A stretch of DNA of 64,000 bases from Comamonas antarctica (GTDB lineage: Bacteria > Pseudomonadota > Gammaproteobacteria > Burkholderiales > Burkholderiaceae_C): NCBI RefSeq assembly GCF_013363755.1, contig NZ_CP054841.1:124001-188000 (forward strand). The letters run 5' to 3'. This document shows, piece by piece, positions 1 through 64,000 of the stretch (the first letter of the stretch is position 1; the number at the start of each line of letters is the position of its first letter). A model generated the notes under the pieces. That model was given only the letters and a program-made list of their open reading frames with translations. It did not search any database and had not been told where the DNA came from. Made by a program: the position numbers and the translations under genes.

Positions 1-92
1 ATGCAGCCGCAGTGTTTCCAAAACCCGAACAATCAAGGCCTGGACCCCATGTCAGAATTCGTTACCCGCTGACCACCAACCCAGGAGAGCCC

Positions 93-1007
93 ATGGATCA
101 GATACAAGCCATGCGCACCTTCGCGCGCGTGGTCGAGGCCGGCACCTTCACGCATGCAGCCGATTCGCTGCAGCTGCCCAAGGCCACCGTCACCAAGCAT
201 GTGCAGGCGCTCGAGGAGCGGCTGCGCGTGAAGCTGCTCAACCGCACCACGCGCCGCGTCACCGTCACCACCGACGGCGCGGCGTACTACGACCGCGCCG
301 TGCGCCTGCTCGCCGATTTCGACGACATGGAGGCCAGCATGACGCAGGCCCGCGCCACGCCGCGCGGTCGCCTGCGCGTCGATGTCGGCACCTCGGTGGC
401 GCGCCTGCTGATCATTCCGCAGCTGGCCGACTTCCAGCAGCGCTATCCCGAGATCCAGATCGACCTGGGCGTGACCGACCGCACCATCGACCTGATCGGC
501 GACAACGTCGACTGCGTGATCCGCGGCGGCGAGCTCAGCGACCAGTCGCTGGTGGCGCGGCGCATCGCCAACCTGGAGTTCATCACCGTCGCCACGCCCG
601 ACTATCTCGCGCGCCATGGCACGCCCGCGCACCCGCTGGAGCTGGAATCGGGCCACCGCATCGTGACCTATTTCTCGCCGGTCTCGCAGCGCCGCTATCC
701 GCTCGAGTTCCACCGCGATGGCGAAGTGATCGAGGTCGCCAACAACGCGCATCTCACGGTGAATGAAAGCAACGCCTATGTGCTGTCGGTCGTGGCCGGC
801 CAGGGCATCGGCCAGATCACCACCTTGCAGGCGCAGCAGCACCTCGAGCGCGGCGAGCTGGTGGCGCTGCTGCCCGACTGGCCGCAGCCGCCGCTGCCGG
901 TGTATGTGGTGTACCCGCCCAACCGCCACCTGAGCGCCAAGGTGCGCGCCTTCGTCGACTGGGCTGCCGAGCTGTTTGCCAGGCACCCGCTGCTGCAGCG
1001 CGGGTGA
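93..1007 (+). CDS. LysR family transcriptional regulator
   Basis: DNA-binding regulator of 304 residues, the usual LysR size. The N-terminal winged helix-turn-helix spans about residues 1-60 (helix segment AADSLQLPKATVTKHV). The rest is the two-lobed effector-binding domain, with a family-typical GQGIGQ segment near the C-terminal third. I chose the ATG at 93 because an AGGAGAG ribosome site lies directly upstream and the protein then begins in the normal LysR way (MDQIQAMRTF); an in-frame ATG at 12 would add 27 unrelated residues. It points toward, and converges with, the secreted amide hydrolase on the other strand, so its target is not obvious from context. The role as a one-component regulator is firm; ligand and regulon are unknown. 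Confidence 0.93.
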   Translation: MDQIQAMRTFARVVEAGTFTHAADSLQLPKATVTKHVQALEERLRVKLLNRTTRRVTVTTDGAAYYDRAVRLLADFDDMEASMTQARATPRGRLRVDVGTSVARLLIIPQLADFQQRYPEIQIDLGVTDRTIDLIGDNVDCVIRGGELSDQSLVARRIANLEFITVATPDYLARHGTPAHPLELESGHRIVTYFSPVSQRRYPLEFHRDGEVIEVANNAHLTVNESNAYVLSVVAGQGIGQITTLQAQQHLERGELVALLPDWPQPPLPVYVVYPPNRHLSAKVRAFVDWAAELFARHPLLQRG

Positions 1008-1025
1008 GCGGCGCGTGGCAGCGGC

Positions 1026-2099
1026 CTAGCCGGGCAGGCCCAGAAACCGGAAGGGTTCGGCCGGCTGGAATGCCGGCGTGGCATTGCCGGCGTAGGGGTG
1101 GTCCTGGTTCGGGCCGAGATCGAGCTTGAGCACCCGGCCGCGCTCGGCGCTGAAATCCAGCGCCTTGAGATCGACCCAGAAGGTATTGGGCGTGAGCGCC
1201 GACTCGAAGAAATACAGTTGGCGCTGGTGATCGAACACCGTGCGCCAGCGCGTCGAGGAAATATTCGGTTCGTCCGGCGTGCTGATGCCGTAGGGCACCG
1301 AGACATTGCGGATCACGCTGAAGACACTGGCCAGCGCCTTGTTCGGATCGGGGTCCTTGGGCACGGCGTTGACATAGAACGCGGCGCGCGCAAAGCGGTC
1401 GGCGGCGCGGTTGGTGCCCGGCAGCATGGTGGTGCCGCCGATCTGCTGCCAATAGGCATTGAGCGCCAGCTGCTGCTCGAAATGCGGCGAATTGGTCATG
1501 ACCTGGTAGCTGCGGCTGTGGTGAATGACCTGCCGGCCGCCGATGTACTCGACGATCGCGCTGTCGCCGCCCGCATCCGACATCGACAGGTGCAGCGTGG
1601 TCAGGCGCCTCTCGCCAGGCACGTTGTCGGTGACCAGCGTGAACGGCTCGAGTTGCAGCGCGGCCACGGCCTCGGCCACGCTGGCAAAGTTGTCGAGCAC
1701 ATACTGCGCCCAGGCGGCAATGGTCAGGCCCGGCTTGCTGTTGGCATCGAAACGCGGGTATTCGGACTCGGCCAGCCACAGCAGATTGGCGTGCAGCCCG
1801 GCCTCGTTCACGCCATCGGTGGTCGAGACGTCATAGCCCGAGGTGACGAGACTGCCATAGCGCGAGGTCCAGCGCAGCGAATTCGGACCCGCCTCGCCGC
1901 TGCGCTGCATGCCGCGCGGCAGCACCCAGAGATTGCTGGTGATGTCGCTTTTCCAATCCATCGAGCGCGCCGTGATGACCTGGCCTGCGGCGCCGTGGTA
2001 GACGACACGCGTGCAGGCCCAGGCCGCGGGCAGCATGCACGCCGCCGCCAGGCCGGCAAGCAGGCAGCGCGAGAGGAATCCGGGAGATGGCTGGTGCAT
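1026..2099 (-). CDS. Secreted choloylglycine hydrolase / penicillin V acylase family protein (Ntn hydrolase)
   Basis: Linear-amide C-N hydrolase of the Ntn superfamily, 357 residues, probably periplasmic. Residues 1-28 form a signal peptide (hydrophobic LLAGLAAACMLPAAWA). The next residue, Cys29 in ACTRVV, sits where this family has its N-terminal catalytic cysteine, freed by processing. A following ARSMDW segment matches the conserved Arg/Asp region of bile-salt hydrolases and penicillin V acylases. The start at 2099 is supported by an AGGAGG site just upstream. The family cleaves conjugated bile salts, penicillin V or N-acyl homoserine lactones; a free-living betaproteobacterium makes the last plausible, but the substrate cannot be told from sequence. 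It is followed on the same strand by nothing obviously related. Confidence 0.88.
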   Translation of the reverse strand: MHQPSPGFLSRCLLAGLAAACMLPAAWACTRVVYHGAAGQVITARSMDWKSDITSNLWVLPRGMQRSGEAGPNSLRWTSRYGSLVTSGYDVSTTDGVNEAGLHANLLWLAESEYPRFDANSKPGLTIAAWAQYVLDNFASVAEAVAALQLEPFTLVTDNVPGERRLTTLHLSMSDAGGDSAIVEYIGGRQVIHHSRSYQVMTNSPHFEQQLALNAYWQQIGGTTMLPGTNRAADRFARAAFYVNAVPKDPDPNKALASVFSVIRNVSVPYGISTPDEPNISSTRWRTVFDHQRQLYFFESALTPNTFWVDLKALDFSAERGRVLKLDLGPNQDHPYAGNATPAFQPAEPFRFLGLPG

Positions 2100-2152
2100 C
2101 GTGCCTCCTGCAAAATGGGCGGGAGCGCACCCCGCGGGCAAAGCGCCGGCGC

Positions 2153-2551
2153 TCAATCCAGGCCGCTGATCTTCCAGGCGCCATTGGCCTGCTGGCAGAA
2201 CCAGATCTTCCAGCTTTCATGCGCCGCGCGCTGCTGGACCTGCGACGACAGCAGGCGGCAGCGCCCGGCCGACCGGGTCTCGGTGGCCGGGCCCGGTGTC
2301 AGCAGCACCTTGACCGGCTGGCCGCCCGAAGCCGCGCTGCTGGTCCATTCGTGCGCGACATCGGGCTGGCCGGTGTTGAGGGTCTGGGCAATGAAGGCCT
2401 TGAACGCAGCCGCATCCTTGGCCGGAATGTGCAGCAGCACCGAATCGTTGCGGCGCCCCAGCGGCAGCAACTGCGCGGAGGCCGGCAGCGCCAGCGAGAG
2501 CACGGCAAGCCAGGCCGCAGCCTGGAAAAGAGGCGATTTCATGGGCGACAT
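2153..2551 (-). CDS. Small exported protein of unknown function
   Basis: A 132-residue protein I cannot assign with confidence. Residues 4-24 form a clear signal peptide ending in PASA. The mature part contains two cysteines (CRLL and WFCQQ). Its C-terminal pattern, a cysteine-bearing strand followed by QQANGAWKI, loosely resembles the tail of 17-kDa surface-antigen-like proteins, but this is only an impression. The start at 2551 has a GGTGG stretch just upstream; a second ATG nine bases downstream (2542) is equally possible. It lies 40 bp after the transglutaminase gene on the same strand, and they may be cotranscribed. Confidence 0.7.
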   Translation of the reverse strand: MSPMKSPLFQAAAWLAVLSLALPASAQLLPLGRRNDSVLLHIPAKDAAAFKAFIAQTLNTGQPDVAHEWTSSAASGGQPVKVLLTPGPATETRSAGRCRLLSSQVQQRAAHESWKIWFCQQANGAWKISGLD

Positions 2552-2591
2552 GGGACCACCATAGCGGCAAATCCCGCGCTTGGATAGGCCC

Positions 2592-3455
2592 TTAAGCCGT
2601 AGACAGCGCCGAGGCCGTGTGCACCGGCATCTGCCAGCCCTTCGCCGGATCTTCCCCCGCAACGACATGGATGCGCGGCTGGTCGCTGTAGACGCTGCCG
2701 AAGATCGTCGCAAACGCCACATCGGCGGCATCGCGGCCGGTGGCCAGGCGCATGATGCCCATGGGAATCGCCGTGCCCGACGGATCGAACAGGTACCAGC
2801 GGTGGCCCAGATAGACCTCGACATAGGCGTGGAAGTCGGGCGGGCCCATGCTCGGGTCGGCGCCATAGTCGGTGCCGGTGGCAAAGCGCGCGGGCAGGTT
2901 GACGGCGCGGCACAGCGCGATCATCAGATGCGCGAAGTCGCGGCACACGCCCACGCGCTCGACCAGCGTGTCGACGGCCGAGGTGGTGCCGGTGGAACTG
3001 TTGGAGCGGAACGTCACGTGCTGCTGCACCCAATCGCAGATCGCCTGCGCGCGTGCATAGCCCTTGGGCAGGTGGCCAAACAGCCCGCCGGCGAAGTTGT
3101 AGAGCCGGTCGGACTGGCAATAACGGCTGGGGTAGATATACGGCAGCACATCGAGCGGCAGTTCGCACACCGGCACTTCGTCGATCTGCGCCGGATCGGC
3201 CACATGGTGGGTGATTTCGACACTGGCGGCATAGTTGACCTTGAGCGGGCCGGGGTTGGCACTCAGGCGCAGGCAGCGCTGGTCCATGGCGGGACTTTCC
3301 TGCAGCGTCCAGGAGGCGTCGGACTGGCTGATCACCAGCCGCTCGTCGGACACGGTCTGCTGCGGCGTGTGCGCCGCGTGGATGAAGAAGAAGAAATCGG
3401 CGCCTGGTGCAAGCACCGTATAGGACAACTCGATCTGGAGTTGAAGTCGGATCAT
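2592..3455 (-). CDS. Transglutaminase-like cysteine peptidase/transferase
   Basis: A 287-residue protein of the bacterial transglutaminase-like superfamily. The N-terminal beta-rich part (about 1-150) is the domain commonly paired with the core. The core has the catalytic triad: Cys in GVCRDFAHL, His in DFHAYVEV and Asp in LFDPSG. Length and order are typical of the family whose members act as proteases, peptide N-glycanases or cross-linkers; no signal peptide is visible, so it is probably cytoplasmic. The ATG at 3455 starts the protein with MIRLQLQIELSYTV, the usual start; upstream in-frame codons lead into non-homologous sequence. Substrate unknown. Confidence 0.88.
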   Translation of the reverse strand: MIRLQLQIELSYTVLAPGADFFFFIHAAHTPQQTVSDERLVISQSDASWTLQESPAMDQRCLRLSANPGPLKVNYAASVEITHHVADPAQIDEVPVCELPLDVLPYIYPSRYCQSDRLYNFAGGLFGHLPKGYARAQAICDWVQQHVTFRSNSSTGTTSAVDTLVERVGVCRDFAHLMIALCRAVNLPARFATGTDYGADPSMGPPDFHAYVEVYLGHRWYLFDPSGTAIPMGIMRLATGRDAADVAFATIFGSVYSDQPRIHVVAGEDPAKGWQMPVHTASALSTA

Positions 3456-3687
3456 CGTGGTTTGAACTACAAAAGCTGGGCCGGGTGACGGAAGGTGGTC
3501 TGCGCCGCGCAGGCCGATCTCCTCCGGGCCTGTGCGCCTGAGCCAGTATGCGGCGCGCCCCTGCGCATGGATGTCAGCAAACACCACCTGTTCCAGTCCG
3601 CTCCTGTAGCCATCCTGGCGCGCCGCGCCATGCCAGCGGGCAGCCCGCCGCGCTGCGGTCGCCCGCCTGGCCTACGACCCGCGGGGC

Positions 3688-4563
3688 TCAGGGGCGCTCG
3701 CCCAGGGCCTCGAGTTCCGCGCGCATGTCCTGCACCAGGCGCTGCAGCGCGGGCGCATCGAGCAGGCTGCTCATGCCCACCGCCACCACCGTGTGCGTGA
3801 GCTGGCGGCGCGCATTGAACACCGGCAGCGCGACCACGGTGAGGCCGCGCACGAAATGGTCGCGGTCGAGCGCCCAGCCCTCGCGCCGCGCCAGCTCGAC
3901 CTCGTTGCGCCAGGTGGCAAAGCCCGGTGCAGCGTCCCAGGGAATGGCGGCGTAGACCTTCTTGAGCTGCGCCGCGCTCGCCTCCATCTGCGCTGCGATC
4001 AGCCGGCCCGTGGCGCTGACCAGGCTCGAGAACTGGCTGCCGACATCGGTGTGCAGCCGAAACGGCTGGCTTGATTTCGACAGCGCCAGCACCACCACGC
4101 TCTGGTGCTGCGTGACCTCGACGCCCATGGCCGTGACGCCATGCCCGGCCGCCAGCCGGTCGAGCGCCGGCTGCACGCGCGCCGCGAAGCTGCCTCCTTC
4201 GAGCACGCTGCGCGCCAGGCTGATCATGCCCGCGGCCAGCGTATAGCGCTTGCTCGCGGGATCGATCTGCACCAGGTCCTCGCTGACCAGCACGCGCAGG
4301 ATGTGCAGGCAGGTGCTGGGCACCAGCGCCAGCTGGTCGGCAATGGCCTTCACCCCCAGCCCTTGCTGGGTCTCGCCCAGCAGCCGCAGGATGGCAATCG
4401 AGCGGCTGACGGCGGGAACGGGGCGCACGCGCACGGTTTTGGGGGCGGAACGGGTTGCAACGGCCATGGAACGGGATTTCGGGCGGCGGGTGGGCAAGGA
4501 GCCGTCCAGCTTACCCGATGCCGCGCCGTCCAGGCCGCGCCAAACCAGATCCAGTGTGTTCAT
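3688..4563 (-). CDS. IclR family transcriptional regulator
   Basis: One-component regulator with an N-terminal winged helix (VSRSIAILRLLGE and IADQLALVPSTCLHILRVL) and a C-terminal GAF-like ligand domain. The ATG at 4563 overlaps the stop codon of the thioesterase gene (ATGA) and has a GAAGGTG ribosome site eight bases upstream, giving 291 residues; an internal ATG at 4467 would give 259 residues, nearer the family norm but without a visible ribosome site. It is the last gene of a minus-strand operon running from the acyl-CoA ligase, so it probably regulates that operon and itself. The inducing acid is unknown. Confidence 0.9.
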   Translation of the reverse strand: MNTLDLVWRGLDGAASGKLDGSLPTRRPKSRSMAVATRSAPKTVRVRPVPAVSRSIAILRLLGETQQGLGVKAIADQLALVPSTCLHILRVLVSEDLVQIDPASKRYTLAAGMISLARSVLEGGSFAARVQPALDRLAAGHGVTAMGVEVTQHQSVVVLALSKSSQPFRLHTDVGSQFSSLVSATGRLIAAQMEASAAQLKKVYAAIPWDAAPGFATWRNEVELARREGWALDRDHFVRGLTVVALPVFNARRQLTHTVVAVGMSSLLDAPALQRLVQDMRAELEALGERP

Positions 4564-4955
4564 GGCGGCTGCACCTTCATGATGGCCTGCGCCTGCAGCA
4601 CCGGCGCCTCCTCCACCGTGGCCAGCCCCTGCAGGAACAGCAGGCTGCGCGTGCGCTGCGTGACGCGGGCGCGCACGACGACAAAGCCGCCCTCGGCCAC
4701 GCTGGCCAGGAACTGGCTGTCGAGCTGCAGCGTGAGGCAGGGCTGGCGCTGCAGCGCCTGCCAGGCGACGGTGCTGAGGGCATGGTCCACCAGGGTGAGC
4801 AAGGCGCCGCCATGCAGCACGCCCGCGGGGTTCAGATGCTGGCGCTGCACCTGCAGCCCATAGGCCCAGCCGCCCTCCTCGCGGCGCGTCCACAGCGGGC
4901 CCGCCAGTCCCATGAAGCCGGGGAGCGTGTGGGGTTTCCAGTCAGTGGCGTGCAT
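4560..4955 (-). CDS. PaaI-type hotdog thioesterase
   Basis: A 131-residue single-domain hotdog thioesterase that would hydrolyse an acyl-CoA. The diagnostic segment is HGGALLTLVDHAL, in which the HGG and the acidic Asp belong to the active-site helix of the PaaI family. The ATG at 4955 is preceded by CCAGGAA. It sits in the CoA-ester operon between the Bug receptor and the IclR gene and is translationally coupled to the latter by an ATGA overlap. It may release a dead-end CoA ester or recycle CoA; the precise acyl group is not predictable. Confidence 0.88.
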   Translation of the reverse strand: MHATDWKPHTLPGFMGLAGPLWTRREEGGWAYGLQVQRQHLNPAGVLHGGALLTLVDHALSTVAWQALQRQPCLTLQLDSQFLASVAEGGFVVVRARVTQRTRSLLFLQGLATVEEAPVLQAQAIMKVQPP

Positions 4956-5003
4956 GGTCTGATTCCTGGCGTCGTGGTCGGCGTCTTGCGGCGCGGTGAA
5001 ATA

Positions 5004-5097
5004 CGGTCGTGCGGAGCCTGTCTGGGCGACCGCGTCGAAGGATGGGCGGTGAGCCACGTTCGTCCCGAGCCTGTCTGGCCGACCCCGTGGAAGGATG
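5004..5097. repeat. Two copies of an extended REP-like repeat
   Basis: Two 41-bp copies lie back to back at about 5004-5044 and 5057-5097 in the gap between the Bug gene and the thioesterase. Each has the window-wide core (GAGCCTGTC ... GAAGGATG), interrupted by a 13-base insert of the form TGGSCGACCSCGT. The insert is shared by both copies, so it was probably present before they duplicated. No gene is disrupted. Confidence 0.6.
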
Positions 5098-5139
5098 AAC
5101 GGCCTTCGGTCCAGAGTGCCGACACCGCGAAACCGCGCC

Positions 5140-6102
5140 TCAATCCGCCTTCAACCCCGCCGTCGCAATCACCCCCTGCCACTTCTGGCGCTCGCTCCGG
5201 CCGAAGGTCTGCAGCCATTCGGGCGTGCCGCCCGCGGGCTCGAAGCCCAGCTCCAGCAGGCGCTGGCGCGTCTCGGGGCGCTGCAAGGCCTTGTTGAAGG
5301 CCGCATTGAGCGTCTGCACGACCTGCGTCGGCGTGCCCTTGGGGGCATACAGCGCGTTCCAGGCAATCACATCGAAGTCGGGGTAGCCCTGCTCGGCAAT
5401 CGAGGGCACGCCCGGCACCAGCGGGCTGGGTTGCTTCGAGGTCACGGCAAGCGCGCGCAGCTTGCCCGACTGCAGGTGCGGGCGCAGGCTGGTGGGGGTG
5501 TCGACAATGGCCGCGAGCTGGCCGCCGATCAGGTCGGTGATGGCAATGCTCGCGCCCTTGTAGGGCACGCCGAACAGCGGCACGGCCGAGCGCTCCTTGA
5601 GCAACTCCACCACCAGGCGCGCACTGGTGCTCGGCAGCGCGATGTCGGCGCCGCGCGGCGCGGCCTTGACCTTGTCGACCAGTTGCCGCGCGCTGGTCAG
5701 CGGCGAGTTGCTGGCCACGGCCAGCACCATCGGGAAGGTGCCGACCATCACCACCGGCTCGAAGTCGCTGCCGGCGTTGAAGGGGATCTTGCTGTAGAGA
5801 AACTCGTTGAGCACATGGGTGGCGTTGGTGCCCATGGTCAGCGTATAGCCGTCGGGATGGGCCTTGGCCGTGGCCTCGGTGCCCACATTGCCGCCCGCGC
5901 CGGGACGGTTGTCGATGATGATCGGCTGGCCCAGGTCGCGTGCGATCTGGTCGGCGAGATAACGCGTGGCGATGTCGGTGCCCTGCCCCGCGGGGTAGGC
6001 CACGATGATCTTGATCGGCTTGTTCGGGTAGCCCTGCGCCTGCAATGCCGGCGCGGCAAGCAGGCCCAGTGCGGCGGCCAGCCCCAGTGCTGCGAATTTC
6101 AT
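5140..6102 (-). CDS. Bug/TctC family tripartite tricarboxylate receptor protein
   Basis: Periplasmic binding protein of 320 residues with a Sec signal peptide (residues 1-22, ending LQAQ). Bug-family hallmarks are present: YPNKPIKIIVAYPAGQGTDI at the mature N-terminus, IIIDNRPGAGG, HPDGYTL and the PYKG carboxylate-binding segment. These receptors bind small carboxylates with high affinity. No TctA or TctB membrane gene is nearby, so it is an orphan receptor that must share a transporter or act in sensing. The start has AGGAGAC upstream. It lies between the CoA-transferase and thioesterase genes in one operon, which suggests it binds the acid that the neighbouring enzymes activate. Confidence 0.93.
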   Translation of the reverse strand: MKFAALGLAAALGLLAAPALQAQGYPNKPIKIIVAYPAGQGTDIATRYLADQIARDLGQPIIIDNRPGAGGNVGTEATAKAHPDGYTLTMGTNATHVLNEFLYSKIPFNAGSDFEPVVMVGTFPMVLAVASNSPLTSARQLVDKVKAAPRGADIALPSTSARLVVELLKERSAVPLFGVPYKGASIAITDLIGGQLAAIVDTPTSLRPHLQSGKLRALAVTSKQPSPLVPGVPSIAEQGYPDFDVIAWNALYAPKGTPTQVVQTLNAAFNKALQRPETRQRLLELGFEPAGGTPEWLQTFGRSERQKWQGVIATAGLKAD

Positions 6103-6183
6103 GGTTTGTCTCCTTGTGCTGCCAACTGCTTATGGCCGCCCCAGGACTTGCACGGCCCGGAGGCGGAACTTGTTGTTCGTGGA

Positions 6184-7401
6184 TCAAGGGTGGGTGGTGG
6201 TCGCGCCCTCCTGCATTCTGGTCGGCGCCGCGCCCGGCGGGCATTGCGCCAAACCCGCAGCCGCGGCGCTTAGCCGCGCGAGGATCGCGGCGCGGTCCTG
6301 GTCCAGCGCGGGCGGCGCCGCGCCCGGGCACGCGGGCGTGCCCATGAGCCGCACCGGCGAGCGGATGCCGGTGTAGTTGCCGCGCCGCAGCAGCAGCTGG
6401 CGGTGGCGGGTGTGCGGATGATCGAGCGCCGTGGCCACGCTGTTGACGGCCGCGGCCGGCACGCCGACCTGCATCAGCGCATCGGCCCAAACCTGCGCGG
6501 GCCGCGCGGCAATGGCCGCTTCGATGGCCGCATACAGCGCCGCGCGGTGCTGCAGGCGCTGCGCGTTGTGGGCGAAACGCGCGTCGCGGCCGAGTTCGGG
6601 CTGGCCGATGGCCTGGCAAAAGCGCGTGAACTGGGCGTCGTTGAGGATGCCGATGAACAGCGCGCCGTCCGCCGCCTGGAACTTGTCGTAGGGCACGATG
6701 TTCGGGTGCGCGCTGCCCAGCGGCGCGGGCAGCTCGCCCGAGCTGAGCCAGTTGGCGCCATGCGGCAGCAGCAGGCTGATGGCGGTGTCGTAGAGCGTGG
6801 CTTCGACGCGCTGGCCCAGGCCGTCGCGCGCGCGCGCCTGCAAGGCCATCAGGATGCCCGACAGCGCGACGTAGCCGGTCAGATGATCGACCACCGGAAT
6901 GCCGACCTTGGTCGCGCCGCTGTCGGCGCTGCCGTTGACGCTCATGATGCCGCAGGCCGCCTGCAGCACCGCGTCGTAGCCCGGCAGGCCGCCCAGCGGG
7001 CCGTCGGCGCCGAAGCCGCTGATGCTGCACAGCACCAGCCGCGGATAGCGCACCGCCAGCACCTCTTCGTAGCCCAGGCCCCAGCGCTCGAGGGTGCCGG
7101 GCACGAAGTTCTCGACCAGCACATCGGCGTCGGCCAGCAGGCCGTGCAGCAATTGCTGGCCCTCGGGCGCCGACAGATCGAGCGCGATCGATTGCTTGCC
7201 GCGGTTGAGCGCCTCGAAATACGCCGGCTGCTGGCTCGGCGCGTAGGGCGGACCGAGCCGGCGCGTCTCGTCGCCTGTGGGCGGCTCGATCTTCGTCACC
7301 TCGGCGCCATGGTCGGCGAGGATCTGCGTGCACAGGGGCCCGGCCAGGACCCGTGTCAGGTCCACGACCTTCAGTCCCTGCAGGGCGCCTGCGCGTGCCA
7401 T
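6184..7401 (-). CDS. Class III (CaiB/BaiF) CoA-transferase
   Basis: Cytoplasmic enzyme of 405 residues that moves CoA between carboxylic acids through an aspartyl-CoA intermediate. The N-terminus (GLKVVDLTRVLAGPLCTQIL, then AEVTKIEP) and LVENFVPG are class III signatures. Asp172, in PVVDHLTG, occupies the position of the catalytic aspartate of formyl-CoA transferase. It starts only 3 bp after the stop of the two-hotdog dehydratase, so the two are surely cotranscribed. This pairing is known from pathways for itaconate, mesaconate, citramalate and related branched dicarboxylates, which makes such a C5 acid a reasonable but unproven substrate. Confidence 0.93.
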   Translation of the reverse strand: MARAGALQGLKVVDLTRVLAGPLCTQILADHGAEVTKIEPPTGDETRRLGPPYAPSQQPAYFEALNRGKQSIALDLSAPEGQQLLHGLLADADVLVENFVPGTLERWGLGYEEVLAVRYPRLVLCSISGFGADGPLGGLPGYDAVLQAACGIMSVNGSADSGATKVGIPVVDHLTGYVALSGILMALQARARDGLGQRVEATLYDTAISLLLPHGANWLSSGELPAPLGSAHPNIVPYDKFQAADGALFIGILNDAQFTRFCQAIGQPELGRDARFAHNAQRLQHRAALYAAIEAAIAARPAQVWADALMQVGVPAAAVNSVATALDHPHTRHRQLLLRRGNYTGIRSPVRLMGTPACPGAAPPALDQDRAAILARLSAAAAGLAQCPPGAAPTRMQEGATTTHP

Positions 7402-7404
7402 GGC

Positions 7405-8547
7405 TCAGGCTCCGCGGCTGGGCAGGACCACCGTGCCGCTGCCGACCACCGACAGCTCGTTGTCCTGGTTGTGCGCGATCTGCTCGATGTCCACCAGATG
7501 CCGGCCGTCCTGCTGGTACTTGCGCACCACCTTGCCGCTGATGAACACCATGTCGCCCTCGGGATTGTGGCGCCGGATCTTGCAGCTGGCCTTGTGCAGG
7601 AAGCCGCTGTCGCCCATCCAGTTGGTGAGGTGGTGGGTGAGCCAGGACGTGCGCTCCGGCCCGTAGTCATAGGCGCCGGGCGCGCCGACTTCGAGCGCGA
7701 AGTCCTCTTCCCAGTGCACGCGCTCGGGCACGTCGGGAATGCCGAAGCGGTTCTTGATGCCCACGCCCGGGTGCGCGTCGATCAGCTGCCAGGCGAGCTT
7801 GTTGGCGCGGATGTAGAGGCCGCCCCAGCCCTGCGCATAGGCAATGAAGCCGGTGACGGTCATCGGGCCCTTGAACATGGTGGGCAGCGCCTCGCCCTCC
7901 TGCACATCCTCCCAGTAGCGTGGCACGGCGCCGCGCACTTCCTCGTTGCGATACAGCTCGAAGGCCGCGGCGAGTTCCTCGTCGGTATAGCGGCGCGGGC
8001 CGCGCTCGCGCGCCGCCTCGTACTTGGTGCCGACTTCGCGCGCATGGTCGCGCTCGGTGCGAAAGCACCAGCTGTCGGCCTCGGCCACCTTGTCGCCGTC
8101 CTGATTGAAGAAGTCGACGTGGTAGATCTGCTGCACCGCGCGGCCGGCGAAACCGGTCTGCTTCTCGACCAGGTCCTTGAGATAGGCCTCGGTGTGGATC
8201 TCGTCGTTGCGGCGCACCGGCTTGTGCCAGGTCCAGTCGGCGCCCGACCACATCGCATGCACGCCGGGCAGGCCGCCGACATAGCCCGAGACGATGCGGC
8301 TGGTCGAGAACAGGAAGCTGGGCAGCGCGACGATGCCGCCGTAATGCGACTTGGCGGCGTACGCGGGATCGCACCACAGCGGGTTGTCGTCGCCGATGCC
8401 ATGCGCGTAATGGCGGATGTTGTCGCGCGTGGCCTCATGGCACCAGGGCTCGACGGTGTGGCCGATCTTCACGCCGATGCGCTGGCGCAGCTCGTCCAGT
8501 CCGCTTTCGGTGATCTTGGGGAAACTGCGCTGTACTTTCATGTCCAT
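7405..8547 (-). CDS. Two-domain MaoC/FAS1-like acyl-CoA dehydratase
   Basis: A 380-residue protein with an N-terminal FAS1-like dehydratase hotdog (about residues 30-180) and a C-terminal MaoC-like hotdog (about 210-375). The N-terminal half contains HYAHGIGDDNPLW, the conserved helix of this dehydratase class with the D-x-N-P-L-W motif. The protein would hydrate or dehydrate a CoA thioester, and relatives include mesaconyl-CoA and itaconyl-CoA hydratases. It sits directly upstream of the class III CoA-transferase and downstream of an acyl-CoA ligase, consistent with serial activation and hydration of one acid. Substrate is inferred only from neighbours. Confidence 0.87.
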   Translation of the reverse strand: MDMKVQRSFPKITESGLDELRQRIGVKIGHTVEPWCHEATRDNIRHYAHGIGDDNPLWCDPAYAAKSHYGGIVALPSFLFSTSRIVSGYVGGLPGVHAMWSGADWTWHKPVRRNDEIHTEAYLKDLVEKQTGFAGRAVQQIYHVDFFNQDGDKVAEADSWCFRTERDHAREVGTKYEAARERGPRRYTDEELAAAFELYRNEEVRGAVPRYWEDVQEGEALPTMFKGPMTVTGFIAYAQGWGGLYIRANKLAWQLIDAHPGVGIKNRFGIPDVPERVHWEEDFALEVGAPGAYDYGPERTSWLTHHLTNWMGDSGFLHKASCKIRRHNPEGDMVFISGKVVRKYQQDGRHLVDIEQIAHNQDNELSVVGSGTVVLPSRGA

Positions 8548-8596
8548 GGTGACGACTCCTGGTTGAGAAACGGGAAGGGGAAAACGGGGTGGGCGG

Positions 8597-8665
8597 CGCT
8601 TCGACCGGGCCGCGCAGGCAAGCTCAGGGCGAACGGTGGGGCTTAGGCAGGCTCGGGGCGAACGG
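8597..8665. repeat. Two inverted-orientation REP-like repeats, one inside a gene end
   Basis: On the minus strand the region reads CGTTCGCCCTGAGC, a short insert, then TCGAAGCG (8597-8636), preceded by a second copy CGTTCGCCCCGAGCCTGCC (8644-8665). The second copy supplies the last codons (RPEPA) and the stop of the acyl-CoA ligase gene. The rest of the 95-bp gap to the next gene holds nothing else. Confidence 0.6.
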
Positions 8666-10211
8666 CGGCCAGCTCGCGCTCGCGCAGCACCTTGCGGTGC
8701 ACCTTGCCGGCGGGGGTCTTGGGCAGCTCGTCGACAAACGCGACGTGGCGCGGGTATTCGTGCTGGCTCAGCTTGGTCTTGACCAGTTCCTGGATTTCCT
8801 CGGCGAAGGCCGCGCTGTCGGCCGCGCCCCGCGTGCCGACGACAAATGCCTTGACGACCTGGCCGCGCAGCGCGTCGGGCACGCCGATCACCGCGGCTTC
8901 AAGCGCGTCGGGGTGCATCAGGATCACGTTCTCGATCTCGACGGCGCTCATGGTCCAGCCCGCGGAGATGATCACGTCGTCGGCACGGCCGCCGTGGTAG
9001 AAATAGCCGTCGGCATCGATGCGGCCGAGGTCCTTGGTGGCAATCCACTGGCCGCGGCGCAGCACCATCAGCTGGCCCGTGACACCGGGCGCGCAGGGCT
9101 TGCCGTCGGCGTCCTGCACCTGCACCTCGGTGCCGGGCACGGCCTTGCCCAGCGCGCCTTTCCTCACCGCAAAGTCGGCTGCGCCCGGGTAGCTGACCAG
9201 CACCACCCCGATCTCGGTCGTGCCGTACATGCTGCAGACTTCCAGGCCGAAGGTGGCGCGCACGAAGTCGGCGGTGTCGTCGTCGATGGGCTCGCCGGTG
9301 AACGACAGCTTCTCGAGCGCATAGCGGTAGTCGCCGGCCTTGCCGCTGTTTTTCATCATGCGGTAATGCGTGGCCGCGGCCGACATGTTGGTGAAGCCAT
9401 GCGCCGACAGGCCGGCCAGCAGCCGCTCGGCGTTGAAGCGGCCGCTGTACGCGCCCACCGTCAGGCCCAGCGCCAGCGGCGCCAGCGTGCCATGCCACAG
9501 GCCGTGGCCCCAGGCTGGCGACGACGGGCAGAAGAAGCGCTCGCCCGGGCGCAGTCCGGTGCCATAGAGCGCCGCCACCATCAGCGTCACCAGCGCCTTG
9601 TGCGTGTGCCTGACGGCTTCGGGCAGCTCGCGCGTCGTGCCCGAGGTGTACTGGAACACCGCCAGATCGGACGCCTTCGACTGGCTCGCATAGCGCGCGG
9701 GAAACGGCTTGAGCATCTCGGCGAATGCGCCGCCGTAGACCTGCACGCGCGGGTGGCCCGTGGCGCGCGCGGCTTCTTCCTTTTCGGCATTGGTGATCAG
9801 CAGCGCCGGCTGGCAGTCCTGCACGCGCAGCCGGATGCCGTCGGGCCCGAACAGCGTGAACAGCGGCACCGCGATCGCGCCGCGCTTGATGACGCCAAAC
9901 ATCGCGGTATAGAAGGCGCGCGAGGGTTCGAGCATGATCGCCACGCGCTCGCCGGCCCGCACGCCCTCGGCTTCAAGCCAGTGCGCGAAACGCGACGAGT
10001 CCTGCGACAGTTCGGCATAGGTGATGACCTCTTCGCCGCCCTGGGCCTGCAGCACGATCAGCGCATCGCGCCCCGATGCCGCGTGGCGGTCGACGCATTC
10101 ATGGGCAATGTTCAGTGACTCGCGGTGGCCGTCGAACAGCTCCCAGAGGCGCTCGGGCGAGAACTGCATCTGGGCATCGGCGTAGCTTTGGTAATCGGCA
10201 AGGGTTTTCAT
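8643..10211 (-). CDS. AMP-forming acyl-CoA synthetase (benzoate-CoA ligase-like group)
   Basis: An adenylate-forming ligase of 522 residues that should activate a carboxylic acid with ATP and CoA. It shows the family order: a P-loop-like stretch QYTSGTTRELPEAVRHTH, the SMYGTTEIG adenine-binding motif, the DLGRIDADGY hinge region and the C-terminal TPAGKVHRK with the catalytic lysine. The P-loop departs from the usual TSGTTGxPKG form: the glycine and lysine are replaced by RELPEA. The last five residues come from a REP-like repeat. It is the first gene of the minus-strand CoA-ester operon, so it probably supplies the first CoA thioester. The acid is unknown. Confidence 0.88.
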   Translation of the reverse strand: MKTLADYQSYADAQMQFSPERLWELFDGHRESLNIAHECVDRHAASGRDALIVLQAQGGEEVITYAELSQDSSRFAHWLEAEGVRAGERVAIMLEPSRAFYTAMFGVIKRGAIAVPLFTLFGPDGIRLRVQDCQPALLITNAEKEEAARATGHPRVQVYGGAFAEMLKPFPARYASQSKASDLAVFQYTSGTTRELPEAVRHTHKALVTLMVAALYGTGLRPGERFFCPSSPAWGHGLWHGTLAPLALGLTVGAYSGRFNAERLLAGLSAHGFTNMSAAATHYRMMKNSGKAGDYRYALEKLSFTGEPIDDDTADFVRATFGLEVCSMYGTTEIGVVLVSYPGAADFAVRKGALGKAVPGTEVQVQDADGKPCAPGVTGQLMVLRRGQWIATKDLGRIDADGYFYHGGRADDVIISAGWTMSAVEIENVILMHPDALEAAVIGVPDALRGQVVKAFVVGTRGAADSAAFAEEIQELVKTKLSQHEYPRHVAFVDELPKTPAGKVHRKVLRERELAAVRPEPA

Positions 10212-10265
10212 GGCGGCGGCGACTTCAGTAAGGGGTTGGATGCAGTTTTCTGCCGCGGCGTATTT

Positions 10266-10301
10266 TTGTCAAATACGACATTTGTTTGTACATAGACAAA
10301 T
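10266..10301. promoter_or_regulatory. AT-rich palindromic control region between divergent genes
   Basis: The 320-bp gap between the acyl-CoA ligase (minus) and the ferritin-like gene (plus) holds an AT-rich patch with two inverted repeats: TGTC-N6-GACA at 10267-10280, and ATTTGT-N10-ACAAAT at 10280-10301 centred on TGTACA. They overlap likely promoter elements (TTGTCA at 10266-10271). This fits an operator for the ligase operon, possibly bound by its IclR protein, but the binding protein is a guess. I see nothing else between 10302 and 10520. Confidence 0.4.
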
Positions 10302-10531
10302 ATGAACCCGGTGCACTCTGGGCGGCGCGGTGGCCAGCGCGCATCGGCGCGCGCGGCGCGGCGCACGGGCGCGGGTAAGTCCTAGTGAATGGGCGGTGCT
10401 GCAGGCGTCGGCAAGCACCCATCGCAATACGCGCTCCATTCCCACACGTTCATGCCGGACGATCGCGTACGGTGGGAAGCTCCGGTGCGCCCTACGCCGG
10501 AGCCCATTTCAAAATTCCCACGAGGTATGCA

Positions 10532-11077
10532 ATGAACAACAATCAACAACAGACCGGCCAGCTGGTCTTGGACCAGCAGCGGCTCGAAGCCGCGAAACAA
10601 GGCCTGGACCAGGGCGCCGTGACGCCCGAGGTGCAACCCTGGCGCGAGGACATCATCAAGCTGCTCAACGACTCGCTGGCCACCGAGCTGGTCTGCGTGC
10701 TGCGCTACAAGCGCCACCATTTCACGGCCACCGGCCTGGAGTCGCCGGCCATTGCCGACGAGTTCCTGGTGCATGCCGACGAGGAGCAGGCGCATGCCGA
10801 CAAGATCGCCAAGCGCATCGTGCAGCTTGGCGGCACGCCGGACATGAACCCCGACACCCTCACCAGCCGCAGCCATGCCGACTACGATGACTCCGAGGAC
10901 CTGCACGCGATGATTCGCGCCAACCTGGTGGCCGAGCGCGTGGCCATCGAGGCCTATACCCAGATCATCGAGCTGATCGGCGACAAGGACCCGACGACGC
11001 GCCGCCTGATCGAACAGATCCTCGAGCAGGAGCAGGAACATGCCGACGAGCTGTCGGACTGGATGAAGCGCGCCTGA
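10532..11077 (+). CDS. Ferritin-like (bacterioferritin-type) di-iron protein
   Basis: A 181-residue four-helix ferritin-like protein. Both iron-ligand helix pairs are visible: Glu52 and the E85-Q-A-H88 motif in the first pair, then Glu135/Glu140 and E167-Q-E-H170 in the second. The first 35 residues are polar and Gln-rich, as in Dps-like or bacterioferritin-like proteins of this group. Expected role is iron storage or peroxide detoxification in the cytoplasm. A GAGG site lies upstream of the ATG at 10532; in-frame sequence before it lacks homology features. It is monocistronic, with a terminator after it. Confidence 0.9.
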   Translation: MNNNQQQTGQLVLDQQRLEAAKQGLDQGAVTPEVQPWREDIIKLLNDSLATELVCVLRYKRHHFTATGLESPAIADEFLVHADEEQAHADKIAKRIVQLGGTPDMNPDTLTSRSHADYDDSEDLHAMIRANLVAERVAIEAYTQIIELIGDKDPTTRRLIEQILEQEQEHADELSDWMKRA

Positions 11078-11130
11078 CGCGCGCCCGGCGCGCAGCTGGC
11101 GCCATCCGCGCTGCGTGTTCCAGCCCAGAC

Positions 11131-11850
11131 TCAAGGCCCCGCGTGGGCCTTTTGTCTTGTCTGGCGGCGCAGCCAGTCGCGCACCTGCGCCGGGGTGTCG
11201 AACACCGCATCGGCATGGGCCGCCACGCGCGGGCCCACCGCATACGCCTGGCCGCCCAGCGCGCGTGCCGCATGCAGCGCCGCAATGTCCGTGAAGTCAT
11301 CGCCGACATAGACCGGCCGGCGGCCGCGAAACGGCGGCTGCTGCATCAGCGCCAGCAGCGCCGCGCCCTTGCCCGCCGCCGCGGGCACCAGCTCCAGCAC
11401 CTGCTTGCCTTCGCACAGGCGGTGATCGGCCAGTTCCGGCAGCAGCTGCGCCGCGAGCGCGCGCACCGCGCTTTCGGCGGCCGGCGCCTGGCGCCAGTGC
11501 AGCGCCAAGCCGCAGGGCTTTTCCTCGACCAGCACGCCGGGCCAGGCGGCCAGGGCCTGGCGGCAGCGCTGCGCCCGGCGTGCCATCGGCGCGCTCGGCG
11601 GCGCGGCGCGCAGGCGCTCGGCGCCGTGGCTGCCCACCAGCGCAATGCCGGCGGCCCCGAGCAGCCGCGCGAGATCGGCAAAGGCGCGCCCGCTGATGCA
11701 GGCCAGCGCGCCAGCGCGCTGCGCCGAGAGCTGCGCCAGCGTCTCGAGCAACTGCGGCCCGACCTGCACCGCATCGGGCGTAGGCGCGATATCGATCAGC
11801 GTGCCATCGAGATCGAGAAACAGCGCCGCCGTGTCAGGCAGCAGCGGCAT
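11131..11850 (-). CDS. otsB: Trehalose-6-phosphate phosphatase
   Basis: HAD-superfamily phosphatase of 239 residues that dephosphorylates trehalose-6-phosphate to trehalose in the cytoplasm. Motif I is DLDGTL with nucleophile Asp13 and acid/base Asp15; motif II is the Ser of ISGR; motif III the Lys in AGKGAALL; motif IV GDDFTD. Size fits OtsB. It is the last gene of a six-gene overlapping run that begins with otsA; its start overlaps the end of the glycosyltransferase gene by 17 bp. The two trehalose enzymes are thus separated by four unrelated genes, which is unusual. Confidence 0.92.
   Translation of the reverse strand: MPLLPDTAALFLDLDGTLIDIAPTPDAVQVGPQLLETLAQLSAQRAGALACISGRAFADLARLLGAAGIALVGSHGAERLRAAPPSAPMARRAQRCRQALAAWPGVLVEEKPCGLALHWRQAPAAESAVRALAAQLLPELADHRLCEGKQVLELVPAAAGKGAALLALMQQPPFRGRRPVYVGDDFTDIAALHAARALGGQAYAVGPRVAAHADAVFDTPAQVRDWLRRQTRQKAHAGP
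11133..11160 (+). terminator. Rho-independent terminator of the ferritin-like gene
   Basis: Seven-bp arms AAGGCCC (11133-11139) and GGGCCTT (11145-11151) with a five-base loop are followed by a T-rich tail (TTGTCTTGT). The hairpin overlaps the last codons and stop of otsB, which converges from the other strand, so one sequence serves as terminator and coding DNA. Confidence 0.75.
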
Positions 11851-12523
11851 CGACGCCTCCCGCGGACTGCAACACGGTGCGCTCGAGATTCAGCAGGAAG
11901 TCGCCAAAGCCTTCGCGCGCGCGGGCGTCGCGGCGGGCGCTGGTCACGACGCAGGGCTCGATGCGCCGCGCGATGTCCAGCCCGGCCTGCTCGCAGCGCC
12001 GGATCAGGCTCACGTCCTCGTGCGCGCTGGCCGGCAGAAAGCCGCCGACCTGCAGGTAGGCCGCGCGCGACAGCCCCAGGTTGGCGCCGTGGATGTGCGG
12101 GTGGCCATCCTGCGGCGGCGCGGCATGGAAGGCGCGCACGACCTCGGGCGAATAACTGCCCCAGTCCTCGACGCGCACGATGCCGCAGAACACGTCGGCC
12201 TGCAATGCCCACTGCGCGTGCAGCCAGTTCTCGGGAACCTGCGTATCGGCATCGGTGCAGGCGATCCAGGCCGCGCCCTGCTCGATCAGGTATTGCGCGC
12301 CCGCGCGCCGCGCCTGCCCGACATTGCGCGCGTCGATCTCCAGCACCTGGTCGGCATGCGCGCGCGCGATGCGCGCCGAGCCGTCGGTGCAGGCGTCGAG
12401 CACCACCACGCAGGTGGCGTGCAGGCCGTGGCGCGCCAGGTGGGCGCTGCTGCGGCGCACCGACTGCAGGCAGGCCTCGAGGTACGGCTCCTCGTTGTGC
12501 GCGGGAATGACGATGCCTATCAT
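11834..12523 (-). CDS. Family 2 glycosyltransferase
   Basis: A 229-residue GT-A fold glycosyltransferase. The N-terminus IGIVIPAHNEE is the nucleotide-sugar binding strand and loop of family 2, CTDADTQVP contains the metal-binding DxD, and ASAHEDVSLIRR is the C-terminal acidic motif. There are no membrane spans. The ATG at 12523 overlaps the stop of the methyltransferase gene (ATGA). It would add a sugar to an acceptor made or modified by the other products of the cluster; donor and acceptor are unknown. Confidence 0.88.
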   Translation of the reverse strand: MIGIVIPAHNEEPYLEACLQSVRRSSAHLARHGLHATCVVVLDACTDGSARIARAHADQVLEIDARNVGQARRAGAQYLIEQGAAWIACTDADTQVPENWLHAQWALQADVFCGIVRVEDWGSYSPEVVRAFHAAPPQDGHPHIHGANLGLSRAAYLQVGGFLPASAHEDVSLIRRCEQAGLDIARRIEPCVVTSARRDARAREGFGDFLLNLERTVLQSAGGVDAAAA

Positions 12524-13107
12524 GCAAGCCCCTCCTGGCGCGCGACGCTGGCGGCGGCGCGGCTCCATACATCGATCCACAGGTCTTCGTCCTCGTAACG
12601 GGCCAGCGCATGCCAGCCCAGTTCCGCGCCGAACAGCTGGTGCGCGGCCTCGGTGGGCGTCACCACCTGCGCAAAGCCATGGCGCCAGTGCGCGAGCAGC
12701 ACCACGCCGTGTGCCGGGGCATGGGCGCGGATGTTGCGCGCCAGCTGGCGCAACTGCGCCGCCTCGAGGTAATAGGCGACATCGCACAGCAGCACCTGGT
12801 CGAAGGCTGGCGCGGGCCACTGCTGCGTGATGTCGGCATGCTGCAACTGCACGTTGGCCACGCCGCGCAGGTTCTCGCGCGCGAGTTCGATCGCCTTGGC
12901 CGAGATATCGACGGCCAGCACCTGTTCGGCGCGCGCCGCAAGCAGCTGCGTGATCAGCCCCGTGGAGCAGCCGATCTCGAGCACCCGGCCGAGCGCGTCG
13001 CACGGCAGCATCGCGGCAATCAGCGCGCGCCGGCGCTTCTCATACCAGTGGCGCTCGTAGCCCCAGGGATCGGCTTCCTCGTGGGGTGCGTCGAAGTCAA
13101 TGCGCAT
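12520..13107 (-). CDS. NodS-like SAM-dependent methyltransferase
   Basis: A 195-residue class I methyltransferase. SAM-binding motif I is VLEIGCSTGL (residues 42-51), followed by the acidic VDIS and a motif of the form ADITQQWPAPAFDQVLLCDV. The N-terminus DPWGYERHWYEKRRRALI resembles NodS, which N-methylates a deacetylated chitin oligosaccharide in rhizobia. The adjacent gene is a PIG-L deacetylase, and deacetylation followed by N-methylation would be a coherent pair. It overlaps both neighbours by a few bases. Confidence 0.87.
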   Translation of the reverse strand: MRIDFDAPHEEADPWGYERHWYEKRRRALIAAMLPCDALGRVLEIGCSTGLITQLLAARAEQVLAVDISAKAIELARENLRGVANVQLQHADITQQWPAPAFDQVLLCDVAYYLEAAQLRQLARNIRAHAPAHGVVLLAHWRHGFAQVVTPTEAAHQLFGAELGWHALARYEDEDLWIDVWSRAAASVARQEGLA

Positions 13108-13768
13108 GCAGGTAGTACTCGTGTTCGGTGGTGAAGGCGGCCAGGAACTCGGCGCGGACGATGGCGTCGGCCGCCTCGTGGCGGCTGAATTGCGTCGCGA
13201 ACAGCGCGGCCGCCTGCTGCTTCAAGGCGCGCTCGGGCGGCGCGAGCGCCATGCCATGCACGGCATCGAGCGCAAAGAACTGTTCACGGCGCGCCTTGTC
13301 GACCAGTCCCCAGACCGGGTAATGGAGGCATTGGCCCGGCGCGGCCACCTGGCGCAGCGCGCGCGCCACCACCTCATGGTCCGGATGGCCGTCGTCGCAC
13401 CAGGGCGCGACGCACAGCGCATCGGCGCGGCAATGGTTCTGCAGCCCGCGCTCGACCAGCGCCGCCTGCTCCAGCAGCTGCGAGTCGCCCAGGCCCCAGA
13501 AGGTCGGGGGCGGATAGCCCAGCAGCGCCGCGGCCGCGCACGACTCCTGCTGGCGCGCCGCGCGCAGCGCCTGCTCCTCGGAGGCCGGCAGGCTGCCGAA
13601 GCAGAGCTCGCCATCAGTGACGACATGCACCTCGATGCGCAGGCCCAGGCGCTGCGCGCAGCGGATCAGGCCAAAGCAGCCGAAGATTTCGTCGTCCGGA
13701 TGCGGCGCGAGCACGCACAGGCTGCGGAAGCCGCGCAGCAGATCGTCGGGCAAGGGCTTCGCCTGCAT
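13097..13768 (-). CDS. PIG-L/LmbE family zinc deacetylase
   Basis: A 223-residue LmbE-like N-acetylglucosaminyl deacetylase. Zinc-binding and catalytic motif APHPDDEIFG lies at residues 21-30, and the second ligand motif is DDGHPDHEVV. The family removes the acetyl group from GlcNAc-containing small molecules (mycothiol, bacillithiol, GPI and lincomycin pathways). The ATG at 13768 follows the stop of the acyl-CoA-dehydrogenase-like gene by two bases. In context it would act on a small glycoconjugate before methylation by the next gene product. Confidence 0.88.
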   Translation of the reverse strand: MQAKPLPDDLLRGFRSLCVLAPHPDDEIFGCFGLIRCAQRLGLRIEVHVVTDGELCFGSLPASEEQALRAARQQESCAAAALLGYPPPTFWGLGDSQLLEQAALVERGLQNHCRADALCVAPWCDDGHPDHEVVARALRQVAAPGQCLHYPVWGLVDKARREQFFALDAVHGMALAPPERALKQQAAALFATQFSRHEAADAIVRAEFLAAFTTEHEYYLHAH

Positions 13769-13770
13769 GC

Positions 13771-14720
13771 TCACAGCTCCCACACGATGCCCGCGGCCTG
13801 CGCCGCCAGGCCCAGCGCCGCGTCGTCCTTTTCCGCATGCTGCTGCGTGACCCAGACGGCGAGGTCGGCGCAGCGCTGCGCATGCGCGGCATCGGTGCAC
13901 AGCGGCCCCGGGCCCATGGCGCGCGCGCTGCGCTCGATGATGTCGCTGGCCAGGCCGCGCACGAAGCTGCGCAGCGCCTGCACCTCCTCGATCCAGGGCG
14001 CGTGCGGCGTGTCGTCGATGCGCTGGGCCAGCGCGTGGAACATGCCGCGCGCGGCGCGCAGCTGGCTGAACATCGCGCCCAGGTGCGCCGCAGCATGCGG
14101 CTGCTCGGCATGCAGCTTGCGGCGCAGCAGTTGCGCGATCTCGCAGGCCGCGCCATACCAGCAGGCGGCAATGCCGGCGCCGCCGTGCCAGAACCCCGGG
14201 CGCTGCAGGTAGACCGAGCGCTCGCCCAGCCAGGTTGCGGGCGTGGCCTCGAAGCGCACGCTGGGCGTGGGCACATGGCGCATGCCCAGTGCCTGCCAGC
14301 CCTGGCCTTCGATGGCGATGCCCGGCGCGCGCATGTCGACCAGCGCCAGGCACGCGCCGCGCTCGAGGTCCTCGCAGGTCAGCAGCGCATGGGTGGTGAT
14401 GTCCGCGCCCGAGCACCAGGACTTGGTTCCGGTCAGCCGCGCGCCCTGGGCCTGGCATTGCAGCTGCAGCGGCGCCTGCGGATTCTCCGCGGCCCAGACG
14501 CTCCAGATGCGCGCGTGCGGCGGCGGCGCGGCGCCGATATCGGCCAGTATGGTCAGCGCATCCCAGTGCGCCTCGGCCAGCTTGCAGGCCGCGAGGTCCT
14601 GCGCGGCCAGCGCCGACAGCGTGCGCCAGCGCTCCAGCGTCGCGCCCGCGTAGGCGCCGGGCGCAGGCAGCTGCGGCGCGGCTTGCAGCGCCAGCTCGAA
14701 GCGGGCCAGGCTTGCGGCGC

Positions 14721-14724
<4 letters not shown>
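13771..14724 (-). CDS. Short acyl-CoA-dehydrogenase-like protein
   Basis: A 317-residue protein with acyl-CoA dehydrogenase features but about 60 residues shorter than the family. LTGTKSWCSGADIT matches the beta-domain FAD/substrate segment (usually nGxKxWitga), and the C-terminal half is the expected helical bundle. I cannot place the catalytic glutamate, so activity on an acyl-CoA is uncertain; it may act on an acyl-carrier or a sugar-linked substrate. The ATG at 14724 overlaps the otsA stop (ATGA), tying its translation to trehalose-6-phosphate synthase. Confidence 0.75.
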
Positions 14725-16127
<1,403 letters not shown>

Positions 16128-16274
16128 TTTTATGGTGAATGACGCCTGATATATTCAAGCAGTCTTCCCATTATTGTCGAGCCCGAAATCGAACCTGTAG
16201 GAGAGGTCGCCCAGTGTGTGTGGGAGCCTGCTAGCGGCGCGCCCTAAAGGGCAGCCAGTCCCCGGCGATGAAGC

Positions 16275-16763
16275 TCAGCGCACAAACACCAGCCCGTCGG
16301 CATCGAGCAGCGCCCAGTCGCCGCCTGCCACGTCGAGGCCGCCCAGAGCGATGCCGGCCTGCGCCCCGCCCTGGCCCGTGCCCGCGGCGCGCTGCGGCAC
16401 CGCGCCCAGTGCCAGCACCGCGAAATCGAGCTGCGCCAGCGCCGCCACGTCGCGCACCGAGCCGTCGATGATGGCGCCGCGCCAGCCGTTCGCCAGGCCC
16501 AGCCGTGCCATGCGTTCGCCCAGCAGCGCCACGCGGCGCGAGCCGCCGCCGTCAACCACCAGCAGGCGGCCCTGCCCTGGCGTCTGCAGCAGCGCGCGCA
16601 GCGGCCCCGCGTCCTCGAAGCTCTGCACGCAGGCGATGGGCGCGGCCAGCGCGCGCAGGCCGCCATAGGAGTTCAGCGGCAACTGGCAGACCCGGGCCTG
16701 CGCGCCCAGCCGGTCGCAGAGATCGGCCGTGGCTTCGCCGGGGTGGATGGGTGACAACGCCAT
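16275..16763 (-). CDS. RraA-like / 4-hydroxy-4-methyl-2-oxoglutarate aldolase family protein
   Basis: A 162-residue RraA-fold protein. The signature VVDGGGSRRVALLGERMA followed by NGWRGAIIDGSVRD carries the glycine loop, arginine and aspartate used for phosphate or carboxylate and metal binding. Members are either RNase E inhibitors or class II aldolases cleaving 4-hydroxy-4-methyl-2-oxoglutarate and 4-carboxy-4-hydroxy-2-oxoadipate. With an aconitase-type hydro-lyase and a Bug receptor upstream in the same operon, the aldolase reading is favoured. The ATG at 16763 follows the Bug stop by one base. The gap to otsA (16128-16274) has no gene. Confidence 0.85.
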   Translation of the reverse strand: MALSPIHPGEATADLCDRLGAQARVCQLPLNSYGGLRALAAPIACVQSFEDAGPLRALLQTPGQGRLLVVDGGGSRRVALLGERMARLGLANGWRGAIIDGSVRDVAALAQLDFAVLALGAVPQRAAGTGQGGAQAGIALGGLDVAGGDWALLDADGLVFVR

Positions 16764-16764
16764 G

Positions 16765-17748
16765 TCAGTCCAGCGTGGCACCGGATTGCTTCACCAGCTT
16801 CTGGTGCTTGGCCAGCTCCGACTGGAAAAAGGCAGGCGCCGCATCGGGTCCCAGCGCCATCGGCATCAGACCCTGGCCCGCGACGGCCGCCTGCGCTTCG
16901 GGCGAGGCCATGGCCTTGGCAATGGCCGCGGCGTAGCCATCGACCAGCGGCTTGGGCAGGCCGGCGGGGGCGACCAGCGCCACCCAGGCATCGAACGCGT
17001 ATTTGGGCACACCGGCTTCGGCCAGCGTCGGCACCTCGGGCAGCGCCGCCGAGCGCTGGGCGGTGCTCACCGCGAGCGCGCGCAACGTGCCGGCCTTGAT
17101 CTGCGGCGCGACCTGGGAGATGGACACGAAGCCCAGCTGCACCTGGCCGCCGATCAGGTCGGTGACCAGCGGCCCGGTGCCGCGGTAGGGCACATGCTTG
17201 ATGTCGATGCCGGTTTCGCTGACCAGCAGTTCTCCCGCGAGATGCAGCGTGCTGCCATTGCCCGCCGAGCCGTAGTTCAGCGCACCGGGATGGGCCTTGG
17301 CGTAGGCCAGCAGTTCGGCGACGGATTTCACCGGCAGCGCCGGATGCACCGCCAGCACCAGCGGCACCGTGGCCAGCACCGCAATCGGCGTGATGTCCTG
17401 GAGGCTGTCGAAGGGAATCGACTTGTAGATGCCGGGATTGATCACATGGTTGGAGGAGATCATGCCCAGCGTGAGTCCGTCGCGCGGCGCCTTCACGACC
17501 TGGGCGGTGCCGGTGATGCCGCCCGCGCCCGGCAGGTTCTCGACCACCACGGCGTGGCCGCTCGCGCGCCCGAAGCCGGGCGCCACGGCGCGCGCCATCG
17601 CGTCGACCGTGGAGCCCGCGGCCAGCGGCACGACCATGCGGATCGGCTTGGCGCCGCTGGCGCCCTGCGCCCAGGCGCCGGGCGCGCAGCAGCCCAGCGC
17701 GGCCGCGGCCAGGCAAGCACGCCGGGAAATGGTGAATCCTTGTTTCAT
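16765..17748 (-). CDS. Bug/TctC family tripartite tricarboxylate receptor protein
   Basis: A 327-residue periplasmic receptor. The leader contains SRRACLAAAALG, a twin-arginine-like motif, ending AWAQ. Mature features: KPIRMVVPLAAGSTVDAMAR, VVVENLPGAGG, NYGSAGNGSTLHL and VPYRGTGP, where PYRG replaces the common PYKG. AGGAGAC precedes the ATG at 17748. No TctAB genes are near. It lies between the fused aconitase-type enzyme and the RraA-type aldolase, so its ligand is probably the hydroxy-polycarboxylate used by those enzymes. Confidence 0.92.
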   Translation of the reverse strand: MKQGFTISRRACLAAAALGCCAPGAWAQGASGAKPIRMVVPLAAGSTVDAMARAVAPGFGRASGHAVVVENLPGAGGITGTAQVVKAPRDGLTLGMISSNHVINPGIYKSIPFDSLQDITPIAVLATVPLVLAVHPALPVKSVAELLAYAKAHPGALNYGSAGNGSTLHLAGELLVSETGIDIKHVPYRGTGPLVTDLIGGQVQLGFVSISQVAPQIKAGTLRALAVSTAQRSAALPEVPTLAEAGVPKYAFDAWVALVAPAGLPKPLVDGYAAAIAKAMASPEAQAAVAGQGLMPMALGPDAAPAFFQSELAKHQKLVKQSGATLD

Positions 17749-17815
17749 CGCCTTGTCTCCTTTGTTTTGACTGTCACCGGCTGGATTGCGCCAGCCACGC
17801 CGCGGCGCCGCGCGC

Positions 17816-19813
17816 TCAGCGATGGCGCGCCTGCAACTGCTCGAAGGACAGCAGCTCGCCGGCAATGGCGCTGGCCGCCACCGTCGGCGGGCTGGCCAGC
17901 CACACGCTGCCCGGGCCGCCGCGGCCGGGGAAATTGCGGTTGATGGCGCTCACCGTGACCTGGTCGGCGCGCTCCGAGCCGCCCGGCCCGCAGTTGCCGC
18001 AGGCGCCGCAGGAGGGCTGCAGCAGGCGCGCCCCGACGCGCTCGAATGCATCCATGTAGCCCGCCGCGATGCAGTGGTCGCGCACCGCCGTCGTGCCGAA
18101 CTGCAGGTATAGCCACACGCCCGGCGCCACGCGCAGCCCGCGGTCGGCGGCCCAGCGCAGCACCTCGTGGTAATGCCTGAAATCCTCGCGCTTGCCCGCG
18201 GTGCACGAGCCGCCATAGGCAATGTCGATGCGCACCGGCGCCGCCACCTCGGCCAGCGGCCGGCCGTTGCCCGGGTCGCCCGGTGCGGCCACCATCGGCG
18301 CCACGGCGGCGCCGTCGATCTCCAGCACCTGCGCATAGTCGGCATCCGGGTCGCTGTGCATCCAGTCCTCGATGCGGAAGTCCACGCCGCGGCGCTCGCG
18401 CAGAAAGCGCCGCGTTTCCTCGTCGGGCGCGACGATGCCGGTGAGCCCGCCCAGCTCGGCCGTCATATTGGTCAGCGTCGCGCGCTCGTCGATGGACAAT
18501 GCCTGCACCGCCGCGCCGCAGAACTCGAACACCTTGCCGACGCCGCCGCCCGCGCGGATGAAGGGCAGCGCCAGCAAATGCAGCACCAGGTCCTTGGCCG
18601 TGACGCCGGGCGCGAGCCGGCCGTCGCAGCGCACCAGCAGCGCGGCCGGCATGGTCAGGCGCACCGCGCCCGTGACCAGTGCGTTGGCCATGTCGGTGGT
18701 GCCGACGCCAAACGCCACGCAGCCCAGCGCGCCGCTGTGCGGCGTATGCGAATCGGTGCCCGCCACCAGCTGGCCCGGCAGCGCGTAGTGCTCGGCGACC
18801 ATCGCATGCGAGATGCCGGCCGCGGCGCGTGCGCTGTCCTGCAGCGCCTCGGCTTCGGTCAGCGTGCGGTGCGCGCGCAGGCCGTATTCGGCCACGAACG
18901 CGCGCTGCGCCTCGACCATGCGCTGCACGTTGGGCACCAGGCCGCCGCGCACATGGGCCGGACTTTCCTCGACATAGGAGGTGTGGTCCTCGAACACGAT
19001 CACGGATTCGGGCGCCTGCAGCGCCAGCGGCCGGCCCAGGCTGGCGTGCAGCATGTGCGCCGCCATGGCGGTGTAGTACTCGTGGATGAAGCGCCAGTCG
19101 GCGCGCACGAACAGCCCCTCGCCCACGCGCGGCGCGGCCGGCGTGGCGGCGGTGGCCAGCGCATGGCGCGCGACGATCTTCTCGAACAGCGTGCGCGGGC
19201 GCGTGTGCGCCGGCGCGCCGCCGGCCTGCACCGTGCGCAGATGCGCCTGGCCAAAGCGCAGCAGCCCGCCGCTGCGCACGATGGCCGCGGCCAGCGCATC
19301 GCGCCCGGCCAGCAGTTCCTCCAATGCAATCGCCTCGCCCGCGGCGATGCGGTCGACCAGGCCCATGTCGGTGGAGGTGAACAGTCCGATGTTGTCGGCG
19401 TTTTGCCGGTAGATGCGCTCGAAGCTCTCGGCAATCACCAGCCGCACGCCGGCCAGCTTCTCGGCCGTGGGACTGTGCTCGCGCGACGAGCCCTTGCCAT
19501 AGCGCCTGCCCGCAACCACCACCTCGATGCCGGCCGCGGCCACGGCGCCGGGGGCAATCGGCAAACGGTCGCCGGCCTTGAAGCCGGTATACGGGTAGCG
19601 GCCCAGCTTCTCGTCGTAATGGGTCAGGATGGGCAGCGGGGTGATCTCGTCGGTGGAGACATCGTCGCGCAGCGGCGCGGCTTGCGCCAGCGTCATGGCG
19701 TCGCCGCGCAGCACGGCCTCGACGCTATCGGGCGACTGGCTCAAGAAAAGAATGCGGGGATGGAAACGCAGCGCGCCGGAATGGATCGCGGAAGACGGGG
19801 ATTCGAAAGGCAT
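17816..19813 (-). CDS. Aconitase-family hydro-lyase with fused, reversed LeuD-LeuC domains
   Basis: A 665-residue protein. The N-terminal 210 residues are the small swivel domain (LeuD-like: DVSTDEITP, then YGKGSSREHSP near 105-115). The rest is the iron-sulfur domain (LeuC-like: VAGTDSHTPHSGALG, YGGSCTAGK and PSCGACGNCGPG around residue 602-608), which supplies three cysteines for a 4Fe-4S cluster. In bacterial aconitases the swivel domain is normally C-terminal, so the order here is reversed. Expected chemistry is reversible dehydration/hydration of a hydroxy di- or tricarboxylate. The start at 19813 (MPFESP) is my choice; an ATG further upstream lacks support. It precedes a Bug receptor and an RraA aldolase. 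Confidence 0.87.
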   Translation of the reverse strand: MPFESPSSAIHSGALRFHPRILFLSQSPDSVEAVLRGDAMTLAQAAPLRDDVSTDEITPLPILTHYDEKLGRYPYTGFKAGDRLPIAPGAVAAAGIEVVVAGRRYGKGSSREHSPTAEKLAGVRLVIAESFERIYRQNADNIGLFTSTDMGLVDRIAAGEAIALEELLAGRDALAAAIVRSGGLLRFGQAHLRTVQAGGAPAHTRPRTLFEKIVARHALATAATPAAPRVGEGLFVRADWRFIHEYYTAMAAHMLHASLGRPLALQAPESVIVFEDHTSYVEESPAHVRGGLVPNVQRMVEAQRAFVAEYGLRAHRTLTEAEALQDSARAAAGISHAMVAEHYALPGQLVAGTDSHTPHSGALGCVAFGVGTTDMANALVTGAVRLTMPAALLVRCDGRLAPGVTAKDLVLHLLALPFIRAGGGVGKVFEFCGAAVQALSIDERATLTNMTAELGGLTGIVAPDEETRRFLRERRGVDFRIEDWMHSDPDADYAQVLEIDGAAVAPMVAAPGDPGNGRPLAEVAAPVRIDIAYGGSCTAGKREDFRHYHEVLRWAADRGLRVAPGVWLYLQFGTTAVRDHCIAAGYMDAFERVGARLLQPSCGACGNCGPGGSERADQVTVSAINRNFPGRGGPGSVWLASPPTVAASAIAGELLSFEQLQARHR

Positions 19814-19892
19814 GCGCCATGCTCCCCCGCCCGGCCCATCGCGCCAAGCGCCGACACGGCACAGGGGGTCGCGCAAAATGCGCGATCCGGGC

Positions 19893-20780
19893 TTACCCTT
19901 TGAGACTGTCGATCAGCGCCTGCGTGGCGCGCGGCTGCGGCGAGCGGTGCAAGGCATAGAGATGCAGGCTGCGCGCGGCCCAGCTGGCCGCGAGCGGGCG
20001 GCGCGCAAAATGCGCGGCCCCCGCATAGGCCGCGGCCGCGCTTTGCGGCACCACGGCCACGCCCAGGCCGGCTTCGACCATGCGGCAGACCGCGTCGAAG
20101 CTGCTGACCGACACCGTGGGCGCAAACGCCCGGCCAAGTTCGAGCGCGCGCGCATGCAGCTGCCGGTCGAGCGCCCCGCCCTGGTGGATACCGATCAGCG
20201 CATGGTCCAGCGCCTGGGCGAAATCCACCGCCGCCTGCGCCGCCAGGGGATGGGAGGCAGGCACCACCACGTACAGCGGATCCTGCGCGAAGTGCCAGGC
20301 ATCGATGCCCGCGGGCGCCTGCATCTGCACGCCGACGCCGACATCGGCGCGGTCGTCGCGGCAGGCGCGCAGCACATCGCCGGTGTCCATTTCATGCAGT
20401 TCGACGCGCACCTGGGGAAAGGCCGCCATGAAACGCTTGAGCCGCTCGGGCAGAAAGCCGATCACCGACGACATGTTGGCATACAGCCGCACCGTGCCGC
20501 GCACCGCATCGCCTTCGGCCTGCACGTCGCGCACCAGCGCCTGCAGGTCGGCGTCGAGCTGCAGGCCGCGCGCCAGCACCACGCGCCCGGCCTCGGTCAG
20601 CGCCACGCCGCGCGGCGAGCGCACCAGCAGCGGCCGGCCCAGCGCATGCTCGAGATCCGCCAGCCGCCGGCTCAGCGCCGAGGCCGCAATGTGCTCCTGC
20701 GCCGCGGCGCGCACGATGGAGCCGGCCTGGGCGGCGGCGACAAAGAGGCGCAGGCTGTAGGGATCGACGCGGCGGTTCAC
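19893..20780 (-). CDS. LysR family transcriptional regulator
   Basis: A 295-residue LysR protein. The helix-turn-helix (SIVRAAAQEHIAASALSRRLADLE) is at the N-terminus and the substrate-binding domain follows. I prefer the GTG at 20780 because the protein then begins MNRRVDPYSLRLFVAAA, like other family members; an ATG at 20819 would add 13 residues. It lies 79 bp upstream of the hydro-lyase gene on the same strand rather than divergent from it, so it is likely to regulate the hydro-lyase, Bug and aldolase genes either by readthrough or from the short gap between them. Confidence 0.9.
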   Translation of the reverse strand: MNRRVDPYSLRLFVAAAQAGSIVRAAAQEHIAASALSRRLADLEHALGRPLLVRSPRGVALTEAGRVVLARGLQLDADLQALVRDVQAEGDAVRGTVRLYANMSSVIGFLPERLKRFMAAFPQVRVELHEMDTGDVLRACRDDRADVGVGVQMQAPAGIDAWHFAQDPLYVVVPASHPLAAQAAVDFAQALDHALIGIHQGGALDRQLHARALELGRAFAPTVSVSSFDAVCRMVEAGLGVAVVPQSAAAAYAGAAHFARRPLAASWAARSLHLYALHRSPQPRATQALIDSLKG

Positions 20781-20902
20781 TGGAGCTGGGCGGGGGCGCA
20801 AAAACCGGCATTGTCCCATGCGTCCCGGGCCGCGGGAACCTCGAGCACGTCCGCGGTTACCCACGGACTGCGGCGATTTCGCCACGCCCTCCTGGAGCTC
20901 CG

Positions 20903-21844
20903 ATGAATACCCTGTCTATCGTGGCCTCGCGCCATAGCGGTTTTGACGTACTCAGCGCAAGCAGCGTTGCCGACGTTCGCAACGCCAGCGACCGCGACCA
21001 TATCGGCAGCCTTGCGAGCCGTATCTGGGACAAGGTCGCGGACTTCTTTTGCGGCACCGACCGCGAGGAAGCCAAGAAATGCCTTTTCGACCTGTACGCC
21101 CCCACCACGCCCGATGCGCAGAAGATCGAATGGTTCTTCAAGCTGCGCGGCCTTGCGGGCGAGGGTTTTCAGGAACGCGTCGAACACCGCGTGGAGGACG
21201 GCCGCGAGACCTATGCGTTGCTGCTGGACGACCAGGAGCACGGTGCAGGCCTGCTGCTCACGCGCACGGCGATCGGCTGCGACTGGAACAAGATCGAAGC
21301 CGCCCTGCGTTCAGACCGCAGCCACGAAGACCTTGAAAAGCAGTTGCGCCTGGACATCGTGCGGGCCGGCTACGAAGTCGCCGGCCAGCCCGTTCCGGAC
21401 GACGACACGCTGGCGCTGGAGCCGCGCCAGGATCTGCGCCTGCAGCTACTGGACGCCGAACTGGCGAAGCTGGCCTGCACTCCCGAGGAAGTCGAGGCCG
21501 TGCATGCGCTGGCCCACCAGGCGACCTTTGCCCTCATCATGCAGTCCACGCTGGTGGCGGCGGCCTCGGGCAACGCGCCGATGTGTCCCTCCTCGGCGCG
21601 CCAGCAGACCGACTACCGCATCGAGCGCGAAAACGCGCAGCTGCAGCTGGTGGCCCTGTGCCGCCAGGATGTCGCGACCGAGCCCAACGAGGAATTGCGC
21701 CTGGACAAGATGGAATCCGTGCGCGAGATGGAGCATTTGTACCAATCACTGGAGATCCGCGTGGCGCTCGCCATCGACGCCCTTGGACAGGCACGCATCA
21801 GCAGTCTCGACTACCTCGCCGGCAAACCTGCCGAGGGCGCGTGA
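20903..21844 (+). CDS. Hypothetical protein, helical, cytoplasmic
   Basis: A 313-residue protein that I do not recognise. It has no signal peptide or membrane span. A distinctive N-terminal patch reads WDKVADFFCGTDREEAKKCL, followed by FDLYAP. The middle and C-terminal parts are acidic and helix-rich (ELRLDKMESVREMEHLYQSL). Cysteines are few. A GGAG site sits just before the ATG at 20903. Its codon use is less extreme than its neighbours', and it borders an AT-rich gap leading to a cluster of helical proteins, so it may have arrived with them. No function is proposed. Confidence 0.75.
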   Translation: MNTLSIVASRHSGFDVLSASSVADVRNASDRDHIGSLASRIWDKVADFFCGTDREEAKKCLFDLYAPTTPDAQKIEWFFKLRGLAGEGFQERVEHRVEDGRETYALLLDDQEHGAGLLLTRTAIGCDWNKIEAALRSDRSHEDLEKQLRLDIVRAGYEVAGQPVPDDDTLALEPRQDLRLQLLDAELAKLACTPEEVEAVHALAHQATFALIMQSTLVAAASGNAPMCPSSARQQTDYRIERENAQLQLVALCRQDVATEPNEELRLDKMESVREMEHLYQSLEIRVALAIDALGQARISSLDYLAGKPAEGA

Positions 21845-21944
21845 GGCAAGGCGTCCCCCACGGCGTTTACTCGTGCGCCATCGCCAGCGGCACCACGCCG
21901 TTTTGGCGAGAGCCCGGCAATCAACACGCCACGCGAATTCTGCG

Positions 21945-22010
21945 AAAATTCCTGATTTAATAGGTATTGGCTATTGTTAATATATATCCTATAGATATCA
22001 TTGCGGCAGG
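21945..22010 (+). promoter_or_regulatory. AT-rich upstream region of the helical-protein gene
   Basis: The 259-bp gap before the next gene contains a strongly AT-rich stretch (for example TATTGTTAATATATATCC). It includes the inverted pair AATAG ... CTATT (AATAGGTATTGGCTATT, from 21959) and a TATAGATATC segment. It is out of keeping with the GC-rich surroundings and probably holds the promoter. A similar AT-rich segment precedes the 604-residue protein at 27.1 kb. Confidence 0.45.
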
Positions 22011-22103
22011 CCTTGAGCCTGTGACCCCGCCGCAGACCAGACCGGCATCGCCGTCGTCTTTCTGCCGCAGGATATTCAACCGCTTTCAATGAAGGACAGG
22101 GAC

Positions 22104-22547
22104 ATGGCCCGCCACCATTCGCACCATTCGCATTACCTCGGCCTGCGTGAGGGATTCAAGAGTCTGACGGCCGATTTCAAGGCCCTGGCTTCCGAAATCA
22201 AGAGCCTGATCGCGCACGCGCAGCAAACGCCCGCCGTCAAGACCGCGGCGGCGGAAGTCAAGGAAAGCGCGGGACACATCAAGCAGGTGCTGACGGGCGC
22301 GCAGCAAGACATCAAGATGGTGTTCAAGGCGGCCGGCGAGCAGATCAAGCAGATCTTCAGCGACGCTGGCGACCGCCTGGCGGCCTTGAGTGCCGCCAAG
22401 GACGAGCCGCAGACCTCGGACGCCACCGAAGAGGCGCCGCCGGCTGCTGGCTGGCGCGAAGCCGCGCCGGCAGTCGCCGAAGCCCTTGCCGAAGCGACGC
22501 TGACCGGCATCACCCTGGGCGACAGCGCCGACCCCATCCACGGTTGA
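22104..22547 (+). CDS. Small amphipathic-helix protein with His-rich N-terminus
   Basis: A 147-residue protein of unknown family. It begins MARHHSHHSHY (five His) and then forms a continuous Lys/Ala-rich amphipathic helix with loosely repeated units (IKQVLTGAQQD, IKMVFKAAGEQ, IKQIFSDAGDR), reminiscent of phasins or apolipoprotein-like helices. The last residues, ITLGDSADPIHG, resemble the tails of two proteins encoded nearby. The ATG at 22104 is chosen over one at 22089 because AAGGACAGGG precedes it. I suggest a structural or surface-coating role, but this is only from composition. Confidence 0.7.
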   Translation: MARHHSHHSHYLGLREGFKSLTADFKALASEIKSLIAHAQQTPAVKTAAAEVKESAGHIKQVLTGAQQDIKMVFKAAGEQIKQIFSDAGDRLAALSAAKDEPQTSDATEEAPPAAGWREAAPAVAEALAEATLTGITLGDSADPIHG

Positions 22548-23054
22548 ACCGCGCTTTTGCGCCGCCGGCCCGGTCCAGCGCCAGCCCCCGTTTCTGGCGC
22601 GGCACATGCCGCACCAGCGCCGCCATCTGCTGCGCGTGGCGGCATGGGCGCAAAGGCCTTGCGCATCGAACTTCTGCGCGGCGAAGCCGACAAACACTTC
22701 GGGCTTGACCCGCAGCGCGGCGTTCAAGAGCAGCATGCCTGCGCCAGCACATCGGCATTGAAGGGCGTCACCTCGTGCCATTCGCGGACCTGCAGCCCCG
22801 CGCCCGCGGGCAGGCATTTGGCCGCCAGCTTCAGCAGCTCGACCATCTATGACGGTGCGACCGGCGCGAGTCCGCCATGGCCGAGCTGGAGCGCGCGCAG
22901 ATCATTGCCCGCGTTGCGCCCGCCCTGCCGCTGTTCGGCATGCTCACCGAAAACGCGCTATGTGAAGCCTGCGGGCATACCGCCGAGACGGGCGGGGCTG
23001 GTCGAGAACCGGGTCAGCCTGGGAGCCTCCGCCGTGGGCGCGCAGTGTCCGAAG
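22548..23054. other. Gap without a confident gene; possible decayed coding sequence
   Basis: No convincing intact gene. On the minus strand, three adjacent stretches in three different frames look protein-like: MVELLKLAAKCLPAGAGL with REWHEVTPFNAD (22724-22846), then MLLLNAALRVKPEVFVGFAA (ending near 22630), then MAALVRHVPRQKRGLAL. They could be the remains of one frameshifted gene, or chance reading of GC-rich DNA. Confidence 0.25.
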
Positions 23055-23540
23055 CTAGCCGGCGCCGCGCCCGCGTTCCATGCGCGCCTGCAGCCCGCGC
23101 GCCAGCTGCACATAGGTGCGCACCGCCTCTGCCGCGGGCTCGAGCCCGGGGTTGTGCTGCGCCTGGTCGCGCAGCGCGCCCAGCTGGCGGTACAGCACCA
23201 TGTCCCGTGGCGACAGATGCTGCATTCCGGTGCGCGCCGCCTGCTCCAGGCAGGCCCATGCAGCAAGGATGTCCTTGCGCGCCGCGCCAGCGGCAGGCAG
23301 CGCGCTCGCCCCTGGACGTCCCGACGCTGCGTCCGGCGCGGCCGGTCCCGCCTGGGGCATTCGCGCGGCCAGCGATTGGAGCTGCTGCTCGAACTCGAAC
23401 TCGGCCGGCCCGACCCGCCCGCGGCTCAGGCGCGCCATCAACGCCCGCAGTTGCGAGCGAAACACCAACGCCACGGCCAGGGCCACTGCGGGCCAGGCCG
23501 CGGCCTTGAAGATTTCAGCGGTAAAGGTCAGTGCATCCAT
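23055..23540 (-). CDS. Membrane-anchored hypothetical protein
   Basis: A 161-residue protein with one N-terminal membrane span (about residues 10-27, WPAVALAVALVF) and a cytoplasmic or periplasmic helical remainder. FRSQLRALMARLSRG, then VGPAEFEFEQQLQSLA, gives a basic-then-acidic pattern after the span. A proline/alanine linker follows, then a helical end (DILAAWACLEQAARTG). Start at 23540 is backed by AGGAGTCC. I know of proteins with this general build, but none with an assigned function. It lies downstream of, and on the same strand as, the alanine-rich coiled-coil gene, beyond a terminator. Confidence 0.75.
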   Translation of the reverse strand: MDALTFTAEIFKAAAWPAVALAVALVFRSQLRALMARLSRGRVGPAEFEFEQQLQSLAARMPQAGPAAPDAASGRPGASALPAAGAARKDILAAWACLEQAARTGMQHLSPRDMVLYRQLGALRDQAQHNPGLEPAAEAVRTYVQLARGLQARMERGRGAG

Positions 23541-23650
23541 GCAGGACTCCTGTGCGCGAGCGCCCGCAGGGGCAGCGCCGGGCTCGCAGCGGTTCTGGCG
23601 CAAGAATGGCCAGGTCGCGCAATCGGCGCTGGCCGCAAGCAATGTTTGAA

Positions 23651-23750
23651 AAAAAAGAGGCCGGCCCCTCCAGAGACGGGCCGGCCTTTGAAAACGCACC
23701 TTGCTGCCATAAACACAAGGTGCGGGAGGGGCCCGGTCCTACCCCTTTCC
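23651..23750. repeat. Copy 1 of a duplicated 100-bp three-hairpin element (includes terminator)
   Basis: This 100-bp element matches 25001-25100 at 94 of 100 positions without gaps. It contains GGCCGGCCC (23659-23667) pairing with GGGCCGGCC (23678-23686), with an eight-base T run on the minus strand after it: a good terminator for the minus-strand gene ending at 23818. A second hairpin, CGCACCTTG (23695-23703) with CAAGGTGCG (23716-23724), and a G/C-rich third segment follow. Confidence 0.85.
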
Positions 23751-23817
23751 TGGCTGCGGCGCGCCGCGCGCAGCCGGTTTTCCAGCTGGGTGACGCCGCA
23801 GGGCGGCAGCAGCCGAC

Positions 23818-24828
23818 TCACGCGGCGCCGAGAAGCTCCGGCGCGGCCGAGCCAACCACCGTCACCAACGCAGTCGCAGACGCTTCGGCCGCTTCCCCCT
23901 GGTGAATGCTCTCCGGGAGCGCCTCGTGCACAAGCGCCAATTCATGGCCCTGCGCCGTTTGAGCTGCGGCGTCCGCTTGCCCGGCAGGTGCCAGCGCCGC
24001 AACTTCTGCTTCGGCGGCGGCTGCGCGGGCCTGGGCGGACTCCAGTTCACCCGCGGTTTTTGCCAGGGCGGCGATGGCGGTCTGCGCGGCCTCGCGTTCG
24101 CGTCCGGCTTGTGCTTCGGCGGCAGTGGCGCGGGCTTGCGCAGCCTCCAGCTCCATGGTGGTTTCTGCTCTGGCGGCGACAGCCGTTTGCGCGGTCTCAC
24201 GTTCACGCGCGGCTTGTGCCTCGGCGGCGGACGCGCGGGCTTGCGCTGCCGCCAGTTCGCGCGCTGCTTCTGCTTCGGCGGCAGTGGCGCTGGCGCGTGC
24301 CGCCTCCAGTTCACGTGCCGACTCTGCCTGGGCCGCGACGGCAGCCTGGGCGGCCGCACGCTCACGCGCAGCTTGCGATTCGGCGGAGGAGGCGCGGGCT
24401 TGCGCTGCCGCCAGTTCGCGCGCTGCTTCTGCCTCCGCGGCAGCGGCAACGGCGCGGGCTTGAACGGCCTTCAGTTCACGTTCGGTTTGTGCCTTGACGG
24501 CTGCGGCGCGGGCCTGTGCAGCCTCCAATACGCGTGCAATCTGGGCTTCAGCGGCAGCGGCGCGGGTTTGGGCGGCCTCCAGTTGCCGCGCGGCTTCTGC
24601 CTTGCCGGCGGCTGCGCGGGCCTGTGCGGCCTCCAGCTCACGCGCAGCTTCTGCTTCAACAGCGACCGCGCTGGCTATCGCCGCATTGAGTCCGCGTGCA
24701 GCCTCCGCTTGCGCAGCCGATGGCGCGGATACTTTGCCTGGCGTGGCGGTTTCGGCTTGCACGGCCGCAACTGCGGCAGCTGGCATTGGGACTGCAACCG
24801 GGACTTCGATATCGTTTCGCATAGACAT
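23818..24828 (-). CDS. Alanine-rich 18-residue-repeat helical protein
   Basis: A 336-residue protein dominated, from about residue 61 to 276, by some 12 copies of an 18-residue (occasionally 17-residue) repeat of the type ARELEAAQARAAAAEAEA. Eighteen residues is exactly five turns of an alpha helix, so the repeats predict one long straight helix with a charged stripe. No membrane span or signal peptide is seen. The tail ends VTVVGSAAPELLGAA, resembling the tails of two other proteins here. The start (MSMRNDIE) has no strong ribosome site. Function unknown; a scaffold or coat is possible. It is paralogous at both ends to the 604-residue protein downstream in sequence. Confidence 0.75.
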   Translation of the reverse strand: MSMRNDIEVPVAVPMPAAAVAAVQAETATPGKVSAPSAAQAEAARGLNAAIASAVAVEAEAARELEAAQARAAAGKAEAARQLEAAQTRAAAAEAQIARVLEAAQARAAAVKAQTERELKAVQARAVAAAAEAEAARELAAAQARASSAESQAARERAAAQAAVAAQAESARELEAARASATAAEAEAARELAAAQARASAAEAQAARERETAQTAVAARAETTMELEAAQARATAAEAQAGREREAAQTAIAALAKTAGELESAQARAAAAEAEVAALAPAGQADAAAQTAQGHELALVHEALPESIHQGEAAEASATALVTVVGSAAPELLGAA

Positions 24829-25000
24829 GGTTCTTTGGTTTGGGTTGATGCCAGCACACGGACTTGCGCGCTGGCGCTGCTTCCTGTAGGACCGCTGGAC
24901 GGATGCCGGTCACGGGCGTGCCAGACGGCCGTCTCCAGCAACTCCTGCATCCGCATGAAGGCGGGCCGCGCAGGGTTTGCCGCGCTGGCGGCATGTGGGG
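24829..25000. other. Upstream region of the repeat-helix gene
   Basis: Most of the 340-bp gap to the next gene is here and in the second repeat copy. The first 40 bp next to the start codon resemble the region next to the start of the 604-residue protein (TGGTTTGGGTTGATGCCAGC against TGGTTCGGTGTGATGCAGGC), showing that both ends of these genes were duplicated. No gene is seen. Confidence 0.5.
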
Positions 25001-25100
25001 AAAAAAGAGGCCGGCCCACCCGTAGACGGGCCGGCCTTTGAAAACGCACCTTGCTGCCACAAACACAAGGTGCGGGAGGGGCCCGGTCCTACCCCATTCC
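25001..25100. repeat. Copy 2 of the duplicated 100-bp three-hairpin element
   Basis: Near-identical to 23651-23750, exactly 1350 bp away. The six differences include four in the loop of the first hairpin and one in the loop of the second, so the stems are intact. It again lies about 70 bp past a minus-strand stop codon (25169), as a terminator for the 604-residue protein gene. Homology fades but continues into the 3' ends of both genes. Confidence 0.85.
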
Positions 25101-25168
25101 ATCCTGGCTGGCGCCGGGCACGCGCAGCCGTTTCACTTGGCGCACGCCACAGCGCGGCCTGCTTCGGC

Positions 25169-26983
25169 TCACAGCGCTTCGGCGAGATCCGGCGTGGCCG
25201 AACCCAGCAAGGCCACCGCTGGCGCGTCCAGGGCTTCACAGGGCACGGCGCGGTGATCGGGCTCGCCCCACGCATAGTCGTAGAGCGCGGGCAGCAGACC
25301 CGTTGCCACGGCAGTGCCCGCAGCCACCAGCATGCCGTGGGTCTGCGCCACGACTTCCTTGACCATGCCGGTCATGACAGGCGTGCCATAGGACGAAAAT
25401 TCATTTTCAGCCTGGGCCACCGTGCGCTGGACTTCCAGCGCCCATTGCTGCCATTCGCCCTCGGTCCGGTCCAGGGGCGACATGAAATCAATGCTGCGCA
25501 GTGTTTTCAAGGCTTGCGCGCCAGGGTTCATGTCGCGCAGGTAGCCAACGCACGCGCCTTTGATCAGCGCCGCGCCATATATCGCTAAGATGGCCGCTGG
25601 CGCGTCGATCTTCTCGCCCACAGACTTCAGGCCGTCCGCGACGATGTTGTCGCCGCCGGCGATATGCAGCGACGCTATGGCCGTCGCCACCGCGGCCGCG
25701 CCGAACACGGGTGCCGCGGGCGGCAGGACCGCCGCACCGGCGAGCGCCATCAGCGCCGTGCCCTGGTAAAGCGACGCGTTTTGCGCGCCATGCTCCTTGG
25801 CCGCGGCCCAGACCGGTCCAAGCTGCTGCGCCGCGGCGTCGGAGGCGCTATCCCAAGCCCACTGTCCCTGCTGCGTGGCATAGCTGGAGGCAGCGCCAAC
25901 GCGCTCCGTGGCGGAGGCCCACACCGCCGACGCCTGGCAGGCGGCATGGCTGGTCACGTCATTCACGACCTGTTTGCCCGTGTCCAATGCCCACTTTCCA
26001 TTCTCGACGGTATAGGTGGACGCATCGCCAACGCGGTCCTTGGCAATAGCCCAGGCCGCGGGCACTTTCTCGACAGCATAGGCGGCCACGTCATTGAGCA
26101 CCTGTTTGCCCGCATCCAATGCCTTCGTTCCATTTTCGAGGGTGTAGGCGGACACATCGCCAACGCGGTCCCTGACACTCGCCCAGGCGGCAGTTGCCTT
26201 GTCGATGGCATGGGTGGCCGCATCGAGCAGAGACTCCTTGCCCGCTGTGAAGTGCAGCTCCCCACGCCCGGCTTGCGCCTCTTGCGCAGAAGGCTCGCGC
26301 TCGGCCGGCGCCTCTGCCTTTGCTGCGGCTTGCGCGGCAGCTTCCGCTTCGGCGGCAGCCTGCACGGGTGCAGCTTGTGCTGCGGCTTGTGCTTCAGCGG
26401 CAGCCTGTGCATCGGCTGCGGCTTGTGCGGTAGCTTCTGCTTCGGCGGCAGCTTGGGCAGCTGCGGCTTGCGCGGCGGCTTCCGCTTCGGCGGCAGCTTG
26501 GGCAGCTTGGGCAGCTGCGGCTTGTTCGGCAGCTTCTGCTTCGGCGGCAGCTTGAGCAGCTGCGGCTTGTTGGGCAGCCTGTGCATCGGCAGCGGCTTGT
26601 GCTTCGGCGGCGGCTTGGGCAACTGCGGCTTGTTCGGCAGCTTCTGCCTCGGCCGCGGCTTCTGCTTCAGCGGCAGCTAGAGCAGCTGCGGCTTGTTGCG
26701 CAGCCTGTGCATCGGCTGCGGCTTGTGCTTCGGCAGCGGCTTTCACGGCTGCGGCTTGTTCGGCAGCTTCTGCCTCGGCCGCGGCTTGCGCGGCGGCTTC
26801 TGCTTCAGCGGCAGCTGCGGCTTGTTGCGCAGCCTGTGCATCGGCAGCGGCCTGTGCATCGGCAGCGGCTTGTGCGGCAGCTTCTGCTTCGGCGGCGGCT
26901 TGCGCGCTAACTTCCGGCACTTCCTGCGCTACTGCGCCATCCAGGGCTTGGCCCGGAGATTGGTGTTCGACATCGTTCGACAT
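25169..26983 (-). CDS. Large alanine-rich protein with 44-residue repeats and membrane-like C-terminus
   Basis: A 604-residue protein of unknown function. Residues 28-225 are almost only Ala, Gln, Glu and Asp in short helical repeats (AAAEAEAAEQAA, AADAQAAQQ). Residues 266-352 hold two 44-residue repeats (each with DRVGD, then YTxENG, then ALDxGKQVxNDV), followed by a decayed third. Hydrophobic stretches near 408-440 (LMALAGAAVLPPAAPVFGAA) and again near the C-terminus suggest membrane association. The last residues, ALLGSATPDLAEAL, match the tail of the neighbouring helical protein. The start at 26983 (MSNDVEHQ) parallels MSMRNDIE of the paralogue. Confidence 0.75.
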   Translation of the reverse strand: MSNDVEHQSPGQALDGAVAQEVPEVSAQAAAEAEAAAQAAADAQAAADAQAAQQAAAAAEAEAAAQAAAEAEAAEQAAAVKAAAEAQAAADAQAAQQAAAALAAAEAEAAAEAEAAEQAAVAQAAAEAQAAADAQAAQQAAAAQAAAEAEAAEQAAAAQAAQAAAEAEAAAQAAAAQAAAEAEATAQAAADAQAAAEAQAAAQAAPVQAAAEAEAAAQAAAKAEAPAEREPSAQEAQAGRGELHFTAGKESLLDAATHAIDKATAAWASVRDRVGDVSAYTLENGTKALDAGKQVLNDVAAYAVEKVPAAWAIAKDRVGDASTYTVENGKWALDTGKQVVNDVTSHAACQASAVWASATERVGAASSYATQQGQWAWDSASDAAAQQLGPVWAAAKEHGAQNASLYQGTALMALAGAAVLPPAAPVFGAAAVATAIASLHIAGGDNIVADGLKSVGEKIDAPAAILAIYGAALIKGACVGYLRDMNPGAQALKTLRSIDFMSPLDRTEGEWQQWALEVQRTVAQAENEFSSYGTPVMTGMVKEVVAQTHGMLVAAGTAVATGLLPALYDYAWGEPDHRAVPCEALDAPAVALLGSATPDLAEAL

Positions 26984-27124
26984 GGCACTCTTTCTGTGGT
27001 TCGGTGTGATGCAGGCAATCTGATTGCGCATTCAACCTGTGCGACACAGGGGATCGACGGCCGCGGCAGGCCCTGGTCGTCCGGCCTGCCAACAAAGGTC
27101 GATTGCGCCAAATCAACCCGAACT

Positions 27125-27163
27125 ATAGTTAATCTCTATTGATTATCAATAGTGGTTAACTAT
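27125..27163. promoter_or_regulatory. 39-bp near-perfect palindrome in an AT-rich promoter region
   Basis: Left arm ATAGTTAATCTCTATTGAT, a central T, and a right arm ATCAATAGTGGTTAACTAT; 17 of 19 base pairs match, the two mismatches lying in the TCT/TGG spacer. The inner core CTATTGAT-T-ATCAATAG is perfect. It sits 142 bp upstream of the start of the 604-residue protein. Strongly AT-rich in a GC-rich genome. It looks like a dimeric or tetrameric operator; it lacks a G/C stem, so it is not a terminator. Confidence 0.6.
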
Positions 27164-27271
27164 TAGCTATGTTGTTTTTCCACAATGCCGAACCCGGAAG
27201 GAGCCCATGCGGCCGCAGTCGGGCCGCAAAAAATCAACGCGCCTTGCACCCCGCGCCGGGGCAGTGCATGC

Positions 27272-28450
27272 CTAGCGCTGTGCGCCGGCTCCATACGCAT
27301 GGGCCATGCGGAAGCTGGCCAATGCCAGCCCGGTGATGCACATCTGCGTTACCGCGCACGACACCACGGGGTCGTCGCCATGGCCGACCAGCAGCGTGCC
27401 GATCGCGCCCATGGCCATCTGGCCGAAGCCATACAGGCCAGCGGCCGATCCGGCCAGCGCAGGCATGACCGCCAGGGAACTGCCCAGCGCCGCCGGACTG
27501 GCGAGACCCGCGCCAAAGGTCATGGTGATGGTGATGGCCAGCAGCCAGCCGGGGGTCAGCCAGCCCATGGCATGAAAGGCCAGCAGCGTGGCCGCCATCG
27601 TGAGTCCGAGGCCCGCGCCCAGGAACAGGAAGCGCTCGGCCGGCCAGCGGCTCGAAAGCCGCCGCGTGAGAAACGTGCCCAGGCTCGCGCCAACGATGGT
27701 GCTGGCCGCGAACCAGCCGATGGCGCTGATCGGCAGGCCCATCTGCCCATGCACGATATAGGGCACCGAGGCCAGATAGGGATAGAGCGCCGAGGTGATG
27801 CAGGCGCCGCCCAGCATGTAGCCGGCAAAGCCCGGATGGCCCAGCAGCTGGCGGTAGTCGCGCCCGATCGACGCCACCCTCAGCGGCCGCAGCTGCCCGT
27901 TGGTTTCGGGCAGCAGGCGCCAGGTGCACACCAGCATGGCGCTGCCGATCGCCACCAGAAACACATAGATCGCGCGCCAGCCGAAATGGTCGGCGAGATA
28001 CGCCCCCACGATGGGCGCCAGGCCCGGCCCGGCGAGCGTCAGCAGATTGAGCAGCGCCAGTTCGCGCGTGACGCGCGCCGGCTCGGCGGTGTCGCGCACG
28101 ATGGCCCGCCCGAGCGCAATGCCGGCCGCGCCGCCCAGCGCCTGCAGCAGCCGCGCGACCAGCAGCCATTGCAGCGTCGGCGCCAGCAGCGCCATCACGC
28201 CGGCGCAGAAATACACCGACAGCCCCAGCAGCAGCGCCGGGCGCCGGCCCACGGCGTCGGACACCGGCCCGTAGATCAACTGGCCCAGTGCCAGCCCGAT
28301 CACATACAGCGTGATGGTCTGCTGCATGCTGGCCGCGGACGCGCCCAGCGCCGCGCCCGCCACAGGCAGCGCCGGCACGAAGATGTGCATTGCCATGGTG
28401 CCGCTGAACGTGACCAGCACCAGCAGCCACAGCGGCGCACGCATGGTCAT
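27272..28450 (-). CDS. MFS drug exporter, Bcr/CflA type
   Basis: A 392-residue major facilitator with about 12 membrane spans. GQLIYGPVSDAVGRRPAL is the loop 2-3 signature and LLQALGGAAGIALGRAIVRD the Bcr/CflA-type motif in the fourth span region. It probably exports antibiotics or toxic organic compounds by proton antiport. The ATG at 28450 overlaps the stop of the upstream MFS gene (ATGA), so the pair is coupled. Both are preceded by a MarR gene, which suggests regulation by a small toxic ligand. Confidence 0.9.
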   Translation of the reverse strand: MTMRAPLWLLVLVTFSGTMAMHIFVPALPVAGAALGASAASMQQTITLYVIGLALGQLIYGPVSDAVGRRPALLLGLSVYFCAGVMALLAPTLQWLLVARLLQALGGAAGIALGRAIVRDTAEPARVTRELALLNLLTLAGPGLAPIVGAYLADHFGWRAIYVFLVAIGSAMLVCTWRLLPETNGQLRPLRVASIGRDYRQLLGHPGFAGYMLGGACITSALYPYLASVPYIVHGQMGLPISAIGWFAASTIVGASLGTFLTRRLSSRWPAERFLFLGAGLGLTMAATLLAFHAMGWLTPGWLLAITITMTFGAGLASPAALGSSLAVMPALAGSAAGLYGFGQMAMGAIGTLLVGHGDDPVVSCAVTQMCITGLALASFRMAHAYGAGAQR

Positions 28451-29658
28451 GCGGCCGCCAGCGCCGGCTGCATGCGCGGATGGCGCTGGAAGAACACCGC
28501 GGCGGTGATGCCCAGCACGATGACGATGCAGCAGAAGATGCGCACCGCGGCGTCCATGCCCCAGTTGTCGGCAATCCAGCCAATGCCCAGCATCGGCACC
28601 ATCGAGCCGATGTAGCCGATGACCAGGTAGGTGGACAGCAGGCCGGTGCGGTTGGCAGGATGGGCAATGCGGTTGACCATGCTCATGCCGGCCAGCATGC
28701 TCATGCCATGGCCCGCGGCCGTGAACAGCACGCCCAGCGCGAACAGCGTGGCCGAGCCGGCCCACAGGTTGAGCATCAGCAGCGCATTGCTCAGCGCCAG
28801 GCTCGCCAGGCCCAGCGCGCCGCACCAGTGCGTGGGCAGGCGCCCGGCCAGGATCTGCGTGCATGCCGACATCAGCAGGATCAGCGCGATCGCCGTGCCG
28901 CTGACCACCGGCCCATGCCAGGGCACGAGCTTGTCGAGGAACAGCGGCGACATCGAGGCATAGAGGCCGAACACGCCAAACGCCAGGAACGGCAGGCTGC
29001 TGGTCAGCGCAAAGGCTTTGGAGGCCTCGCCCGCAGGCCAGGTCAGCTTGGGCAGCACGTCACGCCACTGCAGCGGCTGCGGGTTCTGCGGCGCCGCATC
29101 GACCGGCAGTTCGAGCCGCGACAGCGCCAGCAGTCCCAGCGCCGCCAGCACCAGCGTCGGCACATAGGTGGTCACCAGCGGATACGGCGCCCACTGCCCG
29201 ATCAGCCCGCCCACCAGCGGGCCGACGCCAAAGCCCAGCGCGATCAGAAAACCGCTCATCATCGCCACGCGCTGCACATTGCCCGGCGGCGACAGCTTGG
29301 CCAGGCCCAGCGTGGCGCTGGTGGTCACCATGCTGGACGCCACGCCGACGATCAGCCGGCCCACGCTCAGGCTGGCCACGTTCCAGGCAATCAGGCTGAT
29401 GAAGGTGCCGACCATGGCCATGCCCAGCCCGGCCATCATCACCGGCCGAAAGCCAATGCGGTCGGGCAGCCGGCCGAGAAACAGCAGCGTGCACAGCGCG
29501 CCGCCCATGTAGATCACATAGATGTGCGAGATGTCGCTGGCCTGCAGGTTCCAGGCCTGCTTGTAGAGCGCATACAGCGGGCTGATCAGCGCCGTGCCCA
29601 TCACGCCGACGATCATCGCGAAACTCACCCATGCAAAGGGCGATGCCTTCAATTTCAT
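28447..29658 (-). CDS. MFS transporter
   Basis: A 403-residue major facilitator with about 12 spans. GRLPDRIGFRPVMM is the MFS loop 2-3 motif, and SVGRLIVGVASSMVTTSATLGLAK the fourth-span motif. Substrate class is less clear than for its Bcr-type neighbour. It follows MarR by about 50 bp and overlaps the second MFS gene by 4 bp, so all three form one operon. Likely an efflux pump. Confidence 0.88.
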   Translation of the reverse strand: MKLKASPFAWVSFAMIVGVMGTALISPLYALYKQAWNLQASDISHIYVIYMGGALCTLLFLGRLPDRIGFRPVMMAGLGMAMVGTFISLIAWNVASLSVGRLIVGVASSMVTTSATLGLAKLSPPGNVQRVAMMSGFLIALGFGVGPLVGGLIGQWAPYPLVTTYVPTLVLAALGLLALSRLELPVDAAPQNPQPLQWRDVLPKLTWPAGEASKAFALTSSLPFLAFGVFGLYASMSPLFLDKLVPWHGPVVSGTAIALILLMSACTQILAGRLPTHWCGALGLASLALSNALLMLNLWAGSATLFALGVLFTAAGHGMSMLAGMSMVNRIAHPANRTGLLSTYLVIGYIGSMVPMLGIGWIADNWGMDAAVRIFCCIVIVLGITAAVFFQRHPRMQPALAAA

Positions 29659-29709
29659 TTTTCCACCGTATTGTTGTGCCGCACCCGCCGAAGCCGTCCG
29701 GGTGCTGGT

Positions 29710-30198
29710 TCAGGTCGCCGCGCCGTCCAGCGCCGCGAATCGCTGCGAAATCTTGTTCAGCACCGCGCGCGTGACCTGCTGCTCCTCGGCCGACAGCTCG
29801 GCCAGCAGCACGCGCTCGATCTCCAGGCTCTTGGCGAGGATCAGTTGCGCAATCGCGCGGCCCTGCTCGGTGAGCGCAATGCACTTGGTGCGGCGGTCCG
29901 CGGGGTCGCACTGCCAGTCGACCAGCTGCGCCTCGCGCAACTGCGCCAGCACCCGGACCAGCGAGGAACTGTCGAGATAAAGCGCATCGGCCAGGTCCTT
30001 TTGCCGCAGCGGCCCGCCCTGCTCGTAGAGCACCAGCAGCGGCGTGCGCGTCGCGTCCGACAACCCCAGATCCTTGAAGCTCAGATCCACCTGGCGCCGC
30101 CACTGTCGGTAGACTCGCGCGATCAGCAGCCCGAAACGCGAACGCGCCTGGCCGGTACCAGGCGCGTCGCAGGCGCTGTCCTCAGAATTAGTTTGCAT
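29710..30198 (-). CDS. MarR family transcriptional regulator
   Basis: A 162-residue MarR repressor. The winged helix is visible as LRQKDLADALYLDSSSLVRVLAQLR, with the wing DPADRRTKCIALTEQG containing the conserved D-R-R. It heads the operon with two MFS genes, a common arrangement in which a toxic ligand releases the repressor. A 12-bp perfect palindrome overlaps its own start codon, consistent with autoregulation. Confidence 0.92.
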   Translation of the reverse strand: MQTNSEDSACDAPGTGQARSRFGLLIARVYRQWRRQVDLSFKDLGLSDATRTPLLVLYEQGGPLRQKDLADALYLDSSSLVRVLAQLREAQLVDWQCDPADRRTKCIALTEQGRAIAQLILAKSLEIERVLLAELSAEEQQVTRAVLNKISQRFAALDGAAT

Positions 30199-30203
30199 GC
30201 AAA
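30192..30203. promoter_or_regulatory. Perfect palindrome over the marR start codon
   Basis: TTTGCATGCAAA is a perfect 12-bp palindrome that includes the ATG of the MarR gene. MarR proteins bind short palindromes near their own promoters, so this is a plausible operator; it would block translation initiation or transcription from the start. The rest of the 225-bp gap to the plus-strand operon shows no further feature I can name. Confidence 0.45.
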
Positions 30204-30423
30204 GTATTTTGCCACGGGTTTACCCGAAGTGCTTGAAGGCTGACAAAAAGCTTGCGCTGCATCAAGGCGCGCACGCGCCGCCATTGGGGGCCTTCTGCTG
30301 GATGGCGTCGCGCGCACCAGAAAAGTGCAAAAGAATCGAAATAATGCGCGTTCGTGTTCCAACCGCTCCTCTTCTCTTGTAACAATACTTGCATAACCAT
30401 CTACAAAAGCAAAGAGGACACCG

Positions 30424-30909
30424 ATGGCGCGTTCCATCCTGGGCATCAAGACTGCCGGATCAGCGGGCGATTTGCGCACCGCGCCGGCCGGCAGCCGCAG
30501 CGCGCTGGACGGCGCGGCGCTGCAGGCACGCTTGCGGCAAAAGCGCTCGCCGGCCTATATCGAAGCCATGACCCGGCTCGACGCCGGCACGCAGCTGCAG
30601 GCCGCGCATGCGGCCCAAGCCACGCAAGGCCTGCTTGACGCCATCCGCCAGGAACTACCCGACGTCGCCATCGACGCGCTGCCGCTCGGCATCGTCGCCA
30701 AGTGCCACCTGGGCGCGCCGCACGAGGTGCACACGCTCACTTGTGCGGGCAACATCATCCAGCACTTCAAGACCGGCGAGGCCCTGCCCCCGCTGATGGA
30801 GCGCGCCCGCGCGCTGGCCCAGCATCCCGGCTACGCCTTCATCGAGGTCTACCCCACCCGGCTGATCACCGTCAGCGCCAGCGGCCAGACCGCCGTCATC
30901 GATATCTGA
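30424..30909 (+). CDS. Hypothetical protein, first gene of the Ycf46-like AAA+ operon
   Basis: A 161-residue soluble protein I cannot assign. The N-terminal 50 residues are basic and flexible; the rest alternates helices and strands (GIVAKCHLGAPHEVHTL, then FIEVYPTRLITVSASG) as in a small alpha/beta domain. AGAGGA lies seven bases before the ATG. It is the first of five tightly packed genes ending in an AAA+ ATPase, 12 bp before the next. No catalytic motif is visible. Confidence 0.8.
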   Translation: MARSILGIKTAGSAGDLRTAPAGSRSALDGAALQARLRQKRSPAYIEAMTRLDAGTQLQAAHAAQATQGLLDAIRQELPDVAIDALPLGIVAKCHLGAPHEVHTLTCAGNIIQHFKTGEALPPLMERARALAQHPGYAFIEVYPTRLITVSASGQTAVIDI

Positions 30910-30920
30910 AAGGTCTTTCC

Positions 30921-32654
30921 ATGAGTACAGATCGCATCATCCAGGTCGCAGACCTGAGCCTGATCCTCGGATCCCTGCGCAGCCTCAAAGGCGACATCGG
31001 CACCGTTTCCGGCCAGGTCGAGTCCGTCGGGCAGGAGCTGTCGCAGACCCGTTCCGAGCTGTCGCGGCTCGAGCAGGCGTTTGCCGACTTCGTCGAGGCC
31101 GACCTCAAGGCCAAGGAACTGTCGCTGGCCGAAACCCGCCAGGTCAAGGTGCGCCAGGAGCTGGAAACCAGCTTTGGCTACTACGCCGTCGTGCGCCGCC
31201 AGGCCACGGGCGTGCTGCAGGCGTCCGACGTGCAGCTGGTGCGCAAGGAAACGCTGCAAAGCGCCACCGAGGAATTGATGATCTCGGCGCCGCGCTATTG
31301 GCTGGCCCCGGCGCTGGTGGCGCTGTCGGCCTGGCTGGGCGACAAGCGCGAGCTGGCCACGCGCGCGCTGGCCGAAGCGCTGCGCCGCGATGATGAGAAG
31401 ACCTCGCTGTTCTTTGCGCTGATTGCGCGCCGCGCGGGCCGCATCGACGCCAACCGCACCTGGCTGGACCGCTACTTCGGCTTGCAAAACCCCTACCAGC
31501 TCGACCGCCAGACCGTGGTCATGATCGATGCCATGGCCAACGGCGTGTTCGGCGCCGATGTCACCATGCACTGCAGCAAGCGCGTCAGCGCCTGGATCGA
31601 CGAGCTGTCGCAGCAGGCCGGCTTCGTCGAGGCGCAGCGCGTCCAGTGGAGCAAGGCCCTGGTGTCCAAGGCGCCAAACACCGACCACGGCCAGCGCTAC
31701 AGCCATCTGCAGCGCCTGAGCCCGACCTGGCCGGCGCTCAACGCGGCCCTCAACGGCGTGGCCATGCACCAGGCGGTGCTCGCGCATTTCAAGGGCGTGT
31801 TCGACGGCGAGATCAAGGCCGCGCCCAGCGTGCTGACCGCGGTCGACGACCTGCTGAGCAAGCTGGTTACGCGCTTCGACGACGAGGAACTGCCGCTGCG
31901 CCGCCAGGAGGAGATGTGCCGCTTCATCATCGAGGAGAACGGCGACAAGCGCGCCGCCAGCAAGCGCTATGAACTGCAGAGCGCGGCGCTCGACACCGAG
32001 GTCGACTTCACGCAGCTGCTGACCAACGCCGCGATGCATCCCGAAACCTCGCATGTGACGCGCGCCACGCAGCGCTTTGCGATTGCCCACTCGCGCGACT
32101 GGATCGTCGATGCCCATGCCGATGTCACGGCCAAGGCGCGCATGGCCGTGCCGACGCAGATCGAGATCGCCATCGAGGACTGGAAAGGCAGCACCGCCCA
32201 GGGCGACAACGAGGCGCAATTGCTGGACAGCCTGACGCAGAGCATTGCCGCGCGCGAAGCCGCGGCACTGGCCGAGGTCAAGCTCACGGGCATGCACTGG
32301 CTGGCGGTGGCGTTTGGCATCGCCATGCTGTTCCTGTCGTTCAGCATGGGCTGGTTCAGCTTCGTGATCGGCGCCGCGGCGCTGGGCTGGGTGTGGCTCA
32401 CCTACCGCCAGCTCGACCAGCGGCGCGCCAAGGTCAAGGCCGACTTCGCCAGGCTGCTCGAGCAATCGACCCAGGCGCTGCGTGCCTGCCTCGCCGAAAC
32501 CGTGGAACTGCGCCGCGACATCGCCCGGCGCGATGCCGTGGCCGCCGAGGTGGCGGCGCTGCTGGGCGGCATCAGCCCCGAGCAGCACATCCTCTCATCG
32601 CATGACACGGTGCGCCGCGTCATGGTCAACAGCCCCGCAGGAGCCAGCGCATGA
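30921..32654 (+). CDS. Membrane protein with N-terminal coiled coil, AAA+ operon
   Basis: A 577-residue protein. Residues 1-75 form a heptad-like coiled coil (VSGQVESVGQELSQTRSEL). A long helical domain follows, including YWLAPALVALSAWLGDKREL and DDEKTSLFFALIARRAGR. Two membrane spans lie at about 458-495 (MHWLAVAFGIAMLFLS, then FVIGAAALGWVWL). A basic, helical C-terminal tail ends the protein. No enzyme motif is seen. Conserved companions of AAA+ ATPases with this layout suggest a membrane platform on which the ATPase acts. Its stop overlaps the next start (ATGA). Function unknown. Confidence 0.82.
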   Translation: MSTDRIIQVADLSLILGSLRSLKGDIGTVSGQVESVGQELSQTRSELSRLEQAFADFVEADLKAKELSLAETRQVKVRQELETSFGYYAVVRRQATGVLQASDVQLVRKETLQSATEELMISAPRYWLAPALVALSAWLGDKRELATRALAEALRRDDEKTSLFFALIARRAGRIDANRTWLDRYFGLQNPYQLDRQTVVMIDAMANGVFGADVTMHCSKRVSAWIDELSQQAGFVEAQRVQWSKALVSKAPNTDHGQRYSHLQRLSPTWPALNAALNGVAMHQAVLAHFKGVFDGEIKAAPSVLTAVDDLLSKLVTRFDDEELPLRRQEEMCRFIIEENGDKRAASKRYELQSAALDTEVDFTQLLTNAAMHPETSHVTRATQRFAIAHSRDWIVDAHADVTAKARMAVPTQIEIAIEDWKGSTAQGDNEAQLLDSLTQSIAAREAAALAEVKLTGMHWLAVAFGIAMLFLSFSMGWFSFVIGAAALGWVWLTYRQLDQRRAKVKADFARLLEQSTQALRACLAETVELRRDIARRDAVAAEVAALLGGISPEQHILSSHDTVRRVMVNSPAGASA

Positions 32655-32845
32655 ACCGCACGATCATTCCCGACAATACGCCCCCCGCCCGCCCCGGGCT
32701 GGCCCCCGCGCCGGCGGCGGGCTCGACTTCCGCCGCAACGCCCGTGGCGCAACCGGTGCCGGACGATGCGCGCGATGCACTGGCCGGCGCCCTGCCCGCG
32801 TGGGATCTGCTGCCGGCCACGCCCTTCATCCGCCGCGTGAAGTAA
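32651..32845 (+). CDS. 64-residue Pro/Ala-rich peptide with WDLLPATPFIRR tail
   Basis: A very short gene coupled to the previous one by an ATGA overlap, and directly followed by the next ATG with no gap. The first 45 residues are a disordered Pro/Ala linker; the end PAWDLLPATPFIRRVK looks like a short binding motif. Its position and perfect packing in the operon argue it is real. It might tether two partners of the system. Confidence 0.65.
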   Translation: MNRTIIPDNTPPARPGLAPAPAAGSTSAATPVAQPVPDDARDALAGALPAWDLLPATPFIRRVK

Positions 32846-33400
32846 ATGCCGCTGCCACCGACGGGTCCGCAGACCTACGCGCAATGGAGCGACTGTCTCG
32901 ACCGGCTGGCATCGGGCCTGGAAGACGATGCCTGCCTGGCGCAGATGGCGCGCGGCACGCTGGCCTGGAGCGGCGGCGTCGGTCCCTTGTTTGCGCAGCG
33001 CCTGGCCGATGAGTTCAATGCGCGGCTCACGCGCTGCTCCGAGCGGCTCACGCGCGATCTGCGCGCCGGCGCCGATGAAGCCAGCGTGGTGCGCGCCATC
33101 GTCAACGCGCGCCAGTCGCTGTTCTTCCTGCACCGCCTGGCCCAGCTGCCGGCCTTTGCCGAGACGCTGCGCAGCCACCTGGTGCGCGAGGTGCGCGGCT
33201 TTGCCGAGCGCTCGCAGCAATCGCTCGAAGACTCGGCGCGCGCCGACCGCAGCGGGCGCCTGCGCCTGCTGCTGCAAAACAATCCCTTGCTGCGCTACGA
33301 CACGCTGAGCTTGGCCGCTGTGCCCGAGGCCCCTGCGCCTGCCGCAGCACCTGCGGCCACGCCGCCCGCAGCCCCGCGGCGGCGCAATATCCTGATCTGA
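32846..33400 (+). CDS. Helical hypothetical protein, AAA+ operon
   Basis: A 184-residue soluble protein, all-helical by composition, with FLHRLAQLPAFAETLRSHLV and a long Pro/Ala-rich tail ending in RRRNILI. It begins one base after the stop of the 64-residue gene and ends 8 bp before the ATPase gene. No motif identifies it. The disordered tail resembles that of the 64-residue protein in composition and could be an interaction arm. Confidence 0.78.
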   Translation: MPLPPTGPQTYAQWSDCLDRLASGLEDDACLAQMARGTLAWSGGVGPLFAQRLADEFNARLTRCSERLTRDLRAGADEASVVRAIVNARQSLFFLHRLAQLPAFAETLRSHLVREVRGFAERSQQSLEDSARADRSGRLRLLLQNNPLLRYDTLSLAAVPEAPAPAAAPAATPPAAPRRRNILI

Positions 33401-33408
33401 AGCATTCC

Positions 33409-34959
33409 ATGAGCGACACCACCGAGTTCAAGGCCACCCTCACGCGCTATCTCAAGGCGCGGATTCCGTTCATCTCCATTCGCAGCGCGGAACGCGCGCG
33501 CGTGCTCGACCTGATGCGCGAGGTCGTGGCCACGCTCAACGCGCCGGTCTATGTGCACACGCTGTCGCAGGGCACGCGCGAACTCGCGACCGGCCGCTCG
33601 GTCAACGAGGACCGCTCGGCCGCGGGCGCCGTGGACTTCGCGAGCCAGCAGTTCGCGCAGCGCCAGAACCTGTCGGTGGTGCTGACCGAGATCTCCGACA
33701 TCGAGGACGACACCGCGTCGGCGCGCCACCTGCTCGACGTGGTGATGCTGGCGGCCGAGCACAGCGGCGTGGTGGTGGTCATCACCACCAAGCCGGTCTG
33801 GGGCCAGTTGCAGCGCGCCGGCATGTCGCTCGCGCTGTCCTACCCCACCGAAGACGAGATGCACGCCATCATCCGCGAGAACCTCGACGCCTACCGCAGC
33901 CACTTTCCCATCGAATGGGACGCCGACGACGAGCGCCGCGCCGCGGCCATCCTTGCCGGCATCTCGCGCATCGAGGCGGAAAACATTATTGCCACGCTGC
34001 TGGCCAACGGCCGCGTGAGCAAGGCCGACATGGTCGAGCTGATGCACGCCAAGGACCGCATCTTTGCCGACATCTCGGGCATCGAGCGCGTGGCCGTGCG
34101 CGGCACCGAGCTCAATGTCGGTGGCCTGGGCGGCCTCAAGTCGTGGCTCGACAAGGAGCGTCCGCTGCTCACCGCCGACCTGCGCGAGCGCGGCATCCGC
34201 CCGCCGCGCGGCGTGCTGCTGGTCGGCGTGCCGGGCTGCGGCAAGTCGCTGTCGGCCAAGGCGATTGCCGCCAACTGGGGCCTGCCGCTGTACCGGCTCG
34301 ACCTGTCGACGATCCACGGCCAGTACCTGGGCCAGAGCGAGTCGCGCCTCAAGGATGCGCTGGCCACCGCCGACCATGTCTCGCCCTGCGTGCTCTGGAT
34401 CGACGAGATCGAGAAGGGCCTCGCCGGCGCGCAGGGGGGCGGCGACGGCGGCACCTCGACGCGCCTGGTCGGCCAGTTCCTGTACTGGCTGCAGGAAGCG
34501 CGCGCGCGTGTGTTCGTGGTCGCCACCGCCAACGACGTCTCCAAGCTGCCGCCCGAGCTGCTGCGCCGCGGCCGCTTCGACGAGCTGTTCTTCGTCGACC
34601 TGCCCACGCCGCAGGAGCGCCGCGAGATTATCGACATCTACATCCAGCGCGGCCTGAAGCAGGCCATGCCCGAGGAGCTGATGACCGAGCTGGTCGAGCT
34701 GTCGGATGGCTTTGCCGGCTCCGACCTCGAATCGGCGGTGCGCGAAGTCGTCAAGCAAGCCTATCTCGACGGCGATGCCGCCGTGACGCCGGACCTGTTC
34801 CGGCGCAGCTTCATCAACGTGGTGCCGCTGTCCAAGACCGCGCCCGAACAGATCGAGAACATCCGCGCCTGGGGCCGCGAACGCGCCGTGCCGGCCTCGG
34901 GCCAGCCGATCGGCGCCGCGCCCAATCAGCCGCGCCCGCGGCGCCAGGTGCTGGGCTGA
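33409..34959 (+). CDS. Ycf46-like AAA+ ATPase
   Basis: A 516-residue ATPase. Residues 1-230 form an N-terminal domain of the Ycf46 type. The AAA+ module begins [10 protein letters not shown] (238-247). Walker A is GVPGCGKS (273-280), Walker B VLWIDEIE (328-335), sensor 1 is the Asn in VATAND (375) and the arginine fingers lie in LLRRGRFDE (384-392). The second half carries the lid domain ([15 protein letters not shown]). Ycf46 proteins are known in cyanobacteria and chloroplasts, where their role is poorly understood; here the setting is quite different. The ATPase probably remodels one of the four upstream products. Confidence 0.9.
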
Positions 34960-35350
34960 GCGCGGCGACGGGTGCGGGTGCGGGTGCGGGTGGACACCGA
35001 AGCGCTTGCCCGGCCCGCCCGTTCGCCCTGCGCCGGGCGAAACGCATATCCGGCTCGCTCTGAACCTGTCGAAGGGTGTAATCCGCTCATCCTGAGTCTG
35101 TCGAAGGATGCCACCCGTTCACCCTAGGCGGGCCCCCCTGAGCCTGTCGAAGCTTGGGTGTCGCGCCACCAACCTACGCTTGTTCGTACCTGACTCCTGG
35201 CCGTCCATCCTTCGACAGGCTCAGGACGAACGGAGGGAACCTTGGAAGCGCGTGTCCCGCTCACCTGAGCCTGTCCAAGGGCGCAAACCGCTCGCCCTGA
35301 GCCTGTCGAAGGGTGATCATCTCGAGTGAAGCCGCAATCCCGTCACCCCA
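34960..35350. repeat. Cluster of REP-like repeats and a GGGTGC microsatellite
   Basis: The 419-bp gap between the ATPase and YciI genes has no gene. It starts with 3.8 copies of GGGTGC (34970-34992) and then about six copies of the REP-like element: near 35051-35077, 35084-35110, 35115-35153 (with an insert), 35205-35232 (inverted), 35258-35283 and 35288-35316. Core is CGCTCGCCCTGAGCCTGTCG followed by AAGGGTG. Such repeats are common in this family and may pause transcription or bind proteins. Confidence 0.8.
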
Positions 35351-35378
35351 CACTCGCAGACACGGCACACGACACCGC

Positions 35379-35675
35379 ATGCTTTTTGCCATCATCTTCA
35401 CCGACAAGCCCGACCACGCTGACCTGCGTGCCGCCCACCTCCAGGCGCATATCGATTGGCTGGAACAAAACAAGGACGTGGTGCCGATTGCCGGTTCGCT
35501 GCGCCACGCGCCCGACGAGGCCGCGAAAGGCGGGCTGTGGATCGCCGAGGCAGACTCTCGTGCGCAGATCGAGGCGCTGATCCAAACCGACCCCTTCTTT
35601 GCCGCCGGCTTGCGCCAAAGCTACGAAATCCTGCATTGGTCCAAAGCCAACAGCGCGCGCAAGGTGCTTATCTGA
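35379..35675 (+). CDS. YciI family protein
   Basis: A 98-residue YciI-like protein. The N-terminus MLFAIIFTDKPDHADLRAAH and then HIDWLEQNKDVVPIAGSLR match the ferredoxin-like fold of the family with its putative catalytic His-Asp pair. Members are often accessory enzymes near dehydrogenases. It stands alone between a repeat cluster and convergent genes. Exact role unknown. Confidence 0.85.
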   Translation: MLFAIIFTDKPDHADLRAAHLQAHIDWLEQNKDVVPIAGSLRHAPDEAAKGGLWIAEADSRAQIEALIQTDPFFAAGLRQSYEILHWSKANSARKVLI

Positions 35676-35702
35676 GCGCTGCGGGGGGCGCTGCGTAAGG
35701 CC

Positions 35703-36107
35703 TTAGCGTCCTGCCAGCGCCTGCCCATATGGGCTTGCAAGAAAAATAGAAGCCTGGATGTTCAGCACCACGCTGCACCAGAAAACGGCACGAAACTGCG
35801 CCTTCGAGGATTTGTGCCGCAGCAGTTGCTGCGCCAGCAGCGCGCCCGGCCAGCCGCTGAGCAACCCAAGCCAGTGCAGCGTCTTTTCCGAGATGCGCCC
35901 TCTGCCTTGGCGCGCCGCCGACTTGTCGACAGCGTAGGCGAAGAAGCTCACAACGCTCCCTACCGGGTAGCTCCACAGCAGCCAGCGCGGCGGATAGCCG
36001 AAAAAATAGCCGGCCGCGAGCACGACCGGCAGGCACGCCATGGCCAGGATGCTGGCCATGCCCCACGGCGCACGCCGGGCGCGCGCGGGCCGCTGCGTCC
36101 CGCTCAC
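35703..36107 (-). CDS. DUF1294 family membrane protein
   Basis: A 134-residue membrane protein with about three spans. The pattern AYAVDKSAARQGRGRISEKTL followed by LLSGWPGALLAQQLLRHKSSKAQF is the DUF1294 signature. Its start overlaps the stop of the glutathione transferase gene (ATGA), so they are cotranscribed. The function of this family is not known; it is sometimes attached to cold-shock domains, which are absent here. Confidence 0.88.
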   Translation of the reverse strand: MSGTQRPARARRAPWGMASILAMACLPVVLAAGYFFGYPPRWLLWSYPVGSVVSFFAYAVDKSAARQGRGRISEKTLHWLGLLSGWPGALLAQQLLRHKSSKAQFRAVFWCSVVLNIQASIFLASPYGQALAGR

Positions 36108-36883
36108 TTGAACAGCGCGCTGCCCGACTTCACCGCCGCACGCCCATCGATCTGATGCGCCCAGCGCAACAAGTTCGGATACGCCTGCGCATCGAGAAAC
36201 TCCGCCGCGTTGTACACCCGCCCCAGCGCCACGCCGCCATACCAGGGCCAGACGGCCATGTCGGCAATCGTGTACTCGCTGCCGCAGAGGTATTCGTTGT
36301 CCCGCAGCTGGTTGTCAAGCACGCTCAGCTGGCGCTTGGTTTCCATCGTGAAACGGTCGATGGCGTACTGGATCTTCTCGGGCGCATAGACATAGAAATG
36401 GCCGAAGCCGCCGCCCAGATAGGGCGCGCTGCCCATCTGCCAGAACAGCCACGACAGGCATTGCGCACGCTGCGCTCCGGCGGGAATGAAGTGGCCGAAC
36501 TTCTCGGCCAGGTACAGCAGGATGGCGCCCGACTCGAAGACCGGCAGCGCCGGCGTCTCGCTCTGGTCAACGAGCGCGGGAATCTTCGAATTCGGGTTGA
36601 TGGCGACAAAGCCGCTGCCGAACTGCTCGCCCTTGAGGATGTCGATGCGGTGCGCATCGTAGGCCGCGCCCGCGACGCCCAGCGCGGCCAGTTCCTCCAG
36701 CAGGATCGCGACCTTGATGCCGTTGGGCGTTTCCATCGAGTACAGCTGCAGCGGCTTGTCGCCGCGCGCCAGCTCCTGCGTGAACTGGGCGCCGGCCGTC
36801 GGCCGGTTGATGCTGCCGAATTTGCCGCCCAGCGCGGGCGGCGGGGTCCAGACCTTGGGCGGTTCGGAGGGGTTCTGTGCCAT
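36104..36883 (-). CDS. yghU: YghU-type glutathione S-transferase / disulfide reductase
   Basis: A 259-residue member of the YghU/nu class of glutathione transferases. Diagnostic segments are KFGSINRPTAG, LQLYSMETPNGIKV, INPNSKIPAL, FESGAILLYLAEKFG and LGGGFGHFYVYAPEKI. E. coli YghU binds two glutathione molecules and reduces disulfides. Length and N-terminal extension match. Cytoplasmic detoxification role is likely. The DUF1294 gene overlaps its 3' end. Confidence 0.93.
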   Translation of the reverse strand: MAQNPSEPPKVWTPPPALGGKFGSINRPTAGAQFTQELARGDKPLQLYSMETPNGIKVAILLEELAALGVAGAAYDAHRIDILKGEQFGSGFVAINPNSKIPALVDQSETPALPVFESGAILLYLAEKFGHFIPAGAQRAQCLSWLFWQMGSAPYLGGGFGHFYVYAPEKIQYAIDRFTMETKRQLSVLDNQLRDNEYLCGSEYTIADMAVWPWYGGVALGRVYNAAEFLDAQAYPNLLRWAHQIDGRAAVKSGSALFK

Positions 36884-36921
36884 GCGGTGTTCCTTCAGTT
36901 GAGCGCCTAGGATAGAACGAT

Positions 36922-38082
36922 TCAGCGCGCTTCGCCCTGAAGCAGCAGCAAAGCCAGGCGCACGCGCGCCGCGGCCGGCAGGTTCTTGTTGGCCAGGATC
37001 ACCACGCCCATCTGCTGCTGCGGCACGAACGCCACATAGGCGCCAAAGCCGTTGGTGGCGCCGGTCTTGTTGACCCAGGCGCCGGGTTGCGGCGCGCGCG
37101 CCGGCACCAGCCGCTCGACCGCAAGTGTCTCCAGGGCCACGCGGCTGGAATTGCCTTCCAGCAGGATGTCCAATGCCGGCGGCAGCGCGTACTGCTCCCA
37201 GACCAAATCCTGCGTCATGGCGCCGAGCTGGAAATAACCGCGGCGCGTGGCCGCGAGCGCCTGCGCCAGCGGTTCGCCGGCCTTGGACGGGTCGATATTC
37301 AGGTCGATGAACCGGATCAGGTCGCGCGCGCTGGTCTTCACGCCATAGGCTTCGGCCGCGAGCAGGCCGGGGTTCACGCGCACCGGCGCATCGGCCTTGT
37401 CGTAGCCCTGGGCATAGCGGTGCATGGCAGACGCTGGCACGTCGAGATAGGTATCGCGCAGCCCCAGCGCGGGAAACAGCATCTTCTGCATGGCGTCCGT
37501 GAAGGGCATCTCCCAGGCCTTGGCCGCCGCCATGCCCAGCAGCCCGAGGCTCGGGTTGGCATAGCTGCGCGCCGTGCCCGGGGCATAGGACGGCGTCCAG
37601 GCGCGGTAATAAGCCGTCAGCTGTTCGGGCGTGTCGATGCCGTCGGGCAACTGCAGCGCAAAGCCGCCTGCCGTATGGGTGGCCAGGCCCAGCAGATCCA
37701 CTGCGGCAATCGGGCTGCCGCGCAGCTCGGGCAGGAACTTCGCCGGGCTGTCGGCCAGCGACAGACGGCCGCTGGCCTCGGCCAGCGCCGCGAGCGTGGC
37801 GGTGAAGGTCTTGCTGATCGAGCCGATCTCGAACAGCGTGTCGCTGGTGACGGGCGCATTGCCGGGCTTCGAAGCCAGGCCGAAGTTATGGAAGCGATGG
37901 CGGCCCTGGTGCGTCACGGCAATGGCCATGCCGGCCACGCCGTGTGCGCGCATCACCTGCTCAGCCGCAGCACGGAGCTGCGCATCGCGGTCCGCAGCGG
38001 GCGCCGCGGCGAAGGTCTGGCACGCGGGCGCTGCTGCGCCCAGCGCGGCAAGCTGGAGAATCTGTCGTCTGGTGTGGCCCAT
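36922..38082 (-). CDS. ampC: Class C (AmpC-type) beta-lactamase
   Basis: A serine beta-lactamase of 386 residues. The leader TRRQILQLAALGAAAPA has a twin-arginine-like motif. Active-site motifs: S88-I-S-K91 in GSISKTF, the YAN triad in SYANPSLG and the KTG box in NKTGATNGFGAY. These fit class C enzymes that hydrolyse cephalosporins in the periplasm. No ampR is divergent from it, so expression is not obviously inducible. Peptidase activity on peptidoglycan fragments is a possible alternative. Confidence 0.9.
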   Translation of the reverse strand: MGHTRRQILQLAALGAAAPACQTFAAAPAADRDAQLRAAAEQVMRAHGVAGMAIAVTHQGRHRFHNFGLASKPGNAPVTSDTLFEIGSISKTFTATLAALAEASGRLSLADSPAKFLPELRGSPIAAVDLLGLATHTAGGFALQLPDGIDTPEQLTAYYRAWTPSYAPGTARSYANPSLGLLGMAAAKAWEMPFTDAMQKMLFPALGLRDTYLDVPASAMHRYAQGYDKADAPVRVNPGLLAAEAYGVKTSARDLIRFIDLNIDPSKAGEPLAQALAATRRGYFQLGAMTQDLVWEQYALPPALDILLEGNSSRVALETLAVERLVPARAPQPGAWVNKTGATNGFGAYVAFVPQQQMGVVILANKNLPAAARVRLALLLLQGEAR

Positions 38083-38167
38083 GGGTCGTGCTGCGAGGCA
38101 AAAGCCTCCACTGTAGCCACCCCGCGCGCGCGACTGCCGATCCCACCGGCAAAGCCCCCGATGGCCG

Positions 38168-39583
38168 TCAGATCAGCTTGCCCGGGTTCATGATCTGGTT
38201 CGGGTCGAGCGACTGCTTGACGCGCATCATCAGGTCGAACTCGACCTCCGATTTGTAGTGGCGCAGCTCGTCGCGGCGCAGCTGGCCGACGCCGTGCTCG
38301 GCGCTGATCGAGCCCTGGGCCTCGGCCACGAGGTCATGCACGATGCGGTTGAACCGCGCCGTGGCGGCCGCCAGCGCCTCGGGCGGGGTATCGCGCGGCA
38401 GCAGCACGTTGTAGTGCAGGTTGCCATCGCCCAGATGGCCGAAATTGATGATGCGCACGCCGGGCTGCGCGGCCTGCAGCGCGGCGTCGGCCTGCTGCAC
38501 AAAGGCCGCAAGGGCCGAGATCGGCAGCGCGATGTCGTGCTTGACGGCCTTGCCGGCGCGCATCTGCGCCTGCGAGATGCCTTCGCGGATCTTCCACAGC
38601 GCCTGGGTCTGCGCGCCGCTCACGCTCAGCGCCACGTCTTGCACGCAGGCGTTCTCCAGCGCCGCTTCGAGGCTGCGTTCGAGCAGCGCCGCGAGACCCT
38701 CGCCCTGCGTGTCGGCGAGCTCGATCAGCGCATGGAAGGCGTGTTCGCCCGCCAGCGGCGCGCGCACCTCGCTCACCTGTTCCAGGATCAGCGCCAGCGA
38801 CGGCGCCGACAGCATCTCGAACGCCACCAGCCGTTCGCCGCAATCGGCGCGCAGCCGCGCCAGCAGCTGCACCAGCGCGGCGATATCGCGCGCGCCGACC
38901 CAGGCCGTGGCGCGCGCCACGGGCCGCGGCGAGAGCTTGAGCACGGCGGCGGTGATCACGCCCAGCGTGCCTTCGGAGCCGATGAACAGGTCGCGCAGGT
39001 CATAGCCGGTGTTGTCCTTGCGCAGCGCGCGCAGGCCATGCCACACGCGGCCGTCGGGCAGCACCACCTCGAGGCCCAGCGCCAGCTCGCGCGCGTTGCC
39101 GTAGCGCAGCACCGCGATGCCGCCGGCATTGGTGGCCAGGTTGCCGCCGATGGTGCAGCTGCCTTCGGAGCCCAGGCTCAGCGGGAAGAAGCGGTCGACC
39201 TCCTGCGCCGCGGCCTGGATGTGCGCCAGCAGCACGCCGGCCTCGCAGGTCAGCGTGTTGTTGAGCGGATCGACGCTGCGGATGCGGTTCAAGCGCTGCG
39301 TGCTCAGCACCACCTGCGCGCCGCTGGCATCGGGCGTGGCGCCGCCGCTCATGCCGGTGTTGCCGCCCTGGGTCACCACCGGCGTATGCGTGTCATGGCA
39401 GATGCCCATCACGGCCGCGGTCTGCGCGGTATCGGCGGGGCGCACGACAATGGAGCTGCGGCCGTTCCATTTCCTGAGCCAGTCGCTTTCATAGGGCGCC
39501 TTGGCGGCGTCGTCGAGAACCAGGCCGGCAGCGCCGACGGCGGCATGCAGGCGTTGCAGCAGTTGGGGGTGCAGATTGCTCAT
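38168..39583 (-). CDS. FAD-linked 2-hydroxyacid dehydrogenase (GlcD/D2HGDH type)
   Basis: A 471-residue flavoprotein of the VAO family. The FAD-binding PP-loop is TPVVTQGGNTGMSGGA; LSLGSEGSCTIGGNLATNAGG and GSEGTLGVITAAVLKL are conserved FAD contacts; the C-terminal FGHLGDGNLHYN and SISAEHGVGQLRR are substrate-site motifs. Enzymes of this group oxidise D-lactate, glycolate or D-2-hydroxyglutarate. It lies 3 bp after the racemase-like gene, in the divergent half of a LysR-controlled island, and could oxidise the 2-hydroxy acid released there. Confidence 0.93.
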   Translation of the reverse strand: MSNLHPQLLQRLHAAVGAAGLVLDDAAKAPYESDWLRKWNGRSSIVVRPADTAQTAAVMGICHDTHTPVVTQGGNTGMSGGATPDASGAQVVLSTQRLNRIRSVDPLNNTLTCEAGVLLAHIQAAAQEVDRFFPLSLGSEGSCTIGGNLATNAGGIAVLRYGNARELALGLEVVLPDGRVWHGLRALRKDNTGYDLRDLFIGSEGTLGVITAAVLKLSPRPVARATAWVGARDIAALVQLLARLRADCGERLVAFEMLSAPSLALILEQVSEVRAPLAGEHAFHALIELADTQGEGLAALLERSLEAALENACVQDVALSVSGAQTQALWKIREGISQAQMRAGKAVKHDIALPISALAAFVQQADAALQAAQPGVRIINFGHLGDGNLHYNVLLPRDTPPEALAAATARFNRIVHDLVAEAQGSISAEHGVGQLRRDELRHYKSEVEFDLMMRVKQSLDPNQIMNPGKLI

Positions 39584-39586
39584 GGT

Positions 39587-40246
39587 TCACCAGTCGAGTT
39601 GAATGCGGCCCAGGGCCATGGCGACCGCGGCCTGCGTGGGTTCGACCACGCGCAGGCCGGTCGCGTCTTCGAGCGGCGCGCGAAACGCGGCCATGCCGGC
39701 GCAGCCCATCAGCAGCACATCCGCGCCGTGCTCGTCGCGCAGGCGCTTGCCGGCCGCAACCATGGCCTCGAGCGTTGCCGCATGGTCGGAGAGTTCACTC
39801 ACGCCGCGGCCGATCGCGACCTCGCCCGCGACGCGCTGGGCAATGCCCATCGCGCCCCAGTTGCGCCAGTGGCGGGCTATCGAGCCCTGCAAGATGGCAA
39901 TCACGCCCAAACGCTGGCCCAGCGTCATGGCCGTGAGCGCGCCACATTCGCTGATGCCCAGCGACAGCACGCCGCGCAGCTCGCGCAGCATCTGCAGGCC
40001 CGGGTCGCTGAAGCAGGCGGTGACGAAGCCCGCGGCCCGGTCCTGGTGCTGCTGCGCGAAGGCCAGCACCGACAGCGCCGCGCGGTCCACATCCTGCTGC
40101 GTCTGCACGCCCGGCGGTCCGTCGGCCAGCGTCACGCATTCGATGCGCACGCCGCCGGGCCGGCGCAGCCGCGCCAGCGCGCTGTCGATGCCGGCGGTGA
40201 CGGCCTGGCTGCTGTTGGGATTGATGACGTAAAGCGTGTCGCGCAT
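39587..40246 (-). CDS. Asp/Glu/hydantoin racemase family protein
   Basis: A 219-residue member of the aspartate/hydantoin racemase superfamily. NPNSSQAVTAGID is the N-terminal nucleotide-like motif; the two catalytic cysteines are in FVTACFSDPG and LLMGCAGM. Members epimerise amino acids, hydantoins or cut maleate. A dihydropyrimidinase-like hydrolase across the promoter makes a hydantoin racemase attractive, as the two reactions are sequential. It diverges from the LysR gene with a shared 115-bp control region. Confidence 0.88.
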   Translation of the reverse strand: MRDTLYVINPNSSQAVTAGIDSALARLRRPGGVRIECVTLADGPPGVQTQQDVDRAALSVLAFAQQHQDRAAGFVTACFSDPGLQMLRELRGVLSLGISECGALTAMTLGQRLGVIAILQGSIARHWRNWGAMGIAQRVAGEVAIGRGVSELSDHAATLEAMVAAGKRLRDEHGADVLLMGCAGMAAFRAPLEDATGLRVVEPTQAAVAMALGRIQLDW

Positions 40247-40328
40247 GGGCTGCCTCGTGGGAGCTGGATAGGCTTGGCAGTGTAGAAGCGCCAGCCGACT
40301 TCGACACTTGCCAATTCATGCGTCATGA

Positions 40329-40343
40329 TTAACACCTTGTTAT
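40329..40343. promoter_or_regulatory. LysR-type operator in divergent promoter
   Basis: TTAACA-CCT-TGTTAT is an inverted repeat with five matching base pairs per arm and a 3-base spacer, located between the divergent racemase and LysR genes. A stronger version of the same pattern occurs at 41274. The spacing is shorter than in the classical T-N11-A box, so the assignment to this LysR protein is inferred from the pair of sites. Confidence 0.5.
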
Positions 40344-40361
40344 CTACCTGCGCATTTCCCC

Positions 40362-41279
40362 ATGAGCTTCAACCTCCGCCAGATCGAAGTTTTCCGCGCC
40401 GTCATGATCACCGGCTCGATCCGCGGCGCGGCGCAACTGCTGTTTGTCTCGCAGCCCGCGGTGAGCCGGCTGCTGTCGCATACCGAGGCGCGCGTCGGGT
40501 TTCCGCTGTTCGAGCGCATCCGCGGCCGGCTGTTTGCCACGCCCGAGGCCAAGAAGCTGTTCCACGAGGTCGAGCAGGTCTATGCGGGCGTCAAGCGCGT
40601 CAACGAACTGGCGCGCGAACTCAGCGAACACCAGGAAGGCATACTGAACCTGGTCGCCAGCCCGAGCGTCGGCCAGGCCGTGATCCCGCTGGCCATGGCC
40701 GAGTTCCGCCACAGCAATCCGCAGGTCAAGCTGACCTTCCAGTACCTGGGCCACGCGCCGCTGACCGAGCGCCTGCTCAACCGCCAGGCCGACCTGGCGG
40801 TGACGATTCTCCCGGTGATCCATCCGAATCTGGAGATGGAGGAGCTGGGCAGCGGGCGGCTGGTCTGCATCTGCCCCTACAACCATCCGCTGGCGCGGCG
40901 CGCGACGCTGAGCGTGGCCGATCTGCTGCCCTTCCCCTTGATTGGCTATGACCGCGAGTCGCCGTTTGGCGCGATGGTGCATGCGCTGTTCGCCGACAGC
41001 GGCGAGACGGTGCGCGCCTCGATCGAGGCCGGCTCGCCGCAGAACGCGTGCGCGCTGGTGCAGGCCGGCGCGGGCATTGCGCTGGTCGACGAGTTCTCGG
41101 CCAGCAGCTGGGCGGCCAGCAAGTTCGTGGTGCGTCCGATGCTCAACGCACCCGTGCTCAAGGCCACTTTGGTGCGGCTGCGCACCGAACCGATGTCGCA
41201 GCCCGCGCAGGCCTTCGTCGAGGTGCTGCAGCGCGTGATGGAGCGCGAGGGGTTTCGGGTTTCCACGCAAAGCCATTAA
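40362..41279 (+). CDS. LysR family transcriptional regulator
   Basis: A 305-residue LysR protein. Helix-turn-helix: IRGAAQLLFVSQPAVSRLLSHTEARVG. The effector domain starts near residue 92 (GILNLVASPSVGQ). It is divergent from the racemase and FAD dehydrogenase genes and stands just before SDR, hydrolase and transporter genes. Similar short palindromes occur at both its ends, so it probably controls both sides of the island. The inducer is likely the imported heterocycle or a product. Confidence 0.93.
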   Translation: MSFNLRQIEVFRAVMITGSIRGAAQLLFVSQPAVSRLLSHTEARVGFPLFERIRGRLFATPEAKKLFHEVEQVYAGVKRVNELARELSEHQEGILNLVASPSVGQAVIPLAMAEFRHSNPQVKLTFQYLGHAPLTERLLNRQADLAVTILPVIHPNLEMEELGSGRLVCICPYNHPLARRATLSVADLLPFPLIGYDRESPFGAMVHALFADSGETVRASIEAGSPQNACALVQAGAGIALVDEFSASSWAASKFVVRPMLNAPVLKATLVRLRTEPMSQPAQAFVEVLQRVMEREGFRVSTQSH

Positions 41280-41292
41280 CACGATGTTAATG
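41274..41292. promoter_or_regulatory. Perfect 19-bp palindrome at lysR stop
   Basis: CATTAACA-CGA-TGTTAATG is a perfect palindrome (8+3+8) overlapping the lysR stop codon and lying 163-181 bp before the SDR start. It shares the TAACA-N3-TGTTA form with the site at 40329, so both are likely bound by the same regulator. The rest of this gap holds no other feature. Confidence 0.6.
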
Positions 41293-41454
41293 ACGACGGC
41301 CAAAGTTTCACGCGACATGCCGGGGGGTGGTCGGAATAATGAATGCCATACCAACGCATTCAAGGCCGTCCTCCATGCTGCACTCCACGCCGTCCACCCC
41401 GGCTTTTTGTCCCGCTGAAACCGGCGCCGCCCACCGCTCTGGCGGGGTGTCGGC

Positions 41455-42234
41455 ATGAAGCTCGGCATCGAAGGCCGCCACGCGCTGGTCTGCGCGTCGA
41501 GCCGCGGCCTGGGCCGGGCCTGCGCCGAGTCGCTGGCCGCCGAAGGCGTGCACCTGACGCTGCTGGCGCGCGGCCGTGAAGCGCTCGAAGACACCGCCGC
41601 GCAGATCCGCCGCACGCATGGCGTGACGGTGCATGCGGTGGTCGCCGACATCACCACGCCTGAAGGCCGTGCCGCGGCGCTGGCCGCCCACCCCGCGCCC
41701 GACATCCTGGTGAACAATGCCGGCGGCCCCAAGCCCGGCCATTTCCGCGACTGGGACCGCGCCACCTGGATCGCGGCGCTGGACGCCAACATGCTGGCAC
41801 CGATCGAGATGATCCGTCTCACGCTCGACGGCATGGCGGCGCGGCGCTTTGGCCGCATCGTCAACATCACCTCGTCGGCCGTGAAGGCGCCGATCGACAT
41901 CCTGGGCCTGTCGAATGGCGCGCGCTCCGGGCTCACCGGCTTTGTCGCCGGCATCGCGCGCACGCATGTCGCGCACAACGTCACCATCAACAACCTGCTG
42001 CCCGGCCCGTTCGAGACCGACCGGCTGCTGGAAACCGCGCGCCAGTGGGCCGCGGACAACGGCCTGCCCGAAGGCGAAGTGCTGGCGCGCCGGCGCGCCG
42101 CCAACCCCGCCGGGCGCTTCGGCCGGCCAGAGGAGTTCGGCGATGCTTGCGCCTTCCTGTGCAGCGTGCAGGCCGGCTTCATCACGGCGCAGAACTTGCT
42201 TCTTGACGGGGGTTCCTACCCCGGCACTTTCTAG
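41455..42234 (+). CDS. SDR family oxidoreductase with non-canonical active site
   Basis: A 259-residue short-chain dehydrogenase fold. The cofactor loop is CASSRGLGRACA, in place of the TGxxxGxG form, and VNNAGG is typical. The catalytic Tyr-x3-Lys pair is missing: the Ser in ITSS is followed, 13 residues on, by SNGAR. Some SDR subgroups with this change exist, but their activity is not established. LNLL and PGPFET follow normally. It is the first plus-strand gene after the LysR gene and 8 bp before the hydrolase. Confidence 0.85.
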   Translation: MKLGIEGRHALVCASSRGLGRACAESLAAEGVHLTLLARGREALEDTAAQIRRTHGVTVHAVVADITTPEGRAAALAAHPAPDILVNNAGGPKPGHFRDWDRATWIAALDANMLAPIEMIRLTLDGMAARRFGRIVNITSSAVKAPIDILGLSNGARSGLTGFVAGIARTHVAHNVTINNLLPGPFETDRLLETARQWAADNGLPEGEVLARRRAANPAGRFGRPEEFGDACAFLCSVQAGFITAQNLLLDGGSYPGTF

Positions 42235-42242
42235 TCCCAGCC

Positions 42243-43718
42243 ATGACCTCATCTTCTTTTGACCTGACGATACGCAACGGCCGCATCAGCAATGCCGACG
42301 GCAGCTTCTCGGCCGACATCGGCGTGCGCGACGGCGTGATCGTCGAGATCGCGCCCAGCCTGCCCGCGGGCACGCGCGACGTCGACGCCAGCGGCCGCTG
42401 GGTGCTGCCCGGCGGCATCGACAGCCACTGCCATATCGAGCAGCTCTCGGGCATGGGCGTGATGTGCGCCGACGACTTCTACTCGGGCACGGTGTCCGCG
42501 GCGTTTGGCGGCACCACCACCATCTTGTCGTTCGCGGCCCAGCACCGCGGCGACAGCATTCCCGAGGTCGTCGCGGCCTACGCCAAGCGCGCGGCCGAGA
42601 AGGCGGTGATCGACTACGGCTTTCACCTGATCCTCACCAACCCCGACGAGACCGCGCTGCGCGAGCATCTGCCGCAGGTGATACGCGATGGCATCACCTC
42701 GCTCAAGGTCTACATGACCTACGACAAGCTCAAGCTCGACGATTACCAGCTGCTCGAGGTGATGGCCGTGGCCGGCGAGCAAGGCGCACTGGTCATGATG
42801 CACGCCGAGAACCACGACATGATCCGCTGGATCGCGCACCGGCTGCTCGAACGCGGCCACACCGCGCCCAAGTTCCATGCGGTGGCGCACGACCAGCTCG
42901 CCGAGTCGGAAGCCACGCACCGCGCGATTGCCCTGGCGCGTCTGGCCGATGTGCCGGTGCTGATCGTGCATGTCGCGGGCCGCGAGACCGTGGACGTGAT
43001 CCGCAATGCGCGCCGCCTGGGCGCCGCGGTATATGCCGAAAGCTGCCCGCAGTACCTGTTTCTCGAAGCCAGCGACAGCGACCTTCCCGGAGTCGAGGGC
43101 GCGAAGTTCTGCTGCAGCCCGCCGCCGCGCGACGCCGATTCGCAGGCCGCGGTCTGGGACGGCCTCAAGGATGGCACGCTGGGCGTGTACTCGTCCGACC
43201 ACGCGCCCTACCGCTTCGACGCGAGCGGCAAGCTGCCCAAGGGCGACGCCACGACCTTCAAGGAAATGGCCAATGGCGTGCCGGGCATCGAGCTGCGCCT
43301 GCCACTGCTGTTTTCCGAAGGCGTGATGGCCGGCCGCATCAGCATCGAGGAATTCGTCGCGCTCACCGCCACCAACCATGCGCACATGTACGGGCTGGCG
43401 CCGCGCAAGGGCGCGATTGCCGTGGGCGCCGATGCCGACCTGGTGCTGTGGAATCCCGAGCGCCGCGTCGAGGTCAGCGCCGCGATGCTGCATGACAACG
43501 TCGGCTACACGCCCTACGAGGGCCGCGTGCTGCAGGGCTGGCCCGAGACGGTGTTCAGCCGCGGCCGCTGCGTGGTGCAGGACAACCAGCTGCAGGTCGA
43601 GCGCGGCACGGGCCACTACCTTGCGCGCGGCCGGCCCGAACCGCTGGCCCGCCAGAGCGCGCCCTCGCCCGAGCGCGGCCGCTTGAGCGAACTCGTCGGG
43701 CTCAAGCGCCGCCACTGA
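42243..43718 (+). CDS. Dihydropyrimidinase / hydantoinase-like amidohydrolase
   Basis: A 491-residue zinc amidohydrolase that opens cyclic amides. Metal ligands are visible: H62-C-H64 in GIDSHCHIE, the carboxylated lysine in GITSLKVYMTY, His in VMMHAENHD and LIVHVAG, and Asp in SSDHAPYRFD. This is the dihydropyrimidinase/D-hydantoinase arrangement. It would hydrolyse a dihydropyrimidine or hydantoin to a carbamoyl acid in the cytoplasm. An N-carbamoylase is not present in the window, so the pathway is incomplete here. It precedes the ABC transporter genes. Confidence 0.92.
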   Translation: MTSSSFDLTIRNGRISNADGSFSADIGVRDGVIVEIAPSLPAGTRDVDASGRWVLPGGIDSHCHIEQLSGMGVMCADDFYSGTVSAAFGGTTTILSFAAQHRGDSIPEVVAAYAKRAAEKAVIDYGFHLILTNPDETALREHLPQVIRDGITSLKVYMTYDKLKLDDYQLLEVMAVAGEQGALVMMHAENHDMIRWIAHRLLERGHTAPKFHAVAHDQLAESEATHRAIALARLADVPVLIVHVAGRETVDVIRNARRLGAAVYAESCPQYLFLEASDSDLPGVEGAKFCCSPPPRDADSQAAVWDGLKDGTLGVYSSDHAPYRFDASGKLPKGDATTFKEMANGVPGIELRLPLLFSEGVMAGRISIEEFVALTATNHAHMYGLAPRKGAIAVGADADLVLWNPERRVEVSAAMLHDNVGYTPYEGRVLQGWPETVFSRGRCVVQDNQLQVERGTGHYLARGRPEPLARQSAPSPERGRLSELVGLKRRH

Positions 43719-43757
43719 CACCCCTCCCCTGTTTTTGATTCCTTCACGAGTTTCGCC

Positions 43758-44594
43758 ATGAAATCCACGCCCACCCGCATTTCCCTGTCGCTGCTGTGCC
43801 TTGCCAGCAGCGCCGCCCTGGCCCAGGCGCCGCTGCGCAGCGCCGTCGACGCCACCTTCGCGCCCCACGCCATGGCCAAGCTCGGCGGCGGCGTGCAGGG
43901 CTTCAACGTCGATCTCGGCGAGGAACTCGCCAAGCGCCTGGGCCGCAAGATCGAGATCGAGGGCGCCGAGTTCTCGGGCTTGGTGCCCGGCCTCAACAGC
44001 AAGCGCTATGACTTCCTGGTGGCGCCGGTCACGGTGACGCCCGAGCGCGCCAAATCGCTGCTGTTCACCGAAGGCTATCTCGACACCGACTACACCTTCC
44101 TCGGCACCAAGGCCGCGCCGGCCGTCACCCGGCTCGAGGATCTCAAGGGCAAGACCCTTGCCGTCAACAAGGGCTCGAACTACGAAGGCTGGGCGCGCGA
44201 CAACGCCGCCAGATACGGCTTCAAGTTCGATGTCTACGGCGCTAATGCCGATGCGGTGCAGGCCGTGCAATCGGGCCGCGCCGACTACAACCTGGCCGGC
44301 ACCACGGTGGTCGCCTGGGCCGCCAAGCAAAACCCGAATCTCAAGACCAGCTACACCATCAAGACCGGTCTGGTCTGGGCGCTGCCATTTCGCGCCGACG
44401 ACAAGGCCGGGCGCGACGCGGCCTCGAACGCGCTCAAGTGCATGAAGCAGGACGGCACCATTGCCAAGCTGGCCGTCAAGTGGTTCGGCTTCCAGCCCGG
44501 CGCCGACGACGCCGCGGTGAAGATCGCCCCCGGCACCGGCGTGCCCGGCACCGAAGGCTACGACGCCACCCCCGTGACGCCGAAGTGCGCCTGA
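43758..44594 (+). CDS. Polar amino-acid-type ABC transporter substrate-binding protein
   Basis: A 278-residue periplasmic binding protein of the family-3 type. Signal peptide: residues 1-23 ([15 protein letters not shown]). The mature part follows the HisJ/GlnH pattern, including [20 protein letters not shown] and [16 protein letters not shown]. Its stop overlaps the ATPase start (TGATG). It supplies ligand to the ABC permeases encoded next. The ligand is probably an amino acid-like or heterocyclic compound handled by the enzymes upstream. Confidence 0.93.
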
Positions 44595-45334
44595 TGGCCA
44601 TGCTGGAAATCTCCGGGCTGCACAAGTCCTATGGCAGCAACGTGGTGCTGCGCGGCGTGGACCTGAAGGTCAACGCCGGCGAGCTGGTCTGCGTGATCGG
44701 GCCATCGGGCTCGGGCAAGAGCACCATGCTGCGCTGTTGCAATCTGCTCGAAACCCCGACCGGCGGCTCCATCCTGGCCAACGGCCACCAGGTGACCTCG
44801 CCCACGGTGGACATCAACCGCCTGCGCCAGGACGTGGGCATGGTTTTTCAGCAATTCAACCTCTACCCGCACCTCACGGCGCTCGACAACGTGGCGCTTG
44901 CGCTGCGCAACGTGCAGCGTCGCTCCAAGGCCGAAGCCCAGGCGCTGGCGCAGCAGGCGCTCGAGCAGGTCGGCCTCGGGGCCAAGGCGCGCGCTTATCC
45001 CGGCGAACTCTCGGGCGGCCAGCAGCAGCGCGTGGGCATCGCACGCGCCGTGGCGCTCAAGCCGCAGGTGATCCTGTTTGACGAGCCCACCAGCGCGCTC
45101 GACCCCGAGCTGGTCGAAGACGTGCTCAACGTGATGCGCGACCTGCGCCAGCGCGGCATGACCATGCTGGTGGTCACGCACGAGATGGCGTTTGCGCATG
45201 CCGCGGCCGACCGCGTGGTGTTCATGGATGGCGGCGTCGTGGTCGAGCAGGGTACGGCCGCCGAGCTGTTCGAGCACCCGCGCGAGCCGCGCACGCAGAG
45301 CTTTCTCGCGCGCTACGGGAGCCAACGTCCATGA
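44594..45334 (+). CDS. Polar amino-acid-type ABC transporter ATP-binding protein
   Basis: A 246-residue ABC ATPase. Walker A is GPSGSGKST, the Q-loop [10 protein letters not shown], the signature LSGGQQQR and Walker [13 protein letters not shown], all canonical; the sequence resembles GlnQ/HisP. The ATG overlaps the binding-protein stop by one base, and the end overlaps the first permease start (ATGA). Confidence 0.95.
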
Positions 45335-46011
45335 CGCTCGCAGACAGCGGTTTCCTGTTCACCTTCTTCAATCCGGAAGTCGCGCGCCAGTACTGGCCGG
45401 TCATTGCTTCCGGCGCGCTGGTGACGATAGGCGTCGGCCTGGCCGTGGTCGTCACCGGCACGCTGCTGGGCCTGCTGCTGGCACTGGTGCGCGCGCTGGG
45501 CCGGCGCGCGCTGGCGCTGCCCATCATCGCGTTTGCCGACATCATGCGTTCGCTGCCGCCGCTGGTGGTGCTGATCGTGCTGTATTTCGGGCTGCCCGCG
45601 CTGGGCCTGCCGCTGTCGGCGTTTGCCGTGACCTGGCTGTCGCTGTCGCTGGTGCTGGCCGCCTATGCCGAGGAAAGCATCTGGGCCGGCATCTCGGCCG
45701 TGCCCGGCGGCCAGCTCGAGGCCGCGCGCTCCACCGGCCTGCGCTGGCCCCAGGCCATGCGGCTGGTGGTGCTGCCGCAGGCGCTGCGCCGCGCGCTGCC
45801 GCCGCTCACCAACCGCGTGATCTCGATCACCAAGAACACCGCGCTGGGCTCGGTGGTGGCGCTCAACGAGATCCTCAACAACGCCCAGGGCGCGAGCAGC
45901 TACGCCGGCAACCCCACGCCGCTGATGATGGCCGCGGGCGCCTATCTGGTCGTGTTCCTGCCGCTGGTCGCGCTCTCGCGCTGGCTCGAACAACACTGGC
46001 AGCAGAGGTGA
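45331..46011 (+). CDS. Polar amino-acid-type ABC transporter permease
   Basis: A 226-residue permease with about five spans and the HisM-type EAA loop ([25 protein letters not shown] region). It pairs with the next gene product to form the heteromeric channel. Starts inside the ATPase stop (ATGA). Confidence 0.94.
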
Positions 46012-46014
46012 GCC

Positions 46015-46686
46015 GTGGAAAGCCTGATACAGAACTTCTTCAACCTCGAGGTCTACGCGCAGGTGTTTCCGCACCTGCTGAACGGCCTGTGGACCACGAT
46101 CTGGCTGTCGGCGCTGGTGATTCCGCTGGGCGCGGCCGCGGGCCTGGCGCTGGCCCTGGCCCTGACGCAGTCGCGCCGGCGCTGGCTGCGCTGGAGCCTG
46201 ATTGGCTATATCGACTTCTTTCGCGCGTTCCCGCCGCTGGTGCTGCTGATCCTGATTTACTTCGGCGGCCCGTTCCTGGGCCTGGAGCTGGGCAAGGTCG
46301 CCGCGGTGGCGCTGGCTTTCGTGCTCAACAACGCGAGCTACTACGCCGAGGTGTTCCGCGCCGGGCTCGAAGGCGTGGCGCGCGGCCAGATGGAAGCCGC
46401 GCGCTCGACCGGGCTCACGCGCGCCCAGGCCGTGCGGCTGGTGCTGATTCCGCAGGCCGTGCGCAACGTGCTGCCCGATCTGGTCGGCAACAGCATCGAG
46501 GTCGTCAAGCTGACCAGCATTGCCAGCGTGGTGGCCATGCCCGAGCTGCTGCGCGCCGCGCGCGATGCGCAGTCGCTGGTCTACAACCCCTCGCCGGTGA
46601 TGCTGGCGGCGCTGATGTACCTCGCGCTGCTGTGGCCGCTGACGCGCTGGCTCGGCCGGCTCGAACACCGCCGCGCCAGCCGCTGA
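46015..46686 (+). CDS. Polar amino-acid-type ABC transporter permease
   Basis: A 223-residue second permease of the HisQ/HisM family, with EAA loop [20 protein letters not shown] and about five membrane spans. It starts at GTG (46015), with GAGGTGAG upstream, four bases after the previous stop. It completes the importer: a binding protein, ATPase and two permeases. Confidence 0.93.
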   Translation: MESLIQNFFNLEVYAQVFPHLLNGLWTTIWLSALVIPLGAAAGLALALALTQSRRRWLRWSLIGYIDFFRAFPPLVLLILIYFGGPFLGLELGKVAAVALAFVLNNASYYAEVFRAGLEGVARGQMEAARSTGLTRAQAVRLVLIPQAVRNVLPDLVGNSIEVVKLTSIASVVAMPELLRAARDAQSLVYNPSPVMLAALMYLALLWPLTRWLGRLEHRRASR

Positions 46687-46721
46687 ACCCGTTCCCGAAA
46701 CCGTCGCACCAAAGGAAACCG

Positions 46722-47663
46722 ATGTACCCCGAAAAGATCAGCGAGACGTCCAAGGGCGTCTACATCATTGCCGCCACGCCGTTCACCGACAGCGGCGAAC
46801 TCGACCTCGACAGCTGCGACAGCCTGACCGACTTCTACCTCGACAAGGGCGTGACGGGCTTCACCATCCTCGGCATGATGGGCGAGGCGCCCAAGCTCAC
46901 CGAAGCGGAAACGCTGGCGGTGATGGACCGCGTGCTGGGACGCATCGATGGCCGCGTGCCGGTGGTGGTGGGCGTGAGCCATGCCTCGAACCGCCATGTC
47001 GAGCGCCTGGCGAAAACCGCCATGGACCAGGGCGCGGCCGGCGTGATGCTGGCGCCGGTCGCCAACCTCAAGACCGACGAGCAGGTCTACCACTACTTCG
47101 CGACCATGGCCAGGCTGCTGGGCCCGGACATCCCGATCTGCCTGCAGGACTTTCCGCAGGTCACGGGCGTGCACATGTCGGTGGGCGTGATCCTGCAGCT
47201 GATCGACGACTTCCCGCAGGTGGTGATGCTCAAGCACGAGGACTTTCCCGGCATGCGCAAGCTCAGCGAACTGCGCACGCAAAGCGCCGATGCGGGCCGC
47301 CGGCGCATCAGCATCCTGGTGGGCAATGGCGGCCTGTTCCTGCCGCAGGAAATGCTGCGCGGCGCCGACGGCGCCATGACCGGCTTTGCCTATCCCGAGA
47401 TGCTGGTGCAGGCCTGCGCGCTGTTCGACCAGGGCCGCGCCGACGAAGCCGAGGACCTCTACAACCTCTACCTGCCGCTGCTGCGCCATGAATTCCAGTA
47501 CGGCCTGGGCCTGGCGCTGCGCAAGGAAACGCTGCGGCGCCGCGGCGCGATCCGCTCGGCCTATGTGCGCCGTCCGGGCCCGGTGCTGGGCGCCATCGAC
47601 ATGGCCGAACTGGGCCGGCTCATCGAGCGCCAGGCCCAGGCGCTGCGCGAACGCGGCCTCTGA
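46722..47663 (+). CDS. DapA-family (dihydrodipicolinate synthase/aldolase) protein
   Basis: A 313-residue class I aldolase of the DapA/NAL family, a TIM barrel. GMMGEAPKL corresponds to the GTTGE carboxylate loop, and VVMLKHEDFPG holds the Schiff-base lysine. The usual catalytic tyrosine in YNxPxRT is replaced: CLQDFPQVTG stands there, so the mechanism may differ. These enzymes make or cleave pyruvate-containing aldols. AAAGGAA lies before the ATG. Position after the transporter suggests it cleaves a catabolite of the imported compound. Confidence 0.9.
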   Translation: MYPEKISETSKGVYIIAATPFTDSGELDLDSCDSLTDFYLDKGVTGFTILGMMGEAPKLTEAETLAVMDRVLGRIDGRVPVVVGVSHASNRHVERLAKTAMDQGAAGVMLAPVANLKTDEQVYHYFATMARLLGPDIPICLQDFPQVTGVHMSVGVILQLIDDFPQVVMLKHEDFPGMRKLSELRTQSADAGRRRISILVGNGGLFLPQEMLRGADGAMTGFAYPEMLVQACALFDQGRADEAEDLYNLYLPLLRHEFQYGLGLALRKETLRRRGAIRSAYVRRPGPVLGAIDMAELGRLIERQAQALRERGL

Positions 47664-47700
47664 AGCCGCAAGGGCCGGCCATCGCACCTGGTCGGCCCCA

Positions 47701-47812
47701 CCGTTCGTGCGGAGCCCCCACCGTTCATGCTGGGCCCCCACCGTTCGTGCTGAGCCCCCACCGTTCGTGCTGAGCCCAAACCGTTCGTGCTGAGCTTGTC
47801 GAAGCATGAACG
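47701..47812. repeat. Five-unit tandem repeat of 20 bp ending in a REP-like element
   Basis: Five consecutive 20-bp units start at 47701, 47721, 47741, 47761 and 47781. Consensus is CCGTTCGTGCTGAGCCCCCA; the third and fourth units are closest and the last runs into the full element (TGAGCTTGTCGAAGCATGAACG). This shows tandem growth of the 5' half of the window-wide REP-like repeat. No open gene is disrupted. The gap continues to 47888. Confidence 0.85.
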
Positions 47813-47888
47813 TCCCGCGCGAAAAATGAGCTCCCCCACCAAGATCCCCCACCCCAGCGCCTGCCGGCTGGCGAATCCAGGAGTTACC

Positions 47889-48875
47889 ATGCACCGCCGC
47901 GACTTTCTGCAAGCTTCCAGCGCCGCCACTTTCGCCGCCACGCTGCCGGCCCGGGCCCAGGCCTGGCCGGCGCGCACCCTGCGCCTGGTCGTGCCGTTTC
48001 CTCCGGGCGGGCCGGTCGACAGCTTTGCGCGCTTCTATGCCGAGGCGCTGGGCAAGCAGCTGGGCCAGACCGTGATCGTCGAGAACAAGGGCGGTGCCTC
48101 GGGCACGCTGGGCAGCCTTGATGTGAAAAACAGTGCTGCCGACGGCTACAGCCTGCTGTTTGCGACCGCCTCGACGCATGCGCTCTACAACCTCACCGAA
48201 GCCCGGCCGCGCTACAGCGCCGCCGACGACTTCGACTACATCGCCGTGCTGGGCGGCGCGCCGGTGGCGTTTGCGGTCGGCCCATCGATGCCCAAGACGC
48301 TCAAGTCCCTGGTGATTGCGGCCAAACACAACCCGGGCAAATACAACTACGGCTCGCCCGGCACCGGCACGCTGATGCATGTCGCGGTCGAGCGCTTCAA
48401 GCAGCTGACCGGCGCGCCGCTGCTGCATATCCCCTACAAGGGCACGGGCCCGGCCATGCAGGACCTGATGGGCGGCGCCATCGAGATGGCGGTCGGCACG
48501 CTGGGCGTGATGCTGCCCTTCCACCGCAGCGGGCGCATGCATATCGTTGGCGTGGCAACGGCGCAGCGCCTCACGCTCGCTGCCGACATTCCCACCATTG
48601 CCGAATCCGCCGAGCTCGCCGCGCCCTTCGAGGCCAGCCTGTGGAATGTGGTGGCCGTGCCGCGCGGCACGCCCGCGGCAGTGAAAAAGGCGCTGGCCGA
48701 CGCCACGCGCGTGGTGATGGGCACGCCGGCCATGGCCGCCACGCTGGCCGAACAGGGCATCTTTGCCGATCTGCATATCGGCGACGCCGCAGCTTCGGCG
48801 TATGTGAAGGCCGAAGCGGCCAAGTGGAAGCCGGTGGTGGCGCAGCTGGGCGGCGCGGGCGCCATCGGGCAGTGA
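47889..48875 (+). CDS. Bug/TctC family tripartite tricarboxylate receptor protein
   Basis: A 328-residue periplasmic receptor. The leader HRRDFLQASSAATFAAT carries a twin-arginine motif. The mature part has RTLRLVVPFPPGGPVDSFAR, VIVENKGGASG, NYGSPGTGTLMH and PYKGTGPA, all Bug markers. CAGGAG precedes the ATG at 47889. It follows the aldolase and the tandem repeat array and could belong to the same island, or be independent. No TctAB genes are near. Confidence 0.92.
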   Translation: MHRRDFLQASSAATFAATLPARAQAWPARTLRLVVPFPPGGPVDSFARFYAEALGKQLGQTVIVENKGGASGTLGSLDVKNSAADGYSLLFATASTHALYNLTEARPRYSAADDFDYIAVLGGAPVAFAVGPSMPKTLKSLVIAAKHNPGKYNYGSPGTGTLMHVAVERFKQLTGAPLLHIPYKGTGPAMQDLMGGAIEMAVGTLGVMLPFHRSGRMHIVGVATAQRLTLAADIPTIAESAELAAPFEASLWNVVAVPRGTPAAVKKALADATRVVMGTPAMAATLAEQGIFADLHIGDAAASAYVKAEAAKWKPVVAQLGGAGAIGQ

Positions 48876-48904
48876 ACCAGCCGGGCAGCCCTGCCCTGCC
48901 GAGC

Positions 48905-50110
48905 TCACGCGATGGCCGTCACGCCCTTGCGCACCGGCAGGCGCGCGGTGAAACAGGTGCCGGCCTCGGCGGACGAGCTGACATGCAAGGTGCCGTCGTG
49001 CGCTTTCACGATCATCGCGCAGATATGCAGGCCCAGCCCCAGGCCGCCGCCGGGCTTGCTTTCCGCGGGGCGCCAGTAGGGCTCGAAGATTCTCGCCAGG
49101 CATGACGGGGCAATGGGGGTGCCGGCATTGCACACCGACAGCTCCAGCCAGTTGCCGTCCACCTTCGCATTCACCGTCACGGCCTGGGCGGGGTCGCCAT
49201 AAGCCAGGGCGTTGCCCAGCAGATTCGACACCAGTTGCTGCACCCGGCCCAGATCGCACTCCACCGCCTCGCCGACAGCGTAGTTCTCGATGATGTTCCA
49301 CGCGGCATGGGAGTCCCTGAGCTCTGCGACCACTTCCCTCAACCGGGGCTCGAGATCGGTGAGCGGCACGATGTCGACGCCCATGCCGGAGCCCATGCGG
49401 CCGCGCGCCAGATCCAGCACATCGTCGATGAGCCGCGCCATGCGCCGCGCATTGGCGCGCAATCGGGCGCCGTACTTCAGCATCTCCGCGTCCTGGCGCC
49501 GCAGCATGGTTTCGCTGATCGCCCGCATGGACGCCACCGGGTTGCGCAGGTCGTGGCCGAGCACGGCAATGAACTGGTCGCGCAGTTCGGTGGCCTGGCG
49601 CGAGTCGTGCAAGGCCTTCTCGGTTTCCTCGTGCCGCTGCTCGAGCACCAGCTGCCGCCCGATCAGCTCGGCAAAGTTCTGGAACATGCCTATGGTCTTG
49701 GCATCCGACACCATGTTCGGACTGGGATCGATCGCACACAGGTTGCCAAAGTAGCTGCCGTCCGGCCGGATGATGGGCACCGAGATATAGCTCTGGATGT
49801 TGTAGATGCGCGGAGTGTGGTGGTCGCGGTAACGCGCGTCCTCGCTGGCATGGTCGAAAGACACGGGCATGCCTGCGGCCCGCGACTCCTTGCACAGCGT
49901 GGTGTGCACATCGAGCTGGCCACCTGGCAGCAGGCCGAACGCGATGTGGTCCTCTACCGCGCAGGCCGTCCAGGTGCCATCGGTGACACGCGCCACGGCC
50001 GCAAAGCGCATGCCGGTGTTGTCGCAGATGATGCGCAGGATCGAAGGCACGGCACTGATACGGGCCACCGCGGCTACATCGTGCGCAATGGATTCGGGCA
50101 AATCATTCAC
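48905..50110 (-). CDS. GAF-domain sensor histidine kinase
   Basis: A 401-residue cytoplasmic histidine kinase. The GAF domain covers about residues 20-155 (SYISVPIIRPDGSYFGNLCAID). The phosphoacceptor is His186 in FIAVLGHDLRNPV, and the ATPase domain shows NLLGNALAYG and GGGLGLGLHI. There is no membrane span, so it senses an internal signal. I choose the GTG at 50110 (GGAG five bases upstream) over an ATG at 50128. No response regulator is adjacent. It is divergent from the sigma-54-driven ABC operon. Confidence 0.88.
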   Translation of the reverse strand: MNDLPESIAHDVAAVARISAVPSILRIICDNTGMRFAAVARVTDGTWTACAVEDHIAFGLLPGGQLDVHTTLCKESRAAGMPVSFDHASEDARYRDHHTPRIYNIQSYISVPIIRPDGSYFGNLCAIDPSPNMVSDAKTIGMFQNFAELIGRQLVLEQRHEETEKALHDSRQATELRDQFIAVLGHDLRNPVASMRAISETMLRRQDAEMLKYGARLRANARRMARLIDDVLDLARGRMGSGMGVDIVPLTDLEPRLREVVAELRDSHAAWNIIENYAVGEAVECDLGRVQQLVSNLLGNALAYGDPAQAVTVNAKVDGNWLELSVCNAGTPIAPSCLARIFEPYWRPAESKPGGGLGLGLHICAMIVKAHDGTLHVSSSAEAGTCFTARLPVRKGVTAIA

Positions 50111-50406
50111 TAAAGCTCCAGGGGCCATCCAAGGCCGGGGTCAGGGTCACAGTCCGGCGGCCCTTCGGCCTGCGTCGGGTTCGCCCCCATGGCTGGACCA
50201 TGGATGCAGCCAGCCCCCGATCGTAGAGCAATCGGCGCTGTCCTGCACAGTCCCGCGCGCATGGCCGGCAGACCGCCACCAAGCCCGGCTGCCCGGTCTG
50301 GTGCCCAGTGCCGCACAAGTGCACCATCGGGGATGTGCCCGAAGCTGCATTTGCGCGCTGTTGGTGCGGCGGCACAGCAGACCGGCGGCATTTATTTGGA
50401 AAAAGC
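50111..50406. other. Upstream region before the sigma-54 promoter
   Basis: This 296-bp stretch has no gene. It contains GTGCACCATCG near 50320, which resembles half of an NtrC site (TGCACC), and a second GGTGCG element near 50363, so an enhancer for the sigma-54 promoter at 50407 is plausible here. I cannot place exact boundaries. Confidence 0.35.
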
Positions 50407-50422
50407 TGGCACACCACTTGCT
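50407..50422 (+). promoter_or_regulatory. Sigma-54 (RpoN) -24/-12 promoter
   Basis: TGGCACACCACTTGCT matches the sigma-54 consensus TGGCAC-N5-TTGCW exactly, with GG and GC separated by ten bases. It lies 50 bp before the first gene of the ABC/amidase operon, so transcription would start near 50434. It predicts activation by an enhancer protein such as NtrC under nitrogen limitation. Confidence 0.85.
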
Positions 50423-50471
50423 GATACCTGCCCGGAACGATTGTGAATCTGACGTTTATCCGGGAGAGCAC

Positions 50472-51284
50472 ATGGAAATTCTGGAGCAGCATCCGGCAGT
50501 TGCCGACGCGCAAGTGGCCTTCTCCTTGCAGAAAGTGAAAAAGACTTTCGAAGATGCCGAAGGCAACGAAGTCGAAGTCATCAGGGATATCACCCTGGAA
50601 GTCCGCGAAGCGGAATTCATCAGCATCGTCGGGCCCAGCGGCTGCGGCAAAACCACGATGTTCAACATCATCTCCAATCTGCTGGCACCCAGCAGTGGCG
50701 AGATCGTCCACCGCAAGATGAACTACAAGCGCGTGGGCACGAATATCGGCTACATGCTGCAGCGCGACCTGCTGTTCCCGTGGCGCACGATTCTGGAGAA
50801 TGTGGTGCTGGGCCTGGAAATCGAAGGCATACCCAGCGATATCCGCAAGAAGAAGGCGCTCGAATATCTGCACAAATACGGGCTCGCGGATTTCGCCAAC
50901 GCCTATCCGCATACCTTGTCGGGTGGCATGCGCCAGCGCGTGGCGTTGATTCGGACGCTGATCACCGACCCCGACATCATTTTGCTCGACGAACCGTTTT
51001 CGGCACTCGATTACCAGACGCGCCTGGTGCTCGAAGAGGAGATCGTGTCGATATTGCGCGAGTCGGGCAAAACCGTGGTGCTGATCACCCACGATATCGG
51101 CGAAGCGATTGCAATGTCGGACCGCGTGGCGGTCATGACCCAGCGCCCGACTTCGGTCAAGAAAATCTACGACATCGGCCTGGCGCGCGAACACGCCTCC
51201 TGCCTCAAGGCACGCAACGACCCGCGGTACTCGAAGTTCTTCGATGCCATCTGGGCCGACCTCGATATACAGATTGGACGGTAA
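50472..51284 (+). CDS. ABC transporter ATP-binding protein (nitrate/taurine/sulfonate type)
   Basis: A 270-residue ATPase of the SsuB/TauB/NrtD group. Walker A is GPSGCGKTT; the Q-loop is MLQRDLLFPWRT; the signature is LSGGMRQR; and Walker B is IILLDEPFSALD. GGGAGAG lies before the ATG. It is first in the sigma-54 operon of ATPase, permease, binding protein and amidase, so the imported nitrogen compound is probably an amide or amine. Confidence 0.93.
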   Translation: MEILEQHPAVADAQVAFSLQKVKKTFEDAEGNEVEVIRDITLEVREAEFISIVGPSGCGKTTMFNIISNLLAPSSGEIVHRKMNYKRVGTNIGYMLQRDLLFPWRTILENVVLGLEIEGIPSDIRKKKALEYLHKYGLADFANAYPHTLSGGMRQRVALIRTLITDPDIILLDEPFSALDYQTRLVLEEEIVSILRESGKTVVLITHDIGEAIAMSDRVAVMTQRPTSVKKIYDIGLAREHASCLKARNDPRYSKFFDAIWADLDIQIGR

Positions 51285-51288
51285 CGCG

Positions 51289-52164
51289 ATGACAGCAGCC
51301 ACTCACTCCGCCGCCATTGCCGCAACGACGGCTTCGAGCCAGCCCGTCACAGCCAAGGCACAGGCCGTCAAGCCTCCCGCGAAAAAGCGCCGGCGCTTCC
51401 AATGGAAAAGCAGTTTCTGGATCGCCAATCTGCTGCGCATTGCGATGATTGCCGCCATGCTGGCGGCCTGGCAAATCGCCGCCGACCAGGGCGCGATCAA
51501 CGCGTTTCTGATGGGTTCGCCCGCGGGCATTTACCAGGAGGCCGTGCGCCTGATGGAAACCGGGCAGCTCTGGCAGGACACCTATGCCACCGTCGAGGCC
51601 ACCTTGATTGGTTTTCTCGTCGGCAGCCTGTCGGGCGCGTTCTGCGGCCTGCTGCTGTGGTGCTTTCCCTATATCGCGCGCATTCTCGATCCGTTCTTTG
51701 TCGCGCTCAACGGCCTGCCGAAAATCGCGCTCGCGCCGATGATCATCATCTGGTTCGGCTCGGGCATGCTGTCCAAGGTGGCGCTGGCTTTTGTCGCGAC
51801 CTTTATCGTGTCGCTGCTGTCGGCCTACCAGGGCACGCACCAGATCGATTCCAGCCTGGTGAATCTGATGCGCTCGCTGGGCGCCACCCAACGCCTGATC
51901 TTCCTGAAACTGGTGATTCCCGCCACCCTGCCCTGGATCATTGCCTCCTTCCGCCTGAATATCGGCTTTGCGCTGATTGCCGAGATCGGCGGCGAGTTCA
52001 TTGCTTCCGACAAGGGGCTGGGCCGCATGATTTTCGTCTCCGGCAATCTGTTCAACCTGAATGCCGTCTGGGTCGGAATCATGATGCTCATGCTCGTGGC
52101 CGTGACGCTTTATGCCCTCGTCGCGCGCGTCGAGAAAAACATCCTTCCCTGGAATTCCAAGTAA
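51289..52164 (+). CDS. ABC transporter permease (nitrate/taurine/sulfonate type)
   Basis: A 291-residue permease of the SsuC/TauC family with about six spans. The EAA loop is LMRSLGATQRLIFLKLVIPATLP. A basic, Ala-rich N-terminal extension of about 40 residues precedes the first span. It follows the ATPase by 4 bp. Confidence 0.93.
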   Translation: MTAATHSAAIAATTASSQPVTAKAQAVKPPAKKRRRFQWKSSFWIANLLRIAMIAAMLAAWQIAADQGAINAFLMGSPAGIYQEAVRLMETGQLWQDTYATVEATLIGFLVGSLSGAFCGLLLWCFPYIARILDPFFVALNGLPKIALAPMIIIWFGSGMLSKVALAFVATFIVSLLSAYQGTHQIDSSLVNLMRSLGATQRLIFLKLVIPATLPWIIASFRLNIGFALIAEIGGEFIASDKGLGRMIFVSGNLFNLNAVWVGIMMLMLVAVTLYALVARVEKNILPWNSK

Positions 52165-52184
52165 ACAGCACTGAAAGGTTGAAA

Positions 52185-53174
52185 ATGAAAGTTCTTGCCA
52201 AGATCGTCGTCAGCAGCTTGATTGCTTTCGGAGTTTCCCAGGCGGCGATGGCGCAGACGGATAAGCCGGCCGACAAGGTGCTCGTGACCGAGGCCTTCCA
52301 CAGCCTGCTGTATCTCCCGGTCTATGTCGCCAAGCACGAGGGGATTTTCAGGAAATACCACATTGACGTACCGGTGGTGCGCTCCGCGGGCTCGGGCCCG
52401 ACGGCGCTGGCTTCGGTGCTCGCGGGCGAAGCCCAGTTCTCGGTGCACGGCCCCGAACATGTGGGCTTTGCGCAGGAGCGCGGCGGCAAAGCCAAGGCCG
52501 TGAGCGCCGTGGCCAACAGCGCGCCCGTCTGGATCCTGGCGCGCAAGGACGTGGCCTACGAGAAGCCGTCGGACATGAAGGGCAGGAAGATCACCGTGGG
52601 CCTGGCCCCCGGCACCTCCAACACGCTGCTCAAGAAGTTCCTGATCGCCAACCAGCTCAAAGACAAGGCCGATGTCACCGTGACCGAAGTCCAGAACGGC
52701 TCCGAACTGGGCCCGGTGCTGGCCGGCCAGTCGGACTTCAGCGTCGCCTACCAGCCGCAGGTCGAGCAAGGCATCGCGCAGGGCATGAAGGTGGTCCACG
52801 CCTTCACGGCCGAGTACCCTGAGTACGCGTTCTCGACCATCAACACCTCGCAGCAGCTGATCGACAAGAACCCGGCGCTGGTCGGCCGCTTCGTGCAAGC
52901 CATCAACGATTCGCTGAAGTTCATGCACGCCAACCCCGACAAGGCCAAGGCCGTGGCGCGCAAGGAGTTCGCCTCGCTCGATGGCGCCGTGGTCAACGCC
53001 GCGGTGCAGCGCATGCTCGACAGCAATGTCTATCCGGCCAATGTGCAGATCACCGAGAAGGCGTTCAAGACGGCGATCGACATGCAGAAGTTCGTCGGCA
53101 ACATCAAGACCGACATGCACTACGCGGACATCGTCCAAGGCACGTTCACGCAAAGCGTGGTCGCCGCGAAGTAA
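52185..53174 (+). CDS. ABC transporter substrate-binding protein (SsuA/THI5-like)
   Basis: A 329-residue periplasmic receptor. The signal peptide (residues 1-23, ending MAQT) is clear. The domain begins FHSLLYLPVYVAKHEGIFRKY, the NMT1/THI5-like start, with later MKGRKITVGLAPGTSN. Such receptors bind sulfonates, nitrate or thiamine-precursor pyrimidines. Given the amidase gene after it and the nitrogen-type promoter, an amide or pyrimidine ligand is a fair guess. Confidence 0.92.
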   Translation: MKVLAKIVVSSLIAFGVSQAAMAQTDKPADKVLVTEAFHSLLYLPVYVAKHEGIFRKYHIDVPVVRSAGSGPTALASVLAGEAQFSVHGPEHVGFAQERGGKAKAVSAVANSAPVWILARKDVAYEKPSDMKGRKITVGLAPGTSNTLLKKFLIANQLKDKADVTVTEVQNGSELGPVLAGQSDFSVAYQPQVEQGIAQGMKVVHAFTAEYPEYAFSTINTSQQLIDKNPALVGRFVQAINDSLKFMHANPDKAKAVARKEFASLDGAVVNAAVQRMLDSNVYPANVQITEKAFKTAIDMQKFVGNIKTDMHYADIVQGTFTQSVVAAK

Positions 53175-53206
53175 GACTGCAGTGCCATCCACCAAGGACC
53201 CGAACC

Positions 53207-54559
53207 ATGACCTCACCCAGCACGCTCACGGCCGCCCGCGCGCTTCTTCAGGAAAAGCGCATCAGCCCTTCGGAACTGCTCGAGGAATACGTGCAGAACA
53301 TCGCGGCCGCCGAGCCGCAGGTGAAGGCCTGGAAGCGGCTGCGGCTCGAAGACGCCAGGGCCCATGCGCGCGCGCTCGACCAGAAGCTGGGCGCGCTGCG
53401 GGAGCTGCCGCCGCTGTTCGGCATTCCCTATGGCGCCAAGGACATCATCTGCACCGCGGGCATCGCCACCGAAGCCGGCTCCAAGGTCCTGCAGGGCCAT
53501 ATCCCGGATGAGGATGCAACGGTCATCAAGACCTTGAAGGCCCACGATGCCATCCTGCTGGGCAAGACCACCACCACCGAGTTTGCCAACCTGGGCAACC
53601 CGCCGCCCACGACCAACGCCTGGCACCCGGGCCACACGCCCGGTGGATCGAGCAGCGGCTCGGCCGCGGCCATGGGCGCGCGCATGGCCTTGTTCACGCT
53701 GGGCACGCAGACCGCGGGCTCGATCTCGCGGCCCGCGGCCTTCAATGGCGTGAGCGCGCTCAAGGCCACCTACGGCCGCATCAGCAAGACCGGCGTCTAT
53801 CCCTGCGGCCGCAGCCTGGACCATGTGGGCGCGTTCACGCACAGCGTGGAGGACGCGGCGCTGGTCTACAACGCGCTGTCGGGCCCGGACCCGACGGACG
53901 AGGCCACGCGCTATCTGCCGCATCAGCCGCTGAGCATCCGCAGCCAGAACGACTACACCATAGGCATCCTCGAAGACGCCTATTTCGCCGCGGCCGAAAA
54001 CGCCAGCCTGGCCGCGATGATGCAGGCCCTGGCCGAGCTGCGCGGCGCCGGCGTGCGCGTGGTAAGCGTCAAGGCGCCGCGCGGCTTCGCGGCGTCGGCC
54101 CAGGCCCAGCAGCTGACCATGCAGGCCGAAGTCGCGAGCTACCACGCCGAAACCTTCAAGACCCGGGGCGAATTGTTCGATCCCAGCCTGCAGGCGTTCA
54201 TCGCCGAGGGACTGAAAATCACGGCGGACCAGTATCTGCAGGCCCAGTCGGTGCGCAACGACTACCGCATTGCGTTCGCGCAGGCCTTCGCCGAGGCCGA
54301 CATCCTTGTCACGCCCACGGCGCTGGGCACCGCTCCCGCGGGCATTGGCGCCACGGGCTCGCCCGTCTTCAATCTGCCGTTCACGCATCTGGGGGTGCCC
54401 ACGCTGACGGTACCGGTGGGCTTCAGTCCGGACAATGCCCTTCCCCTGGGCATGCAACTGATCGCTCCGCATCTCGAAGAGCAGCGCCTGATCGATGTCG
54501 GTTGTCTCTACCAGCAGGCCACCGACTGGCATCTACAGCGGCCCGCTGTGGCGCGCTGA
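53207..54559 (+). CDS. Amidase signature family hydrolase
   Basis: A 450-residue amidase. The catalytic triad appears: Lys78 in YGAKDI, a Ser in GGSSSGSAAA (about 147-152) and the nucleophile Ser172 in AGSISRPA. It follows the binding-protein gene by 32 bp. It would release ammonia from an imported amide in the cytoplasm, fitting sigma-54/nitrogen control. A GatA-like role is unlikely because there are no GatB/C genes. Confidence 0.92.
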   Translation: MTSPSTLTAARALLQEKRISPSELLEEYVQNIAAAEPQVKAWKRLRLEDARAHARALDQKLGALRELPPLFGIPYGAKDIICTAGIATEAGSKVLQGHIPDEDATVIKTLKAHDAILLGKTTTTEFANLGNPPPTTNAWHPGHTPGGSSSGSAAAMGARMALFTLGTQTAGSISRPAAFNGVSALKATYGRISKTGVYPCGRSLDHVGAFTHSVEDAALVYNALSGPDPTDEATRYLPHQPLSIRSQNDYTIGILEDAYFAAAENASLAAMMQALAELRGAGVRVVSVKAPRGFAASAQAQQLTMQAEVASYHAETFKTRGELFDPSLQAFIAEGLKITADQYLQAQSVRNDYRIAFAQAFAEADILVTPTALGTAPAGIGATGSPVFNLPFTHLGVPTLTVPVGFSPDNALPLGMQLIAPHLEEQRLIDVGCLYQQATDWHLQRPAVAR

Positions 54560-54785
54560 GTCCAGTGCACCCAGGCCGGACTGCAGCAGTCAATGACGCT
54601 GTGGAGCCAGGCCCTGGTCGCGTCGGCTGCTGCAATGGCCGCCGGCGCCATATATCAACACTGCAACACATTGTGCGGGGCCCACCGCCGGCGCTGCCCC
54701 TCGCACACACAGGGAATGACGGGCCCGCCAGGCGCACCGGCAGGCCCGGGCCGTAGGCGCGCGGCACGGCACTACGTAATTTCGA
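54560..54785. other. Gap without a gene
   Basis: The first two thirds of the 333-bp gap between the amidase and the outer-membrane protein show only GC-rich sequence with no convincing open frame, terminator hairpin or repeat. Confidence 0.5.
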
Positions 54786-54835
54786 TGTAACAAAAAGCTG
54801 CGATACCTGTTACGCTGACGTAGGAGACGACCTAC
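54786..54835. promoter_or_regulatory. Two inverted repeats upstream of transporter-like gene
   Basis: GTAACA (54787-54792) and TGTTAC (54808-54813) form an inverted repeat with a 15-base gap, and GTAGG (54820-54824) pairs with CCTAC (54831-54835) across six bases. They lie 58-108 bp before the start and may be an operator and a 5' untranslated hairpin. The regulator is unknown. Confidence 0.4.
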
Positions 54836-54892
54836 ATCCAATAACAAGGGCTTGAAGCCCCCATCCCCATGTCTGCCGCGAAGGAGATCCGC

Positions 54893-55837
54893 ATGAAGCC
54901 ATGTGCCCGCCTCTGGGGCGCCCTGTTCCTCGGGGCCATGGCCCCGTGTGCCAATGCCAATGAAATCGGCTTGAGCTTCTGGCGGCCGGGGCAGCTGGGC
55001 AGCATGGCTGCCGTGGCCAATGCGCCCGGCTGGTCGTTGCCGCTGGTCTATGTGCGTCTCGATGTCGATGCCACGGACGCGCGCGAACCGGCACCGGGCA
55101 CGCGGCTCACCACGGATGCCAAGGGCGCGACCAATGTGCTGCTTTTCATGCCCACCTACACCTTTGAAACCCGCGTGCTGGGCGCGCGTCCCGCGATCGG
55201 GCTGGGCATTGGCGCGGGCCGCTCGCGCTCGAAGATCAATGTCACCTACACGCTGCCCGGGGGCTTGTCGTCATCAGGCTCGCAAAGCGACGCGCGCTCG
55301 GGAGCGGCCGATCTCTATCCGAACGCCAACCTCAAATGGAACGACGGCGCGCACAACTACCTGGCGTATGTGTCGGGCGTGCTGCCCACGGGCTCGTACA
55401 GCGCCAGCCGGCTCGCCAATGTCGGCGAGAACCGCCGCGGCGTGGACCTGGGCGCCGGGTATACCTATTTCAACGCCCAGCGGCGCCTGGAGTTTTCGCT
55501 GGTCGGGGGCGTGACCGAGTATGGCCGCAACCCGGACAAGGATTTCCGCAGCGGCAGGAATGCGCATCTCGACTGGGCCGCGTCGTATCTCGTCACGCCC
55601 TATGCGCATGTCGGGCTGGTGGGCTACTTTCACCGCCAGCTCGCGGGCGATTCAGGCAGCGGCGCCTACCTGGGCCACGACAAGTCGCGCATCAACGGCA
55701 TCGGCCCGCAGGCCGGCAGCTTGTTCGAGCTGGGCGGGCTTCGGTATTACGTGAACGCCAAGATCTACCACGAGTGGGGCGCGCGCAACCGGGCCGAGGG
55801 CTGGAACTTCTGGCTGACACTGGCGGCGCTGCTTTGA
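54893..55837 (+). CDS. Outer-membrane transporter-like protein (phenol MetA pathway type)
   Basis: A 314-residue exported beta-barrel protein. The signal peptide spans residues 1-23 (LFLGAMAPCANA). The mature part is rich in alternating polar/hydrophobic strands and aromatic ends (GGLRYYVNAKIYHEWG), as in the MetA-pathway outer-membrane family. AAGGAG lies before the ATG at 54893. Such proteins are thought to help uptake of hydrophobic or aromatic compounds. It converges with a GAF protein gene. Confidence 0.8.
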   Translation: MKPCARLWGALFLGAMAPCANANEIGLSFWRPGQLGSMAAVANAPGWSLPLVYVRLDVDATDAREPAPGTRLTTDAKGATNVLLFMPTYTFETRVLGARPAIGLGIGAGRSRSKINVTYTLPGGLSSSGSQSDARSGAADLYPNANLKWNDGAHNYLAYVSGVLPTGSYSASRLANVGENRRGVDLGAGYTYFNAQRRLEFSLVGGVTEYGRNPDKDFRSGRNAHLDWAASYLVTPYAHVGLVGYFHRQLAGDSGSGAYLGHDKSRINGIGPQAGSLFELGGLRYYVNAKIYHEWGARNRAEGWNFWLTLAALL

Positions 55838-55838
55838 G

Positions 55839-56360
55839 CTAGGCCGGGGCGGCCGCCGGCGGCGTGCCCAGCTTGGCCGCCAGCACGTTGGCCGTGCGCC
55901 GCAGCAGATCGATATCGGTGTCGGCTTTCACGCCGCGGCTGAAGCAGCACAGCGTGCCATACACCGAACCATCGGCACGCCGCACCGGGGTGCTCAGGTG
56001 CGTGCCAATCGCAAAGCCCGGGTCGGGTGCCTGGCCCGAGGCGACAAACGGCGCCGCATCGCGCATGACCTCGGGCAGCCGGCCTTCGACCACAAACTGG
56101 CACCAGCTCTTTTCCGCCGGGCCCGACATGCCGGCTTCGAGCTGCGGCGTGAAGCCCGGCATGCTGTCGACGGCCTTGAAGGTGCGCGTACCGTCGGTGA
56201 TCTCGGAGACGAAGGCCACATCCATGTTCAGCTTGGCACGGATGAGGCGGAGTACCTCGGGCACCGCCGCGGGCAGTTCGGGGTCGGCGGAGTCGCTGGT
56301 CGCCACCAGCAACTCGGAGATAGTGACGTCCAAATCTTCAGGGTTGTAGTCCAGCATCAT
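55839..56360 (-). CDS. GAF domain protein
   Basis: A 173-residue stand-alone GAF domain. THLSTPVRRADGSVYGTLCCFSR resembles the strand and loop seen in the histidine kinase at 48.9 kb (SYISVPIIRPDGSYFGNLCAID). The N-terminal 30 residues are acidic. There is no output domain. It may sense a small molecule or light through a partner protein. An ATG three bases later is an alternative start. Confidence 0.85.
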   Translation of the reverse strand: MMLDYNPEDLDVTISELLVATSDSADPELPAAVPEVLRLIRAKLNMDVAFVSEITDGTRTFKAVDSMPGFTPQLEAGMSGPAEKSWCQFVVEGRLPEVMRDAAPFVASGQAPDPGFAIGTHLSTPVRRADGSVYGTLCCFSRGVKADTDIDLLRRTANVLAAKLGTPPAAAPA

Positions 56361-56416
56361 GCGCAGCAGTCTATACGCAGCCGCAGGCGCGCAAGAGGAA
56401 GGCGTGTGACAGATGG

Positions 56417-57184
56417 TTAACAGCCGCCGCTGCCGGCCGACAGCTCACGCGCCAGCAGTGCCGCGAGTTCGGCGCGCCGCGGCGCCTGCATGCGCGGCTG
56501 GATCGATGCAATCGAGATCGCCGCGAAGGGCGCGCCTTCGGCGTTGGCAATGGCCATGCCGACCCCGCCCACGCCAGGTGTCACGGTATCGAGCATTTCG
56601 GCGCAGCCGCTGCGCCGCGTGCGCGCGATCGTGCGGCGGAACGCGGCGTCGCCCAGGCCCGCGGCATCGAATGCCGCCTGGTGCTGCGCGTGGATGCGCT
56701 GCACATCCTCATCGGCCAGGCCCGCCAGGATCGCCATGCCGCCGACGCCCACGCCCAGCACGCGCGCGTCGCCGACCCGGGTGCTGAACACCTTGACCGG
56801 GTACGGCCCGTCTTCGCGGTGCAGGCAGATGGTGTAGTCGCCCTGGCGCACCAGCAGGTAGACCGTGTCGCCCGAGGTGCGCGCCAGGCGCTGCATCAGC
56901 GGCTGGTAGGAGGCCACCAGCGGTGCGCGCCGCAGCGAGGCCAGGCCCATCTGCATGGCATCGATGCCCAGGCGATAGCGGCGCGTGAGCGGGTCGCGTT
57001 CGGCAAAGCGCTCCTCGACCAGGCAGGTCAGCAGCCGGTGCGCGGTGGAGCGCTCGAGCTGCGTCTGGGCAATGACATCGGTGACGCTGATGCCCTCCTC
57101 CTGGTGCCGGCCCAGCACGCGCAGCACCAGCAGGGAACGGCGCATGTTCTGCGCCCCCGGAGTTTCACTAGTTTTGCTCACCAT
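56417..57184 (-). CDS. IclR family transcriptional regulator
   Basis: A 255-residue IclR protein with helix-turn-helix ISVTDVIAQTQLERSTAHRLL and the GAF-like ligand domain. GAGGA precedes the ATG at 57184. It is divergent from the crotonase/acyl-CoA ligase operon with a 76-bp gap, so it most likely controls that operon and itself. The inducing acyl-CoA or acid is unknown. Confidence 0.92.
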   Translation of the reverse strand: MVSKTSETPGAQNMRRSLLVLRVLGRHQEEGISVTDVIAQTQLERSTAHRLLTCLVEERFAERDPLTRRYRLGIDAMQMGLASLRRAPLVASYQPLMQRLARTSGDTVYLLVRQGDYTICLHREDGPYPVKVFSTRVGDARVLGVGVGGMAILAGLADEDVQRIHAQHQAAFDAAGLGDAAFRRTIARTRRSGCAEMLDTVTPGVGGVGMAIANAEGAPFAAISIASIQPRMQAPRRAELAALLARELSAGSGGC

Positions 57185-57260
57185 ATAGGATTTTCCTCAA
57201 TTTGATCTCGCTCGGTGGACATCTTATCGGGATCATCGTGGCTCCAGACAAAGGATTGCC

Positions 57261-58052
57261 ATGAGTACTTCGAACCTCCTGACCGAGCAGCTCGGCCCGG
57301 TCCGCCGCATCACCCTGAACCGCCCCGAGATGCGCAATGCGCAAAGCCAGCAGATGCTCGACGAACTCGATGCGGCCTTCGACAGCGCGCGCCGCGATGC
57401 CGCCACGCGGGTGGTGGTGCTGGCCGCCGCGGGCCCGCATTTCTCGGCCGGGCATGACCTCAAGCAGGCCCAGGCCGAGCGCGCCGGGTTCAGCGTCGAG
57501 GAGCGCTGGGCCTATGAGGAGCAGCGCTACTTCAGCTACTGCCTGCGCATCTGGGACTTCCCCAAGCCCACCATTGCCCAGGTCCAGGGCGGCTGCATCG
57601 CCGCGGGCCTGATGCTGGCCAACATGTGCGATCTGATCGTGGCCTCGGACGATGCGTTTTTCTCCGACCCGGTGACCCACACCATGGGCGCGGCCTCGCT
57701 CGAGGTGCTGATCCACCCCTGGGTGCTGGGGCTGCGCCAGGCCAAGGAACTGCTGTTCACGGGCGAGCGCCTCACGGCGCAGCAGGCGCGCGAATACGGC
57801 ATGGTCAACCGCGTGGTGGCGCGCGAGCGCCTTGCGGCCGACACGCTGGCGCTGGCCGAACGCATTGCCAAGGCGCCACCGTTTGCCATGCAGCTGCTGA
57901 AGAAGTCGCTGAACCGTTCGATGGATGTGCAAGGCATGCGCCAGGCGCTGTCGGCGCATTTCGATGTGCACCAGCTGAGCCATGTGAGCGAGGAATACCG
58001 CCAGACCAAGGAGGCCGGGCTGGCCACGGCCATCCAGGGAGCCAAGGCATGA
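57261..58052 (+). CDS. Crotonase (enoyl-CoA hydratase family) protein lacking both catalytic glutamates
   Basis: A 263-residue crotonase-fold protein. The oxyanion-hole segment FSAGHDLKQA and the second GCIAAGLMLANMCDL are recognisable. However, the residues that carry the two hydratase glutamates are changed: CEL reads LML and the PE of FGQPE reads PV in FSDPVT. It therefore may not be a simple hydratase. Other crotonase reactions (isomerase, decarboxylase, hydrolase) are possible. It is first in an operon and overlaps the acyl-CoA ligase gene by 4 bp. Confidence 0.87.
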   Translation: MSTSNLLTEQLGPVRRITLNRPEMRNAQSQQMLDELDAAFDSARRDAATRVVVLAAAGPHFSAGHDLKQAQAERAGFSVEERWAYEEQRYFSYCLRIWDFPKPTIAQVQGGCIAAGLMLANMCDLIVASDDAFFSDPVTHTMGAASLEVLIHPWVLGLRQAKELLFTGERLTAQQAREYGMVNRVVARERLAADTLALAERIAKAPPFAMQLLKKSLNRSMDVQGMRQALSAHFDVHQLSHVSEEYRQTKEAGLATAIQGAKA

Positions 58053-60223
58053 ACGCCGCATCGACTCACGCCCTCGCGCCGCTGCTGGCGCCGCGCTCGA
58101 TTGCGCTGATCGGCGCGAGCAGCAACCCGGCGCGCATCGGCGGCATGCCGCTCGATCTGCTGCAGCGCTTTGGCTATGCGGGCGAGGTGTATCCGATCAA
58201 CCCGAAATACGCCGAAGTGTTCGGCAACCGCTGCTACCGGGATGTCGAGTCGCTGCCCGCCGTGCCCGATCTCGCGGTGCTGGCGATTGCCGCCGACGAA
58301 GTGCTGTCCATGCTCGAGCGCTGCCACCGGTGCGGCATCCGCGCGGCCATTGTCTATGCCGCGGGCTTTGCCGAAGCCGGCGCTGCCGGAGCCGCGCTGC
58401 AGCGCGAACTCGAGGCCTTCGTGGCGCGCAGCGGCATGGCCGTGGCCGGCCCCAACTGCATGGGCTTTGCGAATCTCAACCTGCAGGCCTATACCGCGTT
58501 TGCGTCGATCTTCGTCAACGTGCCGGCGCAGACCGAACCGGGGCGCGTGAGCATCCTGACGCAAAGCGGCAATGTCTGCTCGGCGGTGTTCGGCCTGGTG
58601 CGCCGGCGCGGCGTGCCGGTGAGCCACTTCATCAACACCGGCAACGAAGCCACGCTGGAGTACGCGCAATACCTCGAATACCTCGCGCAGGACCCAGGCA
58701 CCGACTGCGTGCTGGGCTATGTCGAGCAGCTGCGCGACGGCGCGCGCTTCATCGATGCCGCGCTGGCGTTGGCGGCGCAGCGCAAGCCGCTGGTGATCTA
58801 CAAGGCCGGCGAGACCGAGAAAGGCTCCGAGGCGGTGCAGTCGCACACCTCGGCGCTGGCCGGCGATCTGGCGGTGTACCGCGCGAGCTTCGACCAGCTC
58901 AACGTGATCCGCGGCCAGGATTTCGCCCACATGGCCGACCTGGGCTACCTGAGCGGCTTTCGCGCGCGCGCGGGCGGCCGGCGCGTGGCCATCGTCACCA
59001 TGTCGGGCGCCGTGGGCGCGATCCTCGCCGACAAGCTGACGCTTGCCGGCCTCGAAGTGCCGACACTGCCCGCCGAATTGCAGGCGCTGCTGCGCGCCGG
59101 CGTGCCCGACTACGGCATGGTCAGCAATCCCGTCGACGTCACGGGCAACATCGTCAATTCCCCGGGTTTCGTGCGCACCGTGTTCGAGGCGCTGGCGCAA
59201 TGCGCGGACATCGACACCGTGGTGGTCGCGGCGCCCGGTTATCTGCTCGACCGCATGGCCGACCCGCTGCTCGAGGTCTGCGCACAGCATCCGCGGCTGT
59301 TTGTCGCGCTCGACACCGGCGAGGCGCAGTGCCGCGCGCGCCTGAGTGCGGCCGGCGTGCCGGTATTCGACGATCTCGCGCGCTGCACCCAGGCGCTCGC
59401 GCCCTTTTGCCTGTGGCTGGCGCGCCAGCAGGCCACCGCCGAGTGGGCCGCGCTGCGCCAGCGCCAGCAGGCACAGCCGCGCGTGGCCGTGCCCGCCCTG
59501 CCCGCGCGCCTCAATGAATTCGACACCAAGCAACTGCTCGCGGGTCATGGCGTGCCTTCGCTCACCGGATTGGTGGCGCACGATGCCGAAGGCGCGGTTG
59601 CGCGGGCTGCGCAGATCGGCTATCCGGTGGTGCTGAAGATCCTCAGCGCCGACATCGCGCACAAGACCGAGGCCGGCGGCGTGCGCCTGGCGCTCGCCGA
59701 TGCGGCCGCGGTGCGCAGCGCCGCCACGCAGATCCTGCAATCGGCACGGGAATACGACCCGGATGCGCGCATCGACGGACTGCTGGTGCAGCCCATGGCG
59801 ACGGGCGGCGTGGCCGAGCTGATCGCGGGCGTCACGCACGACCCGGTGTTCGGCCCGGCGCTCACCGTGGGCCTGGGCGGCGTGCTGACCGAGCTCTACC
59901 GCGACGTCGCGCACCGGCTGCTGCCGGTCGATGCGCCCATGGTGCGCGCGATGCTGCAGTCGCTCAAGGCCTGGCCGCTGCTCGATGGCTTCCGTGGCCG
60001 GCCGGTGGCCGATGTCGACGCCGCCTGCGCCGCCATTGCCGCGCTGGGCGACGCCGCCTGGGCCTTGCGCGATCAAGTGCAGGACGTCGAGATCAACCCG
60101 CTGCAGGTGCGCGCACAGGGCCAGGGCGCCGACGCGCTCGATGCGCTGGTACTGGTGAAGCCGCAAGCCGGCCAGGCCCTGGCGCCGGCCGCACAATTCC
60201 AACCCCAAGAGGAGACAGCATGA
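58049..60223 (+). CDS. NDP-forming acyl-CoA ligase family protein
   Basis: A 724-residue protein of the acetyl-CoA synthetase (ADP-forming) type. Domain order: CoA-binding (RSIALIGASSNPARIGG near residue 15), ligase-CoA flavodoxin-like domains with LTQSGNVCSAVFG and SHTSALAGDLAVY (probable phospho-histidine region), and a C-terminal ATP-grasp domain (GYPVVLKILSADIAHKTEAG). The single polypeptide fuses alpha and beta parts. It would make or use an acyl-CoA with ATP. ATGA overlap with the crotonase gene couples the two. Confidence 0.9.
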   Translation: MNAASTHALAPLLAPRSIALIGASSNPARIGGMPLDLLQRFGYAGEVYPINPKYAEVFGNRCYRDVESLPAVPDLAVLAIAADEVLSMLERCHRCGIRAAIVYAAGFAEAGAAGAALQRELEAFVARSGMAVAGPNCMGFANLNLQAYTAFASIFVNVPAQTEPGRVSILTQSGNVCSAVFGLVRRRGVPVSHFINTGNEATLEYAQYLEYLAQDPGTDCVLGYVEQLRDGARFIDAALALAAQRKPLVIYKAGETEKGSEAVQSHTSALAGDLAVYRASFDQLNVIRGQDFAHMADLGYLSGFRARAGGRRVAIVTMSGAVGAILADKLTLAGLEVPTLPAELQALLRAGVPDYGMVSNPVDVTGNIVNSPGFVRTVFEALAQCADIDTVVVAAPGYLLDRMADPLLEVCAQHPRLFVALDTGEAQCRARLSAAGVPVFDDLARCTQALAPFCLWLARQQATAEWAALRQRQQAQPRVAVPALPARLNEFDTKQLLAGHGVPSLTGLVAHDAEGAVARAAQIGYPVVLKILSADIAHKTEAGGVRLALADAAAVRSAATQILQSAREYDPDARIDGLLVQPMATGGVAELIAGVTHDPVFGPALTVGLGGVLTELYRDVAHRLLPVDAPMVRAMLQSLKAWPLLDGFRGRPVADVDAACAAIAALGDAAWALRDQVQDVEINPLQVRAQGQGADALDALVLVKPQAGQALAPAAQFQPQEETA

Positions 60224-61215
60224 GCCACCGCCTTTCGATCCGCCGCCGCCTGGTATCTGCGCTGCTTGCCGGCGCCACGCTGGCGACGCTTGCCACGCCC
60301 GGCCTGGCCCAGGCCCAGGACTATCCTTCCAAGCCGGTGCGCATGGTGCTGCCCTTCCCGCCGGGCGGCGTCACCGATCTGCTGGCGCGCGCGCTGGCCG
60401 AGAAGATGGCCCAACGCCTGGGGCAGCCGGTCATCGTCGACAACCGCCCCGGCGCGGGCACGGTGCTGGCTTCGGACACCGTGGCGCGCGCGCCCGCCGA
60501 CGGCTACACGCTGCTGCTCGCGGCGTCCTCGGTGGGCACCGCGCCGTTGCTCTATGAAAAGGTCGGCTACGACGCGATCAAGAGCTTCGCGCCCGTGACG
60601 CAGGTGGCGTCGGTGGTGCATGTGCTGGCCATCAATCCCAAGCTGCCGGTGAAGAACGTCGGCGAACTGCTGGCCTATGCGCGCCAGAACCCGGGCAAGC
60701 TCAACTACGGCTCGACCGGCATGGGCACCTCGACGCACCTGGAGATGGAGCTGTTCAAGAACATGGGCCAGGCCTTCCTGGTGCATATCCCCTACAAGGG
60801 CAGCGGCCCGGCGCTGATCGACATGGTCGCGGGCCAGGTCGATGTGATGTTCGATGCCTGGGGCTCGTCGGGCCCGTTCGTCAAAGCCGGCAAGCTGCGC
60901 GCGCTGGCCGTGACCACGGCGCGGCGCTCGGCCACCTTGCCCGATCTGCCCACGGTGGCCGAGTCCGGCCTCAAGGGCTATGAAGCCATGCCCTGGCTGG
61001 GCCTGATGGCGCCGGCCGGCACGCCGGCGCCGGCCATCAACCGCCTGCATGGCGCGGTCGCCGAGATCCTCAAGGAGCCCGAGATGCAGGAAAAGTTCAA
61101 GACCTGGGGCCTGGACATCATCGGCAACACGCCCGCCGAGTTCGCCAGCTTCCTGCGCAAGGACATCGCGCAGTGGGACAAGGTCATCAAGGCCGCCAAC
61201 ATCAAGGCGGACTGA
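60220..61215 (+). CDS. Bug/TctC family tripartite tricarboxylate receptor protein
   Basis: A 331-residue periplasmic receptor with a Sec signal peptide (about 1-33, ending GLAQAQ). Mature features: PSKPVRMVLPFPPGGVTDLLAR, VIVDNRPGAG, NYGSTGMGTSTHL and IPYKGSGPA. The start overlaps the ligase stop (ATGA) and AGGAGA lies upstream. It sits inside a CoA-catabolic operon, so it should bind the acid that this operon degrades. No TctAB genes are near. Confidence 0.93.
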   Translation: MSHRLSIRRRLVSALLAGATLATLATPGLAQAQDYPSKPVRMVLPFPPGGVTDLLARALAEKMAQRLGQPVIVDNRPGAGTVLASDTVARAPADGYTLLLAASSVGTAPLLYEKVGYDAIKSFAPVTQVASVVHVLAINPKLPVKNVGELLAYARQNPGKLNYGSTGMGTSTHLEMELFKNMGQAFLVHIPYKGSGPALIDMVAGQVDVMFDAWGSSGPFVKAGKLRALAVTTARRSATLPDLPTVAESGLKGYEAMPWLGLMAPAGTPAPAINRLHGAVAEILKEPEMQEKFKTWGLDIIGNTPAEFASFLRKDIAQWDKVIKAANIKAD

Positions 61216-61217
61216 GC

Positions 61218-62372
61218 ATGGACTTTGCCCTGACCGAAGAACAGCAGCTGATCGCCGACAGCGCCAGCGACTGGCTGCGGCACCACTACGACTTCCGCCA
61301 GCGCGAAGCCAGCCTGTGGCGCGACGGCGGCAATGCCGCGGTGTGGCAGGCCATGGCCGGACTCGGCTGGCTCGGCCTGGTGCTGCCCGAGGACATGGAC
61401 GGCATGGCGCTGGGCGCGCTCGAGGCCGGACTCCTCGCGCGCGCGCTGGGCCGGCATCTGGTGGTCGAGCCGTGGATCGATGGCTGCCTGGTGGCGGCGC
61501 GGCTGCTGGCCTTGACCGGCTCGCAGGCGCAGCAGCAGGCCTGGCTGCCCGGCGTTGCTGCGGGCACCCACCGCCTGGCGCTGGCCCACGGCACGGCGGC
61601 GCTGCGCGCCCGCTCCCAGGCGGCGGGCTGGGTGATCGACGGCTCCCAAAGCTGCGTTGCCTCGGCGTCGGGCGCCGCGCGCTGGCTGGTGTCGGCCACG
61701 TTGGAAGATGACAGCCCCGCGCTGTTTCTGGTCGACCCCGGGGCCGCAGGCATCGGGATCGACGCGTATGACACCAGCGATGGCGGCCGCGCGGCCGATC
61801 TGCGCTTTGCCGGCGTTCGGCTCGATGCCGCCAGCCGCCTGTCCGAAGGCAATGCAGCGCAGGCGTTGCAGCGCGTGCTGGCCGAGGGCCTGGTGGCGCG
61901 CTGCTGGACCGCCACGGGCAGCATGCAGGCCGCGCTCGAACAGACCACGGCCTATGTGCAGCAGCGGCGCCAGTTCGGCCAGCCGCTTGCCGGCTTCCAG
62001 GTGGTGCAGCACCGCCTGGCCGAGATGGCCGTCTGCTGCGCCGAGGCCCAGGCCGCGTGCGAGCTGGCAGCGCTGTCGCTGGCATCCGCCAACGCGGCGG
62101 ACTGCGCATGGCAGGCAGCGCTGCTCAAAACCAAGCTCGCGCGTGCCGCGCGCTATGTGGCGCAGGAATGCGTGCAGCTGCATGGCGCGATGGGCGTCTG
62201 CGAGGAGTTGCCGATTGCCAGCAGCTTTCGCAGCCTGATGGCTTTTGCGCAATGGGATGGCGATGGCGCGGCGCACGCGCTGCGCGCCGGCCGCGCCTTG
62301 CTGGCCAGCGGCCGATTTGCGCAAAGCCGAACGCTTGGCCCCGGTAATGCCACGATGGAGATGGCCGCATGA
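61218..62372 (+). CDS. Acyl-CoA dehydrogenase family protein
   Basis: A 384-residue acyl-CoA dehydrogenase. N-terminal FALTEEQQLIADSASDWLR and a middle domain of usual type are present, and the C-terminal LHGAMGVCEELPIA contains the conserved FAD-binding HG. The active-site base is not clear by eye. It starts two bases after the Bug stop and overlaps the next dehydrogenase gene. The pair may form a heteromeric enzyme, as known for some two-subunit acyl-CoA dehydrogenases. Confidence 0.9.
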   Translation: MDFALTEEQQLIADSASDWLRHHYDFRQREASLWRDGGNAAVWQAMAGLGWLGLVLPEDMDGMALGALEAGLLARALGRHLVVEPWIDGCLVAARLLALTGSQAQQQAWLPGVAAGTHRLALAHGTAALRARSQAAGWVIDGSQSCVASASGAARWLVSATLEDDSPALFLVDPGAAGIGIDAYDTSDGGRAADLRFAGVRLDAASRLSEGNAAQALQRVLAEGLVARCWTATGSMQAALEQTTAYVQQRRQFGQPLAGFQVVQHRLAEMAVCCAEAQAACELAALSLASANAADCAWQAALLKTKLARAARYVAQECVQLHGAMGVCEELPIASSFRSLMAFAQWDGDGAAHALRAGRALLASGRFAQSRTLGPGNATMEMAA

Positions 62373-63529
62373 ATCTGGATTTGAGCCCCGCCGACCAGGC
62401 GTTTCGCGCCGAGGTGCGCGCCTTTCTGGCCGAACAGCTGACCCCCGCGCTGATCGCCGGCCAGGCCGCGACCAGCGCGATGTATCCCGAACCCGAGGTC
62501 TCGGGCCCGTGGCAGCAGGCGCTGCAAAAGCGCGGCTGGCTGGTGCCGCTGTGGCCGCGCGAATGGGGCGGCACCGGCTGGACGGCGCTGCAGCGCTTCA
62601 TCTTCGAGACCGAATGCGCGCTTGCCGGCGCGCCCCTGGTGCACCCCATGGGCGCGCGGCTGGTCGGCCCGGTGCTGCTGCGCTACGGCAGCGAGGCGCA
62701 AAAGCGTTTCTACCTGCCGCGCATCCTGTCGGGTGCCGACTATTGGTGCCAGGGCTTTTCCGAACCCAATGCCGGCTCGGACCTGGCGGCGCTGCAGCTG
62801 CGCGCCGAGCCCGATGGCGAGGATTACGTGCTCAACGGCACGAAGATCTGGACCACCCACGCCCACCATGCCAACCGCATGTTCGCGCTGGTGCGCACCA
62901 GCAGCGAGGGCAAGCGCCAGCAGGGCATCAGCTTTTTGCTGATCGACATGGCGCTGCCGGGCATCACGCTGCGGCCGATCGCCACCATCGGCGGCGACCA
63001 CGATGTCAACGAAGTGCATTTCGAGAACGTGCGCGTGCCCCAGGCCGAGCGTGTCGGCGCGGAGAACGCGGGCTGGGAATGCGCCAAGTACCTGCTCGAG
63101 TTCGAACGCGGCGCCGGCATCTTCAGCCCGCGCCTGCGCTCGCAGCTCAAGCGCGTGGCCGATGCGTTGGCCGCGCGCGATGACATCCCGGATGAACTCG
63201 CGCGCCGTTTCGGCGAGGTCGTCGCGGATATCGACAGCTTCGAGTGGCTGGAGCTGCGCACCATGGGCGGCCTGGCGCCCGGCGCCAACCCCGGGCCGGT
63301 GGCGTCGATCCTCAAGCTGCGCGCCAGCCGCCTCAAGCAGAGCATTGCCGAGCTGGGCGTCGACGCGCTCGGCCAGTCCGGCCTGCGCTGGCGCAGCGAC
63401 CCCGCGCACAGCGCGCTGCGGCCCAGCGTGCTGGTGCCCGAATACTGCAACAGCCGCGCCTTCACCATCTTTGGCGGCGCGGCCGAAGTGCAGCTGGGAC
63501 TGATTGCAAAGACCGTGGTGGGGGTCTGA
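62369..63529 (+). CDS. Acyl-CoA dehydrogenase family protein
   Basis: A 386-residue acyl-CoA dehydrogenase of the FadE type. WPREWGGTGWTALQ, YWCQGFSEPNAGSDLAAL, DYVLNGTKIWTTHAHHA and FTIFGGAAEVQLGLIAK are family motifs for FAD and substrate binding. It overlaps the previous gene by 4 bp (ATGA). It is the last gene of the operon; a GC hairpin follows. Substrate unknown; electron transfer flavoprotein is the expected acceptor. Confidence 0.92.
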   Translation: MNLDLSPADQAFRAEVRAFLAEQLTPALIAGQAATSAMYPEPEVSGPWQQALQKRGWLVPLWPREWGGTGWTALQRFIFETECALAGAPLVHPMGARLVGPVLLRYGSEAQKRFYLPRILSGADYWCQGFSEPNAGSDLAALQLRAEPDGEDYVLNGTKIWTTHAHHANRMFALVRTSSEGKRQQGISFLLIDMALPGITLRPIATIGGDHDVNEVHFENVRVPQAERVGAENAGWECAKYLLEFERGAGIFSPRLRSQLKRVADALAARDDIPDELARRFGEVVADIDSFEWLELRTMGGLAPGANPGPVASILKLRASRLKQSIAELGVDALGQSGLRWRSDPAHSALRPSVLVPEYCNSRAFTIFGGAAEVQLGLIAKTVVGV

Positions 63530-63540
63530 CCGCGGCCCGC

Positions 63541-63563
63541 ACCGGCGGCACGTCGCCGCCGGT
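63541..63563. terminator. GC hairpin between convergent genes
   Basis: ACCGGCGGC (63541-63549) pairs with GCCGCCGGT (63555-63563) across five bases. It sits 12 bp after the dehydrogenase stop and 10 bp before the end of the converging iron permease. There is no T run, so it is a weak or Rho-assisted terminator. Confidence 0.5.
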
Positions 63564-63572
63564 TGCTGGCTT

Positions 63573-64000
63573 TCAGCGCGCCAGCGCCTTGCTACCGGCG
63601 CGCCGGTTCAGCGCAAAGCCGGCCAGCACGATGGCCAGCACCACGGCCTGGGCCAGCAGCGTCTCCAGCGTCGGGAAGACGCCCAGGATCTCGATGCGCG
63701 GCGCGAGTACCGGGTGCACGCCGATCCAGCCGGCTTCCTGCAGCCCGGCCACGCCCTTGCCGATCAGCACCACGGCCAGCACCGCCACCAGCACCGAGGT
63801 GATCGAGAAGAACTTGCCGATGGGCATGCGCGCGCTGCTGCGCAGCAGGATCCAGGCAACGACGGCCAGCAGCGCCACGGCAGTGAAGAAGCCGCCCAGC
63901 AGCGCGCCGTTGTTGCCGTCGGCCGTGAGCGCCGAGTAAAACAGCACCGTCTCGAAGACTTCGCGGTAGACGGCAATGAACGCCAGCGCAAACAAGGCCC
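63573..64000 (-). CDS. FTR1 family iron permease (5' part outside the window)
   Basis: The C-terminal part (over 140 residues) of a membrane protein with about four spans in the part seen. YREVFETVLFYSAL is the R-E-x-x-E iron-binding motif of FTR1/EfeU-type ferrous-iron permeases, here REVFE. The gene runs off the window end, so its start is not visible; an apparent internal Met at 63995 is unlikely to be the start. It would import iron in partnership with other products not seen here. Confidence 0.85.
   Translation of the reverse strand, partial: ALFALAFIAVYREVFETVLFYSALTADGNNGALLGGFFTAVALLAVVAWILLRSSARMPIGKFFSITSVLVAVLAVVLIGKGVAGLQEAGWIGVHPVLAPRIEILGVFPTLETLLAQAVVLAIVLAGFALNRRAGSKALAR

Follow-up and report, generated by a model that had tools for sequence, protein, structure and literature searches.

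A five-gene operon of Comamonas antarctica appears, from sequence, to pair a Ycf46-type AAA+ ATPase with four proteins whose families are nameless in every library searched. New here is that one short motif, R-x-[ILV]-[ILMFV] (tag 1), stands on the termini of all five proteins. The operon seems to specify a motor-driven membrane machine with the same terminal peptide tag on its parts. The probability that it encodes one membrane-anchored AAA+ remodelling machine, gathered by a peptide code, is put at about one half. The nameless families mark a gap in bacterial cell biology, and the common tag is a directly testable entry point. If protein A proves to be the tag's reader, the operon would offer a bacterial example of a multi-part AAA+ machine assembled by one repeated short motif, and also one setting for studying Ycf46-type ATPases, on whose mechanism a literature search of limited depth, in sources partly covered, found nothing.

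The operon and its five proteins

The genes, called A to E, lie in the window, which is the whole stretch of 64,000 nucleotides that was analysed. Positions are those of the window.

30424..30909, +, gene A, 161 aa
30424..30444, +, tag 1 on A, N-terminal MARSILG (by motif count in A proteins)
30921..32654, +, gene B, 577 aa
31173..31574, +, TPR-like part of B, residues 85-218
32289..32420, +, predicted membrane hairpin of B, residues 457 to about 500 (from the model; hydrophobicity judged by eye)
32613..32627, +, tag 1 on B, RRVMV (565-569), near the C-terminus
32651..32845, +, gene C, 64 aa
32651..32668, +, tag 1 on C, N-terminal MNRTII (by motif count)
32792..32842, +, tag 2 on C, LPAWDLLPATPFIRRVK, C-terminus (by pattern match)
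32846..33400, +, gene D, 184 aa
33377..33397, +, tag 1 on D, C-terminal RRRNILI (by motif count)
33409..34959, +, gene E, 516 aa
34225..34248, +, Walker A GVPGCGKS of E (273-280), invariant in 72 of 72
34402..34407, +, Walker B acidic pair D332-E333 of E, in 72 of 72
34939..34956, +, tag 1 on E, C-terminal RRQVLG (by motif count)

A preliminary description of this DNA had proposed a five-gene plus-strand unit, and the open reading frame coordinates bear out its positions and sizes. Its spacing was right for the 4-bp ATGA overlap of B and C, the 0-bp junction of C and D, and the 8 bp between D and E; the gap between A and B is 11 bp rather than 12. Conserved co-occurrence and fixed order support the unit: the genes are found together in other genomes, and the exact order A-B-C-D-E occurs in 56 of 79 named loci from about eight phyla, with the order BCDEA in five Bacillota loci. 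All five genes are under purifying selection, and the G+C content of the operon is near that of the surrounding DNA. Both small frames are conserved; their low dN/dS and constant place across phyla show that C and D are real genes. In a few loci a gene is split over two frames, namely E in L013, L028 and L071, and B in L074.

E consists of an N-terminal domain lacking a P-loop and an active-type AAA domain. Its likeness to Ycf46 extends over the full length, including that first domain: E is 32% identical over residues 7-504 to a cyanobacterial (Geminocystis) plasmid protein, the gene of which is adjoined by DUF1257 and DUF2997 genes, and phrog_8638 matches residues 6-512. The best alignment to VCP-like PDB chains, by comparison, begins only at about residue 236. 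The intact Walker A, Walker B, sensor 1 and arginine fingers noted earlier prove to be invariant in 72 aligned E proteins (G273-C277, G278-K279-S280, D332/E333, N375, and R386 and R389, respectively). The original assignment to the Ycf46 style is supported by full-length similarity and by the intact motifs of the second domain. No protease domain in Pfam matches E, and in PADLOC 2.0.0 (library of 2023) it gives only AAA-core cross-hits and stray weak matches.

None of A to D reaches a family above curated cut-off in Pfam or NCBIfam, and PADLOC 2.0.0 offers no family for them beyond a 16-bit stray PglZ match of A. B is likewise absent from PHROGs; 1908 of 7996 scored candidates are B relatives. 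B looks, in its structural model, like a membrane-anchored, coiled-coil, TPR-like protein. As described at the outset for a membrane protein with a coiled coil, it has a predicted N-terminal coiled coil (13-104), followed by a helical body, a C-terminal hydrophobic hairpin from 457, and a helix to 549 (model helices 457-476 and 478-549); the TPR likeness is a weak Foldseek match (E 0.015). A has a disordered N-terminus, three helices, and then a beta3-alpha-beta3 domain (AlphaFold2 mean pLDDT 83.7). Residues R41, D53, G89, C94, L96, H103, I111, H114, Y137, E141 and G154 are invariant among 55 aligned A sequences, none of which matched Pfam at 1e-3 (0/55), and no solved fold matched A. C is a disordered Pro/Ala peptide bearing two short motifs; the peptide-sized protein first described is encoded by a conserved gene in the same place across phyla, with a dN/dS against Variovorax of ~0.16 (58 codons). 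D is helical (dN/dS against Variovorax ~0.20; 0/35 members matched Pfam at 1e-3). Its disordered C-terminal tail had been seen correctly, while the conserved end motif that it has in common with the other four proteins had been missed.

Terminal tags and the proposed machine

Tag 1 was counted against 940 control genes, which include false frames because the gene calls in the loci are longest-ORF choices. The motif (R.[ILV][ILMFV]) lies within the last 6 residues of 66 of 71 E proteins and 56 of 76 D proteins (control 4/940 for both). In B it is found in the last 8 residues of 47/79 proteins (control 13/940) or the last 6 of 24/79 (control 4/940), and R565 is invariant in a 30-sequence alignment. 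At the N-terminus, the pattern M-x{1,2}-[RK]-x-[ILV]-[ILMFV], counted from any possible start, is present in 57 of 71 A proteins, compared with 52/940 control ORFs, for which any M within the first 60 residues was allowed. C begins with tag 1 in 34 of 74 proteins and lacks it in 40 (control again 52/940). D is without the tag in 12 of the 69 testable loci that carry A, including the Bacillota BCDEA loci. In single-chain AlphaFold models of A and B the tags are not docked in cis, and the tag ends have low pLDDT (mean 52 for A residues 1-10; below 50 for B 562-577).

A second motif, tag 2 (PxW[DN][LI]xP, also written PxWDLxP...RR), is present on C only. Searched as [PS].W[DNST][LI].P, it occurs in all 74 C proteins, 73 times within the last 40 residues, a count to be read with the fact that C was found by an iterated profile containing tag 2 itself; C always lies directly 3' of B. 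In locus L062 the motifs of C stand in a different order, which fits the expectation for position-free binding motifs.

A may read tag 1, because Bacilli that lack A also lack the arginine tag on E: none of these genomes has it (0/7), as opposed to 65 of 66 with A in the locus. In these A-less Bacilli the arginine tag of D is missing as well (0/8), whereas tag 2 on C is kept in 7/8 and the tag on B in 8/8. A and the E tag are missing together in one clade, probably through a single event. The A-less E tails end in acidic-hydrophobic residues (ETLI, DLDLI, VEII, LEIF), and therefore some tail function may persist. Tag-1-like stretches are also found in 3/4 of the zinc-ribbon membrane proteins encoded immediately upstream of the operon (L079, L085, L086) or two genes upstream (L052).

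It is possible, if doubtful, that the reader of tag 1 is instead a protein of the host, for instance the chaperone DnaK, or E itself acting between neighbouring subunits. The model peptide ligand of DnaK, NRLLLTG, resembles tag 1, the tags are basic-hydrophobic and occur at either terminus, and E itself bears tag 1. Moreover, the Ycf46 proteins of four other modules do not match the tag pattern (0/4), yet three of them have a comparable arginine-hydrophobic tail (VRKLEM, GRKLAIED, GRTFEF); thus such tails may be an older Ycf46 trait with another reader. Against this, the A-less Bacilli have an E without its arginine tag, although such bacteria generally keep DnaK.

In the proposed machine, B would sit on the inner membrane face by way of its C-terminal hairpin and offer its coiled coil and TPR-like surface; E would be the motor, expected to be a hexamer; D would add a helical partner, and C, being disordered, would act as a linker with two ends. 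Tag 1, on all five proteins, and tag 2, on C, would gather the parts. A is the most likely reader of tag 1, its own N-terminal tag serving perhaps as a competing pseudo-ligand or as an A-to-A link. For tag 2, the B/D/E core is the probable reader, given that this tag persists without A. By hydrolysing ATP, E would then load or unload tagged parts or clients at the membrane, or pull on them. The stable membrane complex suggested in the preliminary description is better founded now, given co-occurrence, fixed order and common tags. Gene order, conservation, the AAA motifs, the tags and the combined absence of A and the E arginine tag in one clade are observed; the interaction itself, the hexamer, the tag-reader pairings, and the work that E would do on the complex are inferred.

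Distribution and possible roles

The range of the operon includes Comamonas, Flavobacterium, Pseudonocardia and a Streptococcus satellite, and carriage is rare and patchy. Among 53 genomes of the genus, the 8 that have A are also the 8 that have B, and among 398 sampled Pseudomonadota genomes B was found in 2, the window's own and one with a weak partial match. Seven loci came from the genus search, L004 being identical DNA to L014, the Comamonas aquatica NBRC 14918 copy, which encodes a B 76% identical to that of the window; further loci from this search look, by their match figures, like repeats of L016-L019. One sister genome, G472, has no A or B match and shows an empty site.

30277..35709, no strand, segment missing from sister genome G472, where about 709 bp stand instead

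Streptococcus satellite phage Javan368 carries a full BCDEA set at its right end, a region in which two related satellites are different, and the operon is also found on Komagataeibacter plasmids.

The B tree groups by phylum save for Fusobacterium and one MAG contig. A first tree left out rows, among them L013; the second added L013 and the Fusobacterium, satellite and plasmid rows, dropped L044, L050, L061 and L084, and needed six phylum-label changes, compared with a minimum of five. The Fusobacterium B nests among Bacillota copies, an arrangement that makes inter-phylum transfer likely. L013, which is 5.9 kb long and belongs to a Peptococcaceae MAG, encodes a B 74% identical to that of the window; it stands beside Variovorax and is probably a misbinned contig.

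Any conditional role in stress or defence is a guess. Defence against phages or other mobile elements, in which a B-E machine would sense infection at the membrane and A would be a tag-held or tag-recruited effector, is a tentative proposal. It is consistent with the patchy carriage, the empty site, the presence on a satellite and plasmids, and the Fusobacterium transfer. Some neighbours point the same way: a CHAT protease gene is next upstream in L070, and long proteins of related type are encoded no more than 8 kb away in L079 and L089, together 3/6 actinobacterial loci (a raw count with no baseline); a CRISPR-like array adjoins the lone B copy in L076; and KwaA, KwaB, DRT2 and DrmC each match one gene among 148 flanking genes. 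However, strong defence matches are few in these 148 flanking genes of 38 loci (again with no baseline), the stray PADLOC match of A stands alone for A to D, and there is no recognised nuclease, TIR or other effector. The B tree runs mostly by phylum, and the neighbours common to copies in Flavobacterium, Chryseobacterium and Bacilli look like stable inheritance. In this proposal, A as effector is distinguished by an invariant Cys, two invariant His, and an invariant Tyr and Glu.

An old machine of the cell envelope with a housekeeping or stress function, retained only in some lineages and serving membrane-protein extraction, complex assembly or quality control, is an equally uncertain prospect. 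The tree that largely tracks phyla, the neighbourhoods conserved in several genera, the purifying selection and the unremarkable G+C content are all consistent with it, as is the occurrence elsewhere of Ycf46 relatives with other small partner proteins; the few positive genomes even within one genus and the carriage on a satellite and plasmids argue against it. An improbable third proposal is a toxin-antitoxin-like pair as in SGI1 sgiAT, which has in its favour the same ATPase superfamily and carriage by mobile elements, and against it five conserved genes rather than two and the lack of a protease partner.

A further proposal, put forward only tentatively, is a new machine class in which a terminal peptide code marks every subunit and lineage-specific client membrane proteins, a small alpha/beta protein reads it, and a Ycf46-type motor assembles or dismantles the membrane complex, forming a conditional immune or envelope-protection device carried also by mobile elements.

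Comparison with known systems

The view that no named system has this content held for all libraries searched. The closest relatives are the Ycf46 modules, whose ATPase can be aligned with E almost from end to end, the N-terminal domain that lacks a P-loop included. The partners differ, being Ycf35/DUF1257 and DUF2997 there and A, B, C and D here. Of the four modules examined, three have an annotated DUF2997, one has a DUF1257, and two have a 4Fe-4S protein. No DUF1257 or DUF2997 Pfam match was found in A to D, and A has no profile similarity to either (a weak comparison, made with three-sequence profiles).

IetAS pairs an AAA ATPase with an S8 serine protease. The AAA core of E matches IetA models from about residue 257, at 75.8 bits compared with a cut-off of 510. 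In sgiAT of SGI1, a serine protease toxin is reported to be paired with an AAA antitoxin related to the SpoVK/Ycf46/Vps4 superfamily (PMC10954446). Unlike IetAS and sgiAT, the operon has no protease gene, an extra N-terminal domain in E, and other partners.

More distant systems resemble the proposed machine in parts or in manner of working. LapB is a membrane TPR adaptor of the AAA protease FtsH; any likeness to B would be that of a common repeat fold, and E differs from FtsH in having no protease domain match. In Vps4/ESCRT-III and in p97 with its adaptors, an AAA motor serves several partners whose short terminal motifs are recognised by a common reading module. Homology of the operon to these systems is limited to the AAA core, and no MIT, UBX or ESCRT-III domain was seen, because A to D reach no Pfam cut-off (A and B being the two modelled). 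The likeness is one of working: in each case a motor of the wide AAA superfamily is joined by partners with common terminal motifs.

The five-gene unit and its distribution

The genes of the unit, A to E, encode among others a predicted membrane coiled-coil protein (B) and a Ycf46-type AAA+ ATPase (E).

Genes of the unit in the window
30424-30909, plus strand: gene A, 161 aa
30921-32654, plus strand: gene B, 577 aa
32651-32845, plus strand: gene C, 64 aa
32846-33400, plus strand: gene D, 184 aa
33409-34959, plus strand: gene E, 516 aa

The packing given in the preliminary description holds for the 4-bp ATGA overlap of B and C, the zero gap between C and D, and the 8 bp between D and E, but the A-B gap is 11 bp, not 12. 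Synonymous/non-synonymous distances from the Variovorax copy are 0.53/0.121 for A, 0.50/0.117 for B, 1.3/0.204 for C, 0.75/0.147 for D, and 0.45/0.036 for E; thus, each of the five codes for protein and is under purifying selection. The only full-length match to E in the 5.03-Mb genome is E itself, accompanied by one partial match to the AAA core.

Of 7996 scored candidates, 1908 are relatives of B at an E-value of 1e-3 or better; among the 120 matches listed, those with a name are called 'hypothetical' or 'uncharacterized', and once 'chemotaxis protein'. Scanning a single genome of each species yielded 148 places, from which 79 loci were retained. Profiles of the five proteins, iterated over all ORFs of 86 loci (these 79 named loci and 7 of the genus), detected B in every locus, followed by D in 83, E in 82, A in 78, and C in 77. 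The unit proposed earlier is real and conserved: the strict order A-B-C-D-E is found in 63/86 loci (56/79 named and 7/7 genus), and within the genus A and B occur in the identical 8 of 53 genomes. Five more loci (L013, L024, L028, L031, and L074) deviate from this order solely because ORFs were called split, overlapping or in excess. The order B-C-D-E-A is seen in five loci of Bacillota, with E split in one, and B-D-E-A in one further locus; the remainder stop short at a contig end or have no A or no C, and B is the sole gene of the unit at L076. The loci come from Pseudomonadota, Bacteroidota, Bacillota, Actinomycetota, Acidobacteriota, Eremiobacterota, one Chthonomonas MAG, and Fusobacterium. 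One genus locus (L004) is identical to that of Comamonas aquatica (L014), which makes Comamonas very probably the genus of the window. B was present in 2 of 398 Pseudomonadota genomes, the window's own and one with a weak partial match, and D in 1 of 369 genomes of the class, again the window's own.

Several loci carry additional material. In two loci of Bacteroidota (L047:6092-7465 and L066:9114-9992), A and B are separated by an extra membrane protein, and the two inserted proteins are related to each other. Extra sequence separates D and E in a Comamonadaceae locus (L022:11935-13842) and a Thiobacillus MAG (L023:2781-4559), where the called D frame is about twice as long. L013:1312-5369, whose B shares 74% identity with that of the window and whose E is read in two frames, is on a 5.9-kb contig binned as Peptococcaceae, probably wrongly. 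At 1.3-6.5 kb upstream of B, Chryseobacterium and Filimonas (L054, L055, L056, L060, L061, L063, and L065) carry a response-regulator-like gene and a second conserved gene, judged by eye to be TPR-like.

A shared terminal tag and its proposed reader

The most telling feature of the unit, absent from the preliminary description, is a common terminal tag, recognised by side-by-side reading of protein ends. This tag 1 is R-x-[ILV]-[ILMFV], with K replacing R in some N-termini. In the window it begins A (MARSILG) and C (MNRTII) and ends B (RRVMV), D (RRRNILI), and E (RRQVLG); the Flavobacteria counterparts are ARIIL and TKIIL, and ARNII, GRKIIF, and KRSIII, respectively. Tag 1 lies within the last six residues of E in 66/71, D in 56/76, B in 24/79, and C in 0/73, versus 4/940 control ORFs; within the last eight, B has it in 47/79 (controls, 13/940). 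The N-terminal form, allowing any possible start, occurs in A in 57/71 and in C in 34/74 (controls, 52/940). A second motif, [PS].W[DNST][LI].P, is present in C in 74/74; L062 has the two motifs of C in exchanged order, together with a zinc ribbon. Upstream of the operon, L052, L079, L085, and L086 encode membrane proteins with a zinc ribbon, which in all but L086 is followed by tag-1-like stretches. L052:6331-9973, from a Lachnospiraceae MAG, has two additional genes ahead of B in the same direction; one product is a membrane protein with a zinc ribbon and two stretches resembling the tag, the other a HerA-like (DUF87) ATPase of 886 aa.

We put at about one in two the probability that the unit specifies a membrane-anchored AAA+ remodelling machine assembled by these tags, with E as motor and A as likely reader of tag 1. 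Loci lacking A bear on the last point. A was not found in the whole draft assemblies of four Bacilli genomes (behind L077, L083, L087, and L088), in a search that found it in 3 of 8 genomes; the fifth A-less genome (L044) was left uncounted because its E is cut off. A same-order search found B in 5 of 241 genomes, including the centre, G455, itself; A was not found in four further draft genomes of that order (0/4, a search without its own positive control). In the eight A-less loci the arginine tag is missing from E in 7/7 complete cases and from D in 8/8, while B retains R-N-I-x-[VI] in 8/8 and C its second motif in 7/8 (C was not found in L107). In loci with A, E is tagged within its last ten residues in 65/66 testable cases. 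Where the tag is present and A absent from the locus (L052 and L072), A has a match elsewhere in the genome. The untagged E of A-less Bacilli, set against these 65/66, fits A as a reader of the E tag.

Alternatively, tag 1 may be bound by a host protein such as DnaK, or by E itself, which we consider a lesser possibility. Some observations also caution against reading too much into the fit with A: the A-less group forms a single clade, whose branch is long (about 2.4), its E tails still have acidic-hydrophobic ends, and D also lacks the tag in 12/69 testable A-bearing loci, Bacillota included. The tags are undocked in AlphaFold models. Furthermore, 3/4 Ycf46 proteins from other modules have similar, non-matching arginine-hydrophobic ends, and because of these tails we weigh the tag-assembled machine slightly lower, and a reader other than A slightly higher.

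Mobility and genomic site

The genes on either side of the operon, which have 5.4 kb between them in the window, are separated by about 709 bp in the sister genome (G472); neither A nor B had a match in G472, G026, or G460. The operon's G+C (69%) is close to that of its surroundings (67-68%). Clustered REP-like palindromic repeats (CCTGAGCCTGTCGAAGG and variants) lie downstream at 35051-35315, and G026 and G460 have similar stretches close to the corresponding site. Near this site, the operon-free relative G026 (L097:4944-9552) has a transposase-like gene (IS110-like by eye) between two long repeat proteins that are similar to each other and look, by eye, ankyrin-like. The window also has a minus-strand ORF of 620 residues (25169-27031) with a long Ala/Glu/Gln repeat region.

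Streptococcus satellite phage Javan368 carries a complete B-C-D-E-A set at its record end, where two related satellites differ; its E shares 73.9% identity with that of Fusobacterium and 81.7% with one from Lachnospiraceae. B is present in two Komagataeibacter plasmid records, and in the one read, A-B-C-D-E adjoins an IS3 transposase gene. Pseudomonas and Mycobacterium phages and several hundred plasmids encode full-length ATPases of the Ycf46 type, with about 30% identity to a system E; B, by contrast, was found in 1 phage and 3 plasmid records.

Two B trees of 56 proteins each, with partly different rows, group mostly by phylum, with 5 label changes (the least possible) in the first and 6 in the second. 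In the second, Bacillota are split and the Fusobacterium copy is nested among Bacillota copies, a placement that likely reflects transfer between phyla. Neighbouring genes are shared among the loci of Flavobacterium, among those of Chryseobacterium, and among those of a Bacilli group.

Cellular role and relation to known systems

Features near the operon, or near a lone B, in other genomes
L070:4911-8642: gene for a CHAT-domain protein, directly preceding the operon in one Pseudonocardia
L079:17505-21287 and L089:14879-20047: long proteins related to the L070 CHAT protein, within 8 kb, in two actinobacterial loci
L076:8112-8753: in Selenomonas felix, a CRISPR-like array with 9 copies of a repeat about 37 bases long, at a spacing of 70-75

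A role in defence is conceivable, though doubtful. The patchy distribution, carriage by a satellite and plasmids, the CHAT protease gene and its long relatives, the array beside the lone B, and matches to KwaA, KwaB, DRT2, and DrmC among 148 flanking genes all speak for it. However, A-D belong to no PADLOC family, defence genes nearby are few (among the 148 flanking genes, counted without a baseline), the B tree is mostly phylum-bound, and neighbourhoods are stable. The array is about 1.2 kb upstream of the solitary B; the same contig holds a fuller copy (L068: B, D, E, and A; C not found). An envelope or stress role is similarly tentative.

As the preliminary description had supposed, the libraries and literature searched hold no name for the unit. 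Its ATPase, E, belongs to a known family; we regard the five-gene system, whose function is putative, as new.
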